Source of the DNA: Polytrichum commune
Taxonomy: Eukaryota > Streptophyta > Polytrichopsida > Polytrichales > Polytrichaceae
Reading direction: 5' to 3'
DNA length: 64,000 nt
Assembly (NCBI GenBank): GCA_950295325.1
Contig: OX485808.1
Coordinates: 4,588,501 to 4,652,500, forward strand
Under the pieces are notes generated by a model that was given only the letters and a program-made list of their open reading frames with translations, searched no databases and was not told the DNA's origin. Shown here in pieces: positions 1-64,000 of the stretch. Positions within the stretch are counted from its first letter, which is position 1. Each line of letters begins with the position of its first letter. Position numbers and translations under genes: made by a program.

Positions 1-2605
1 AAGCACATGACTTGGAGATGCACATGTACGCAAGGCTCTTTCTTTCCGATGTCTCATGGGAAAGAAACATGCTATGTCTAGAAACAACTTTTTCTCTTCG
101 TCTTTCAATGCATCAAAACTAACCCTTAGGGTACTCCAAAGCCCTTCATCACCATCCAAACATCTGCCTCTTTTCATCCTTTGGAAAGCCCTTTCCCAAC
201 TTCGAATCTTCTCCTTTCCTTGCAAGAATGCACCCATGACTTTCAAGCTTAAAGGCAAGCCGTTGCAAGCTTCCACAATTTTGGCACGTATATCAAAGAA
301 TTGTGGTGACAATTGTCCTTCATCCGAAGAAGCATAAGAATTAAAGAGTTCTTTTGCTGCATTTCCATCTAACACCCTAACATCTATCTTACCATTCTCC
401 TCCACAAAATCCTTCATTAGACCCCAATCACGGGTTGTTATGATAATATTGGTGCCTTTGTTGACAAATGGAGCATGTGCTGGAATTATGTCACTCACTT
501 GAACTTGATCTAGTGGATCGTCCAATATTAGAATGATTTTCTTGCTGGCCAACAACTTCCTCACCTTTTGTTGAGCATCCACCTTATTGGGCTTGTCTCC
601 TTTGTCCAAGCTTTCAAGTTTCTCTAAAATTTCCCATAGGACTTCATGTGAACTTTTGCTTTTCAATTGTCCAATGAAGCATGATGCATTGTATGTGGAT
701 TTCACGTCATCAAATACAACCTTAGCCAAGGTGGTCTTCCCTATTCCACCCATACCAGTGAGACCCAAGATATTCACTTGTTTAAGAAGATTTCTTACTT
801 CAACAAGCTTGCTTTCAAGACCAACGAGTTTTTCATTTTGTGTTGATGGTTCATCCACCTATAAGAAAAACACATAGGTTAGGATCCTATGTGAAGAGTT
901 CAATAATTAAAATCCAATTTCAAGCATATTAAATTTAATAACAATAAAAACATGACATCTGATAGGTAAACAATAAGCACATTGTTCATACCTTCTTTGT
1001 AGCAGGGATGTTTTTGACATGCTTTGAGGCTTCCGATTTCCTTTCCATATTTTGGGTCATAAACTGGTCTTTCTTGAACTGTGGTATGTCATTGGAATAC
1101 GTTCCAATCATGAACTCCTTCTTCAAGGCTGTGAGTCGTTTACAAATATTAGAAAATGTTGGCCTTCGTGAAGGATCTTCAACCCAACATTCTTCGATCA
1201 ACATGGTGAGCTCCTCACAATTGATAGGTAGGTCTGGCCTGACATGATCTTTTATCTTTTGCAACATGTTTTTCCTTGTTTTGATGTCTGAAAATGGTTG
1301 CTTGAGCGAAAGAATCTCTGAACATGTCATAGCAAATGACCATACATCAGCTTCGAAAGGACATGCCGCACAAGGTGGGTCGTCTTTATTTTTCATCTCA
1401 GGTGCCATATACTTTGGTGTACCAATTGTATGAATTTGTAGTTCTGGTTTGCTTTGAACCTCCAATTTAGAAGTATCATAATCCATCAATTTGACAAAAC
1501 CATGGCCACAATTCCCCTTCACTCCTGCAACTGTCATGGAGCTTAAAAGCACATTGTCTGGCTTTAGATCGAGATGGGCAACATACATGTCATGAAGGTA
1601 ACACATGCCATTTGCAATTTGATACATTATATCAATTGCTTCAATATATGGTAAGCTTTTCTTTTGCTTCTTCAAGAAACCACCCAAGCTCGTTTCCATA
1701 AACTCCATTACTAAATGTAGTTCTTTCGAGACTATGGTTGTTTGATGGAGATTGTTCTCATGGTTTTCATTAGTTCCACAACCAATGAATTTGATGATGT
1801 TCGGATGGCTCAAGCCTGCTAAGATGTTGGCTTCTTTGAGACAGTTTGGAGAAGCTTTCATTATTTTTGTTGCACTTTGTAATCCCATCCAACTTGATTT
1901 GTACACTTTGCCCGTTTGCCCGGAACCTATTCCTTTGTTGAGCTCCGGTTCCACAAAATCCTCCGAAACCTCCGAAGCATCCAATTCCGCACCTTTCACT
2001 CGTTGCAAGTCATATTGCAATCTCTTCAACAAATATTTTGATAATTCAAAGTCCTCCAAATTATTAGGCGTTGTTTGGAGGCATTGTAGAAGCCTATTTT
2101 CGAGATCTTCTTCATCACCTTGAATTTCGTCATAAGTGGCCACGTCAAAATCAATAAGTGGGATGTCATATTTCGAATGCACACAAAAAGGTGAATATAT
2201 CTCACATATTGCATCCCATGTACACTTCAAATTAGATACTAGCTCTCGAAAGGCCTCCGTATTGTTCATTTGAAAAGCAGCTGCATGGCACCATGTTTGC
2301 TTCCCACAATCTTCCACCAATACTCGTACTCTTTGAATAATGCGACATAACTCCTCAAGTACAAGCCCAATATTGGAGGCCTCATAAGTAGACATGATCA
2401 TCACATTGAAATTATCCACAACTTGGACGAGTTTGTTGAGAAGATTTTCACATTGTCTCTTATTCAACACTTGCTTTGTCTTGAAAACCTCATGAAGTTT
2501 ACTTACTTCTTTGCTTTGCCATTCCAAAATATATCCATGCTTACTTTGTTCTTGTCTTTTTCTCACATTTTTTCTTTTGAAACCCCACATCGAAACCCGT
2601 TGCAA
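1..2605 (-). CDS. MLKL-like helical domain / kinase / NB-ARC immune receptor, left copy (3' part outside window)
   Basis: Intracellular immune receptor of the plant kinase-NBS-LRR type. Exon 1 reads from about 2590 to 992 and ends AAG|GTATGA. Exon 2 starts at 858 after TATAG and stays open to the window edge with no indel relative to the right copy. The first ~150 residues are helical and carry NKRQCENLLNKL, resembling the N-terminus of plant MLKL proteins. The kinase has GSGQTGKV, ATKIM, HLDLKPDN (Leu in place of Arg of HRD), MDYD (in place of DFG) and MAPE. Exon 2 has GMGGIGKTT, ILILDDP, IITTRD and CNGLPLSLKVMG. The start differs from the paralogue: the equivalent ATG is lost, a TAG lies in frame just upstream, and the hydrophobic N-terminal stretch is replaced by KRKNV, so translation would begin at 2590 (MWGFKRKN). 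The LRR exon lies outside the window. Family call is firm; activity is unknown. Confidence 0.82.
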
Positions 2606-5600
2606 GATCTAATGATGGAATACCTGTTATTTATCCCAGCTATGGATCTTTATTCAGTCACCTGTTTTGCACACCATAACCTTGTAAGTATACAACCATT
2701 GTCCTCATCTACCACAATAAAATAAGTGCATCATTATTTTAACAAAGTTATAAAATGAATACAAACAATATTAAGCTAATTACCCCAAAAAATACAATGC
2801 AAAAGTTGATCATACTAAAGGATAATCCACACTCTAATTTTGGGATACATTAATTAAAATATAAACAAATAAATGGTATTTATAATGTCAAGAATGAATG
2901 TGAAAGTAGTTTCTCTACATAGCTTCAAAAATACTCAAAAAACATTATTTAGTGGCATTTATCATTTGGACTTGCATTTTGGTATAATGTTTTACAAGCG
3001 AAATACAAATATGTGTTATACTAGTAATATCCAAGACTACACATGGTAAAATATGCCATTCCAATTAAAGAGTTAGAGCGATACGACAATCAAGTGCATC
3101 ATGCTAATTAATGTTATAACACATGGTTTTATTCCCTAAAAAGAAATTTAGTTTTTTCTTGGTCAAACATAGAGAGGTGTATACATAGGAAATGAACTTC
3201 TAGCTCTAAGAAATGGACCCTAAACATCACCTTCCTCTCTCCCCTCGAGCACTCAATCAAATTCAATAGTCTATTCCTCAACTAACCAATAAAGAACCAG
3301 ACACTTAAAAAATAACACATTAATATTCCTAAAAGTTTCATATGAGCAACCTTGGACAATAAGATATGTATAAACGAATCTCAACACTAACAATTCATGT
3401 GCATTTTGGTGATTACACACAACCAAACTATATGACTAATCAACATCGCCTTCACAACAAGTGAGTGTAGAGTAAATAAACTTCATGCTCATAAAAAACA
3501 AACGTTTCCACTCAAAAACAACATCTACCAATTGTGCTTCGATGTTCAATTGGATAACCACACCCACATGTTGCTCATCCAATGGCATATAGTAGTTCAG
3601 TAGATAGACCGTGTGCATAGACAAACACCAATAGCACATACCATGTCAATAATTTATGAACTAATTGAGTTTTACGTTTCATTTTTGAGAGATGATCAAT
3701 GGCATTGTTGAATTTATGTAAAAACATTTCCCTACTCATAGCATAATTTAGTTTTTTATACGGTCTAAAAGCCAACCTAACATTGTGGCTTTCATAGGAT
3801 AGGAGAAGATCAAAATATTATGTGTGAGAGGTCAATATGCGTGGAGATATAGAACATGCCAATTTGCCTAGAATCCATTATGTTCCTTGACTACGAACCT
3901 CACAAAGAAAGATCGAACTTATCATAACATACATGAGGTTTCAATAAAATCACGCAAACAATAACAACACACAAAAATGGCAAACACAAACATGTTTCTA
4001 CGTGTCTATTGCAGATGGACAATACATTAACAATAACCAAAGTCTTAAAAAAATCCTCAAAAACAGACATTCATGCTCATTCTCAAAGACAACACAGTCA
4101 TGAAACTTTAAACTTACAAGATAGGTATATCACCACAAAAGTTTCACACTCAAACCTTCTCGTGAGCCCTTCAACCAAATCACCTCTCCATTATTCATCC
4201 TATGCAACCTCCCAATTGTGGTGGCAAGACTACTTAGGAATATGAATTAGACATCCGCTTTCAACCAATTCAGGCTAGGTTGGAGAGGGGAAATGTTGGA
4301 CTATAAAAATATATGACTTCCAAATTAAGATATTCATTCCCTCCTTCCCCCAAGATCCACACAATTGATTGATCCAAATAACCGACTAGGATGCAATCTA
4401 TTGATGCCTAATCCACCTTCATCTCCTCCAACTAGGCTACAAAATGTTTCAAGAAAGGATGAGGCAAGGATGCCATCTAATATTATGAAGTTGACATTAA
4501 CATCTTATACTAAATTAATCAATGATATGATCCATAATCTCTTATCATTCTAATGTAGGGGGGGGGGTGGCTCGAGGTCAATTAACGTAATTTGTCACAA
4601 TTAATGAGACATAGGCAACAAACTTCAAAGGCACAGTAGTAGCGATATTGAGTTAGTGTTATCAAAAAATACATGATTGATATGGGCATGTATAGGGCCT
4701 TGCAACTCATTGCCTTAGTCTTAATGTCCAGAATTTTAGTAGATGTCCCACTTTCGCCAAGGGGACCATCTACCTCCAGCTATCTATAGATGGGCCGGTT
4801 GGGTTTGAAAGATAACCAGTTCACAATCAAAACTTTATGCAAATCACCAATCATTTTAGAAGAATCTATACAAAATAAAAAATAAAAAATAAAAAATAAA
4901 TAAAAATTGATGAAGGAAAATTGAAAGATATTAACATTTGAACTGGTTGGACTTGGAAAAGTGAACGGGGAGAACCGACCGCTAGTAACAAAATAACAGG
5001 CTGAATTTGAGAAATAACTTGTTCAAAACTTCAAAAAAATTACCAATCAATTTTGAGGAATCTATAGGATATATCTAAAACGAATAAAGTAGAACTAAGA
5101 TTACAAGTAACTGGTTGACTTGGAAACACTGGGATTTTGACAAATAATGCCTAAAAATCTCCCAGGACACAAACTTGCAAACAGTTGGATGTCAATTGGT
5201 TTTGTCCAAAATCTTCCCGGACACTGCTCTAGGGCCCTTATCAGGCCCTCAAAAGGCCAACACCTCGCATGTCCAATATCTTCGATGGTGTATGTAGTTA
5301 TATGCTGTTCCAGGTGCTCTCATGACCGGAAATAGCAAGTCTTGAACTTGATGAGGCCCATATAATTTGTGTATTTGGATGTACGTTGAGACCCTCTGTC
5401 CTTTGAGGGTTAAGCTTAAGTGGAAGATCAGTACCATGGGAGTGAATTTTTTTGAGGGCTCTTAAATAATCTATTTATTCAAATCTATTTCAGATTTGAA
5501 TGATGGAAAGACCATTCAACGAATTGCAATATACTATGAACATGAATGACATGACAAATTTGAAACAACCTCTTCAATGTTTCTCAAATGTTTGAATTTT

Positions 5601-6280
5601 GATGTACAAAGGAGCCCACAAAGACAATCATATAATTTTGTTCAGAGTGATCAGTAAGGTGCATCATTGAAGATACATGACAAGTCTACTTTCAAAGATT
5701 CCGTAGAATAATGTTGAAGGCAGATCTTACTACTTGGCTATCATAGTTGTTAATCACACCACCAACACACTCGATCCTTCACCTCACCAACCAACCAATG
5801 ACCCTTGGTTTGTCCCAAAAGCAACGCTCCTTTATCCTCTAGGTATGTGGGTGTTCTTTGGTTCACTTTTCACGTTTTCCGACTTCAACCAATTAAATAT
5901 ATACAACGAAACTTACGTCACACTAGCGAATCTTCGATGAGAATAAATAAACAATTATCTGATTGAAATCAAACCTCGTATGATTTAGTTATGGTTATTA
6001 GAAGTGGTTGATTCCTTAACCGAATACATAGGTCTTCCCGACTGTACTCACTATTGACTATGCAGGAGTGACTACGATCTGAAAACATAATCTGATCTCT
6101 TTTAAACATCACGTATCGTTATGATGTTTGTTCTTCGATCCCCGTGTAACCACACACCAATCTAAAATAGGTGTCAGATAAAGGAGAGTCCGATTCCCTT
6201 GTACGCACTCATGTAACCACACACCAATTGAATATCAAATTCCCACTAAGAAGAGTCCGATTCCCTCGATAATTGTATCA
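2606..6280. other. Non-coding part of the duplication
   Basis: AT-rich DNA with no supportable gene. Short ORFs at 3436-3639, 4009-4245 and 5734-5940 recur in the right copy, but only because the whole segment is duplicated; they have no recognisable domain. There is a poly-G run near 4557-4567 (also at about 36638) and an A-rich microsatellite near 4870-4900. Sequence at about 4795-5215 is a diverged copy of the AACCGGTT-containing repeat family described at 24997. Confidence 0.6.
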
Positions 6281-6281
6281 T

Positions 6282-7270
6282 GAGGCATCCGAGAGGAGCT
6301 TGCCAACTACTCCAATCTTACAGCGCTCAATCCATACAGGAACAAACCAGGTGACCTATTCCACGAGCCTGGGGTAATTCTAACCGGCTTGAATGGAACT
6401 CTACCGTTGGAGCTGGGAAGGCTGAGCCATCTGATCGGACAGTTTTGCCAAAAAAAATCTCTTTCAGGGTCCATTCCAACAAGTTTTAGGGCAGTGGCAA
6501 AACTTCAATAGTTATATTTGTACCAAAACCAATCAATGGCAGTATTTGTCAAGAATTAGGATGACCAACTGCAAGCTAAACGCCTACCTCAACCTCAGAT
6601 ACAACTCAATCGCAGGCACATACCTGAAAATGCTCCACAGCGATGCAAAATCGAAGAAGTGTGTCACCAAACGTAATCCAGAGGAAGTGTGATCACCAAA
6701 CAGAACCCACCACAGATCTGCAAAATCCCCAAATCGAGCACTTCAAAGGGACTTAGACAATACACCTCCAATCAACACAGGAAAATCGAAAGATGTCAAC
6801 ATGTAGCCGGTTGGACTTGAAACATTAAGATCTCTACCATTTAAGCCCAAAATTTTGTAACAAAACCAATACCAAGTGCCAAGCAAATCCTCATAGATTT
6901 CAGCCATTCATAACATGGTCTGCCAGTTTCACACTGTCCAAGTTTAGGTTTGAAAGCTTGGGGCTGGCTCGGGTACTAAGTGATAGAGACCCCTTCGGTG
7001 GGGGAGGCAATGAACACGGAGAACTGACCTCGAGTCACAGATGAACCGGTTGCGTTTGAGAAATAGCCAGTTCAAATTGCAACACTCCAGACAAACTATC
7101 GAGCACTTCACAGGAATTTAGACAATATACTTGGTTATCTCTCTGTCTCTTATACCAACATTTCAGGTGATGTGCCCTTTGAACTGGATGATCGCAACGA
7201 TTATGTGGACAACAATGGGCTTAACAGGCCGGTGCCTCTTAAACTTGGCGACCTACAGAAACTTAAATAA
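6282..7270 (+). pseudogene. Decayed LRR-protein remnant, left copy
   Basis: Fragments translate as plant extracellular-type leucine-rich repeats. About 6282-6440 matches the right-copy reading ELANYSNLTALN...IP, with a deletion inside it. 7187-7270 reads as a repeat beginning GDVPFEL and ending at a TAA. The frame is broken between fragments by indels and unrelated sequence, and no kinase or membrane segment remains. This is a relic of an LRR receptor-like or polygalacturonase-inhibitor-like gene, not the NBS-LRR next door. It decayed before the duplication, since both copies share the structure. Confidence 0.5.
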
Positions 7271-8157
7271 TTGGCGCTTTGCGCAACCGCTCACATGTCT
7301 ACGCTGATGCACTCGAAAACAATGTCCAGACACAAACATGCGCTTGCAAGAAAACGGTGAAATTCAGACCACGACCAACCACTAATCTCTAGATGACAAA
7401 CAAAAACACCACATGAACGAAATCCCGGATCTTAAGTTAGATGAACGCAATCAATCCTAAGATGCAAACTAGTAACTCAATGATGGGCAAAGCGACAACC
7501 TTAGTGAAGTTGATAAGCACTTTGTAAGGAGAGTCAGCAACGGAGAGTCAACAACTACCGCCTAGTCCGCCTAGTCTTCTCGCTTTGACACATATTCACG
7601 TCCTCATCTTCTATTCAAACCCCCCACCTACTACCAACTCCACTCCTCGGTCTCATCTCTGTGTACATGCCACCTTTCTCTCTATGTCTCTCCACCTCAA
7701 CTTCTCTGTCTATTCATACCCACAACTAAAATCCTTGCTGTTGGCCTTGGCCATGGGATTCTTGAGTCAATCAGCATGCACTCCGATCCGCGAGACAAGG
7801 CAAGGAAGAGCGCACAGTGTAGGGGCAAGGAGAAGGTGAGGTGGCCATAATACACAGAGCTCGAGCCTCGGCTGACAATGTCCTCGCTCCATTCATCCAT
7901 CCATCCATCCCCCCATCCTGCCTCCATTCATCCATGACTACGTGCTCTCCCCGACAGGAACTCATCCTTGCGCCTCACCCATTCGTCTATCCTACCACCT
8001 GACCGATTAATTATACAGGAGACCTTCTGTAGCTGGAGGTTCTTATTACCTGACTTATTGGTTTGTGTGGTGGGTATATATATATATATATATTACCAGG
8101 CACGAGACTTTTGTGCACCCAAGTCAAGTATCTCAGCACCTATATATATATGTTATG

Positions 8158-8580
8158 TTTCCCCACTTGCACACACAATAGTTAACAGTAGAAATAAGGC
8201 ATGTACGTGAATCTATGGTATCATTAATTATATGATGGAATTTCATGCAACAGGAATGAAATCCTGATTCCTGTATTACTGTATTCAGATTTGTTGGGCC
8301 TAGAATATATATATCTCACCAGAGAAATGGACTACAGTACTTGTCCACCTAAGTCAATTCTTGGAGGGTCTACTTACATTACGGTACCTTTCCCCACTTG
8401 CACATACAAGAGTCAGCAGTAGAAATTTGGCAAATGGGTGAATCGATGGTATCATTATTATATGATCGACCTTCATCCGAAAGGAATAAATTCTTGTATG
8501 ACTGTATTCAGGTTTATTTGGGGGCCTGGTATATATATATCAGGAGAGAGGAATCAGGAAAGGACTACAGTACCTGTGCG
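8158..8580. repeat. Direct tandem repeat, unit about 240 bp
   Basis: Two diverged units (about 8158-8345 and 8392-8580) each run from CCCCACTTGCACA through a TGGTATCATTA segment and ACTGTATTCAG to GGACTACAGTAC. The same unit occurs in the right copy and, in reverse complement, at about 21775-21895, so it belongs to a dispersed repeat family of unknown type. Confidence 0.6.
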
Positions 8581-8622
8581 CCAAATAAGTCAATTATCGA
8601 CGGACCTACGCCACGGATAAGG

Positions 8623-9200
8623 CCTCTATGACCCGCGTCACTGAGTCGCAGATTAGGGAGCCGGGCCTGTGGCCGGCTCCCACAATCTGAGCCGTTCACT
8701 TCTAAACATTCATCCAACGGTTGATAATATCCTAGGTGGCGGGCGCCCATGGTCGGGCACGGGTCCCAAACGCAGGGGGCATGCAAGGTCCGGCACGGGT
8801 CCCGGAACGCAGCTCCCCATTAAATGTGGTCCAAATTAATTGATGTCCAAATTAATTGATGTCAAGTGAGGTGAGGGCATCAGAATTAATTGATGTCCAA
8901 ATTAATTGATGTCAATTGATGAGGAGAGGGCATTAGAATTAATTGACATCAATTAATTTGGACCACATTTAATGGGGAGCTGCGTTCCGGGACCCGTGCC
9001 GGACCTTGCATGCCCCCCTGCTTTTGGGACCCGTGCCCGACCATGGGCGCCCGCCGTTGTCACTAAGGGCCCCTCAAAATGGGGCCCCCGCCTCTGCCCC
9101 CCTAGCTGCCCGCCCCGCCCAGCTTCTGCCTGCCCGCCCTGCCCCGATTTTTCTTGCCCGCCCGAGTGAGGTGCCCGCCCTGCTCTGCCCGGGAGGTGGC
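8623..9200. mobile_element. GC-rich repeat element interrupted by a 318-bp hairpin
   Basis: Sequence from about 8623 to 8740 and from 9056 to 9200 is collinear, in reverse complement, with 19685-19950: it shares the AGGGAGCCGGGCC / GGCTCCC stem, the TCATCCAACGGTTGATA segment and the CCCCTCAAAATGGGGCCC stem, then a C/G-rich GCCCGCC tract. In this copy only, the stretch 8738-9055 is inserted. It is itself a near-perfect inverted repeat beginning GGCGGGCGCCCATGG and ending with the complement. Long ORFs on both strands here are composition artefacts. Confidence 0.6.
8738..9055. repeat. Long inverted repeat (hairpin) inserted in the GC-rich element
   Basis: Arms of roughly 110 bp (8738-8851 and 8942-9055) are close to perfect complements, with a loop of about 90 bp built from AATTAATTGATGTC repeats. 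It is absent at the equivalent point of the related element at 19.8 kb, which supports later insertion or hairpin growth. No coding capacity. Confidence 0.7.
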
Positions 9201-9209
9201 TCCCCCGCT

Positions 9210-10437
9210 CACGAGCGGCGAGCAAATTCAAACGTTTTCTTGGTTGGCTATGGCAGGGAGAATTCTCGAAGTGAGAAGGTGGCATTTTTGGTGGCGTTGG
9301 TTGGAGGGAATTTGGGAACGACTCTTGCAGCATGCACCCTATTTCCTCCACCTCCTCCTTTCTCCTCTTTTTCCTGTCTCTTTCTATACTCTCGGGTGCA
9401 ATCACCACATTTATTTGATTGCCTCCAGAATGTGGTTCTTGGATCAGCGACGGCAAGGATGAGTGTTTTGGCGCTCGTTATCGCAGCTGAAATATCATTG
9501 TATTACCTATTGTGTGAGCGCAGGGGCATTGCATTGGTATCTATCTGAAAATCAACAAATTTTGAGCTCGGAGTCCAATCTCTTGTAAGTACATTTCTTT
9601 TTGGTGTCCGTTTTTTGATTCAAACATGACCACACACCACTCATAGGTGTCTTATCAAGATAAGTGCCCGAATTGGGCATGCTTACCTTAGAGGTTAAAC
9701 TGTGTGTAGGGAATATCAAGCGGTGCAGAAGCTTAGAATCGCCCGAAATTCTCCCTTCCAAGCTTAGAGAATTGTAGTGCAGAAGTGAAATTGAATGATG
9801 ACATGCTTGATGGTTTATCTTGTATACATGACCTCAATAATAACCGGCTGCTTAATTGCGTGTGGGATGTTCCTAGTGTTTAGGTTTTTGAAATGAGTTG
9901 GCAGTAGTTTTTGGATTTCAGTTACTACTGGTATGAGAATTTATTACTTAAATGTGTAAAAAAAGGTAATCTGTATACATGTGATGTGCTCTGAATTTCA
10001 ATTCTCGTGTCGATCCTTTTGCATGGTGGTGTCAGAACATTGCATCAAAGAAGGGGGACTTTCTGTCCCTTTCGATTGAGGGCGTGAAGGTCATCCTTGA
10101 CAGAGACACTCTCATGGTTTAGGGTTTAGGAGGAAAGCTGCATGAATTCTGAGAGATTGCAGATGAAATATAGTCCTGAAAATTAAGTAACGAAATTCAC
10201 AAAGTTTGCTACCCTTTCTGCAATTTTTTCCTGCTTCAAAAGCAATGCATTCCACTACAGATGTGCAGATGTTGCGTACGTAACCACTTCTGTCATGCTC
10301 CATATTGATCAATAAGAACTCATAGGTATTATTGACCTGAGAGATATTTCTTTTCATGTTAGTGAGAGGAACTTTTTCTTGGGTTTTACAATCAGCATCT
10401 TGCTTCTTGAGGTTTTAGGGTTTAGGAGGAAAGCTGC
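9210..10437. other. Intergenic; no gene supported
   Basis: There is a mixed pyrimidine-rich tract at 9340-9390. A stretch near 10118-10159 (TTAGGGTTTAGGAGGAAAGC and downstream) recurs at 10413-10454, directly before the glycosyltransferase relic, so part of that gene's leader appears duplicated about 295 bp apart. No ORF shows recognisable protein similarity. Confidence 0.5.
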
Positions 10438-11346
10438 ATGAATTTTGAGAGATCGCTTTCAAAGCCTCCAATCCCGAGACGCCATTGTGCTTTCACATTG
10501 CTATGCAGCGCCTTCTCAAAGAGAATGCTAACCGCATCTGCTGCACAAGCAGGAACTACGTCCTCAGCTCCCTTGGTGAAACCTCAACCTCAAGGTGAAA
10601 ATGTTGAGGTGCAAGGGGAAGAAGGCATTTGGAGTGTGATAATCCCAACATACAACCGTCTTCCGATCCTCACCAAGTGCTTAAACGCCCTTGAAGAGCA
10701 AGAGGGTTATGAACTCAGTGGTATCAAGCAGTATGAGGTGGTAGTAGTGGACGATGGCTCAACAGACGGAACCCTTGAGTTTCTACAACCCGTGGACCGC
10801 AAGAGGGGCCGTGATTGTGTTCATAGATTCAGATCTTGTTGTCACCAAAGATTTTCTGAAAGAACATGGGGATGCCTTAATGGGAGCACGTTTGCAGCAC
10901 AGTGACGACCTCACATTTACTTATGGGCGAGTTGTGAATACTGCCAATTTTGAGGACCCTAAATCTGAGAAGTTCAAGCTCACTGTACATTAGCTACACT
11001 TGTTCCCAAATTTAATTTGACTTCTCTTTGTTGGAATAAATTTCTAATGTTCTAGCAATTGATTTTCGTGCAAAACCTTCCTAACTGTGAATGGGTTAAC
11101 GTTTTGGCTTGAATTGAACTTGCTGCTTCAAGAGCTTGACAGGCAAAGTACTCTGGTAGGTAGTAACTGTAGAGAATTTGGTTTTTCTCTACATGCAGGA
11201 CAACTCAGCTGCATTCTTTGCCACAGGAAATGTTGCACTCTCACGAAGACTTCTTTTAAAAGCTGGAAGCTTGCTCAAAGGTGTGTCAGAGGGTCCTTTT
11301 GATGCTGACTTCAGTGAATATGGTTGGGAAGACCTTGAGCTTGGGG
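10438..11346 (+). pseudogene. Family-2 glycosyltransferase, broken copy
   Basis: Residues WSVIIPTYNRLPILTKCL and YEVVVVDDGSTDGT are the nucleotide-sugar-binding core of GT2 enzymes. FIDSDLVVTKDFL supplies the DxD metal site but lies in another frame: between TLEFLQP and ARGAVIVF about 20-30 expected residues are missing and the frame shifts near 10790. Exon 1 would end at 10984 (CTCACT|GTACAT). Exon 2 (11199-11346) follows TACATGCAG and encodes DNSAAFFATGNVA ... EYGWEDLELG, the ED acceptor-site motif, ending at G|GTAAGA. No later exon is seen. The N-terminus is Ser/Ala-rich and could be a plastid or mitochondrial targeting peptide. Known: GT2 enzymes transfer sugars from nucleotide donors. 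Inferred: this copy is non-functional because of the internal deletion and missing C-terminus. Confidence 0.75.
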
Positions 11347-13574
11347 GTAAGACCAAGAACTCCAATCCAAAATTGATGTTTTGCATTCGACAAAAGATCA
11401 AAATGAACGGACTTGTTTATTTGAGTGTATACACAACGTACAGTATTTAGTGTTACTCATCTAATAGCTTCACTATACATCATCCTAAAGCCTATCTAGA
11501 GATGTTACTCTCTGTCAACGTCCTATCAAAGATCTTGCTGACATTTATTATTGTAGGTGAGATTGATATGGAAATTCCACATTTAGTGGATGTAGTTCAT
11601 CCTTAGTGCAACATTAGAAGTGCAGTGCTTCAAGGGTGGCTTAAACCTAAGCCCTTAACCTGGATCCCATAGGAACTCTGAGGTTAAGCCACCTAAGACC
11701 AGAATAGAACTCGGATAGATGACCTTCCTACTACTATAGTTCACCCAATCATAGTGGGAATCTCTCTGAATTCATGCAGCTTTCTTGAGGTTTGACATTT
11801 ATGACTAAGGGGACCTTGTTTGTAAAGGGTACTTTTTGAGTGTATGATAATGGAAGAATATTGTGTGCGGTGAGTAGCGGTTGGCTCTCCATGTTTGGGG
11901 TTTAAGGTTTAAGTATCAAGAAAATTGTTATTTTGTGCCAAGAGGGGTGTCCAAGGAGGATTTTGAGCTTATATTTAACTTAACTATATTCCACAACTAA
12001 GTCAGGTTTCACACATGAAGGTGATTCAATAGAAATAATCCTAACTTTAGAGAGATATGTTAGTGTTTGGTCGGTAACTTAAGGGTCACTTCACACACAA
12101 GCCATGAGCTGTGACCATGAAATTATGAGAGCCCAAAAGAAAGTGTCCAAAGGCTGTCCCAACACACATCCAGTATTGAGTTGATAAAGCTACCTCCATT
12201 TGTGAACCATGCATCTAACTTATGTCGCAGAGTTACATAACTTGTTTAGGTATGGGTCACATATATCCAAAAATGAATAAATACATAAAATAAAACCACT
12301 TTAAGGTATTTATCATCAAGCACCTTGCGGATTTGGAAGATATCTTATTGATTCCAAAACTAACAGAGTTCAATTCTTGTGTAGAAATTGTTTTCTATCC
12401 CTCATCCCGACCACTATACAGTCTAAACTCATTAGTACGACACCCTCGATATTATTGTTATCCCTCTTTAGTATGACACGTTTGGGAAACGCATAAAATG
12501 TTGTATTATCGAGGTGTTGTCTTCTCGTTCATATGACAAATGACATAAAATTGTCGTGCTATCAAGGGAATACGAAAACATAAGCAATATAGATTGTATG
12601 ACATAATAACTTATAACGACATACAAATGTTCTCAAGAACTCTTGACATAGGAGCTCAAAGATCTATGGTGTTGCCTACCTAGGTTAACAATTGTCAACT
12701 TATCTAAATTCCCTACTAGCTTTTGAAAACTAATAATTGTATTAACATGTTGCAGGTCCTCCAACAATTTACGACTATCTATGCATCCAACTCACTCCAT
12801 ACTTCACAAAAATTGAGACAACGGTATCTTCACCAACACTTTGAAGTGTCATGCAAAATTATGTAAAATATGGCTCCTTCACGGAGTTGTGTAGTTTATG
12901 TACGGATAGTGTTGGCTTTTAGTGCAAAGATTTAGGTTTTCAGAGATTACAAATACAATTTTGGAGATAAGTACTTCACATTGTTGTTCCATTATGTCTA
13001 TGTTGTCAAAGATATCCATGATTTGATCTTCATGTATATGACATTTCGATCATGGAATGTTAGAAGTAAACAATGAATTGTAATTGAAGAATAAGACACA
13101 CAAATCATACCATTGACGAATTCTTTTTACATGAATGATTTGGTGGGTGTGCAAGCTTGTAACCATTACCAATATTGAGTTTTTTTAAACGCTTTCGAAA
13201 CTTGTACATATTCTATGGTCTTTTTTTTAAGAAGTGAATTCTAGACGAATAAGGGAATAAGCTTTGGATTCAAGACATCAAACATAAGAAGTTTGGAGGT
13301 ACATATTTAGAGGGTTTATATTTCTATTTGTGTATTTTATAGGATATTTATATTATGTTTCATAATGAATTGTAATGTATATTATCATTGTATAATTAGG
13401 ATATTATAAACTTTGTGGTTTATGTTGGTTAGTATTTGTCACCTTTTGGGTTTAAAGAAGACTAAGCATGAAAAAATGATATTTATAAGATTGAAAGGAA
13501 TTCAACATTTGTTTGCGTGGGTGCATGTAGGTTCTCTTTCAACATGTGTTTGTGAACACATTAAATTTGCTTCA
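11347..13574. other. Intergenic / 5' flank of the MULE transposase
   Basis: AT-rich with no supportable gene. A short imperfect inverted repeat, GACACCCTCGATATTATTG at about 12439-12457 against ATTATCGAGGTGTTGTC at about 12515-12532, could be part of a transposon end, but no partner was found 3' of the transposase. Confidence 0.4.
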
Positions 13575-16500
13575 ATGGAAGAAGAAATTGAAGATTTACA
13601 AGACGACTACATTTATCCATCAGATTTTGAGGAAGAACTTGATTATGTTGTGCAAGTGGAGGACATCGTTGGAGATTCTTTCAAGAATCACGGGGAGACG
13701 TACTTCAACTTATCGGATTATGAGTCCGAATTTGAAGGCCATGAAGAAATTCATCAAGGATTACATGAAAGTGATGTGGATCATGCAAGTTTTTCATGTA
13801 CCAACATCGACAATTCTAAAGATGAGCATTCTTCTCTTTTTTTGGAGCATATTCTTATTGATACTTTTCCAAAGTATGTGCATTTTACATTTGGGAGTAT
13901 GAAGCTCATGATTGATTGTTTACAAACACAATCAATTCCTACATTTGAGCAAATTCGTCAATCGGATGTTAGTTTTCAACCCCTTCAAAAAAATCATGGA
14001 CGTTATGTTAATGTCAATAATGTTGGTCATACCGTAGAAAGATGGAAAAAACTTCAAGAGAGCGTCAAATTGGTTAATATCAATGACGAAGTATTTTTAT
14101 CGCCCGTGAGACAAGATTCAATAGAACGGCAAATTCCTCTCATTGAGTTGTGGCCTTCCATAGTTCAAAAGTGTCATGTAAATGTTGACGGCAAACATTT
14201 ACCGTTAACTTCCACACTTAATGCGATTCGAAAGAAGTGGACAACGGATATTAGAGTTGGAGGAATTCATAGTTCATGTGTTGAAAAATGTCTTCGTTCT
14301 TGTGCAATTTGTGATAATGTCAAGTTATGGGATGAGGTTCATAATATTCCCCATCACCTTTTAGATGTCACACTTGATCAAATATGCACAAAGTATATGG
14401 TCTTCCGCAAATTGCGAAGAAGTTATAAATGTAAAGATCAAATTGTGAAGTACTATCATTGTCATCGGAGTGGAAACAAGAAACGTCCTCATAGAAAGAC
14501 ATCTTTTATTAGTCAATCTCAAGAAAAAGATGCAAATCAAGATAGGAAGTCTAGGTTGTGTGGTTGTTCTTTTCAATTGAAAACGGTGGAAGCCATTACA
14601 CATGATAATTGTGACCGTGACCTACAATTGGGAGATGTTACAATTTCTGTGCATACGCAACACAAGGGACATGTTCCAGGTTCGGAAGCCGATATCTTTT
14701 TTCTGCCTGTGCATCCATTGGTTATAGCTATGGCGAAGGAAAATTTAAAGAGGATGATTTCCATATCGACGGTGGCTCTTGCTTCCAATCGAGAGGCAAT
14801 TAATATTAAAGGTATTATGACGGAGTTGGAGAGAGTTACATATCGATTTTTCATCATCGTAAAAGAAGTGGCGCAATTGAGACATTCTATGAGATTGAAT
14901 GGTACGTTATACTTTCCATAATATATGTGTCATTTAAAATAAATTAAAATATTAATTACATATTTTGATATGTTGTCATGATAATATGTATAGATGCTTT
15001 GCGAAAGGACGATTGGGATGCCGCTCAACTAGAATGCCGAAGATTACAAGATCAACAAAAGATCATATTCTATCAACCATATTTGCCAAAAGATAAAGAT
15101 CCAAGAAAACGTCCCTTTGTTGTAGTCATACAAGATGAGTGGATGCGAAATATTGGGAGAAGATTTTCACATGGCAATTCGTGGGCTATTGATTCTACTT
15201 TTTGTACCAATCAATATGGTCTTCCTTTATATGCCGCAATTGTCCCAAACCAAGATGGCAAAGAAGTCCCTATATTTTATATATTATGCACTAGTGATGT
15301 GAAACGAGAACAAGGACAAAGTCATGAAGGTATCGCGTTGGAACTAGCTCTTACTGCTGCATTTGCATCTATTGGAGATGTGAGACCTTCTGCTATTCTT
15401 ATTGATAAGCATAAGACGTCTTTAAATGCTATTAATGAAGTTGTTGGCAAGGATATTCATTGTTGGCGTGTAGAGAATGGGAAAAAGATACAAGTTGGTG
15501 GAAATGTGTTACTATGTCATTTCCATGTGATGAAGGCTTGGAGTGAGAATCTTCTTACTCGTGTACCCGCTATCGACAAAGATAATATTTGGAGAGCGTT
15601 GCATTTTTTAATGCATTGTCCACAAGAACAACAATTTGACAACAATCTCAAGAGATTTTACGAAAATTTTCAACATATACCGAATGTGATAGATTACATG
15701 GAGAAAAGATGGGCCGGTGAGAATGTACCTTGGAGAAGACTATGGCCACGATTTGGTCGTTTATTTACCTATGGAGGTATGGATACTACAAATCACATCG
15801 AAAGACATTGGGAATGGATTAAGTATACTTTGCTTCAAGGAAAAGTCAATCGTGCGCTTAGGGATCTCATTGTTACAATTGTGGGTAGCGCGGCGGATGG
15901 AAGTCGAATTGGTGGACCTACTCTTCTTGATCATTTTCAAACTGTGCAACTTATAAGTAAGTAATTTTTTTGTTCAATTCATGCATAATATTATAATTTT
16001 TAATATTTTTGAAAAACTTTCATGATATATATTATTTGTAACAATTTAATTGTATATCTTATGTATTTTGTAATTTATATGTAGGTGATTCGGGAAGGTT
16101 TTCAAGAAGAGGTAATACCAAGGAGCATCGTCGACGTTTAAAAGGAGGAGAACGAATATTGAAAGCTTACGAAGCGAATCCGGATGCAATATTGGAGGTG
16201 GTAGATGCGGATCATATGTTATTTCGGATTACAAGTGAGAGTATTCCTAACATAAAGTATAGTGTTTTTTTGAACACTTATTTTTGTGATTGTCCATCAC
16301 AAAAATCTACTTGCAAACACATATTGGGAGTACAATTGATTGTGAAAGAATATTTTCCTTGTCCACAAGCTGAAGAACTTATAGGGCATGTGGAACGTGT
16401 GGAGAATATGGATCATTTAGATGATATTGTGAATTTGGAATCAATATCTTCAATGGAAATTGATACATTGGAATCGAATATTTCTGGAAATATCGTGGAA

Positions 16501-16881
16501 AAAAATGATTATATGAACGGATTTTTGAATGCTTTGGATGACATTCAAAAATTGGCGGAAAAAGAACGATCTTGTGTTGAACATTATTGTGAAGAAGAAA
16601 TGATGCGCAAGACACATACTATGCGGACGTTTCTTGATTCTTTTTCAGAACCTATAACTTTCGAAAGACCTTCCACTATTGATATTCCCCGGCGTGGATC
16701 TATAGCCAGTATTCAAGAGAATGTGAGACGAACAATGATGGGGCATGGACAAAAACGAAAGACACCGGAATACGAAGTAGGCAATGGATCACGACCAACT
16801 CCAAGACGTAATGCACATGTATTGGTCTCTCATTCAAAGCATAAAAAAACTATATTTCCTAAGGTTTTGAGGGCACATTGA
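13575..16881 (+). CDS. MULE-type transposase, three exons
   Basis: DDE transposase of the Mutator-like superfamily, which cuts and reinserts its element. The start is ATG 13575 (MEEEIEDLQDDY) after an AT-rich leader; an earlier ATG at 13413 is possible. Exon 1 ends 14901 (AATG|GTACGT), exon 2 is 14994-15956 (GTATAG| ... ATAA|GTAAGT), exon 3 is 16085-16881; the joins keep frame (RLN-DALRKDDW and QLI-SDSGRF). The catalytic core lies in exon 2: WAIDSTFCTN (first Asp), SAILIDKHKTS (second Asp), CHFHVMKAW and the TTNHIERHWEW segment (Glu). Exon 3 has the SWIM zinc finger C-x-C...C-x-H in FCDCPSQKSTCKHI and a basic tail. I see no stop or frameshift across about 1000 codons, so this looks recently active or recently captured. 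Terminal inverted repeats were not identified. A domesticated gene is the alternative. Confidence 0.85.
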
Positions 16882-18127
16882 GACAAGTGTAAGGTGAACA
16901 CAAGGGTGGAAGAAAGTGATGGTTATGTGGAGTGCAAGAATTGCGACAACCTTGTGAGTTTGGAATTACGGCCTTCTTTTGAATAATCCGGTGATTAAGG
17001 TATATAGGCCTCTTGCCAAAGTTCTAGAATTATGAATATCTTTTGGATAACCCATTGCTTTGAGGTTTGTGCTTTGTGTTTTGTGCTTTGTGGTTAAGCA
17101 CATATATGTGTTTCATTATTTATATAATTTTTGTCTTACTCCACGCCGGCGAACAATCTTCTAAGATATGTTATCTTTTGTTGCAGATATGTACGACTTC
17201 ATGGAGTTGGCAACCATCTTTTTTTTTTTTGTTCATTTTCACAACTATAATGAGCAACAAGAGCTCATCTTTGATGTACTAGATTTTATGATCTATATAT
17301 TTGCAATTGTCACACTTTTCATTTTATCTTTCAAAATGGCTCTTGCTTGAACTCTTGTGATTTTTTCTAAATGTAGTTCTTCTAAATATTTCCTAAGGTT
17401 GAATAGCTACATCTTTATTGATCCACCATATAGGTGGAAGACTTCCGGGTTGATGATGAAATATGAGTTTTAGCAATATTATTATTGAATAAATAAAAAT
17501 GACCCGCTATTGTCAGTCCTTATTGTTACACATGGGGATTTTGGAAATAATGTATAATGATGTGGTAGTGTCTTAATTTCATTATCGGAGTCGATTTGTC
17601 TTTATGTTTGAAATTTGAGGGGTGTGAATGATTTGGTTTTTAATAAAGCCTTGAGGCATTGTGCCAATCCCAAGTCTAGCAGGAGTGTCATTTTTTGATA
17701 TTCAATGTCTAAATATATTATGATTAGACATGAGTGAAAGTGTGTAAGAAGACATGATTGAAATCAACTTAATCACCCTTTGTTTAGCATTTTTTGGTGG
17801 AATGTTAGGATCATAGTTCAAACTCAATTGCCCATGCAACAATTTTTGGGTTGAGGAATGAGAAATAAAATATTTATCCACCCTAAACAAACTTCTTGGA
17901 ATAATATGCTTGGTATATCTATATTCATCTCAAAATTCATGTTCGCATGGGCTATAGGTTATAAATGTTAGACATTAAACCCTCATAATTCCAATGAAAC
18001 ACAACAAGTCATGCAAATTGAATCATCAATAATGTGGTAATAACCTTGCTTATAGCAAAGAGTAAAGAAATTAAAACGAAAACAATTGGTTCTTCATCAA
18101 ACTAATAAATCAAGAAAGTCATTGACC
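16882..18127. other. 3' flank of the transposase; no gene
   Basis: AT-rich, with a T10+ run near 17220. Short ORFs at 17067-17350 are hydrophobic readings of AT-rich sequence and are not supported. Confidence 0.45.
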
Positions 18128-19400
18128 AATCAAGGGTTAAGAGTCCAATAAACAATGCATTATGGAAATAGAATTCCAATAAAATACTTAGTTACTAAGT
18201 AAAAGTGAAAGTGAAAGTGGACATATATATTGGCTTTTGGACCTTGAAGGTGAGGTGAATGTGAACAACATATGTTTTAAATATGATTTGATTGAGTTTG
18301 AAAAATAACCGATTGAAATTCAAGACTTTAAGAAAATTACCTATCATTTTTCATGTTTAAAACAAATCATGTTTAAAACATGTTGGGACACCTGTAATTG
18401 TTTAAGCCATTTCTGTCGCAAAACACCAAGCTTGCGGTCCAAATGACACATCCAAACGGACCAAACCTGTCATTTGAGAATCATATCATGAAAGAGCAAC
18501 AAATTAGACTCACTCGTTCATCTACCATAAGTAAAGTGAAACTCGAGAACTGTCTAAGAAGTCTCACTTCAACTACAATGAATATTAAGTTGTAGAACGG
18601 GAAGTACTCATACGTCTTAACTTTGTTGTATGAAAATCTATATAAACTACGAATCCAAGAGCAGTAAGTCGTCGTAGGATTATAATATCTTAAAAAATAC
18701 ACCGCCAATGGGAAATACAAACATCACAAAATTGCAAGTGACATGCATTTAAGCTGCTAGGACATACCCACCCTTCCAGAGGAATGATTTCTGTGTAGGG
18801 CTAAGTCAACATTTACCTAATGATCTATTCAATATTGTCTCACAATTCAACCTTTTGGGTCTTGCAACTATCAATTTAATGCAAATTACATTCGAGAAAA
18901 CTGTCTTGATTATTTAGGCTCATGTTCAAGATGATTTTATGCAAAAGATGATTTGTTGTACCTTGTACTTGTCGTAGTTGTGATATATGATTGATATGCC
19001 AAATCTAGGCATATTTTACCTCATTCCAACTCCTGTGTTGTAAATCCGAGCGAATTCAAAAGAATTTTTGGTTCTCTATGGCAAGGAGAAGACTCCGAGG
19101 AAGAAATTCTTTTGATGATTCCAACTTACTCTTGGTCTCAAAAATCGTCTTCGTAATCCTCTCCTAACCCTAAACCAATCAAGGGTTAAGAGTCTAATGA
19201 ACAATGCATTGTAAAATTAGAATTCCAATAAAATGCTTATTTACTAAGTGAAAGTGAAAGTAGACATATATATATATTGACTTTTGGACCTTGAAGGTGA
19301 GGTGAATGTGAGCAACATATGGTTAAAAAATGATTTGATTGAGTTTGAAAAATAACCGGTTGAAATTCAGGACTTTAAGAAAGTTACCTATCATTTTTTC
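18128..19400. repeat. Pair of ~225-bp direct repeats about 1.05 kb apart
   Basis: About 18128-18354 and 19178-19400 are clearly homologous in the same orientation (CAATCAAGGGTTAAGAGTC ... GACCTTGAAGGTGAGGTGAA ... TTGAGTTTGAAAAATAACCG). The intervening 0.8 kb has no ORF of note. Either the ends of a small non-autonomous element or a local duplication; no target duplication could be assigned. Confidence 0.5.
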
Positions 19401-19675
19401 AAGCTTAAAAAAATCTCAAATTAATAAAGAAATCCCGGAAGATGTTAACATGTCCCCGGTTGGAATTGGAAACTATGCTCCAGTGATCGGGGAGATTTTT
19501 GGGCATGACCGGTTGAGATCCTAGTGTTTGCAAGTCCAGCCGTTTACATGTTAACATCTTCCGGTTTTCCTTTATTAAATTGGGGTATGTTATATAGATT
19601 CCTCTAAAATGATCTGTAATTTTCCCGCAGTCTTGAGCTTCAACCGGTTATTTCTCAAACTCAACCGGTTCGTCA
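19325..19675. mobile_element. Head-to-head hAT-type MITE copies
   Basis: 19325-19480 and 19481-19675 are inverted relatives of each other. Both contain AACCGGTT, GTTAACAT and the TTAC..ATCATTTT segment of the 24997-25222 MITE. The terminus CAGTGATCGGGGAGA appears at 19481. The right end is cut off by the GC-rich element at about 19685. Confidence 0.5.
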
Positions 19676-19684
19676 GCTTGACCG

Positions 19685-19950
19685 AGCGGGCAGGCGGGCA
19701 GGGAGGGCGGGCGGGTGGGCAGGTAGGGCGGGCAGGTAGGGCGGGCGGGCGGGCGGGCAGGCAGAAGCGGGGCAGGCCGGGCAGAGGCGGGGGCCCCATT
19801 TTGAGGGGCCCTTAGAGACGAGGGGCGCCCGCCACCTAGGATATTATCAACCGTTGGATGAATGTTTAGAAGTGAACGACTCAGATTGTGGGAGCCGGCC
19901 ACAGGCCCGGCTCCCTAATCTGCGCCTCAGTGACGCGGATCTATGACCGA
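19685..19950. mobile_element. GC-rich repeat element, reverse copy without hairpin
   Basis: A GGGCGGGC-rich tract (19690-19780) is followed by the palindromic GGGGCCCCATTTTGAGGGGCCC and a GGGAGCCGG...CCGGCTCCC stem. It is the reverse complement of 8623-9200 minus the 318-bp hairpin. The ORFs across the tract are Gly/Arg or Pro/Ala composition artefacts. Confidence 0.6.
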
Positions 19951-20103
19951 TAAAATAAGAAAGTAATAGCAATTGCTTAGGAGTAATATATAGCAGGGAA
20001 TATTGATTTCCCCATGACAAACATATTTTCAGGAAAATGTCATTGTTTTTTTTTTAATTCACGAATATGTAGATTGCTAGAAATTTCGAAGCGGTAAAGT
20101 AGG

Positions 20104-20140
20104 TACTCCCTCCGTCCCAAAATGATTGTCTTATTTTTAA
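20104..20140. repeat. Mariner/Stowaway-like terminal sequence
   Basis: TACTCCCTCCGTCCCAAAAT, preceded by the TA dinucleotide, matches the well-known Stowaway/mariner MITE terminus. The complementary end was not found in the next kilobase, so this is an isolated end or a chance remnant. A weaker relative (CAGTCCCTCCATCATAAT) is at about 53094. Confidence 0.4.
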
Positions 20141-21899
20141 ATTTTGGCGAGATTGAGGCCCCACTACTAGGAAAGGGGGTCCATTTGCACACCACAAGGA
20201 CAATAAAATCAACATTTTTTTGCAACCAAGACACATGTCACCTAGATTCCACTTAGGCTGGGACTGAATTCTAATCAGGTTGGGAGTGAATTTTGATCAT
20301 GCCAGAACCATAGTGCCATGACACAAGTTCTAGTTTTGAATGCTAAAATGAGGAGGAATGAGCGGTTACGGCAAACTCTAGACATTGGTAATATGTTTGG
20401 GCCAACTTTTGGATTCAAAAACTCACAAAATATTCACTTGAAGGAAGAAAATTACCATATAATTATAAATGGTCCTCCTAATTTCTATCTTCCTACACGG
20501 GAAAAATTCCACCACCTTATACTTCTCCAAATCTGGCGCATAATGCCTTAAATGATCGGGTTATAGGCACCTCTACTCTAACACTTGCAGGCTTTGTCAT
20601 TATGTCCGTGAACCCCAAATTTTTACTTACTTGTCATTTCCCCACACCCAACTTCGTCCATCATCCATTCGTTTTCATCAATGTCATGTAGGAGCCCTTT
20701 ACTTCATCCATTGGATATGTATGAATTACATCTACGAAGATAAACTTTTGCATCCATGTAAAAGGATTAATAGGGTAAACTATAGTTCATTACATGTCCA
20801 ACATGTTATGGGCGGGTTTCTTTTTTGCGGCTAGAACCATATCTTGGTCACAGACAAAAAAAAAACACTGCTCCTCCATGAATAATAGATTCCCTAGACT
20901 AAACTTTTTTTTTTTTTCAAAGTCTTTTTGAGGACAAAATGTTTTATTACCATATGCGACTTTTGAGCAAAATCATTTGTGCCATTTTGGATGGATTTCT
21001 CATACAAACCACAAGTTTTTATGAAACTCAAGATCATATTATATGGCCCCGAATGCGTTTAGGGGTTAAGTTCTTTCTACAACTAATCATACCATGCATT
21101 CACTTGCATACCAATTCAATAGTGTATGCAAGTGGAGAAACCTAAGGTCAAGGCATCCATAGTCGATCATGTCTGTTTAACCGCTCACCTACAATTTCAA
21201 CATGGATGAGATCTATTAACATTCTTGCAAATGGAGTTAAGGTTTGTGTGGTGGCAACTTCATGTTCACTAAGCAAACCGAAATAGATGGCGGAGTGAGT
21301 ATGAATGTTATTAGTTGCTAACTATAGTTGTTTACCAAAAGTTGCAGTAATGTGAGTGGTTGACATGTGGGTTCCAACTTTGGATGTGTGTATTATTATG
21401 CAAACTCTCTTATTTATTCGGTTGCAGATGCCTCAACCTTACCCTCATAAACATTTTGAAATTGTTCTAGCCAAGCATTAGCATTTAGATAAGTGATTAT
21501 GGGTGAACATATAGATCAACTTTGTTTTACTAACTTTACCGCTTTGAAATTTGTAACAAAATCCAATTTCATGAACGAAAAAAAATTGTGTTGTCCTTAA
21601 AATATGGTTCTCAGGGGAAGAGAAATGATCCCTGCTATTACTCTTCAACTCCCACTACTAGGAAAGGGGGTCCTTTCACACACAAAAAGACACAAAATTA
21701 ACACTTTTCAAGGACCATGATCCTCAACACACGCAAACTCTCTTATTTTATCGGTCATAGGGGCCTCAACCTTAGTGTAGGTCCTCCAAGAATTGACTTA
21801 GGTGCACAAGTACTGCAGTCCTTTTCTCTAGTGATATATATATACCAGGCCCAACAAATGTGAATACAATAATCCATGATTTCATTCCTAACATATATG
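20141..21899. other. Intergenic; repeat relics
   Basis: CCACTACTAGGAAAGGGGGTCC occurs at about 20160 and again at about 21653, marking a shared repeat. The segment 21775-21895 is the reverse complement of the tandem unit at 8158-8580. No gene supported. Confidence 0.4.
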
Positions 21900-22430
21900 G
21901 GGGGCGTTAAAGTACCCCCAACGACCTTATAGGGGAGGCAGATTCGGGCAGGGGCAGCCGCCCGCCCAAATTTTTTAAATTTTTTGGATCCGAACGAAAA
22001 TTGCTACCCGTCTGCCCGTTCGACTCCAGAAAAACCATTGCCCTTGCATTCTTGAAGACCACTTATCCACAAATCCCATATGGAGTGCATTTCACCTTCA
22101 AGGTCCAAAATCCAATTTATATGTTGACTTCCATTGAATAAATAAGCAATTGACTAGATTTCATTTTGAAAATGAAATCGCCAATAAAACATGTAAATAA
22201 CCTGGAAGTCAAAAATATTATAAAACCCTCATTAGCACCGAGGTTATGATTTTTGTGACTTGCCATTGCAGGGGTCTTTGTCATTCTAAAATGGAACTAA
22301 AACTAGTGGTTTAAATTTAGTATGTTAAATATTACAATATTTTAGTTAATACCTTCTACTTTCACAAAGTATTCATATGCATTTAAATTAATTAAGTGTG
22401 ATTAATTCTAGTAAAATGACTTTGCATGAC
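21900..22430. mobile_element. One-armed copy of the foldback element family
   Basis: About 21950-22420 is homologous to the left arm of the 40529-41888 foldback transposon, for example CCACAAATCCCATAT, AAGCAATTGACTAGATTTCA and TTGTCATTCTAAAAT in the same order. The second arm is missing and the outer terminus differs (GGGGGGCGTTAAAGTACCCC). A diverged, possibly immobile relative. Confidence 0.6.
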
Positions 22431-22667
22431 ATGTTCAAACAATAAAATATGAAACCTTGGTTTTTGTCAATAAAATTGCGCACTTAACCGGGATGCGTAC
22501 TTAAACGGGCGTGTACTTAAGCGGGAGATTACTGTAGTCGAATGCCAACAAATCCACATCAAGGCCAAAGCTATTGTCCTCATGATTTTTGGAGCTCATA
22601 TAAATATCTTATTCGTTATCAAAATGTTCATTGAATGGTCATATAGATCCCGCAAATTATGTTGGCT

Positions 22668-22880
22668 ACGGAGCCTAGAATGGTCATCATATTTTGAGCA
22701 TGTCGTCCAATCTCTTTTAACAACACGTCTTTTTGGTCTATGTTCTTGGAGCGACACCTAACTGCATACCACTCAAATATAGGTGTGGATCTAGGAAGGA
22801 CACCAACAAGACGTCCACCGATGAAAAGAGATTGGACTCCGTACTCAAGATCTATGGACCATTCTAGACTCAATAGTCAA
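22668..22880. repeat. Imperfect ~210-bp hairpin repeat
   Basis: The left arm contains GAGCCTAGAATGGTC and GTCCAATCTCTTTT. The right arm carries the complements AAAAGAGATTGGAC and GACCATTCTAGACTC. The loop has the ACACC...AGGTGT motif also seen near 6149, 9621 and 38280, so this is one member of a small dispersed foldback family. Confidence 0.5.
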
Positions 22881-24996
22881 CATAATAATTGGGGGGAACA
22901 TATATGCCCATTTAATGAAAAGGAGGTTCTTCACTTTGACAATGAATAAGATTAGACGAATAAAAAGATGACTAAGAAATATATGAGCTCTAAAAATCAC
23001 AAATAAAAATGGCTACGGGCCAATTTGGATTTGCTAATCATCTCCCACTACTTGTGCATTTCAGATCATAAAGAAGAACAAGAAACTAGCTTAGTGGACT
23101 GATGTTAAATCTTGTGGAGTGCTTGGGAACCAGAACATCTCAACACACTTACTGCCTCCAGGTAAAAGGAACCTAAATCAAGAATTCAAAAACAGTGAAA
23201 TTCCTCAACAATATGTCTCAGTGTGATGTGGATTTCATAAAAGCGAACAGGTCATGCTTAATGAGAGCACTTCCACGACATAAAGGGGATAAGTGGGCAA
23301 CCCGAAAGGATGAGCTCTTAGCCTTCTCCTCTCTGAAGTATGGCCCTTTCTTTTTCTCTCTAGTCTTGACTGTAGGTGTTTATTTTTTCTGGAATGCCAT
23401 CCCACCATGAGTAGTTTAATACAGACAACCTCGATTTTGAGAGGTTTCAAAATGTGAAATTTTCCATCCCCTGACTGTCCACTACTACATGTTACTCACA
23501 ATGCCATTGTGCAATGTTGCCATCCAAATCATTAAAACGATACACTAAATAGTCGTATTAATGTGAGCCAGAGTGGTTCACAAGAATGCACATTGATTTT
23601 CAAGCCATGCCAAATCACAACCATGCAAGCAATTCTTGCTTATGGAACTGAAATATCATCAAGAATGCCGATAGAGCAAGAATGGTTTCCTCGAATCCAC
23701 CATTGCAGGTAGAGCTTACCTTGCTTCCCGCGATCTTCGAACTTCGCTCATGGACTTAACCCAAAAGCCAAGCCAGTTGGGAGCATGATTGTGATGTTGG
23801 ACACGTGAAGAAGAGCAAGAAGGAGACTTTCGAATGTCTCAAATTAAATGCAAATGATTTAATATCTAGTCCAATTTCTTATTATGGTGACATGTATTTG
23901 TGTCAAATTGGTTAATGTTGCCCACGCGAATCGCTTTATTAAGTTACATTAAATATATATATTTGTGTTTTCCTTGTTCTTTATTTAAAAACCATGTCCT
24001 TAAGTAGTCTCAAAATCATGAAAAAGTCTCCAATTACCGAATATAGTGATAGATGATGAATGAAGAAGCAACCTCCTTGCCTCCCGACCAGCAGTTTCGC
24101 TATCAAGCCACGATGCAAATCAAACGCATATGTTATGTCCACATGTGCAAGAAAATCACCACCACACAAGCAAATATCATCAAGAATGTTGATGTTAGAT
24201 GGAATAAGATGTTAGATGGAATAAAAAGTGGCACATAGCAAAAGACATTTTTTGCTAGAAGTTGCTATGATTCAATAAGAAAAAGGTGAAAATTCTAATC
24301 TAACATGCCTCCACATTATCTTAGAGCCCTTGAGCCAATCGATTTTCAAAGATTGTAGCATAGGCTTCATGGACCCCAATTGGTGAAGGGCTAAAGTGGA
24401 CATGCGTGGGGTTTTCGGAGGTCCAATATATACAGAAGTGCAGTCAACAGTTTTGGGCTATTAGTAAATACAATATCCATCTACTGTAGCTCTCTAGCAG
24501 CTTGGGCACCTTTCTACCTAATAATTAATTAAAGTGCGAAAGTAAGTTAGGCATCCTAGAAATTAATATTTTTAAATTGGGTAGGTTTTGAAAGTAATTT
24601 GAAATAAGTTAGACATTCATCCAAGTCATGTCTTTATTCATGGATGGTTTTCTTAATTTCATCTATGGCGGCGACGATTAACCCAAACACTTCCCTTAAC
24701 CAACATTCCTTACCCTAAAGTTTATCGTTTACTTGTATGTCACGGCTATGCTTGGCAACAAATTTCACATTGTGTGAGAGTTACACGGAGTGGTCTTTGT
24801 GAGAGACTATGTTGCTATCATGGTGTTTGTGAGAGATTAAGCATTATTTTGATTTTAGGCACTCTAAGAATGTTATTTCTTTCTTTTTTAAGACAGTCAA
24901 CAAATTAATTTCCCAAAAATTTAGGCACCTTTGAAATTAATTCTTTTTTGCCCAAGCTGCTAAAGAGCTACAATATTCCAGATTTGGAGGTTAGTA
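22881..24996. other. Intergenic; no gene supported
   Basis: AT-rich. The only ORFs are 60-70 codons (23195-23450, 23981-24238), without domains or splice context. Nothing else recognised. Confidence 0.45.
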
Positions 24997-25222
24997 CAAT
25001 GATCGGGGAGAACCGGCAGTTAGTTACAAATGAACCGGTTGAGTTTGAGAAATGACTGGTTGAAGTTCAAGACTGCAGGAAAATTACCGACCATTTTAGA
25101 AGAATGTATAGAATATACCCTGTTTTAATAAAGAAAAACCAAAGGATGTCAACATGTAACCGGTTGGACTTGCAAACACTAGGATCTCAACCGATTATGC
25201 CCAAAAATCTCCCCGATCATTG
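24997..25222. mobile_element. hAT-type MITE, 226 bp, with 8-bp target duplication
   Basis: Termini are CAATGATCGGGGAGA at the left and its exact complement TCTCCCCGATCATTG at the right. Both are flanked by GGTTAGTA (24989-24996 and 25223-25230). An 8-bp target duplication and a CA...TG terminus fit the hAT superfamily. There is no coding capacity. Internal AACCGGTT boxes recur in relatives at about 4795-5215, 18290, 19325-19675, 36920-37350 and 39160. Confidence 0.85.
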
Positions 25223-25230
25223 GGTTAGTA

Positions 25231-27565
25231 GACTACTTCGACATTCTCTAGCTTCAAAGGATTGACCCCTAGGTTTTCAAACATATTTTCTAATCTGGGA
25301 GTGTCATTCTCAGCCCTTGAATGTCACCTTTTTCAATACATTTTCTTTGGATATCTTAGTAAATAGCAAACTGCAACTAGTGTCGCCACATTGACCTGTA
25401 ATTGACTCATTTAACAACATTTCCCATTCCTCATAGTAGGTGATTAAAAATTGCTCCCAATTGCATTCTTTGGCTTTGTAATCCCTAAACTTGGATGGCA
25501 TGATAAATTACGCTTTCAAATTATATCTTTCTTTGATGTAATATGAAATCATTCACTTTGATGTAATACGAACTCTGTACTTTGACAAAATAGGCCAAAC
25601 CTAATCAATATATGGACAGTCACAGTTTGTTGACTTTTTCAATCCCAAGAACTTCTACATCATTTCTTACTTACATTTTATCATTATGGATCATAAAACT
25701 CCAGTAAATAATAATATTGGACAATTCAAAGGGGGCACCAATTTTAGGGATTGGCTAAAACTATCCTTCCGTGCCATTATATTTGAGAAATATGACTTGA
25801 AAGCTCTCTTTGGGCCTTTCTTGCTCATTTAGAGGTTAAGAATTAACTCTAAACTGAGTGTCGAAGAAATCAAAAAGAAGAAATGGCACACGCTATCGGT
25901 GTGCATAGCATTACTCAACACTTATTGTTATATTCCAAGGGTCTACTGAAAAAATAGTAGGTGTTGGGTAATGTAATGTGACCTGTCTATGCTACAGTTG
26001 TATTATTCAATGGTCGTGCATTAACAAAAATGACTACCTTGTAAAATCAATATTGTAGCAAGGGGCCATAGGGAATGAGTGAAGGCTTAATTAGGAACAC
26101 AAAAGGCTTGGGAACATGAGCCTTTATTTACATAAGGATGTGATTAGAGGAATATGTGGATGAATGAGCCTTAGATGGAAATCCAACCACTAGATGAATT
26201 CTGATACCAAGGGGAATGTAGTTAGGAAGTAGATTTCAAATAAAGTTAGATTCAAAGATATATACTTAGGACTCTAAATGCATGATATATTTAGATATAT
26301 ATATAGTTAGCTACATAAAATATTTTGAAAATATTAAAAATACCTAGAGGTTAAACGTTGTACCTAGAAACACATAACCTTATCGCTAAGATTTTAGGGG
26401 TATTCAAAGAGACTTGAAAACCCATTTAACTAAGTGGAAATCCTTACCCCTTGTAAATCCATCAATTACCATGGAAGTTCAAGGGCCTGGTTTGCATATT
26501 CAAGTATTGGAGAACATCTTGGAATGGAGTGTCGTAAATTGGGGAAATAGTGAGCAACTTGGGAGAGTATAAAGTTTACCTAGAAGAGGATATCTTTCCT
26601 CACCCTTAGAATTAGGGGGCTTGCCCCACATCAATTATCAAGCTAAGGTTTTCTACTCTACATATCTAAGACTTGATATTTGTGCAACCAGTCAAGTAGT
26701 GGGTTATACCGTCTGAGGTTGAGAGACTTTCTTGACCTAGGGGGCAACCCCAATAGTAGTGCACATTGAAAGGTGATACTATTGTCATTACAAAAGATAT
26801 TAAAACTTAAAATAATTATGTCACTCTTCCAACAAATAGTTACAAACATTTCAAGAATGAATATAACAAATACACTTTGGTTTGTTAGTTTCATGTTTCT
26901 AGCCCAATATGAAGTCTGCTTGGATATTGGCTACTAGCCGACACTTGAATTTTGATGTCGCATCTACATATTTATCATGTCTTTGCATACTCCTTTATGG
27001 TTTTCCCTACAAAGGAACTTATCTTTTCATGAGTTTAAAAGCTTGATTTAATTGCAGGGGTATCAACTACAAGCATATACATTTATTGATGATGTAATAC
27101 CCATGTTGTAACAAAGTTGCTCACTACTTCTATTTACTTTTTATACTTTTTTTTGTTAGTTTAAAAATTTTGGCCCATATTTGGAAACCTAATACTTGAA
27201 TTTCTATACATATTTGAGAAAAAAATTAATATCTCGATTTATTTGTAAGGATATTGGTTACCTGCCAATACATATATTAATGATGAAATGCGTGTTGTAA
27301 TGGAGTCTCTCACTACCTCTATACACTTTGTCTACAATAAAGTTTTTTCCTTTCTACAATTTTTCATGTTTTAATGTTTGTGGTCAAGTGTTGGACATAC
27401 AAAGAGAATCATGGAAACATAGCCCATACAATTGTTTATGAAGAATGAGAGTTCTAGAAGGTGTAATGTAATTCAAGGAATTCACGTGGCATTGACCTTT
27501 GAGGGAGTCTTTATGTTGCTTGGGGGATTGTCACCAAGATAATTAGTTAAGATCCATTTCTAATT
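25231..27565. other. Intergenic; no gene supported
   Basis: AT-rich, with scattered short ORFs only (for example 25310-25501 and 26658-26894 on the minus strand), none with a recognisable domain or splice context. Confidence 0.4.
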
Positions 27566-29560
27566 TTGGTAAATGCTAGAGAAGCTAGTGACGCTATTGA
27601 CATTCTCATACCATTCCAAAATGAAAAAACAAAGATGATAAGTCAATGTGTCAAAAATGAAATTATTGGGGAGGAAAATTATCTAATGCCATATGTGTTA
27701 ATTCCTAACACGATACTAGACAATATTGGCAGTTCGGCAATTACTTTGGAAGATGATGAGAAATCTATAGTGTGTTTCCTTGATTTGGAGATAGGTATGA
27801 AAGTGATTTTTTTGATGGAAGTAATTCCAAAGCAAAATATGGTGGAATGAGTGTAATCAATGACAATTCTCTGAAGGGAACTTGGAAGGAATTTTAGGTC
27901 TCACATAGCTTCTTCATCATGGTCAATTTGATTGTGTTATGTTCAAATTCCAAGAAGTTCCAAGCGTTATGTGAGATGACATTTTGACAAGTTGCCCTTA
28001 GTGGTTTAGTTGGATTTTGAGTGTTGTGGAGTGCATACAAAGTTCGTCCCATTGATATGTCAAATTTACACCACTGCACTCGCATGATTCTTTGATGATT
28101 ATTGAAGATGTCGGCCAACAACCAATAATACTTAAGTATGTATCACTAACTATAAAAGACGGGGACATTAACGACAACCACAATAACAACGTCAACTTCG
28201 GTTATGAAGAATATGCTCATGAAGACAATGGCCACAATGTCATTTCCAACTTGCCCTTTATGGAGAGGCAATATTTTATCCCTTTGAAGGAGGATTACGA
28301 TGTGCATATGAAAACTTTAATTCATGTATGTCTTCTCGTAGAACCATATGATGAAGATATCCTTGAAGACACAAATGTAGGGGTTACATTTGTTTTTTAA
28401 GATCATAATAACCTTCAAATGACAACAATATGTTGGAAATTAACCCATGCTAGGATAAATGGAGGTCCCCTTCTCTCAAACATAGTGGTGTTTTTGTTCT
28501 CAAATCAAGGAACTTGAAGTGAGTATTGATGATCTTGATGGGTTACCCAAGAATGCTGATACATACTATGTGAGCTGGAAGTTGTAGCTAAAAGATGATT
28601 ATTCATCTTAAGAACTTTGTTGGAGGACATATGTGGAAGATTGTCATCGAGTTAGTTTGATATGGTGTTGTAAGGAGAGATGAGGACCACCAATTGAGTT
28701 CAATGTTTGTATTTTCAAAGTTTTATGCAACATTTTACTATTGTTTTGGGTAGTAGCCAATAAACCTTTACACTCACTGGTGCCTATTGCTTTATAATTG
28801 GAATGATCAACATATTCCTCGTGGCTTCTTCTTGGTAAAGCCGTTGGAATGTGGACAACATATGACAACAACAACCATCTTCTTCCAATAGGCGATCCTC
28901 ATCCCATTCCAATGGAACTATTGTGGGGAAATGTAGAAATTAATCGGCTCAAATATATGTAGAGAAGGAGACGATAAGGGCTTGCAAAAGCATCAAGGAA
29001 AAGAAATTGCACTATCAATGGAATCACCAAATATATTGAGTACCAAAAATTTGGTGTGGTTTGGAATGAGATGTATGCTCAAGGGATGGTTAATTATGTC
29101 ACATTCCCCAAGCCATCATTGGCCCTTTATCGGTCACTTGTGAAAAATTACAAGTTGGATTTTGATTGCTCTCTATTTGTAAGGCTGACCACACATGCAA
29201 TAATTTGGGCCTTTGTGTGGATGAGGCCTTTGCGTGGTTTGGAAATCTTTGAATGTGGCTAAGGGTACATCCGCAGGGATCTGAAGGGATCAATTAAAGG
29301 AAATTTGTATTAGAATGGTGGACTCCTATGTGTGGGGAAAATAAGGAAATATGACCATTTTTAGAGAATGTTGGAGAAGGCAATGCACAAAAGTGGCAAC
29401 ACTTCCCGAGGTCATCCATTGCAAAATTGTCTTATTCTCTCACATGATATTGTCTCATGCAAAAATTAAGGTTGCTTACAATGCATTTGATCCCCAAAGT
29501 GTATGTAAATGTTGCAATGACAAACCTAATGTTTGTAGTTGTTGTCGGAGACCTTTTTGA
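27566..29560 (+). pseudogene. Decayed coding-like tract, identity unknown
   Basis: Plus-strand open segments at 27566-27850, 28092-28400, 29056-29262 and 29351-29560 read as unbiased, protein-like sequence (WNEMYAQGMVNYVTFPKPSL; a Cys-rich CKCCNDKPNVCSCCRR end). They are interrupted by stops and frame changes. No domain was recognised. The spacing suggests the relic of one gene or retroelement, but this rests on appearance only. Confidence 0.25.
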
Positions 29561-29934
29561 GAATTGCAAAGACTAATCCTATACGCTTTGGGTTCCTATC
29601 ATGATATTGATTGGTACCAAATACAAACTAAAGTCCAACAAAAATGGCATGGCTTTGAGTCTGTGCAAATGTGGATTACTAAACATGGATATGGAATTTC
29701 ATGCATGCAATGTACCCTCTAACAATGAGTGAAGAATTCTATATTGAGTTGTAATCCATGGATTCGTATCATTCCAATATATAATTTTCTTGCATGTCTT
29801 CTAGGATCTAATAGTGGTGTCGGACCCTATATTATATATAGAGGATTACAATTGACACCACAACTTTTGAATAAAATTCAAATTTTGTTTTTAATGGAAG
29901 TGTGTTTTGTATTGTGTTCAAACGAAAGGACGAA

Positions 29935-30968
29935 TCCATGAAGTCAAGTTCCCCAATCCCGCCGGTAATATGGTCATCCTCCAACAACCTTGTAGATCGA
30001 GGGTAATCAAAGACGTCAAGTTCTTCAATCCCTTTGGTATCGTTGTGATGCTCTTATAGTATGACAAATTTGAAGGTTGTCAAAGAAGTCAAGGTCCACA
30101 ATCCCTCCGGTAATGTTCTTACGCTCAATCTATAGAACAAATTGAGGCTTTTCAAAAAAGTCAAGTCCTCCAAAGAAGTTAAGTTTCCCAGTCCCTCAGG
30201 TGATGTTGTCAAGCTCAAAGAACAAGACAAATTGAGGGTTGTCAAAGAAGTCAAGTTCCCCAATCCCTTCGGTAATGTTGTCATGCTCGAATAACAAAAC
30301 AAAACGAGCGTCGTCAAAGAAGTCAAGTTCCCCAATCCCTCCGGTAATGTTGTCAGGCTCGAACAATGGAACAAATTGAGGGCTTCCAAAAAGTCAAGTT
30401 ACCCAATCCCTCCGGTAATGTTGTCAGGCTTGAACATTTGGACAAATCGAGGGTTTTCAAAGATATCAAGTTCCCCAATCCCTCCGGTAATGTTGTCAGG
30501 CTCTAACAATTGTATAAATTGAGGGTTCTCAAAGAACTCAAGTTCCCCAATCCCTCCGGTAATGTTGTCAAGCTTGAACAATCAGACAAATCGAGGGTTG
30601 TCAAAGAAGTCAAATTCCCCATTCCCTCGGGTAATGTTGTCAAGCTCCAACAATAGGACAAAACGAGCATTGTCAAAGAAGTCAAGTTCCCCAATCCCTC
30701 GGGTATTGTTGTCAGGCTTGAACAACAGGACAAATTGAGGGTTCTCAAGGAAGTCAAGTTCCCCAATCCCTCCGGTAATGTTGTCATGCTCGAACAACCG
30801 AATACATCAAAGGTTCTCAAAGAAGTCAAGTTACCCAATCCCTCCGGTAATGTTGTCAGGCTCGAACAATCGAACAAAATGAGGGCTTTCAAAGAAGTCA
30901 GTTCCCCAATCCCTCCGGTACTGTTGTCAGGCTCGAACAACAGGACAATTTGAAGGCTTTCAAAGAAG
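29935..30968 (-). pseudogene. Frameshifted LRR tail of the right receptor
   Basis: Continues the LRR reading in shifted frames (30940-30503 and 30389-30054). Loss of one base changes GAACTTGACTTC to GAACTGACTTC at about 30969, creating TGA. The identical lesion recurs one unit further at about 30900. Later units carry further indels. This is probably no longer translated; the lesion's repetition points to unit-to-unit copying. Confidence 0.7.
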
Positions 30969-31525
30969 TCAGTTCCCCAATCCCTCCGGTAATGTTGTCA
31001 GGCTCGAACAATCGAACAAAATGAGGGTTTTCAAAGAAGTCAAGTTACCCAATCCCTCCGGTAATGTTGTCAGGCTCGAACAATCGGACAACTCGAGGTC
31101 TTCCAAAGAAGTCAAGTTACCCAATCCCTCCGGTAATGTTGTCAGGCTCGAACAATTGAACAAAATGAGGGTTTTCAAACAAGTCAAGTTACCCAATCCC
31201 TCCGGTAATGTTGTCAGGCTCGAACAAGAGGACAATTTCAGGGCTTCTAAAGAAGTCAAGTTACCCAATCCCTCCGGTAATGTTGTCAGGCTCGAACAAG
31301 AGGACAATTTGAGGTCTTCCAAAGAAGTCAAGTTACCCAATCCCTCCGGTAATGTTGTCAGGCTCGAACAATCGAACAAAATGAAGGTTTTCAAAGAAGT
31401 CAAGTTACCCAATCCCTCCGGTAATGTTGTCAGGCTCGAACAATCGTACAATCCGAGGGCTTTCAAAGAAGTCAAGTTACCCAATCCCTCCGGTAATGTT
31501 GTCAACGACCTACAAATCAATAGAC
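29935..31525 (-). repeat. 72-bp tandem repeat tract encoding LRRs
   Basis: About 22 copies of a 72-bp unit, each encoding one 24-residue leucine-rich repeat of the form SLTTLPEGLGNLTSL plus a variable segment ending in C. Units from 31525 to about 31000 are almost identical in the conserved half. Those below 30500 are increasingly diverged and partly shortened. The upper part is translated as the LRR exon of the receptor gene; below 30969 the frame is broken. Confidence 0.9.
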
Positions 31526-34500
31526 GTAGGGAGCTGAATTGCATGTGTACAATGCTTGTGTGAATGTTGAAAGGGCTTGGCAAAATTTCTTCATTTATTA
31601 AAATGCCTTCAACTTTCTGGAATATCTGTTTTTTGAAAATGTCCAAAATGTCAAAACCGGATTTTTCTAAATAAAAATGTTGATTGATATCAAATGTTGC
31701 CCTTATCAAACAACAACAAATGTAGATCATTTTAGTGCACAATACATGAACATCTAGCATACGTTTCAACAACTTAGAAATGAACCCTTTGACTTACATG
31801 TTTGCAACTCAATCTGGCTAGAAACAACCTAATTCAAATTGCTCACATATAAAATACCTTGTTTGTTTGTTCATTTGTTGAAGGAATCATGTTTTTTTTC
31901 CAAATTCGAGTACCCTTATACACCTCCTTTGTCTCAACCATCATTCGTCCTAGGTCACGTAGTTGGTCATGCATCTCTAGGTCTCCGAATAGATTTATCT
32001 TGACCAAGGACTTGTCCACCAACACATCAAGCACATCACTTGGAGATGCACACATAAGCAAAGCTCTTTCTTCCCAATGTCCCACAGGAAAGAAACATGC
32101 TATGTCTAGAAACAATTTTTTCTCTTCGTCTTTCAATGCATCAAAACTAACCCTTAGGGTACTCCAAAGCCCTTCATCACCATCCAAACATCTGCCTCTT
32201 GTCATCCTTTCGAAAGCCCTTTCCCAACTTCGAATCCTTTCCTTTCCTTGTAAGAATGCACCCATGACTTTCAAGCTTAAAGGCAAGCCGTTGCAAGCTT
32301 CCACAATTTTGTCACGTATATCAAAGAACTGTGGTGACAATTGTCCTTCATTTGAAGAAGCATACGAATTAAAGAGTTTTTTTGCTGCATTTCCATCTAA
32401 CTCCCTAACGTCTATCTTACCGTTCTCCTCCACAAAATCCTTCATTAGACCCCAATCACGGGTTGTTATGATAATATTGGTACCTTTGTTGACAAATGGA
32501 GCATCTGCTGGAATTATATCACGCACTTGAACTTGATTTAGTGGATCGTCCAATATTAGAATGATTTTCTTGCCGGCCAACAACTCCCTCACCTTTTGTT
32601 GCGCATCCACCTTATTGGGCTTGTCTTCTTTGTCCAAGCTTTCAAGTTTTTCTAAAATTTCCCATAGGACTTCATGTGAACTTTTGCTTTTCAATTGTTC
32701 AATGAAGCATGATGCATTGTATGTGGATTTCACGTCATCAAATACAACCTTAGCCAAGGTGGTCTTCCCTATTCCACCCATACCAGTGAGACCCACGATA
32801 TTCACTTGTTTAAGAAGATTTCTTACTTCAACAAGCTTGCTTTCAAGACCAACGAGTTTTTCATTTTGTGTTGATGGTTCATCCACCTATACGAAGAACA
32901 CATAGGTTAGGATCCTCTGTTCAATAATCAAAATCCAATTTCAAGCAAATTAAATTTAATAACAATAAAAACATGACATCTAATAGGTAAACAATAAGCA
33001 CATTGTAATAGACTTATATAGTTCATACCTTCTTTGTAGCAGGGATGTTTTTGACATGCTTTGAGGCTTCCGATTTCCTTTCCATATTTTGGGTCATAGA
33101 TTGGTTTCTCTTGAACCGTGGTATGTCATTGGAATACGTTCCAATCATGAACTCCTTCTTCAAGGTTGTGAGTCGTTTACAAATATTAGAAAATGTTGGC
33201 CTTCGTGAAGGATCTTCAACCCAACATTCTTCGATCAACATGGTGAGCTCCTCACAATTGATAGGTAGGTCTGGCTTGACATGATCTTTTATCTTTTGCA
33301 AAATGTTATTCCTTCCTTTGATGTCTGAAAATGGTTGCTTGAGAGAAAGAATCTCTGAACATGTCATAGCAAATGACCATACATCAGCTTCAAAAGGACA
33401 TGCCGCACAAGGTGGGTCGTCTTTGTTCTTCATCTCTGGTGCCATATACTTTGGTGTACCAATTGTATGCATCTGTAGTTCTGGTTTGCTTTGAACCTCC
33501 AATTTAGAAGTATCATAATCCATCAATTTGACAAAACCATGGCCACAATTCCCCTTTACTCCTGCAACTGTCATGGAGCTTAAAAGCACATTGTCTGGCT
33601 TTAGATCAAGATGGGCAATATACATGTCATGAAGGTAACACATGCCCTTTGCAATTTGATACATTATATTAATTGCTTCAATATATGGTAAGTTTTTCTT
33701 TTGCTTCTTCAAGAAACCACCCAAGCTCGTTTCCATAAACTCCATTACTAAATATAGTTCTTTCGAGCCTTCCATTGCTTCATCAAGATTGTCCTCAAGG
33801 TTTTCATCAGTTCCACAACCAATGAATTTGATGATGTTCGGATGGCTCAAGCTTGCTAAGATGTTGGCTTCTTTGAGACAGTTTGGAGAAGCTTTCATTA
33901 TTTTTGTTGCACTTTGTAATCCCATCCAACTTGATTTGTACACTTTGCCCGTTTGGCCGGAACCTATTCCTTTGTTGAGCTCCGGTTTCACAAAATCCTC
34001 CGAAACCTCCGAAGCATCCAATTCTGCACCTTTCACTTGTTGCAAGTCATATTGCAACCTCCTCAACAAATATTTTGATAATGAATAGTCCTCCAAATCA
34101 TTGGGCGTCGTTTGGAGGCATTGTAGAAGCCTATTTTCAAGATCTTCTTCATCACCTTGAATTTCGGCATAAGTGGCCACGTCAAAATCAATAAGTGGGA
34201 TGTCATATTTTGAATCCACACAAAAAGGTGAATATATTTCACATATTGCATCCCATATACACTTCAAATCATACACGAGTTCTCGAAAGGCCTCCCTATT
34301 GTTCATTTGGAATGCAGCTGCATGGCACCATTTTTGCTTCCCATAATCTTCCACCAATACTCCTACCCTTTGAATAATGTGACATAACTCCTCAAGTACA
34401 AGCCAAATATTGGAGGCCTCATTAGTAGATGTGCTCATCACATTGAAATTATCCACAACTTGGACGAGTTTGTTGAGAAGATTTTCACATTGTCTCTTAT

Positions 34501-34675
34501 TCAACACTTGCTTTGTTTTGAGAACCTCATGAAGTTTGCTTACTTCTTTGCTTTGCCATTCCAAAATACATCCATGCTCTCTTTGTTCTTGTCTTTTTCG
34601 CACATATGTCCAAAGCTTTAAGGAGCAAATACTTATGAAACCCCAAATCAAAACCCGTTGCAAGATCTTAGCCAT
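30969..34675 (-). CDS. MLKL-like helical domain / kinase / NB-ARC / LRR immune receptor, right copy
   Basis: Near-complete paralogue of the gene at 1-2605. Start ATG 34675 (MAKILQRVLIWGF; an upstream in-frame ATG is at 34777). Exon 1 is 34675-33029 (AAG|GTATGA), exon 2 is 32886-31858 (AAG|GTATTT), exon 3 is 31616-30969; all joins are phase 0. Residues 1-25 are hydrophobic, possibly a membrane anchor. About 35-150 is a helical bundle like plant MLKL. About 235-520 is a kinase with GSGQTGKV, ATKIM, HLDLKPDN and DYD. NB-ARC motifs are GMGGIGKTT, ILILDDP, IITTRD, GLPL, FLDIACFF and MHDQLRDLG. The exon 2-3 join reads GTRIW...NK-KVEGIL, the usual linker, then seven full LRRs and a partial one. Known: NB-ARC is the nucleotide switch and LRRs sense ligand or autoinhibit. 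Inferred: the fused MLKL-like module is the signalling output. A 1-nt deletion at 30969 ends the protein inside an LRR. Confidence 0.85.
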
Positions 34676-37600
34676 GACGGAACACCTGTTATTTATCCCA
34701 GCATGTGGATCTTTATTCAGTTTTTGTTTTACACACCATAGCCTTGTAAGTATACAACCATTGTCTTCATCTACCACAATATAATAAGTGCATCATTATT
34801 TCAACAACGTTATAAAATGAATACAACCAATAATAAGTTAGTTACTCTACAAAACACAACACAAAAGTTGGTCTTACTAAAGGAAAATCCACACTCTAAT
34901 TTTGGGATACATTATTTACAATATAAACAAATAAATGATGATTATAATGTCAAGAATGAATGTGAAAGTAGTTTCTCTACATAGCTTCAAAACTACTCAA
35001 AAAACATTATTTAGTGGCATTTATTATTTGGACTTGCATTTTGGTATAATGTTTTACAAGTGAATTACAAATATGTATTATTCTACTAATATGCAACACT
35101 GCACATGGTGAAATATGCCAATCCAATTAAAGAGTAAAATCTATACGACAATCAAGTGCATCATGCTAATTAATGTTATAACACATGGTTTTATTCCCTA
35201 AAGAGGCCTAATCTAGTTTTTTCTTGGTCAAACATAGAGAGGTGTATACATAGGAAATGAACTTCCAACTCTAAGAGATGGACCCTAAACATCACCTTCC
35301 TCTCTCCCCTTAAAGAAATCAATCAAATTCAATAGTCTATTCCTCAACTAACCAATAAAGAACCAATCGCTCAAAAAATAACACATCTATATTCCCAAAA
35401 GTTCCATACGAGCAACCTTGGACAATAAGATATGTATAAACAAATCTCAACACTAGCAATTCATCTGCATTTTGGTGATTGAAATACACAACCAAACTAA
35501 ATGACTAATCAACATTGCCTTCACAACAAGTGAGTGTAGAGTAAATAAACTTCACGGTCATCAAAAACAAACGTTTCCACTCAAAAACAACATCTACCAA
35601 GTGTGCTTCGATGTTCAATTGGATAACCACACCCACATGTTGCTCATCCAATGGCATATAGTAGTTCAGTAGATAGACCATGTGCATAGACAAACACCAA
35701 TAGCACATACCATGTCAATAATTTATGAATTAATTGAGTTTCACATTTCATTTTTAAGAGATGATCGATGGCACTGTTGAATTTATGTAAAAACATTTCC
35801 CTACTCATAGCATTAGATTTTTATACGGTCTAAAAGCTAACCTAACATTGTGGCTTTCATAGGATAGGAGAAGATAGAAATATTATGTGTGAGAGGTCAA
35901 TATGCCTAGAGATATAGAACATGCCAATTTGCCTAGAATCCATTATGTTCCTTGACTATCAATCTCACAAAGAAAGAACGAACTTATCATAACATACGTG
36001 AGGTTTCAATAAAATCACACAAACAATAACAACACACAAAAAAGGCAAACACAAACATGTTTCTACATGTCTATTGCAGATGGACAGTACATTAACAATA
36101 ACCAAAGTCTTAAAAAAATCCTCAAAAACAGACATTCATGCTCATTTTGAAAGACAACATAATCATGAAACTTTAAACTTACAAGATAGGTATATCACCA
36201 CAAAAGCTTCACGCTCAAACCTTTTCTTGAGCCCTTCAACCAAATCACCTCTTCGTGTGTACACCTCATCCATTATTCATCCTATGCAACCTCCCAAATG
36301 TGTTGGCAAGACTACTTAGGAATATGAATTACACATCTGTTTTTAACTAATACAGGCTAGGTTGGAGAGGGGAAATGTTGGACTATACAAACATATAACT
36401 TACAAATTAAGATATTCATTCCTTCCTTCCCCCAAGATCCACACGATTGATTGATCCAAATGACCAACTAAGATGCACTCTATTGATGCCTAATCCACCT
36501 TCATCTCCTCCAACTAGGCTACAAAATGTTTCAAAAAAGGATGAGGCAAGGACGCCATCTAATATTATGAAGTTGACATTAACATCTTATACTAAATTAG
36601 TCAATGATATGATCCATAATCTCTTATCATTCTAATGTAGGGGGGGGGGGGGCTCGAGGTCAATTAACGTAATTTGTAACAATTAATGAGAAATAGGCAA
36701 CAAACTTCTGAGGGATAGTAGTAACGATATTGAGTTAGTGTTATCAAAAAATACATGATTGACATCGGCATGTATAGGGCCCTGCTCATCGCCTTAGTCC
36801 TAATATCTAGGATTTTAGTAGATGTCCCACTTTCGCCAAGGGGACCATCTACCTCCAGCCTAGATATTCGCGCAGAGGTGATCAACTCAAGGGCTATGAA
36901 CGGGGAGATGTCACCGCTATCTACAGATGGGCCGGTTGAGTTTGAAAGATAACCAGTTCACGGTCAAGACTTTATGCAAATCACCAATCATTTTAGAAGA
37001 ATCTATATAAAAAAAAATTAAAAAAAAATTGATGAAGGAAAACTGAAAGATATCAACCTGTAAACCGGTTGGACTTGGAAAATGAACAGGGAGAACCGAC
37101 CGCTAGTAACAAAATATTAGGCTGAATTTGAGAAATAACCTGTTCAAAACTTCAAAAAGATTACCGATCATTTTTGAGGAATCTATAGGATATATCTAAA
37201 CTGTATAAAGTAGAACTAAAAGATTACAAGTAACTGGTTGACTTGGAAACACTGGGATTTTGACCAAAAATGCTTAAAAATCTTCCAGGACACAAACTTG
37301 CAAACAGTTGGATCTCAATTGGTTTTGTCCAAAATCTTCCCGGACACTGCTCTAGGGCTCTTATCAGGCCCTCTGAAGGCCAACACCTCCCATGTCCAAT
37401 ATCTTCGATGGTGTATGTAGTTATATGGTGTTCCAGGAGCTCTGATGACCGGAAATAGCCAGTGTTGAACTTGATGAGGCCCATGTAATTTGTGTATTTG
37501 GTTGTATGTTGAGACCCTCTGTCCTTTGAGGGTTAAGCTTAAGTGGAAGATCAGTACCATGGGAGTGAATTTATTTGAAGGCTCTTGACGTAAACATGGA

Positions 37601-38417
37601 CTTCTCTATTCATTCAATCTATTTGAGACTTGAATGATGGAAAGACCATTCAACGAATTGCAATATACTATGAACAGGAATGACATGACAAATTTGAAAC
37701 AACCTCTTCAATGTTTCTCAAATGTTTGAATTTTGGTGTTCAAAGGAGTCCACAAAGACAAACGTATAATTTTGTTCAGAGTGATCAATAAGGTGCATCA
37801 TTGAAGATACATGACAAGTCTACTTTCAAAGATTCCATAGAATAATGTTGAAGACAGATCTTAGTACTTGGCTATCATAGTTGTTAATCAAACCACCAAC
37901 ACACTCAATCCTTCACCTCACCAACCAACCAATGACCCTTGGTTTGTCCCAAAAGCAACGCTCCTTTATCCTCTAGGTATGTGGGTGTTCTTTGGTTCAC
38001 TTTTCACGTTTTCCGACTTCAACCAATTAGATATATACAACGAAACTTACGTCACACTAGCGAATATTCGATGAGAATAAATAAGCAAATATTTGATTGA
38101 AAATCAAACCTCATATGATTAGGTTATGGTTATTAGAAGTGAATGTTTGTTGATTCCTTAACCGAATACATAGGTCTTCTCGAGTGTGCAGTAGTGACTA
38201 CGATCTGAAAACATAATCTGATCTCTTTTAAACATCTCGTAACGTTATGATGTTTGTTCTTCGATCCCCGTGTAACCACACACCAATCAAAAATAGGTGT
38301 CAGATAAAGGAGAGTCCGATTCCCTTGTACACACTCATGTAACCACACACCAATTGAATATCGACATCCCACTAAGAAGAGTCCGATTCCTGTATACGCC
38401 CTCTCGATAATTGTATC
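34676..38417. other. Upstream of the right receptor; non-coding duplicated DNA
   Basis: Equivalent to 2606-6280, with no supportable gene. It contains a G-run at about 36638-36652 and diverged AACCGGTT MITE relatives at about 36920-37350. The promoter of the right receptor must lie in the first part, but no element can be assigned from sequence alone. Confidence 0.5.
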
Positions 38418-39420
38418 ATGAGGCATCCAGAGGAGCTTGCCAACTACTCCAATCTTACAGCGCTCAATCCATCCAGGAACAAACCAGGTGGACCTATTCC
38501 GCGAGCCTGGGGTAATTCTAACCAGCTTGAATGGATAAAGCTAACGAATACCAACATGAATGGAACTCTACCATTGGAGCTGGGAAGGCTGAGCCATCTG
38601 ATCGGATAATTTTGCCAAAAAAAAATCTCTTTCAGGGTCCATTCCAACAAGTTTTAGGGCAGTGGCAAAACTTCAATAGTTATATTTGTACCAAAACCAA
38701 TCAATGGCAGTATTTGTCAAGAGTTAGGATGACCAACTGCAAGCTAAACGCCTACCTCAACCTCAGATACAACTCAATCGCAGGCACATACCTGAAAATG
38801 CTCCACAGCGATGCACAATCGCAAAAGTGTGTCGCCAAACGTAACCCTCCACAGATCTGCAAAACCCCCAAATCGAGCACTTCACAAGAATTTCGACAAC
38901 ACACCTTAAATCAACAAAGGAAAATTGAAACATGTCAACATGTAGCCGGTTCGACTTGGAATCATTAGGATCTCTACCAATTATGCCCAAAATTCTGTAA
39001 CAAAACCAATATCAAGTCCCAAGCAAATCCTCATAGATTTCAACCATTCATAACATGGTCTCTCAATTTCACACTGCCAAGTTTAGGTTTGAAAGCTTGG
39101 GGCTGGCTCGGGTACTACGTGATAGGGACCCCTTCGGAGTGGGAGGCAATGAACACGGAGAACTGACCTCTAGTCACAGATGAACCCGTTGCATTTGAGA
39201 AATAACCAGTTCAAATTGCAACACTCCAGACAAACTATCGAGCACTTCAAAGGAATTTAGACATATACTTGGTTACCTCTGTGTCTCTTATACCGACCTT
39301 TCAGGTGATGTGCCCTTTGAACTGGGTGATCGCAACGAGCTCGCTTACCTTCATGTGGACAACAATTGGCTTAACAGGCCGGTGCCTCGTGAACTTGACC
39401 AACTACAGAAGCTTAAATAA
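38418..39420 (+). pseudogene. Decayed LRR-protein remnant, right copy
   Basis: 38418-38609 translates as LRRs (ELANYSNLTALN; NGTLPLELGRLSHL). About 39304-39420 is another LRR block starting GDVPFELGDRNELAYL and ending at TAA. The intervening ~700 bp is not in frame and contains an AACCGGTT repeat relic. It preserves more of the LRR relic than the left copy, which has internal deletions. Confidence 0.55.
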
Positions 39421-40528
39421 TTGGAGCTTTGCGCAACCGCTCACATGTCTACGCTAATGCACTCGTAAACAATGTCCACACACAAACATGCGCTTGCAAG
39501 GAAACGGTGAAATTCAGACCACGACCAACCACTAATCTCTAGATGACAAACAAAAACACCACATGAACGAAATCCCGGATCTTAAGTTAGATGAACGCAA
39601 CCAATCCTAAGATGCAAACTAGTAACTCAATCATGGGCAAAGCGACAACCTTAGTGAAGCTGATAAGCACTTTGTAAGGAGAGTCAGCAACGGAGAGTCA
39701 ACATCTACCGCCTAGTCCGCCTAGTCTTCTCGCTTTGATACATATTCACGTCCTCATCTTCTATTCACCTCGTGACCTTCAGTCGCTTCTCTAATCTCTC
39801 CAAACCCACCTACTACCAACTCCACTCCTCAATCTCATCTCCATGTACATGCGGCCTTTCTCTCTATGTTTCTTCACCTCTACTTCTCTGTCTACTCATA
39901 CCGACAACTAAAATCCTTGGTATTGCCTTGGTTATGGGATTCTTGAGTCAATCGGCATGCACTCCGATCCGCGAGACAAGGCAAGGAAGAGCGCACAGTG
40001 TAGGCATAAGGAGAAGGTGAGGTCGCCATGATACACAGAGCTCGAGCCTCGGCTGACAATGTACTCGCTCCATTCATCCATCCATCCATCCCCCCATCCT
40101 GCCTCCATTCATCCATGACTACTGGCTCTCCCCGACAGGAACTCGTCCTTGCGCCTCACCCATTCGTCTATCCTACCACCTGACCGATTATTTATACAGG
40201 AGACCTTCTGTAGCTGGAGGTTCTTATTACCTGACTTATTGGTTTGTGTGGTGGGTATATATATATATATTACCAGGCACGAGACTTTTGTGCACCCAAG
40301 TCAAGTATCTCAGCACCTCTATATATATATATATGCTACGTGTCCCCACTTGCACACACAATAGTTAACAGTAGAAATAAGGCATGTACGAGAATCCATG
40401 GTATTATTAATTATATGATGGAACTTCATGCGACAGGAATGAAATCCTGGGTTACTGACATTACTGTATTCAGATTTGCTGGGCCTGGTATATATATATC
40501 ACGAGAGAAAAGGACTACAGTACTTGTG
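39421..40528. other. Non-coding duplicated DNA with microsatellites
   Basis: Contains CATC repeats at about 40075-40095, TA repeats at 40257-40270 and 40320-40334, and the first unit of the repeat family seen at 8158. The sequence before the foldback insertion ends CTACAGTACTTGTG. No gene supported. Confidence 0.5.
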
Positions 40529-41888
40529 GGCTAGGGTGAACCAGCACCTACACTCGTACCTTGGGGGGATGAAGGCCTCGCGGATGACACTGAAAACGTC
40601 ATCCTTCTTTATGGGAAAGCCCCCCGACATTTTTTCTGCACCCGACCGAAAATTTCTGCCCGCCCGCCCGATTTCGAAAAAACTAGTGTACTTGCATTTT
40701 TGAAGGCTACTTGTCCACAAATCCCATATTGAGTGCACTTCATTTTCAAGGTCTCCAATCCAATATATATGTTCACTTCCTTTGATTAAATAAGCAATTG
40801 ACTAGATTTCATTTTCAAAGTGAAACTGTCAATAAAGCATGCAATTAACTTGGAAGTCAAAAACATTACAAAATCCTCATTAATACTGAGGTTATAATTT
40901 TTGTCACTTACAATTGAAAGGGACCTTGTCATTCTAAAATGAAACTAAAATTCATGATTTATTTATTTAATATTTAATATAATATAGTTAATACCTTCTA
41001 CTATCACAAAGTTTCCATATGCATTTAAACTAGTTAAGTAAGATTGAATGCAACTAAGTCTAATATATTTTGATTAATCCTAATTAAACCCAATTAAATC
41101 AGAAAATATGCTTACCAAATTAATTATGCCTAATTAATCATAAATTATATTTACTGGAGTTAATTCCATTTAAATCATGACTAATTCCAGTAAGTACATT
41201 TCATAATTAATTAGGGTTAATTAATTTGGTACGCATATTTTTTGATTTAATTGGGCTTGAATACGATTCATTAGGATTAACCAGAAATTATTAGACTTAG
41301 TTGCATTCAATCTTACTTTACTAGTTTGAATGCGTATGAAAACTTTGTGATTGTAGAAGGTATTAAATATATAATAGTATAGTATAATATAGTATAGTAT
41401 ATATTAAAAATACATTATATGAAAATACATTATATTATACTAAAAATAAAATAAATAAATCATGAATTTTAGTTTCATTTTAGAATGACAAGGTCCCTTT
41501 CAATTGTAAGTGACAAAAATTATAACCTCAGTATTAATGAGGATTTTGTAATGTTTTTGACTTCCAAGTTAATTGCATGTTTTATTGACGGTTTCACTTT
41601 GAAAATGAAATCTAGTCAATTGCTTATTTACTCAATGGAAGTGAACATATATATTGGATTGGAGACCTTGAAAATGAAGTGCACTCAATATGGGATTTGT
41701 GGACAAGTAGCCTTCAAAAATGCAAGTACATTAATTTTTTCGAAATCGGGCGGGCGGGCAGCAATTTTCGGTCGGGTGCAGAAAAAATGTCGGGGGGCTT
41801 TCCCATAAAGAAGGATGACGTTTTCAGTGTCATCCGCGAGGCCTTCATCCCCCGAAGGTACGAGTGTAGGTGTTGGTTCACCCTAGCC
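40529..41888. mobile_element. Foldback (MULE-type) transposon, 1360 bp
   Basis: Almost the whole element is an inverted repeat centred near 41.2 kb. It starts GGCTAGGGTGAACCA and ends with the complement TGGTTCACCCTAGCC. The arms stay complementary for some 450 bp and, more loosely, to the AT-rich centre. The 9-bp target duplication GTACTTGTG flanks it (40520-40528 and 41889-41897). The left duplication copy has the uninterrupted site at 8337. Nine-base target duplications are typical of Mutator-like elements. It has no transposase ORF, so it would be non-autonomous. Confidence 0.9.
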
Positions 41889-42084
41889 GTACTTGTGCAC
41901 CTAAGTCAATTCTTGGAGGGCCTACTTACATTACATGTCCCAACTTGCACACACAAGAGTCAGCAGTAGAAATTTGGCATGTAGCTAGGTGAATCCATGG
42001 TATCATGGATTAGATGATCGAACTTCATCCAACATGAATAAATTCTTGTATTACTGTATTCAGGTTTATGTGGTGGGCCTGGTA

Positions 42085-45000
42085 AGAAGAAGAGAAAGTT
42101 CGGTCACCGGTAGGGGACCGACGTGAATGAAGTGTCTGTTCGTTCCACCCCTAAACCTATGTCCACGGGACATAGGAATAGAAGTAAAGAACTACTGCCC
42201 CCTTTCGAGAGTAGACACTATAATCACAAATAACCAGTAACAAATAGAACCAGTACAAATAAGGGTTAATTAATATAGGGCTTGTTTTGTGCGGAGTTTA
42301 GACGTCAGGCCATGAGCTCATTGTTGTGTGGAGAGGGCGTTTTTTTCACATATAACTTTTTGGTTAAGCTAGGGGGGCGGGGTCTTGTATTTGAGGTAGA
42401 GGTTAGTGATTTCGTAGTCTTCTTTTGTGGAGGAGGATGGACATGGCGTATTGTATGGCAATGGTATTGATGTTTTTAAAGGTATTTCGAATGGATGGCA
42501 TAGGTAGTTTAATTTTGTCTTCAAGTAGTTTCATTGATGGGATGTGTGTTGCGGCTTTGGCGCCTGCTGTAATGACAATGAGCGGGTCAGTTTTCCAGCC
42601 TCTAGCAGCAATGTTTTCTATTAGTGGCTTGTATTTGTTAGCTTTGGCTTCTAGTGTTTCTGGTGAAAATCTATTGTTACAGTATGTGAATTCAATGAAT
42701 TGTATGGTAAGGTTTTGGTCAACATTTGTGGGGGGTTCATTTTGATATGATAACCCTTTAACGCACAGAATGTCGGGTCTAAATCGAGAGTTACAGTGGC
42801 ATCTCTGGGTTCCGCATGTGCATGATAATAGCCAGTTAAGGACGGTGTTTTCTTGGGGGTTGTTATTAAAGGTATCAGCGTTCATTAGAGTGTAGCATCG
42901 GGATTTTTTAGATGAAATTAGTAATTTTCTAATTTCCCATACTGCTTTGTTGTGTCTTTTGACGTGTAGCGAGTGTATGTGTTGTTGCCCGCATGTGAGT
43001 AGTACATGTAGCCATGTATCGGGTTCGTATGAATTACAAATAGGACAGGTGATGGTGGGGAATCTTTGTCTTCCAAAGAAGGTTTGTTTTTTGGCTTGGC
43101 CCATGTAAGTTCCGGTGCAAAATTTGATAAGGCACAATTTTTGTTTGTCCGTAATAGTAGGGTTGTTCCAAAATTCATTGGAAAGTTCTTTGTTAATGTC
43201 TGCATTGCCTGTCCATTTGCAAATATTGGGGGTTTGTGTGGCCATAATTTTTAAGTTATTTATTCTGTCATATTTTATGATTTGTTTTTCTAGAAATCTA
43301 ACGGGGCCTTTGTCTGGTGTATCCATCATGGAGGGCCATTCGTCCTTTTGGTAGTAGTAAGGTGTGGCATGGGCGTGTTCATATGGGTATATGTGGCACT
43401 TCTATGGGCAAGGTCTAGTCCTTTTTTTGCTAATTTATCTACTTGTTCGTTGCCGTCTATGTTGACATGTGCTCTGACTTTGTATAATGTGATTGGTTGG
43501 GAGCGGTTTTGGAGCAATTGTACCATGGAGGCAAGTGTGACTTGGTCGGGGTGACTATTGTGTAGTGTGGGGTGTTTAATTTGTGTGTTTAGTATATATA
43601 GTACATTTAAGCTATCGGTGAATATGTATGCGGGTTCATTTGGATATTCGGTACTAATAATTCGTAGTGTTTTATGGATAGCAATCATTTCTGCACGTAG
43701 GATGTTCTGGTGGCCATGTATTCTTTTGGCAATGTTGAGCCCTTTAGGGCTATAAATGCCATATCATGCTGTTTCCTTTCATATTCCAGGGGAGATTAGT
43801 TTAGGTTTTTTAAATGAACCGTCAGTATAATAGTTGAATTATGGATGGAATTTTAATGGTAAGTTAGTTTGGTAGTCGGGTAGTTGGGGCATAGGTGTTT
43901 CATTGAGTGTGGAGATATTGGGATAAGTTGGTTTGGACCACTTTCTGCTAGAATTGATAGGGGTACTCGGGGGAGTGTGCGTGGCAATTTGCGTATATGG
44001 TTGTTGTATTGAGAGATTATTTTCAATATGGGTGAGTTGATTTTGTTGTTCATAGGTTCCTATGTAGTTATTTTGGTGGTGTATGCAAAGTATTCGTAGT
44101 GTAGAAAGTTCTTTTCTAGGTATGTTAAGTTCTGGCGGTATAGTAGGTTCTTCATATGTAATGGAATCTGCAGCAAAGTGGGCGATAATATGTGTGTCTG
44201 GGAATGGGCCGGAATGTGGGTTGAAGTTTTGGTACCAATTTGTATATGGTGTGATGAGTATTGTGATGGTACTTGGGTCACTTTTGGCGGCAAGACGGGC
44301 CCAATGTATGGCTTGTTGTAAGTCTGTTGCGTTATTAGGGTGGGTATAGCCTATTCTTTTCCTTTTATGGTCAAAGGCTTTCCCTAAGGATCCAAATATT
44401 TTATCTCGTGAGAATGGAGAATAAAATTGATTTGAGATGTATAGGGCATGTGACTGGAGATGAAAAGTGTAATTGATTGATATTGAATGATGTAATGAGA
44501 AAGTTTGATATTGGGGTTGATATTGTGTATTGGGCTAGTTTTAGAGGGTCATTTTTTTGAATACGGTATTTATATCTTTGGTATAACCATACCATTTCAG
44601 TTTCAAATGGTTGTGTGGGTGGTTCTAGTCCGTGTGGGGTGTTTTCTGCGAGTTGGTATTGTTTCCATAGCTAGTGTAGTCTGGTTTTGGGAATGGTGGT
44701 GAGGTGCCGTCCATTGTCTTCATATATGTGGGCAACATCAAAGTGTGTTAGGATAGTATTGGTGTTGGTTTCTATATCATTTTCGGGGTTGTATTCATTG
44801 ATAGAAATATGTACTAATGGGATAATTGTTGCGGGGGTAACATATCTTGTATCTCGTTGTTGGTCTGTGACAAAGTGGGCGTTTATTAAGTTCGAGAAGT
44901 GTTTATGTTGTCTTTTGGTATAGTATTGAGTTAGTAGTCCGGTATTATGGGCGCAAGTGTTAACGTCATACCAAGGGAATAAATCTCTTTGGGTTCGCCA

Positions 45001-46100
45001 TTTGTTGTAGATGTTATTATTTCTTATTATCCATTGGCATAAATATGATGTGTCATTTTTCGTTATTCCATTGGAGTCAGTGTAATGTCGTTGTTTATGA
45101 TCAAGGATTAAGTGAATAGGAGATTGTCTAGGATTTTTAATAACGTCTTTTGGTGGGGGAGGTTGGTGTGGGTGAGGTGGATTTGGGGGATGCACTGAAG
45201 GTTCGGGTTGTCTGGGGAGAATGTTGTGATTTATTATGATGTAGTTGTCTTTTAGGGTTCTTAGGGGATGATGGTGTGGACATGGTTGTTGACATTGCGG
45301 GGGCAAGAGGGATGACAAAATAGTTGTTGAGCAATGTTTAGTACACTTTTAATTAGTTTGGTAGGATTATAATGATAGTTTTTAAAATCATTTGGGCTCA
45401 TCATATTAAGGCCATTGGGTAAAGTGAGTTGCCCTAGTTCAATTATATTGTTCAGTAGTAACTTTTATAGTAATTTAAGTGATGTTTATGATTTAGGCCA
45501 TGAATGTTTTGCGTTTCTTTCATCCAGACGTTTTCAAGTGGGGAGGTGTTAAATATGAAATTGTCCATTGTGCTTTTTAGATGAACTCCGACTTCTTTTT
45601 TAAGTAAGAATAATGTTCTAGTTATAGGTGATCGGACACAATGGTGGTATTTGATACGGAGTATTTCTTCGGCGCCACCAAATGTTGTTAGTATAAATTG
45701 TAGTAGTCCGTTGTAAATTTTCCCAAGTCTACCTGTGTCATTAAGGGCATGTTGTAGTTGCTCACCAATACATCATAAGTAGGCGTTTTTTAGTGAAAAA
45801 ACTTCTATTCCAAATAAGTCATGAGGGAGTTGCGTGGCTATGTTTGAGGTGCATTTTGGTAGTCCACATATTGTTTTGTGGAGGGCTATAATCTTTTTGT
45901 CTAGTTTTTTTTATGGCAGGTAGGGAGTATGGTACGGCGTAGAAGCTATATGTGATTCCGACACGTATAACTGTGTCTGCCATATTAATTTTTTGTTTCA
46001 TAGTGGTTGGACATGCTGCAAGGTCTTTGCATTGTTTTATAACTTTGGTGGTGATGGTGTGTATTTGTGAGCCCAATATTGTGCCCACATGTCTTGTGGA
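42085..46100 (-). mobile_element. Decayed non-LTR retrotransposon (RT tail, RNase H, zinc knuckle, restriction-like endonuclease)
   Basis: Minus-strand relic of an ORF2-type polyprotein. 46088 downward gives the end of a reverse-transcriptase region (KQKINMADTVIRVGITYSFY, then LDKKIIALHKTICGLPK after a shift at an A8 run). 45318-44671 is a Pro-rich linker. About 43835-43326 is RNase H with its acidic residues in YTDGS, RAEM, IFTDS and NEQVDKLAKKG. 43329-42403 has CPICNSYEPDTWLHVLLTC, then RPDILCVKG...IQFIEFTYC and ETLEAKANKYKPLI, which match the C-terminal restriction-like nuclease region of site-specific LINEs. Two TGA codons in the RNase H stand where Trp is expected. Known: LINEs of the Dualen/RandI type combine RNase H with such a nuclease. 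The 5' half is missing. Confidence 0.7.
43326..43835 (-). pseudogene. RNase H domain of the LINE remnant
   Basis: Contains all expected acidic residues: Asp in YTDGSF, Glu in RAEM, Asp in IFTDSLN, and Asp in GNEQVDKLAK after the KVRAH segment. Interrupted by two TGA codons (PGI*KETA*YGIYS). Degrades RNA in RNA-DNA hybrids in active elements. Confidence 0.75.
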
Positions 46101-47451
46101 CCATTAAAATTATTAAAACTTAGGATCCGTGTTGAGTGAGTAGTTAAAAAGTGCAAGAGTTAGATTTAGTTGAGTGTGTTAGGTGTTAAGTAGATTTAGT
46201 GGAGTTTATTGAGAAACTCTTGTTATTAAAAGTGAAAAACTAAAAAAAAATGAGTTGGTTTGATTTAAGTTGAGCGGCGCCAAGCCTGAAGTGGTTTAGT
46301 CCAAGGTCAATTGGTCAATTAGGGTAAGTCGTGTATTCATTCAAGGAGGGGGGGACTTCTCAATCTCAGATTGGGTTCCGGATTTCCGGATCCAGGGGCC
46401 TGTCGAGTTCGGTCTCTCTCTCTCTCTCGGTGTGGTGCACAGGGCAGGGAGCCACGCGCAAGCGCTGGCCAATTTTTGGAGCTCACTGGAAGGCCAAAGG
46501 CACAGGAGAGCCGAACAAGAGTAGGGCTTTGTTTTGCTGAGAAAAGCTCAGCCATTTTGGGTTTGTGAGCGCGGTTAGCGGGGTGGAGTGCGAAGAACAC
46601 CTGACACCGAACCAGGAGGATTAGATGTCCAGGAAGGCATAAAAGCGAGAGATTTAGTGGGTTGACAGTGTGAGATTGGGAATAGTGGATTCTGGAGGCC
46701 AGGGGCAGGTGAGTGCTCAGATCAGAACCAATTCAACAACCCGGCTGGAGTTGGGTTTGTGCAATCAACTTGAGTGGGAGGAAGTTGCAGGCTGGCATTG
46801 AGCCAATGTCAGCACCTTGCACCAACTCTGGATGAGCGGAAGGAAGCGGTTGATTGTCGTGACGAACATCTTTGGAAGTGGCTGCAATTGCAATTGTTGC
46901 TTTGGGAGAGAATCGGCGAGCCTGCTGGTGGCGATGACCAAAGTGAGGATTTGAATGGAGAGAGGGCATGAACTGCCCTTGGAGGGAGATCTTCTGAACC
47001 TCAACTCAATTTTTGACATTTACTCGGAGTAAAGCGGAAATGTTGTTGCCGGTTATAAGCATGGTTTGTGGTTCCGAGGAGAATGTGGGCAGTGAAAGAT
47101 TTGATAACGAGGTCGGACAAAGGGAAGGGTGGCTTATCGATCTTGAGCAACGGCGCGAGGTTGTGTGAATTCGGTCCAGGAATAACTCATGAAGGCTGCC
47201 AAAGAAAAGGGCGTTGGGCAATCGGTAACGTTGTGTCCACAGACTGGGAACAATGCAGTCAACACACCTCAAAACTGCCAATGGGATGCAGGGTCGACAA
47301 ATGAGCTGCTGCTCCGAGAGCTCGACGTGGTTGAGCTAGGGGGTTCCCAGTCCAACTAGCGAGGGTCAGTTCAACATACACGAGGAAGGAGACCGAACCA
47401 GTTGGCTCCCTGGGATTACAGAGTAGTCTGCCGCTTGAACTAGGGGAGGAC
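46101..47451. other. Possible internal 3' part of an LTR retrotransposon; no gene
   Basis: Contains a TC microsatellite (46411-46428) and moderately GC-rich sequence. It ends in a purine tract, AGGGGAGGA, at 47442-47450 directly before TGTTGAGG, as at a polypurine tract/LTR junction. No pol-like ORF was found, so the call is tentative. Confidence 0.3.
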
Positions 47452-49660
47452 TGTTGAGGTCACCGTCAACCCTCAGCCTTAGACGGTGTAACCCACTGCT
47501 GACCGGTTTACACAGACACTACCCTTATCTAAATTAGCTCGCTCTAAGTTGATGTTCTTGAAGGTGGTCCAATGTACCTTACGTTAGTGCTCAACATGAG
47601 GTTATGTTCTATTAAATTTCTAAGGAGAAGATGCCTTAGGATTTCAAGTTTATGTTCCCCTAAATCCTAATGTCGAGGTTAAGTGTCTTTAAAGGGAAAT
47701 TATTCCTATACAATATCTTTCATGGTTTGGATTCAATCCTATTCATTCTTCAAGTTTCAACACATCGGGATCCTTGCCTAATTTTCTATTACAAGACAAG
47801 CATACTCCCTCACTAATTCCAAGCCACCTAGTTTAGAGAATTCCCTTGATGTCATGGATCCCCTTGTCATTCCATTATTCATAAGTGCATCTCACTCCGA
47901 TCCTCATTCAAAGGTGCTTGATTGATAATCACCCATATTCCTAAGGGCATTTCAATTCTTGGTCATTAATTACCTAAATTCCCCAAGTGTCCCCCTTAGT
48001 TGCCTTACATTCCTAAGGGCCGGTTTACACTACGGTGGAGAAGTCCACCTGTCATGAAAAAAAGGATGTTTCTCAATTATGATTGGTCGAAAATGCAACT
48101 CTTGACCGGTGGGTGTTTACACTAGGTGAAGAAAACAATGGTGGTGAACTTTTCTCATGGATGATAAAATGACATGGCCGCTTACATAGCGGCACTTTTT
48201 GGAGTTGGGCTTCTCTAGAGGAGGAGTTTCTTGTCCGGCCTCAAGAGGCTGGACAAGAAACTCCTCCTCCGGAGAAGCCCAACTCAATAACAATATTTTA
48301 TTGCCTTTAATTCTTCTCCGGCACATCCACCATTTGCCTCATATAGCCATGTCTTGGCCAAGCATTCTTGACCAACCGGAGGCCTTCTCCACCGTAGTGT
48401 AAACCGGCCCTAAGTATCCCCCTTGGTTGCCTTACATTCCCCCTAATTCGGGTAAGATAGGAGATGGGATGGTGAGGTGGCGGCTTCACCCACTTTAGAT
48501 CATCTTGCCTGCCTAGCACTCGATAGCTTAAGTACCTATCGAGTAGATTTCACCTATCAATTACCTCAAATCCGAGGTTACCTTGAGGAAGGTAATCACG
48601 GTCTTTTCATCCTAGGTGTCCTCCTCAATTGATGGCTTTTCGTGTCAATACACTTCGCCCATGTGGTTCGTAGCTAGCCACTTGGCCACTCCTCTTTCCC
48701 CTACCTCAATAATTTGCTTATTTTTGTATAATTTTGTGTATGTCGTAATTGTCCAAAGCTTTTATGAAAACCTCAATGTTGGCTTCTTTCAAGGCTCCGA
48801 AGAATGCACATGCGGACTCCTCTCTTCCGTAACTCACTTAATGGCCAAGAAGCAATTTTCACAATCCCATAAGTCGTAGGTAACCTTAGGGCCGCATGTA
48901 TTTATTTTAATTTGCTTGCTTCCCGAATGCTTGATTTCCTCACGACTCAAGCTAATTCTCTAACACTCAAATTAGTTTGCACCACGGGTGCCTCATGTCT
49001 CAACTTAGTCCGAGGTTCGGACACTCATGTAAGATATTCGGAATGAAATGAAGTGTATTACGGCCCTCAACTTGGCCTCTTATATAGTCTTCCACATCTA
49101 TGTTTTTGTAAGATTTCCATAAATGTCCACTGTGGCTAAAATTAGCACTGTTTCTAAATATATTCTGGATCAAAAGTTCAAGTTCTAATTTTGTAAATTT
49201 ACATTACTCTTAATGTCCTTCCTACTTACATAACTTTTCATATCACCTAGTTGGATTCTCATCCATCCTAATTTCATTAATCACATGCTCCTATAAACGA
49301 GAATACGCCCGTGCCTCTTCACTTCTCGAATTGGTCATGTTCCCATTCACCTTCACTCGTCCTCCTCGGCCATGTGAACTGGGTTTTATTCTCACTAGTG
49401 CCCGAGCTTGAACCAGTTTGCTCCTACTTAGTCGCTCGGCCTGGAACCAGTTCGTCTTCACCGCGGCTCAACCGGTTCATCTTCCCTAATTTCTCGGGGC
49501 CTGGGATCAGTCCGTCTTCACTCTTACTCGTTGCTCCAGCCCCGTTCTCACCTGTTGCTCTGAGCCTCAACTCCGCTCCCGAGCCTCGATTCTGCTCGCT
49601 CCCGTCGGTCTCCTTCGGCACTCTTGCCTTCCTCTGCATTCTTTCTGGCGCAATGTGATT
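47452..49660. mobile_element. Candidate LTR, interrupted by a MITE
   Basis: Begins TGTTGAGGTCACC after a polypurine tract and could end near 49660 at GTGATTCA. A second LTR copy is not in the window, so length and identity cannot be confirmed. The 48017-48410 MITE lies inside it. ORFs here (48616-48879, 49311-49658) are not supported. Confidence 0.3.
48017..48410. mobile_element. Harbinger/Tourist-like MITE, 394 bp
   Basis: The terminal inverted repeat starts GGGCCGGTTTACACTACGG and extends about 27 bp, with the complement ending at 48410. The 3-bp target duplication TAA (48014-48016 and 48411-48413) is typical of PIF/Harbinger. A second, internal hairpin spans about 48207-48282 with 35-bp arms around AAG. 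No coding sequence. Confidence 0.85.
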
Positions 49661-52600
49661 CATGGTGCCTCTACAAGGACTTAGGGCTTTAGTGAGGATT
49701 AGGGGTAGAGCAAGGGTGATATTAGAAATTACATTGGTAGGAAGGGGGCAAGTAGAGAAGGGAGTTGAAGTTAGTCCAACCCTAACTTGTTATGTTTGGG
49801 TTGTTTATTCATTAGCTTAGGATTGATTGCATTGGAAAACCCAATGGTTTAATCATGAAGGATAAACCTAGTGGGGAATCACAGTGGTGGAATGAACACA
49901 AGGTGTGGAGTATTTTGTAAATACTGATTACCTGGTGCTCTTGAATAAAGAGTGGTGTGTTTGAATTTCACATTATTGGGAATTGGGAGCTGAATCATTG
50001 GCCAAGGCATTGGTGAGTACATATGATCCAGAGGCTCTCACCCGGACTACGACGCATAAGGGTGGGGGTTTATGGCTGACACTAGAACAAGGAGACTACC
50101 TTGCATGCATGTGCAAATTTGTAAGTGTGTAGGGAATTCCAAAAATTGTTAGGGAGGTGTGTGAAAAGAAAATTTGATGACCACAATGATCATCATGTGA
50201 TGCATATCTATATTGTTAATCGTCAAAAAAATAATTGCTTTGATGTTTGTTTTTTTGAAGCCTACCCTACATGCAACTGGAAACTAGCTAGTTTGAGAAT
50301 ATATTAGGCTGCATGGAAATGAAGTACGTGGGAATGTGACATGGTCAAAATTTGTGCACAATCTCCATCATAGCAAAGAGAGTGTCATGACATTATATCA
50401 GAAGTGCAATTATTATAAACATAATGAATTTGCATGTTTTGAATTTAATTTGTGTTACAATCTACATTCTCCATCATGTAATGCCCATCTTGTATGTATG
50501 TTGCTCATACTTCCTGAGTAGGAACAGGGTGGCATGGGATGTGCACAATGGGCAATGTACAAGTGAGATCCAACCGAAGAAGAGGATTCATGTTCCAAAT
50601 ACGAGAGACAGTTTGCTAGGACATTGTTGATAAGAGAGCGAGATGAGGTGGAATTGAAAGTGTAGAAAGCAATGAAGAGATACCTTGTGACATTACAGGA
50701 TCAAAAATCACTCCAGGCAGCCTTGCAATTGATGAATAATAAGCACACAAATTGAGATGAATGGAATGGACGAATATTTGATTGTTCGGCACATGGGTGC
50801 ACCTAGATGTTGTGGATTGAGAAATGCAGCGCAGGGGGAGCCCAAACTCACAACAGATCATTGTGTAAAAGTTGTTTATTAAACCATGCGAGAAAGAATG
50901 TAGGGTATTTTTTATTCATTTGTGAGAAAATTTATACAATTCTTCGATATAATGAAGCACCTCTTCAATTACAAAGTTGTGTGTATAGAAAAATAAGGGT
51001 ACCATATAATGCATCAATTTATCTAATTCTTTCAATCTAAAATAGGATTGGGAATAGTAGGTAGAGGAAAACATATTGAGGCAGATGTATACAATGCATT
51101 TTATGGTGGTCAATGGATGAACAACTATCCATTTTCAATCCAAATTCCCGAATGAAAAATTTGGATGGCGAGGGTTTTGATGTTCTTTGCTTTGTGCGTT
51201 GGATCTTTGATTTTTGCCTAGGGTTGCTTGCTTCAAGTTTGTTTGATTTGAACATTGTTTGATGTATGTTTTGGAACAATAGGAGGTCCTAATAATGCTT
51301 CAAGTTTTTATATTTTGGTACATTGTTTGATGTCTTCAGTCTAGACATGGTTTATTGAATTTTCACTACAAACTTTCAAGAGTCCTATGATTCGTCATTC
51401 ATGGGGTCAAATATAAAAATTATAAGGAACATAGGGTACTAAAAACTAGTTCACTTGCGACTTTATAAATATAAATAGGGTCATCTAAAATGACAAAATT
51501 TAGATTTATCTGTACTAATAGGGTGTAAAGTATCCAATTTCTTAGATAAATAGCCCCATGATAAATACCCTTCCGTCGCAGATGGGTTATCAAATACATG
51601 TATGAGTGCCCTACCCGGGTAATTGACTATGAGAGTAAATTTCATTACAATCGCACCATAAAAAAGCAAAGAAGGAAGTGGGATTAAAGATGTTGGGTTC
51701 GTTCTGCTCATCCTCCTCCATATTATTCTGTTTCATGTTATGGCCGGGTACGTCGCCGATCTTTGCTGCTTGACCCATCAGGCATGTTTAGGGAAGAGTT
51801 TTGAACCGGAGAACACTCATCGTCATTTATTTGTGCATCTGGATCATCCATGGACTTCAATCTCCTCTCCATATTCATCGATGCATGCATCAAGTACTCG
51901 TCTCCTCAACATTCATCGAGATACTGCCACCAAGTATCCATGCTGTGAACTTCTGTTCAAACGACTATTGGATCTCCAGATACATAGCAGGGCCTTCCAT
52001 CTCATAGGGGTCAGGTTTTTATGTTGGATGCATGAGAGGTATGCTCACATACGATAGGTCCCTCTCTCCCCATAGGCCTGGGCAGTTTGGGTAAGCTTGA
52101 AGTGTGATAGAAATGTGTTCATGGCATTGTTAAAATAAGCTCTTGTGTTGACGCTTCGGGGGGTTCACTGGCGAAAATCGTAGAACAACGTGCGATAAAA
52201 AATAGGGTCTAATATATTCATTGTAGATAAATTTTGGAAAAAACCTACATATAATATAGGGGGTTTTTAAATAGTGAAACATGATTACATGTAAAATACC
52301 ATCACATCTTTATTTTGAAAAATACCATACCTTATATTCTCTTCTGCAAGGTAAAATAGCCCCCCAATAAATAGGTCCCGAACGCACATGTATGCAAAAT
52401 ATAAGAGGGAGTGAACCCTCCGAGGTTGACGTTGCCCCTTGATCTCAAGGACCTCCAATGTTGCACTTGTTAGTCAAGGAACGGAACCCATTTGTCAAGA
52501 TCTCTCCTGCTATAGGAGGGACCGCTTGATCCATGACATTGTGATGAGCATGTGGCCCCAATAGCAAAGTGAACCATGATCAATGAGGAGGAGGACCGGT

Positions 52601-54488
52601 GATGGATATAATATCATTTGTCATTCCTTGGAACCATGTCCTTCTCCACAAAGTTGCAGTTATTGTCACTTACTAAGTGGTTTTCAATCCATGACAATAT
52701 TTAATTATGGAATTTTTTTAATGCAATCTATACCGAAATGGATGAACTAAAAGTAAATTAGGATGACAGTATTTTTAAACTTATTCTTAAGAAGTGTCAT
52801 TAGAAAACTTACCACAATCACATAAAGGACTATATGTTTGGAACCTTTCGAAATTTTTGAATTTGGTTTGTAGAAGTTGACTATAATATTCGATCAAAAA
52901 AGTAATAATTTTTTACGAAAAAAATTCTTCAATAAAACAAATTATCATGTTGACGTAACAACATGATGGCATTACGTCATTTGTGATGTGGCGTGACGTG
53001 GCAATTAGAGGCTGCATCACATCCATTTGCACATCCTTAGTTTTATTTGATCCCACCCTAGTGTGGGGGAATATACTTTGCGTATATCACTACAGTCCCT
53101 CCATCATAATTTATACGCTTTTTCCTTTACAATCTTAGTTGAGCCATTTTCAATTTGTGATTGTTACTACTCAGTTTTCTTGGATGTAGGTGTTCATTAG
53201 TTGGCCTTTCTATTCTTTTTTTGATGCAATATAGAGGGTATTGGGGCTTCAAAGAAGACAAACTTAGGCCCACTTTATACACGACTTGGGGTAGGCCCGA
53301 GCACCAGCCCGATTCATGTGCATTAAGCCCTCAATCCAGCCCAACTTTATCAACTTTTTTTGGGTCAACCTTGTCACATATAAAAAATCCAAAATTCCAC
53401 AAAAATTCTAGATAATTGGATCTTACTCAACAAGATCTTATGATGCTGGATTTTTTTTTTCAAAATTTTGGAATTCTTGAAATTTTGCAGTTGATCGCTA
53501 TGTCAAATATTATTTTGCTAGTTCATCTTAATTTGCTATGATGCAGTTGACTATTATGTCATATGTTGCTAGTTTGCAACTTGTTGAATGAAGGTATACG
53601 CACCTAAATCATATAACCATGACTAATTGTTTTAATATGCAGATCCCGATAAGTAAATGGTATATGGCAAGGCTTGTAGTTAAGAACAAACACAAAAAAA
53701 ACAAGTGCTACGATGAGATTAGACTATGTGCTCAAAATGACGACACCGGTTTAGGTTCAATAGTGAACACAATTGAGAATGTCTATATGATTGTTTGAAG
53801 AGACTTGAAACTTGTCGTTTTGATAAAACTTTGAATCTTACCTAAAACACATGCAACTTGAGAGACTTTATCAACTCTAGACCTTGTAGAAACTGAGAAA
53901 CTTGTTGAAATTTCAGATTATACTCCCAAGACCATGCTTGTAATAATCTGCAAGTTGAAAATTGTATGTACTTGAAAATAAACTTTGTGGTCACTTCCGT
54001 CTTCATGCTTGTGATATACACTTGTACAAACTTACTTCTAAACAAGGTAGGACCAACATGCCCAAATTCACGTCAAGATTGCATAATGTTGGTTTCTCTT
54101 TTCTTTTCTTATACAAATTTAGGTCTATATCCTTAGATGCTTTTGATATATTGTACAAACTTAGGTGTATATGCTTAGATGCTTGTGATACAAAACTTAG
54201 ATGCTCAAAAAATATATACTCGTGCATTTACATGACCACATTTTTAGCCCTCGTCAAGACAACCATTGTTTAATAGTAACAAACTATGGAAATTCTTGAA
54301 ATTTTTGTTGAATGAAGTGAAATGAAGCTGATTTTAAAGTCCAGACGGTTAAAAGGCTTTTGGGACTCAAAGTACATCAAGATAGTGTTAGACCAACTAA
54401 TTCCCTAGAGTGGCGGAGTGCAGTAGCGTCCATGAGATAGAGGCTATTATTGACTTGATGGTCTAATTCAAAAACAAACTCCTTCATA
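49661..54488. other. AT-rich intergenic region; no gene supported
   Basis: ORFs up to 105 codons (51740-52057) have no recognisable domain, splice context or paralogue. A Stowaway-like end lies at about 53094. Nothing else was identified. Confidence 0.45.
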
Positions 54489-54968
54489 CTACATTGGCAA
54501 ATAGTGATTGAAATGTATCTCTATTGAAATATATAGGGGACACCCCAACACAACGTGTGTCTCATTGTCAACTACATTACAAGAGCAATAATTGTATGAT
54601 CGATTATCTCTAGAGATAGGGATAATCAACCACTGTTCAATTTCCATGGCAAGGCTACGATTTGAGGTGCGGTATGCAACAATGATCTTGAGCATTAGTG
54701 ATGTGAATGGTTGCTTCAAGTACGATCCACATTCGTATTTGATTAAAACCCTAAGGTGGAGGTAATCTAGTTTCTTCCTTGAGAAACGGAAAGAATTTCC
54801 ACTCTTCGCGAGAAAAGCCTCCTTGAGATCATCAAATGTGATATTTGATGGTCTTGGGATGTCATGAGGTGAATGATAGTTATTTGGTTGCATTGAAGTC
54901 ATGACCATACTTCCAAAGAGGTCAAAAGGAAGGCAGAAAATCACTCTCTTATAGTGCAAAAATTTCAC
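54489..54968 (-). pseudogene. Retroelement C-terminal zinc-knuckle remnant
   Basis: A 159-codon open stretch whose last third (RSLAMEIEQWLIIPISRD, CSCNVVDNETHVVLGCPLY) resembles the Cys/His region found downstream of RNase H in many non-LTR elements: an IE-x-x-W segment, C-x-C, DE-x-H and CPLY. The upstream part (SGNSFRFSRKKLDYLHLRV) has no clear match. No RT or nuclease domain is nearby, so it is an isolated fragment. Confidence 0.4.
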
Positions 54969-56374
54969 ATTCCTTCAAAGGTTAACCCCTAAATGCTCAT
55001 GCAACCCGAAATGGGTTGCCACCTAATATTTTGATGGGGTTTGCAACTTACTAGGTGGCAATCTACGTGGATGAAAGGTATCTACTAGTGTAGGGTGGTG
55101 CCTGCTACCATGCGGGCCAAAATAACATTTAAAAACCTCATACTTCAAGCATGTAGGAATTTTTTGTTAGGTTGGCACTACTTTTTTTGGAAGGCAGTTC
55201 CTTGAGCTACCCAAATGTATGAGCCAAATTTACGAGCCAATATCTTTCACATATGATGCCCAATTTGGGTGGGTATTTATTTATTTATTTTTATTAGGAG
55301 AAGGTGACGGTCGTGCACAACTTGACTGGATGGATTTGGAAACATATGAGTGCCCATGTTGCCTACTCCATCCAAAAGGAGAAATCTCCCAAAATGACCT
55401 CATTTGGCCCCAAGGTCCAACTTTGAGGGTGACAGACTTCATCTGAATTTGCTCAAAAAACCCAAAATTTCTAAGAATAGCTCATTTGTCATCTACATAA
55501 CACATTATGGTAAAGTTACCAACTTTCAAAAATTTGAAACATGACCAAAATGATCATGAAATTGGAAAATTTCAGAATTTTCTCTAGCTGCCCCCCGGAT
55601 GAAGGCCATGTTCATTAGTCAAACTCACCTAGGAAATGTTGTCCGATTGACTTCACATTTTCTCAGCATGAGTATATGGTAATCTTATTTACATCCGTGT
55701 GGTTGGATTGCCAGAAAACAAAGTCAATACGTAACAGAATTTTTCAGCACTGGTGCTGGAAATGCCCGAGAATAGAATGTGAAGGTTTGAGCGTTTAGGG
55801 GTTAATGTCGGACGCATAGCCAACGCGGGCGCCTGTCAAGAACATATTCCGAGTGTGAACTTGAAGGGCATTCTCCAAGCACTTCAAATGCAACAAACAT
55901 GTTTGCCCCAAATGTCGCCATACATGTTATGGGAAGCATGCTAATAAGACTACTATTTGTTGGTCAGTTCTCCATCGGAGAAAACACTATATTTGGTATT
56001 TGGAGACTTTTTGTTGATTATGAGACTATATAAGGATGCACATTTCAAAATTGGACCAGTAATGACGACTAAAAATCCCATATGTATAATGGTATGCTAC
56101 TATTATTATACATAAAGGCATGGAAGTGAAAAAAAATGTGAGGCATACATGAAAATAGTTGCGTATGAAATGACAACTCGTTATGAATGGAAGGGAAGAT
56201 GCGAAGAATGAATGGAAGTAGAATGAATTAATTGGGATAGAAATACAATTATAATGGAAATACCATCAATGTCTTGAGTAACTTGGAATAGCATAGAAAG
56301 TAAGCACTTAAATATGTTCTACACCTAAGCCCATTTAGGGAGTCCATCCCACTAGTACGCTTCTAGACGTCACA
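54969..56374. other. AT-rich intergenic region 3' of the GC-rich gene
   Basis: No gene is supported; the ORF at 55219-55446 has no domain. Base composition changes abruptly at about 56400, where the GC-rich exons begin. Confidence 0.45.
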
Positions 56375-58251
56375 CTAGTCCGACCCATTATTTTTTTTTG
56401 CGGCTAAGCCCTTTTTTTTGGCGGCCTCCATGGCTCTAAAAATCTCAGGCCCACGACTGTATCCTTGTGTGTTGCCTGGACAGGAATATGTGTCGTTCTT
56501 GCATGTTTCAGGACGCGCTCCCGAATTGTAAGAGGTGGTATTATAAGTAGAATGCGAGGGTGTTTGCGAAAGGGAACGTCTTGCGCTTCTCCGGAGGGCC
56601 AGACAACGATCGGACTCGGAAGATGCGGCCTTGAGGGCGTGCCTATCCAAGGAGGACGTGGAGGAGGGCCGGGCACCAAGCGAGCGGGTAACCACCTGCG
56701 AAACAACGTCATAGGAAGATAAGAATAGGAATGGAGTGGGGAAAATAATGAGGGCGGTTTGGGATGGGCGCTCGTAAAGAGAACGGCACGCAAACGGAAG
56801 ACAAGGAAAGCAAAAGCGAGAAAGGGGTTCAGGGTTGAGGAGGGCACCTTGGCTTTGGGGACGTCCATGCGGGGAACGGTGGGAACGAGGGGGGCGTCGA
56901 CGGGAGCATCCGGAGCCGATGGAACTATTGCAATGTTGGATGGCGGGGGTGAGTCGAGGCGTGGAGGGCCCACGATCGCGGAGGACGTTGCGGGGGGAGG
57001 AACGGAGTCGGCGGGGGAGGTGTGGCAACGGGGGCCTTCCATGCAGAGACGGCGGCTCGGCCCGCGACGAGCGACGGCGTCATCCCTCGAGGGCGAGAGG
57101 TGTCCCAAACGAACGAGCGTCCGTTTCTCCTTGGAGAGGGGGGAGGGCGACGGGGCGTAGGCGCGGGCGACAAGTGGTGGGGGCGGGCTGTTGACGACGC
57201 CGTCGTCGATGCCGATGTCGCGGGAGTAATCCACGGCCGAGGCCGCGTCCACCGCTGAGAACTGGTAGAGGGATGGCATTTGGAAGTCCGTGACGTCGCG
57301 GGAAGGGGAGGCAGGGGGCGAGAGGGGACGGGAAGGGCCGTCGACCACAGGGGCGTCGCATATGGGGGCAGACTATGGGCAAGAACAACAACAACAACAA
57401 TCACAACAACAAAAGACATCCAAAAACGAAGCAAGCATTAGTAAATGTGAACCACATGATACAAGCAAAGACATGGAGGCATTTCAAATCAATTTATTGA
57501 GTTTGGCGAGCCTCATGATGCTCTTGAATACATTATCGCGGGGGCTTAGCGCCGCATTGCCGAAGGGGTTGGACCTAACAAAAAATGGGATGCTACCGGC
57601 GTGGAGCACGAGCCTTCTAAGGTAGGGGGCTAGCCTATCGACCAAAAATGTGTCTTGCCTATCGCCGGTCCAAGTGTCCGGGAAGATGACGTTGCCCGGG
57701 GGGTTCAAGACGCTCTTGGTGGGGCTGTCGTCGATGAGGACGGTGTTCTCTGGAGTCGGCCACCACCCGTGCGGCGTCCCTTGCAGACGGGGGACGCCTC
57801 GCCAGAGTGTCGAGCGGAGGACCTTGAGGACCTGTTGTCCTCCGCCCCGACCGCCAAACTTGGGCACCGGTTGACCTTTCTCGTCGAGCAGCTCGTCGCA
57901 GTCCTCTTGGCCGAGGACGAGGCAAGGGCTCGGGAGATCGCGGAACAAGAAGTGCACGATGGGCTCGGTGTTCTCCATGACCATGGAGCTCCACACAATG
58001 ACGTGAGCGAACTCGACCACCTCGCGAAGGAAGTCACGCAAGCCGGGACGGGCGCGGACAGCCTTGCGGTTAATGAGGGTGTCGAGCTCGCCGTCGTAGT
58101 CCCTTTCGTCGGGGTGACGGAAGGGACGCGTGGGGACCCTTGGGATGTGTTGGGTGTGACACAACACCCCGTTGAGGTCAAAAACGATGAAAGGTTTGTT
58201 CCGGGTGGGAGGTCCACTGGTAGAGGGGTTGCGACCAATCTCCGGGGGGTC
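56375..58251 (-). CDS. FCP1/NIF-type HAD phosphatase with Ser/Pro-rich tail (exons D-F)
   Basis: Exon D (58251 to 57532, or to the TGA at 57484) follows CATCACAG and opens in phase 0 without an ATG. It holds a complete FCP1-like domain: KPFIVFDLNGVLCHT (catalytic DxN form used by plant members), RPGLRDFL, VIVWSSM, VLIDDSPTKS (second Asp pair) and the closing FVRSNPFGNAA. The family dephosphorylates Ser/Thr, classically on the RNA polymerase II tail. Possible exon E (57372-56848, after TTGCCCATAG, to AAG|GTGCCC) and exon F (56695-56375, after TTTCGCAG) are Ser/Pro-rich with a Lys-rich end (AAKKKGLAAKK); both are in phase 0. Because exon D lacks a start, it must join an upstream exon. Donor 58868 gives an in-frame join to the gene at 58854-63189. 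The D-E donor (AAT|GTATTC) is weak, so exon D may instead end at its own TGA. Confidence 0.6.
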
Positions 58252-58384
58252 CTGTGATGAACAACTCGACTAGTTTAATTCTATGATCCAATAATGAAAT
58301 TTTGCGTAGAAAATGAAGACGGTGCATTATGGGGAAAGACGAGGAAGTGAGGAGAGTGCAAGGAAAATGTGCTCAAGGGCACAC

Positions 58385-58840
58385 TTGCGAACGAGCGTTC
58401 GTGAATGAAGGCTGCGGGGGCGGTGCGCATCATTTACGAGCGCTCGTTCGTGAGCGCGGCTACACGTACATTTACGAGCGGTCGTTCGCGAATGAGGTGG
58501 ACAGTGGGTCGCAGCCTTTCACGAACGAGCGTTCGCGAATGAGGTGGGTATGCAAGAATGAACATAATCTCATCAACATATACAACATACGAGAAGGGGT
58601 CGAGGGCAGAGAATTTGAAGCAACGCGATGCAGATAACATAGGCTCATATATTAATCCGTTGAATATTTACATTTCTCACGTGAAAGTCTATCACATTTT
58701 CCTAAGGCAAAATGATGCCGTGTCCTACAAAACTGTTCGGCCCTAAGGGGGATCGCTGAAGAGGGCTCTCGCGGGCCACTGGATGTCGATGAAGAGAAAA
58801 ACATCGCGATGTTAGAGAGGTTACGAACGCGCGTTCGTAA
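58385..58840. repeat. Five palindromes between the coiled-coil exon and the phosphatase exon
   Basis: Sites at 58385-58405, 58433-58454, 58471-58492, 58518-58539 (all with A-to-G arm changes such as ACGAGCG) and 58821-58840. If exon C is spliced to exon D these all lie in a 617-nt intron (58252-58868). An alternative short terminal exon, 58778-58743 (WPARALFSDPP then stop), would also be in frame. Confidence 0.75.
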
Positions 58841-60302
58841 AAAAATGGTATTCTCAGAGGAGAGTTACCTCGTCATCGGGGGGAGGGGTAGCGGCGCTGG
58901 ACCGAGCAGCAGGTCCCTCCTCAACGATTAACGAACGCGCGTTCGTAACCTCCACAGCTGCAGCCGCCTCTGTCTCCATGGCCTCTGCCTCACGCTCCGG
59001 TTGAGAGGCCTGTGTCGCCTGGATGCGCAGCGCGTCTTCTTCCTCGGCGCCCAGGTCGAGCGCGTCCATCCTGACATCCTCCATCCACGCCGCATGGGTT
59101 TCTTCCACGTCCATCCCATGCACACCTGGTGCGTCATTGGGGCTCCCCTGCGTGTCCTCCACAATGACCATGTCAGTGTGTCGCGCAGAGTCATCGCCAT
59201 GTCTGTCTACTACCCTGGGGACGACGGTGAAAGACGATGCATCGGTGTATGAGGGCAGTCCTACCCTTGAAGGGGGAGGGGTGAGGACTGGAGGACCTGA
59301 AGATTCACGAACGCGCGTTCGTAAATCCTCGTCCTCCTGGATGGCCGCCGCCACAGCATCGTGGGAGGTGGTCGAGGGAACCTCTGGTGGCGGAGGAGTG
59401 CCAACAGGCGTGGGGTGGGGCGCCTGCTGGCGGGAAGGCCCTCCGGTGAACATGCCCGGTGGAGGGGATTGGGAGGGGTATCCTCCAGGGAAGGGGTAGG
59501 CCGGCTGGGGGGGCGCCGAGAAGCTCTGCATACGCTGGAGCATGGCGAGGATGGCGTCCGTCTTCTCGTTGGACTGCCTCAGCTCCTCCTGAATTTCGAA
59601 CATTTTCTTGGCATTCTCCTCTGCCGCCTTCGCCATGTCCTCCTTCATCTTTTGCTCGAGCTTGGCGTTAAGCTCGGCGACGGACAACGCCTCCTCTTTG
59701 ACCCTCTTGTTTTTGTCAAAGTCTACCCCCAGCTCGACCATGATCTCCATGTCGCCCTCGTCCTCATCGGAGACCTCGATGATTGCTCCCGGAGGCAGCT
59801 CCACGTAGGGGGTCTTCTTCATCCTCCGCCTCGTGTTGCGGTACTGGTCCAACGTCGGTCGGGACCGTTGGTCCAGAAGGTCGAGGTTCTCCATCTTGGG
59901 AACCACGATCGGCCTGGGCGACATGGATGTCGAGCATCCCCCGGGAGTGCCGAATGCCTCCGCTCCAGACGTTCTCGCGGGGAGGACATCTTGGGTTGTC
60001 CCCGCCGACGACCCCGTGTATCCACCCGGAGTCCCTTGCACGTCGGATGGATTTCCCGACGGCGCCAAAATGCGGAGAGGAGTGACGCCCAAGGATCGGA
60101 GGATCGCCTCGACGTTGTAGGAGGGCGCGGGCTCGTCGTCGTCCGTCTCCATGGCGGGCATGCCTTCGTCGACGGGCATGTTGATGTCCGTCCTCGGGAG
60201 GGGCATGTCCTCCAGGTCCATCGTGGAGGCCTTCGCCCTGTGCACGTGGAAGTCCTCCTCGTCGATGGCTTCAATGAAGTTGTTGACGACCAGCCCCAGC
60301 AT

Positions 60303-60447
60303 CTGAGGTCCAAGCAAATACGTTAGAATATACGAACGTGCGTTCGTAAACATCAACGACGAGAAACAATGCAAGTTTTAATGAAAACCAAACAGTTGAG
60401 GTGAACTTTACGAACGAGCGTTCGTAAATATTAGTTGGAGAGCTTAC
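60303..60447 (-). other. Intron B/C, 145 nt, with a palindrome at each end
   Basis: GTAAGC donor and GACCTCAG acceptor. Palindromes lie at 60407-60428 (from intron position 20) and 60329-60350 (26 nt before the exon). Confidence 0.8.
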
Positions 60448-61772
60448 CATCGCAGCGTACATGAACTTGTTGCCGCCACAAACGTTGTACACGGTCTCTC
60501 CGCTTATTGCCACGCTCTGCAAAACGGAGACGTAGAACTCCAACCTGAGTTCCATCGCCGGGAAGACAGTGTACAAGGTCTCCTGCAGCAGATCCTTGGG
60601 AGGGGGATGGGGGATGCTGTAGATCTTCTTGAACGTAGTGTTCGCCTTGACAGGGGCTCGCCCATTCCGCAGCGCGTTGTACGTCAAGAAGACGAGGCTG
60701 ACCGCCCCCACCTGTTTGTTCCCCTGGCCTCGTTGATGGCCACGATCCCTTCCGTCTTGGCGGGCACGTAAGTGCTGTGGAAGATGTTGTACTCAAATTT
60801 GATCGACTTCTCGTACAGGTCGACTACAGCAGAGAGCTTCTCCTGCTGGACTATCCACAGCCAAACGTGAGGCTCCCTCATGTCCGGAGACTTGTGCTCC
60901 TTGAACTTGGCCATGAAGGGGTCGTAGAAAGGTATGTCCTTCCCCCCCTGCCTCGACGCACCGGGGATCCCCCTGAAATCGATCAGGGCAAATGGGCACC
61001 CCCGTCGATCCTCCCTCACCTCGGCCCTGCTCATGGTCCGGTCCCACTTGGAAAATGTCACCCTCTCCACTCCTTTTGTCAACAGACAAAATCTGGCCAC
61101 TCCTTCGAATGTGGCCAACCTCTTCCGCGTCAAAAAGCTTCTGTATTGCTCCACCTCCTGGGGATCCGTCTCGGTTTTCTTTGTCCTCTTGTTCCCCTTC
61201 TGCTTCAAAATGGAGGCGTGCTCCTTGACAAGACAACGCATTGAGGGTCCGGAGATGTTGTAGTCGACCTTGAACATCTTCCAGCTGGCCCAATTAATGT
61301 CCCCGTCGGCTAGGATGAGTGCGTACTCTGGTATTAGGGCGCTCAACTCCCTCATTGCAGTAGTCTTCAGCTTGCGGTGTTCGCACCATTCCTTGATGGA
61401 ATACGTGCCGGGCTTGTGTCTTGGCCTCTTCAAAAATATCTTCGGGTATGGGATGGTTCTTCCCACAGTGTTCCCAAGAAGATGCACCGCGCACCTCTGC
61501 AACTCGGACTCTGTTAACCCTTGAAGGGACCTGAAGAACTCCCTCAGTAGTGGAGGGGCCTCCCCGGTCTTCTTCGCGCTGTACTTCTCCTCGGTGTCGG
61601 GGTTGACCAGATCGCCCGAGCTGTGCGCATCAAAAAATTGTGTCCACAACTCCTAAGTGTCCCTGTTGCAACAGATGAGGCAGAGCTCACCCTTGAGCTC
61701 CATGACAGACTTGGTTGTTGTAGACTTCATGTCGATGGAGGAGAACTTGTCCACCATCGCGTCGCAGAATGC

Positions 61773-61893
61773 CTGCAGCAAGAAAGACATCAGTAACGCA
61801 CAAAATACGAACGCACGTTCGTAAGTTTGAATGTCAAAGAACTTGAAAATTTGAATGTCAAAGATATTTACGAACGTTCGTTCGTAAACTCAC
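61773..61893 (-). other. Intron A/B, 121 nt, with a palindrome at each end
   Basis: GTGAGT donor and CTGCAG acceptor. The palindrome at 61867-61888 begins at intron position 6. A second at 61803-61824 ends 30 nt before the acceptor AG. Between them TTTGACATTCAAA is repeated. Confidence 0.8.
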
Positions 61894-63217
61894 CTTCCAT
61901 TGTGGAGACGGCGTCTTCGCGTTCTCCCTTTCTTTAGGGGGGCACCCGTGGGCGACCCAGACGTCCCTTGCAGCCACTATGTTGGCTGCCCACGACGCCT
62001 CGAAAGCCTTGATCTTGTTGCCGGAGTTGAGGAAGGTGGATATCTTCCGCAGCTTGTCCCAATCGTCCGACCACACCAAGAACGCCTTCCAGTAGCGCAA
62101 GTCCTCCTTCAGCTCATGCTGGAAGTTGTCGTCCTTGAGAATTATTTGGGACGCCTCCAAGCTGTGTTGGCCGTCTATGATCCAGAACTCTCCATTCTGG
62201 ATCCGTGGCCAGTCCTTCTCCGTCGGACGGGATGTCAGCCCCTTCGGCATGACGCAGACGGTTTGCCTGTCCCACTTGACGTTGTTCATTAGATTATTTA
62301 TCTGCCACTTCACACCACCGCTTTCGCGAGAGCGAACCACCCATTTGTTGGGGGACATCTCGCACTTGAAGCAGTCCACGTTGAATGTGAAGTGGCGTCC
62401 CATGGGCCAGCAATCCTTCGAGTAGTTGTTGAAATCTCGAAGGATCCTCGTGGCCTTCACAGCGTCAGGGTTCTCACCCTTTTTCAAGGGGGTGGGCATT
62501 ACGACAGGCGAGGTCACCTCTGCGGTCTCCGTTACTCCCGATTTCTCCATCTCCTCCCTTGTCCTCTTCGATGGCGTGGAGTGTCTACTGGGGCCCTCCG
62601 TCGCCCTGCTAGCGGAAGGCACAGGCCTGGGTGCACTTCTAGATCCTCCTGCCCCTGATGTGGATGGTTTCCTGGGGCTCTTCTTCTTCTTGTTTGCCTC
62701 AGTGACCACACTGTTGTATTTGGAGATGTTCAATGCAAGGGCGGTCAATTTCCTTGCAGTCCAGTATGGGCTCAACGCATATTTGGAGAAGAGGCCGTCC
62801 AGGTCGAAGTGCTTGGCATCTTCCGCTACGTTATTGGTGGCGTATTGGTAGGAGAAGGTATTTTTCTGAAAATGCAACAAGAGGTTGATATGATCCTTCT
62901 TGTTCTTCATGTCCAGAATTACATACTCCCCCTGGGCCTCTATGGACTTTATCTCCCACGTCTTCATTTGAACCCACTGTTCGGGCTGGTCCGGTCTTGT
63001 CTCAAACTCGTAGGTGAAGCGCATGCAGAAGAGGCCGTCCCCGATCTTCTCTGGCAGTGCCGTCCACTCCCCCATGAAGTCTTCCTTGGGGACATAGTTG
63101 TCGTTGCCGTTATCGTCTAACACCGACTCTGGGAGGCCATCGACCTTCACCGCGAACATCTCAATGGCGCTTCTGCTTGATCTTGCCATCTGCAACAGAA
63201 TATAAACAATTAGTGAC

Positions 63218-63800
63218 TTTACGAACGAACGTTCGTAAGTGACATGCATATCCCACAGACTACGCAGTGTTAATGCGTCTTTGCAATTGATGTAATTATA
63301 TTTACGAACGTTCGCTCGTAAATGAGGGGTTGCAAGATCATATAAATTTTTAGTATTGAGTTTACGAACGAGCGTTCGTAAAAGATATGAAGATCAAAGA
63401 GACTACTCGTCATGAATGTGTTTATAATATATTTGGTTATTTTTACGAACAATCGTTCGTAAAAGATATAGGTTTTATAGGTTTGGATTCATTTACGAAC
63501 GTGCGTTCGTAAGTATGTCCATTTGGTCTATCTTTTCGGATATTTGGTTGATTTATCTTTCGTAAGTACATGTGATTTGTCTTATTGGTGTTCGCAAAAT
63601 TGTATTTGTTCTTTAGATATTCATAGAGGTTCATATTAAAGTTAAGGTTCCTTCTGAGTGATATTTTGAGTATATTTACGAACGTGCGTTCGTAAATATA
63701 GATCATTTCAAAGAACGTGGAGTGCGTATTTACGAACGCACGTTCGTAAATGGAGGTTCGGTATGCAGTGTATGTCCATTTACGAACGAGCGTTCGTATA
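63218..63800. repeat. Cluster of eight palindromes upstream of the ParB-like gene
   Basis: Sites at 63218-63239, 63301-63322, 63361-63382, 63442-63463, 63492-63512, 63675-63696, 63729-63750 and 63779-63800. Arm TTTACGAACG and its complement flank a 2-nt spacer that differs between sites (AA, TT, AG, AT, TG, TG, CA, AG). Flanking sequences are unrelated. The first lies 28 nt upstream of the exon A acceptor. Confidence 0.85.
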
Positions 63801-63836
63801 TGTGATGGTTTTGGGATCCCCTGTCCGTACATATAT

Positions 63837-63888
63837 GTATTCGTATATATACGAATACGTATATATACGTATATATATATAACTCACT
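63837..63888. repeat. AT-rich palindrome block
   Basis: 63837-63858 is a perfect 22-bp palindrome (arm GTATTCGTATA and its complement), followed by ACGTATATATACGTATATATAT. It differs from the CGAACG palindromes but sits at the edge of the same cluster. Confidence 0.6.
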
Positions 63889-64000
63889 TATTAGCTACTC
63901 TGCTTGCAGCCGTGCCTGCAAAATTTTGGTCAGAATGATGCAAATCTTCAATCATAAAGCAATTGAGATGCAGAATGAGATGCAGAATGAAACATGAAGA

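Follow-up and report, generated by a model that had tools for sequence, protein, structure and literature searches.

To our knowledge, sequence-specific anti-silencing by a plant transposon has been well worked out in one case only, VANC/VANDAL. VANC proteins carry DUF1985. They are the anti-silencing proteins of the VANDAL (Mutator-like) elements of Arabidopsis (PMC5735166 and PMC10398659, both in excerpt), and in the excerpted text of PMC5735166 VANC21 and VANB21 have VANC21 motifs in their introns, while VANA21 has them upstream; the motifs form tandem repeats, which differ from one related element to another. Two further groups of proteins are relevant here: ParB at parS and VirB at virS are described as CTP-dependent clamps, of which VirB is an antisilencer (PMC10770331, in excerpt), and the DGQHR/ParB-like proteins share the motif order QR ... 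DGQHR ... FxxxN (PMC4619093, in excerpt).

Here we compare with these systems a locus in the window, by which we mean the whole stretch of 64,000 nucleotides of Polytrichum commune DNA that was analysed. The initial annotation had drawn attention to nineteen palindromes in one part of the window and none elsewhere, and a scan for TTTACGAACG-NN-CGTTCGTAAA with up to three mismatches allowed bears this out: all matches (n=19) fall inside 58384-63800, and the 55,982 bp of the window outside the element described below (1-55982) contain none. Shuffled sequences give a mean of 0.01 matches and reach 19 in 0 of 100 shuffles. The start positions first given are exact for 16 of the 19 sites and off by one for the other three, which truly begin at 58384, 58820 and 61804. 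To call the arms nearly invariant was slightly too strong, with five of the 19 sites exact and three mismatches in the four leftmost sites and in that at 61804, but the variability of spacer and flanks is as described (1.0-2.0 bits per column in the arms, 0.2 and 0.6 in the spacer and 0.0-0.7 in the flanks over the 19 sites). The flanks of the window sites are mutually unrelated, and no conserved sequence extends beyond the 22 bp among these 19 sites, that is, nothing like the conserved body that each copy of a MITE would carry. The sites and the genes around them are arranged as follows, with intron limits set by eye from GT/AG:

55983 to 64000, no strand assigned: left half of a 16,225-bp DNA transposon, with left terminus AACACTATATTTGG; its right end is at 72207 (L001 8207).
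57484 to 58269, minus strand: open frame of a NIF/FCP1-like (HAD) phosphatase (PF03031, E 2.9e-16).
58384 to 58539, no strand assigned: four palindromes, beginning 115 bp upstream of the phosphatase frame.
58820 to 59325, no strand assigned: three palindromes in the 3' part of gene 1, those at 58928 and 59304 being within its open frame.
58854 to 60303 (upper limit approximate), minus strand: exon 3 of gene 1 and its open frame.
60329 to 60428, no strand assigned: two palindromes in intron 2 of gene 1.
60450 to 61775 (limits approximate), minus strand: exon 2 of gene 1, broken in this copy by an in-frame stop and a frame change.
61804 to 61888, no strand assigned: two palindromes in intron 1 of gene 1.
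61880 to 63192, minus strand: exon 1 of gene 1 (P0001, translated as 437 residues), containing motif FWIIDGQHSLEAS, its one resemblance to ParB/DGQHR proteins.
63218 to 63800, no strand assigned: eight palindromes upstream of gene 1.

The pattern had been judged unlike copies of a transposon. This holds for the single palindrome, which is neither a transposon copy nor a MITE, but all 19 sites are internal to a large DNA transposon of 16,225 bp, which runs from 55983 to 72207 on the extended contig, has termini AACACTATATTYG and is present in many copies in the genome. The left end is placed where homology to the window begins in the copies at C1:68.34 Mb (L024 and L020) and C3:7.05 Mb (L025 and L022), and the right end is common to the window and the copies at C1:2.54 Mb and C1:68.36 Mb. 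The C3:7.05 Mb copy served only to place the left end, since a search of L023 and L026 did not reveal its right end; the C1:2.53 Mb copy, in which homology is absent to the left of 59974, served only to place the right end. A 4-bp target duplication is present in both testable copies (CACT in the C1:68.34 Mb copy, TCAT in the L009/L006 element). Candidate terminal repeats at 51619/73697 were ruled out; they have no target duplication, and the left boundary is the end of a repeat common to L005. CACTA transposons have CACTA termini, a 3-bp target duplication and a CACTA transposase. Like these (En/Spm) elements, the terminal repeat here includes CACTA; unlike them, the ends start with AACACTA, the duplication is 4 bp in two copies, and a DUF7869 gene takes the place of the CACTA transposase. 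This gene is transposase-like, and a Pfam scan of its frame returns DUF7869 alone; the papers searched contain no mention of DUF7869, PF25273 or IPR057191. Twelve further palindromes lie past the end of the window, upstream of this gene (67094-68346, or L001 3094-4346).

Relatives of the phosphatase occupy the corresponding position in L010 (61% identity), L009 (43%) and L029 (35%). Exon 2 of gene 1, unlike in the window copy, is one continuous frame in the C1:2.53 Mb copy. A genome search with gene 1 gave 1088 first-look candidates, of which 96 were scored, these being 87-100% identical. Exon 1 has no family match in Pfam (E up to 10), NCBIfam or PHROGs, domain searches with gene 1 returned no recognised DNA-binding domain, and no relative was confirmed in viral and prokaryote contigs. 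The best matches of six gene-1 rows are at chance level (YEATS at E 0.015 and DUF6551 at E 0.2, one row each). In the CCCACGGGTG family gene 1 is found in L029 and as fragments only in L005/L011; the match in the GGTGAGGCA family is weak.

How far does the palindrome extend beyond this locus? The claim that it is confined to a single GC-rich locus is true of the window only, and is ruled out for the genome by 2,909 exact copies of the window palindrome. All nine DUF7869 loci sampled carry palindromes, at the fewest three (L017), of one of five types with arms TTTACGAACG, TTTACGGACG, GTTTGGGTCG, CCCACGGGTG and GGTGAGGCA. Exact genome-wide counts per type are 2909, 1147, 9231 (GTTTGGGTCG), 819 and 155, with 0 in every reversed control, and the spacer is 2 nt in 386 of 391 sites from the five families. 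In the window, L010, L009 and L029 the placement matches while the letters differ: palindromes are found upstream of both gene 1 and the phosphatase, and within the first two introns of gene 1. The transposase-like gene, too, has arrays directly upstream of it in the window, L005, L006, L008 and others. AT-rich simple-repeat clusters in L005, L014, L017 and L019, a 4-member cluster at L001 354-450 and a 3-member cluster in L007 overlapping GGTGAGGCA sites were set aside from the scan. In a literature search with the palindrome arms the matches listed look unrelated, judged by title and abstract.

Just as in VANC/VANDAL, as excerpted in PMC5735166, we find short private motifs, in many cases tandemly repeated, that occupy introns and upstream regions of genes belonging to the same element, differ between relatives and lie beside a fast-evolving gene that is not the transposase. 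Unlike the VANC motif, which in the same excerpt is nine bases long with one orientation, the motif here is a 22-bp palindrome with a fixed 2-nt spacer. The element itself also differs from VANDAL: it has a DUF7869 gene and no Mutator-type transposase by Pfam scan, makes a 4-bp target duplication, carries a phosphatase gene, and resides in a host other than Arabidopsis. That host has about 20 WRKY genes, a figure estimated by eye from 34 exon-wise matches, and seven large contigs, both of which suggest a seedless land plant. DUF1985 was not found in gene 1 (Pfam on exon 1 at E up to 10, on six gene-1 rows, and on exons 2 and 3 at E up to 1); a genome search with PF09331 gave 0 matches, and its controls were equally without match, which makes it uninformative on absence. 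Our best reading is that the system would be functionally VANC-like and built from other parts.

Drawing on the sequence comparisons, we propose that the palindromes are paired half-sites for a transposon-encoded binder, private to each family, which would keep or turn on the element's own genes against silencing, and we give this reading as a whole about an even chance. An element-encoded DNA-binding protein, most likely the product of gene 1, would recognise the palindrome of its own family, repeated many times at the promoters and in the introns of the element's own genes, and its binding would keep (or turn) own-family genes on despite host silencing, as VANC does for VANDAL in Arabidopsis. 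That the gene-1 protein is the binder seems probable; that its binding activates or counters silencing, and does not serve to repress or to transpose, we consider a little short of evenly balanced. If the proposal is true, this would be a second anti-silencing system, with other proteins and other sites and in at least five families of one genome, and private 'keep-on' sites would be a recurrent answer to silencing. It would also provide a natural series of five protein-palindrome pairs for reading the recognition code and for studying the joint evolution of a binder and its dozens of sites. With palindromes of a fixed 22 bp, binding is open to direct test.

The promoter placement suits a repressor equally well. 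It is possible, though we think it unlikely, that the palindromes are operators for an element-encoded repressor or autoregulator which controls copy number, and sites upstream of all three genes and in the introns of gene 1 are consistent with this. However, an operator does not seem to need sites in introns or as many as 8 to 17 copies in an array, and the nearest known parallel, VANC, activates.

Quantitative comparison between loci shows which gene the palindrome type goes with. In L008/L010 the C-part of the transposase is 85% identical to that of the window, while gene 1 is 40% identical in exon 1 (53% in its last 89 residues) and 53% in exon 2, and the palindrome differs. In L019 the transposase C-part is 89% identical, gene 1 exon 1 is 90% identical in its C-part (66-69% in its N-part), and the palindrome is the same; in L027 gene-1 identity falls to 78% with the palindrome type unchanged. 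The N-part of the transposase is slightly farther from that of the window in L008/L010 (73% over 161-499) than in L019 (76% over 109-421 and 96% over 419-499). Clustering of the palindromes at paralogues of gene 1, proposed in the initial annotation as a check, is found where the lists are comparable: in the overlap of the C1 lists, gene-1 copies are at most 0.6 kb from palindromes of their own type in 3 of 3 cases for TACGAACG and 5 of 5 for TACGGACG. As judged from these alignments, palindrome type in the loci examined tracks the fast-diverging gene 1, with its DGQH motif, rather than the transposase. The only discordant element among the loci fetched, with a close transposase and a different palindrome, is L008/L010. 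In the left half of the element gene 1 and the phosphatase diverge as one unit, so that the link with gene 1 is inseparable from one with the phosphatase.

These comparisons bear on whether the palindromes serve the transposase, as binding sites for cutting or synapsis. The binding motifs of Ac and Spm are subterminal. Arrays immediately upstream of the transposase-like gene fit such a role, as does the fact that distant transposases accompany different palindromes. But the window element has no palindrome within 2.4 kb of its left end or 3.9 kb of its right end, the outermost listed sites of L009/L006 lie 2.8 and 3.8 kb in from its termini, and the palindrome can differ where the transposase C-part is 85% identical; we regard the idea as distinctly unlikely. 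Two observations on placement count against our own proposal: the pair of palindromes within the open 3' frame of gene 1, and a degenerate palindrome in a transposase intron of L008, 2.3 kb from the L008 end.

Our preferred reading, a binder encoded by gene 1, admits a more specific form that we advance as an outside guess: gene 1 would encode a DNA clamp with a ParB fold and a nucleotide switch, recruited into a plant transposon superfamily and comparable, in a eukaryote, to VirB; it would load at parS-like family palindromes, slide over the element genes and block silencing, with palindrome and protein having changed together to give at least five mutually blind clamp systems in this one genome. 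It would share with ParB and VirB, as excerpted in PMC10770331, a DNA-binding protein loaded at short specific sites. Gene 1 shows (D/N)GQH in the order known from DGQHR/ParB-like proteins (PMC4619093, in excerpt), and in several rows of alignments A1 and A2, not all, an RQ pair, (D/N)GQH and an F..N stretch can be made out by eye. Aligning gene 1 by hhalign to a bacterial DGQHR set (8 plus 4 of 80 loci, chosen by eye) gives 76.7% over 22 columns around the motif, a score that is partly circular with a set picked by that motif. Unlike ParB and VirB, gene 1 is without family match, and its profile similarity is confined to this 22-column stretch; no ParB, DndB or DGQHR family or structure match was significant in Pfam, NCBIfam, PHROGs or PDB. 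A single-sequence structure model of the domain (pLDDT 33.8) is uninformative on a ParB/Srx fold. Nothing on this system appears among the matches listed in literature searches on moss and ParB, Polytrichum, or bryophyte anti-silencing.

Alternatively, the sites could belong to a host protein (an insulator or transcription factor) and have been acquired by the elements. In favour of this idea one can say only that paired half-sites suit many factors. Against it, a single genome holds five types, and in the loci examined each type goes with one gene-1 group; the window outside the element is also free of sites. We consider it very improbable.

Conservation between families separates arms from surroundings. 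Upstream of gene 1, arm identity between the window and L013, L014 and L019 is 140/160, 133/150 and 122/140, and outside the arms it is 340/637, 258/511 and 313/643. The excess is weaker for L014 against L019 (arms 167/268, outside 237/541) and for L013 against L019 (arms 113/158, outside 324/639), and at the intron 1 sites the spacers are conserved too (4/4, 3/4 and 3/4). Changes fall in one arm only in 114 cases, against 16 at the equivalent place in both arms, 14 of which preserve pairing. The early suggestion that two half-sites are under selection, as expected for a dimeric protein, thus gains support from arms more conserved than flanks, the near-constant 2-nt spacer and mostly one-arm changes. 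If a satellite-like repeat or MITE had spread neutrally within the elements, this would account for the many tandem arrays (unit length 78 bp in L006, 59 bp in L007 and ~179 bp in L001) and for the abundance of GTTTGGGTCG, but the idea sits poorly with unrelated flanks in the window, with this arm conservation, and with gene-1 introns of four families that hold different palindromes in matching places; we give it scarcely any weight. Perfect inverted repeats, and both-arm changes that mostly keep pairing, would suit a hairpin or cruciform under selection at the DNA or the RNA level, but this, the least credible reading, is rejected on a 2-nt loop whose constancy a hairpin does not need and on the predominance of one-arm changes.

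Finally, the four CpGs noted per site are a property of the window family and fail across families: arm GGTGAGGCA has none, and CpG content as a common theme was ruled out. Each of the 22 changes that hit CpG positions in the TACGAACG family is C>T or G>A, whereas elsewhere in the sites 49 of 124 changes are transitions; this suggests methylation of these CpGs in some copies and is no evidence of function. The observed/expected CpG ratio is 0.88 in the element with sites masked and 0.55 in positions 1-55982 of the window, two regions that differ in GC content as well.

Searching the 64-kb window for TTTACGAACG-NN-CGTTCGTAAA with up to three mismatches, we find 19 sites, all within 58384-63800 and none elsewhere in the window, against a mean of 0.01 matches in shuffled sequence. 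This bears out the count and the restriction within the window given in the initial annotation, whose site starts are exact for 16 of the 19 and off by one for three. Information per column is 1.0 to 2.0 bits in the arms, 0.2 and 0.6 bits in the spacer and 0.0 to 0.7 bits in the flanks; because it drops in the flanks, we take the conserved unit to be 22 bp and nothing more. The claim that the palindrome is confined to a single locus is contradicted genome-wide: a search of the 408-Mb genome (window at G000:C6:4588501-4652500) gives 2,909 exact sites, as against zero for the reversed control. Twelve further palindromes lie past the window end (L001 3094-4346, L001 being the continuing DNA). At G000:C1:645185-645913 the palindromes form a regular, satellite-like array (repeating 34/33/93-bp steps, 160-bp unit), which lies at the right end of a cluster spanning 640864 to 646099.

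The element carrying the palindromes is 16,225 bp long and spans 55983-72207, counting on from the window into L001, with limits drawn from the window, two copies showing the left end and two showing the right, and with AACACTATATTYG at both start and finish. Its genes and sites are as follows.

Genes and palindromes of the window element
57484-58269, minus strand: NIF/FCP1-like phosphatase (PF03031, E 2.9e-16), left of gene 1
Upstream of the phosphatase: 4 palindromes
3' part of gene 1: 3 palindromes
Intron 2 of gene 1: 2 palindromes
Intron 1 of gene 1: 2 palindromes
61880-63192, minus strand: exon 1 of gene 1 (translated frame P0001), followed by exons 2 and 3; divergent from the DUF7869 gene
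Upstream of gene 1: 8 palindromes
Upstream of the transposase-like gene: 12 palindromes
Past the window end, plus strand: DUF7869 gene (PF25273, E 4e-40)

The last two groups of sites are 3.3 kb apart with no palindrome in between, and the element's outermost 2.4 kb on the left and 3.9 kb on the right are likewise free of them. A copy at C1:2.53 Mb matches 59974-72207 at 93-98% identity in long pieces. Two copies have both ends available, and each shows a 4-bp target duplication: CACT flanks copy A (C1:68,340,583 to about 68,356,718) on both sides, and TCAT does the same for L009/L006, a related element at C5:934,623 to about 951,221. We leave the window copy out of this count because its right end adjoins, head to head, another such end in inverted orientation (L001 8207-8744). 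Outside the element ends lies an inverted repeat pair (93%; window 51619-52155 and L001 9149-9697), and a repeat common to the window and locus L005 stops at 51619. Elsewhere in the window, a terminus-like sequence at about 24050 (minus strand), ATCACTATATTCGGTAATTGGAGAC, may be one terminus of a further related element, and two successive 2-kb bins at 42001-46000 have the window's strongest skews (GC 0.33 and 0.42, AT -0.22 and -0.24).

We infer that the DUF7869 gene is the element's transposase; the genome holds 1490 candidates, and all 150 scored are above cut-off. Its motif reads GHTHDDID in the window, GHTHEDVD in L005 and L017, GHTHEDID in L007 and L015 and GHIHEDID in L016, preceded by DN in each of these except L007. 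Gene 1, whose intron limits were set by eye from GT/AG, has 1088 candidates, of which 96 were scored at 87-100% identity, six at 100% (window included). Its exon 2 is broken by a stop and a frame change in the window, and continuous in frame in the C1:2.53 Mb copy. Exon 1 has no family match in Pfam, NCBIfam or PHROGs, and the exon-3 frame has a sub-threshold coiled-coil match (HAUS-augmin3, E 2.4e-4, 21.1 vs 29.4 bits required).

We compared arms with their surroundings over 900 bp upstream of gene 1, where ten pairs were tried, and in intron 1, the safer comparison because exons hold both its ends.

Positions kept between the window and three loci of the same palindrome type (arms; outside; spacers); upstream arm figures may be inflated by an aligner anchoring on the sites
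Upstream, L013: 140/160; 340/637; 10/16
Upstream, L014: 133/150; 258/511; 4/16
Upstream, L019: 122/140; 313/643; 6/14
Intron 1, L013: 34/35; 38/70; 4/4
Intron 1, L014: 35/37; 34/69; 3/4
Intron 1, L019: 37/38; 42/69; 3/4

The weakest upstream pairs are L013-L019 (113/158 arms vs 324/639 outside) and L014-L019 (167/268 vs 237/541), and the window paired with its near-identical C1 copy is uninformative (155/160 vs 643/676). Among 78 distinct 22-mers, 114 changes affect a single arm and 16 affect both arms at corresponding positions. CpG positions changed 22 times, always by C>T or G>A.

Nine loci from the DUF7869 list (L005, L006, L007, L008, L015-L019), picked non-randomly for varied frame lengths and scores, all carry palindromes of one of five types, the lowest number being three sites (L017).

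Palindrome types by arm, with loci and exact genome counts (reversed controls 0 each)
TTTACGAACG: window, L019, also L013, L014; 2909
TTTACGGACG: L008/L010, also L027, L028; 1147
GTTTGGGTCG: L006/L009, L018; 9231
CCCACGGGTG: L005, L017, also L029; 819 (20-bp pattern)
GGTGAGGCA: L007/L012, L015, L016; 155 (20-bp pattern)

Across 27 loci we allowed up to two mismatches per arm and any spacer from 0 to 8 nt; of the 391 arm pairs, 386 are 2 nt apart. The pairs are non-independent since they include tandem units and near-identical copies. Gene 1 accompanies all five types, the first four in L009, L010, L018, L013, L014, L019, L027 and L029, with weaker evidence for GGTGAGGCA (an L015 match of E 0.004 around a shared VDGQH, also in L012). 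Comparing placement in four families (window, L010, L009 and L029), we see palindromes ahead of both gene 1 and the phosphatase, and within the first two introns of gene 1, each time in different letters.

Which part of the element does the palindrome type follow? The transposase C-part is 89% identical to the window's in L019 (same palindrome), 85% in L008 (different palindrome), 66% in L006 and 64% in L018; the N-part is 73% identical in L008 (residues 161-499), and in L019 76% over 109-421 and 96% over 419-499. Gene 1 exon 1 is 90% identical in the C-part and 66-69% in the N-part in L019, 88% in L013, 40% in L010 (53% over its last 89 residues), 44% C-part and 22% N-part in L009, and 21% in L029; exon 2 gives 81% (L013), 53% (L010) and 39% (L009). 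By these figures the L008 transposase is almost as near the window's as that of L019, whereas gene 1 and the palindromes are not. At the nucleotide level L008 itself resembles the window only on the transposase side and in the terminal part, and even the palindrome closest to the transposase (L008 5541) has TACGAACG arms. An exchange of half the element would be expected to leave this pattern. The L010 phosphatase differs as well (61% identity), so the block exchanged would be gene 1 and the phosphatase together. L009 and L018, which share a palindrome, are 80-86% identical in gene 1 and 90% in the transposase; L027 keeps TACGGACG with a gene 1 78% identical to that of L010. That palindromes cluster at paralogues of the gene holds on the part of C1 covered by both the gene-1 and the palindrome matches listed, where 3 of 3 and 5 of 5 gene-1 copies (two types) lie within 0.6 kb of their own type; a sixth copy of the second type falls immediately beyond that part.

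Since the arms are paired at a rigid 2-nt spacing, we propose a dimeric protein as binder, most likely the gene-1 protein acting on its own family's palindromes. By analogy, binding would keep the family's own genes on. We propose both this binder and its anti-silencing-type role because of the paired arms, the diversity of types, their absence from element ends, the L008 element, and a placement in promoters and introns like that of VANC21 motifs, which are reported from introns of VANC21 and VANB21 and upstream of VANA21 (PMC5735166; PMC10398659). The main alternative is that the palindrome-binding protein acts as a repressor. A host factor as binder is spoken against by the five types within one genome, and the transposase by the lack of palindromes at element ends and by L008, with a transposase near the window's yet different palindromes and gene 1.

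One idea is that gene 1 may be ParB-like, given its (D/N)GQH and the order of its motifs (PMC4619093), with VirB as precedent for a ParB-like antisilencer (PMC10770331); family searches gave no confirmation of this identity. In a ParB-fold survey, sulfiredoxin is the commonest eukaryotic representative, and 'plant' and 'transpos' occur 0 times (PMC12704722). Among the papers listed by literature searches, with most subscription journals outside their range, none describes a comparable transposon/palindrome system, and none of the papers searched names DUF7869, PF25273 or IPR057191. The transposons here would work like VANC/VANDAL, but fall outside that family when tested on the transposase and the VANC domain.

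The NIF/FCP1-like phosphatase is carried, with palindromes upstream, by four transposon families (window 57484-58269 (-), L010 7150-7920, L009 3142-3861, L029 7144-7809) and is possibly a polymerase-tail phosphatase. Such phosphatases usually have a DxDxT motif; at this position we read DLNG in the window and DVNG in L029.
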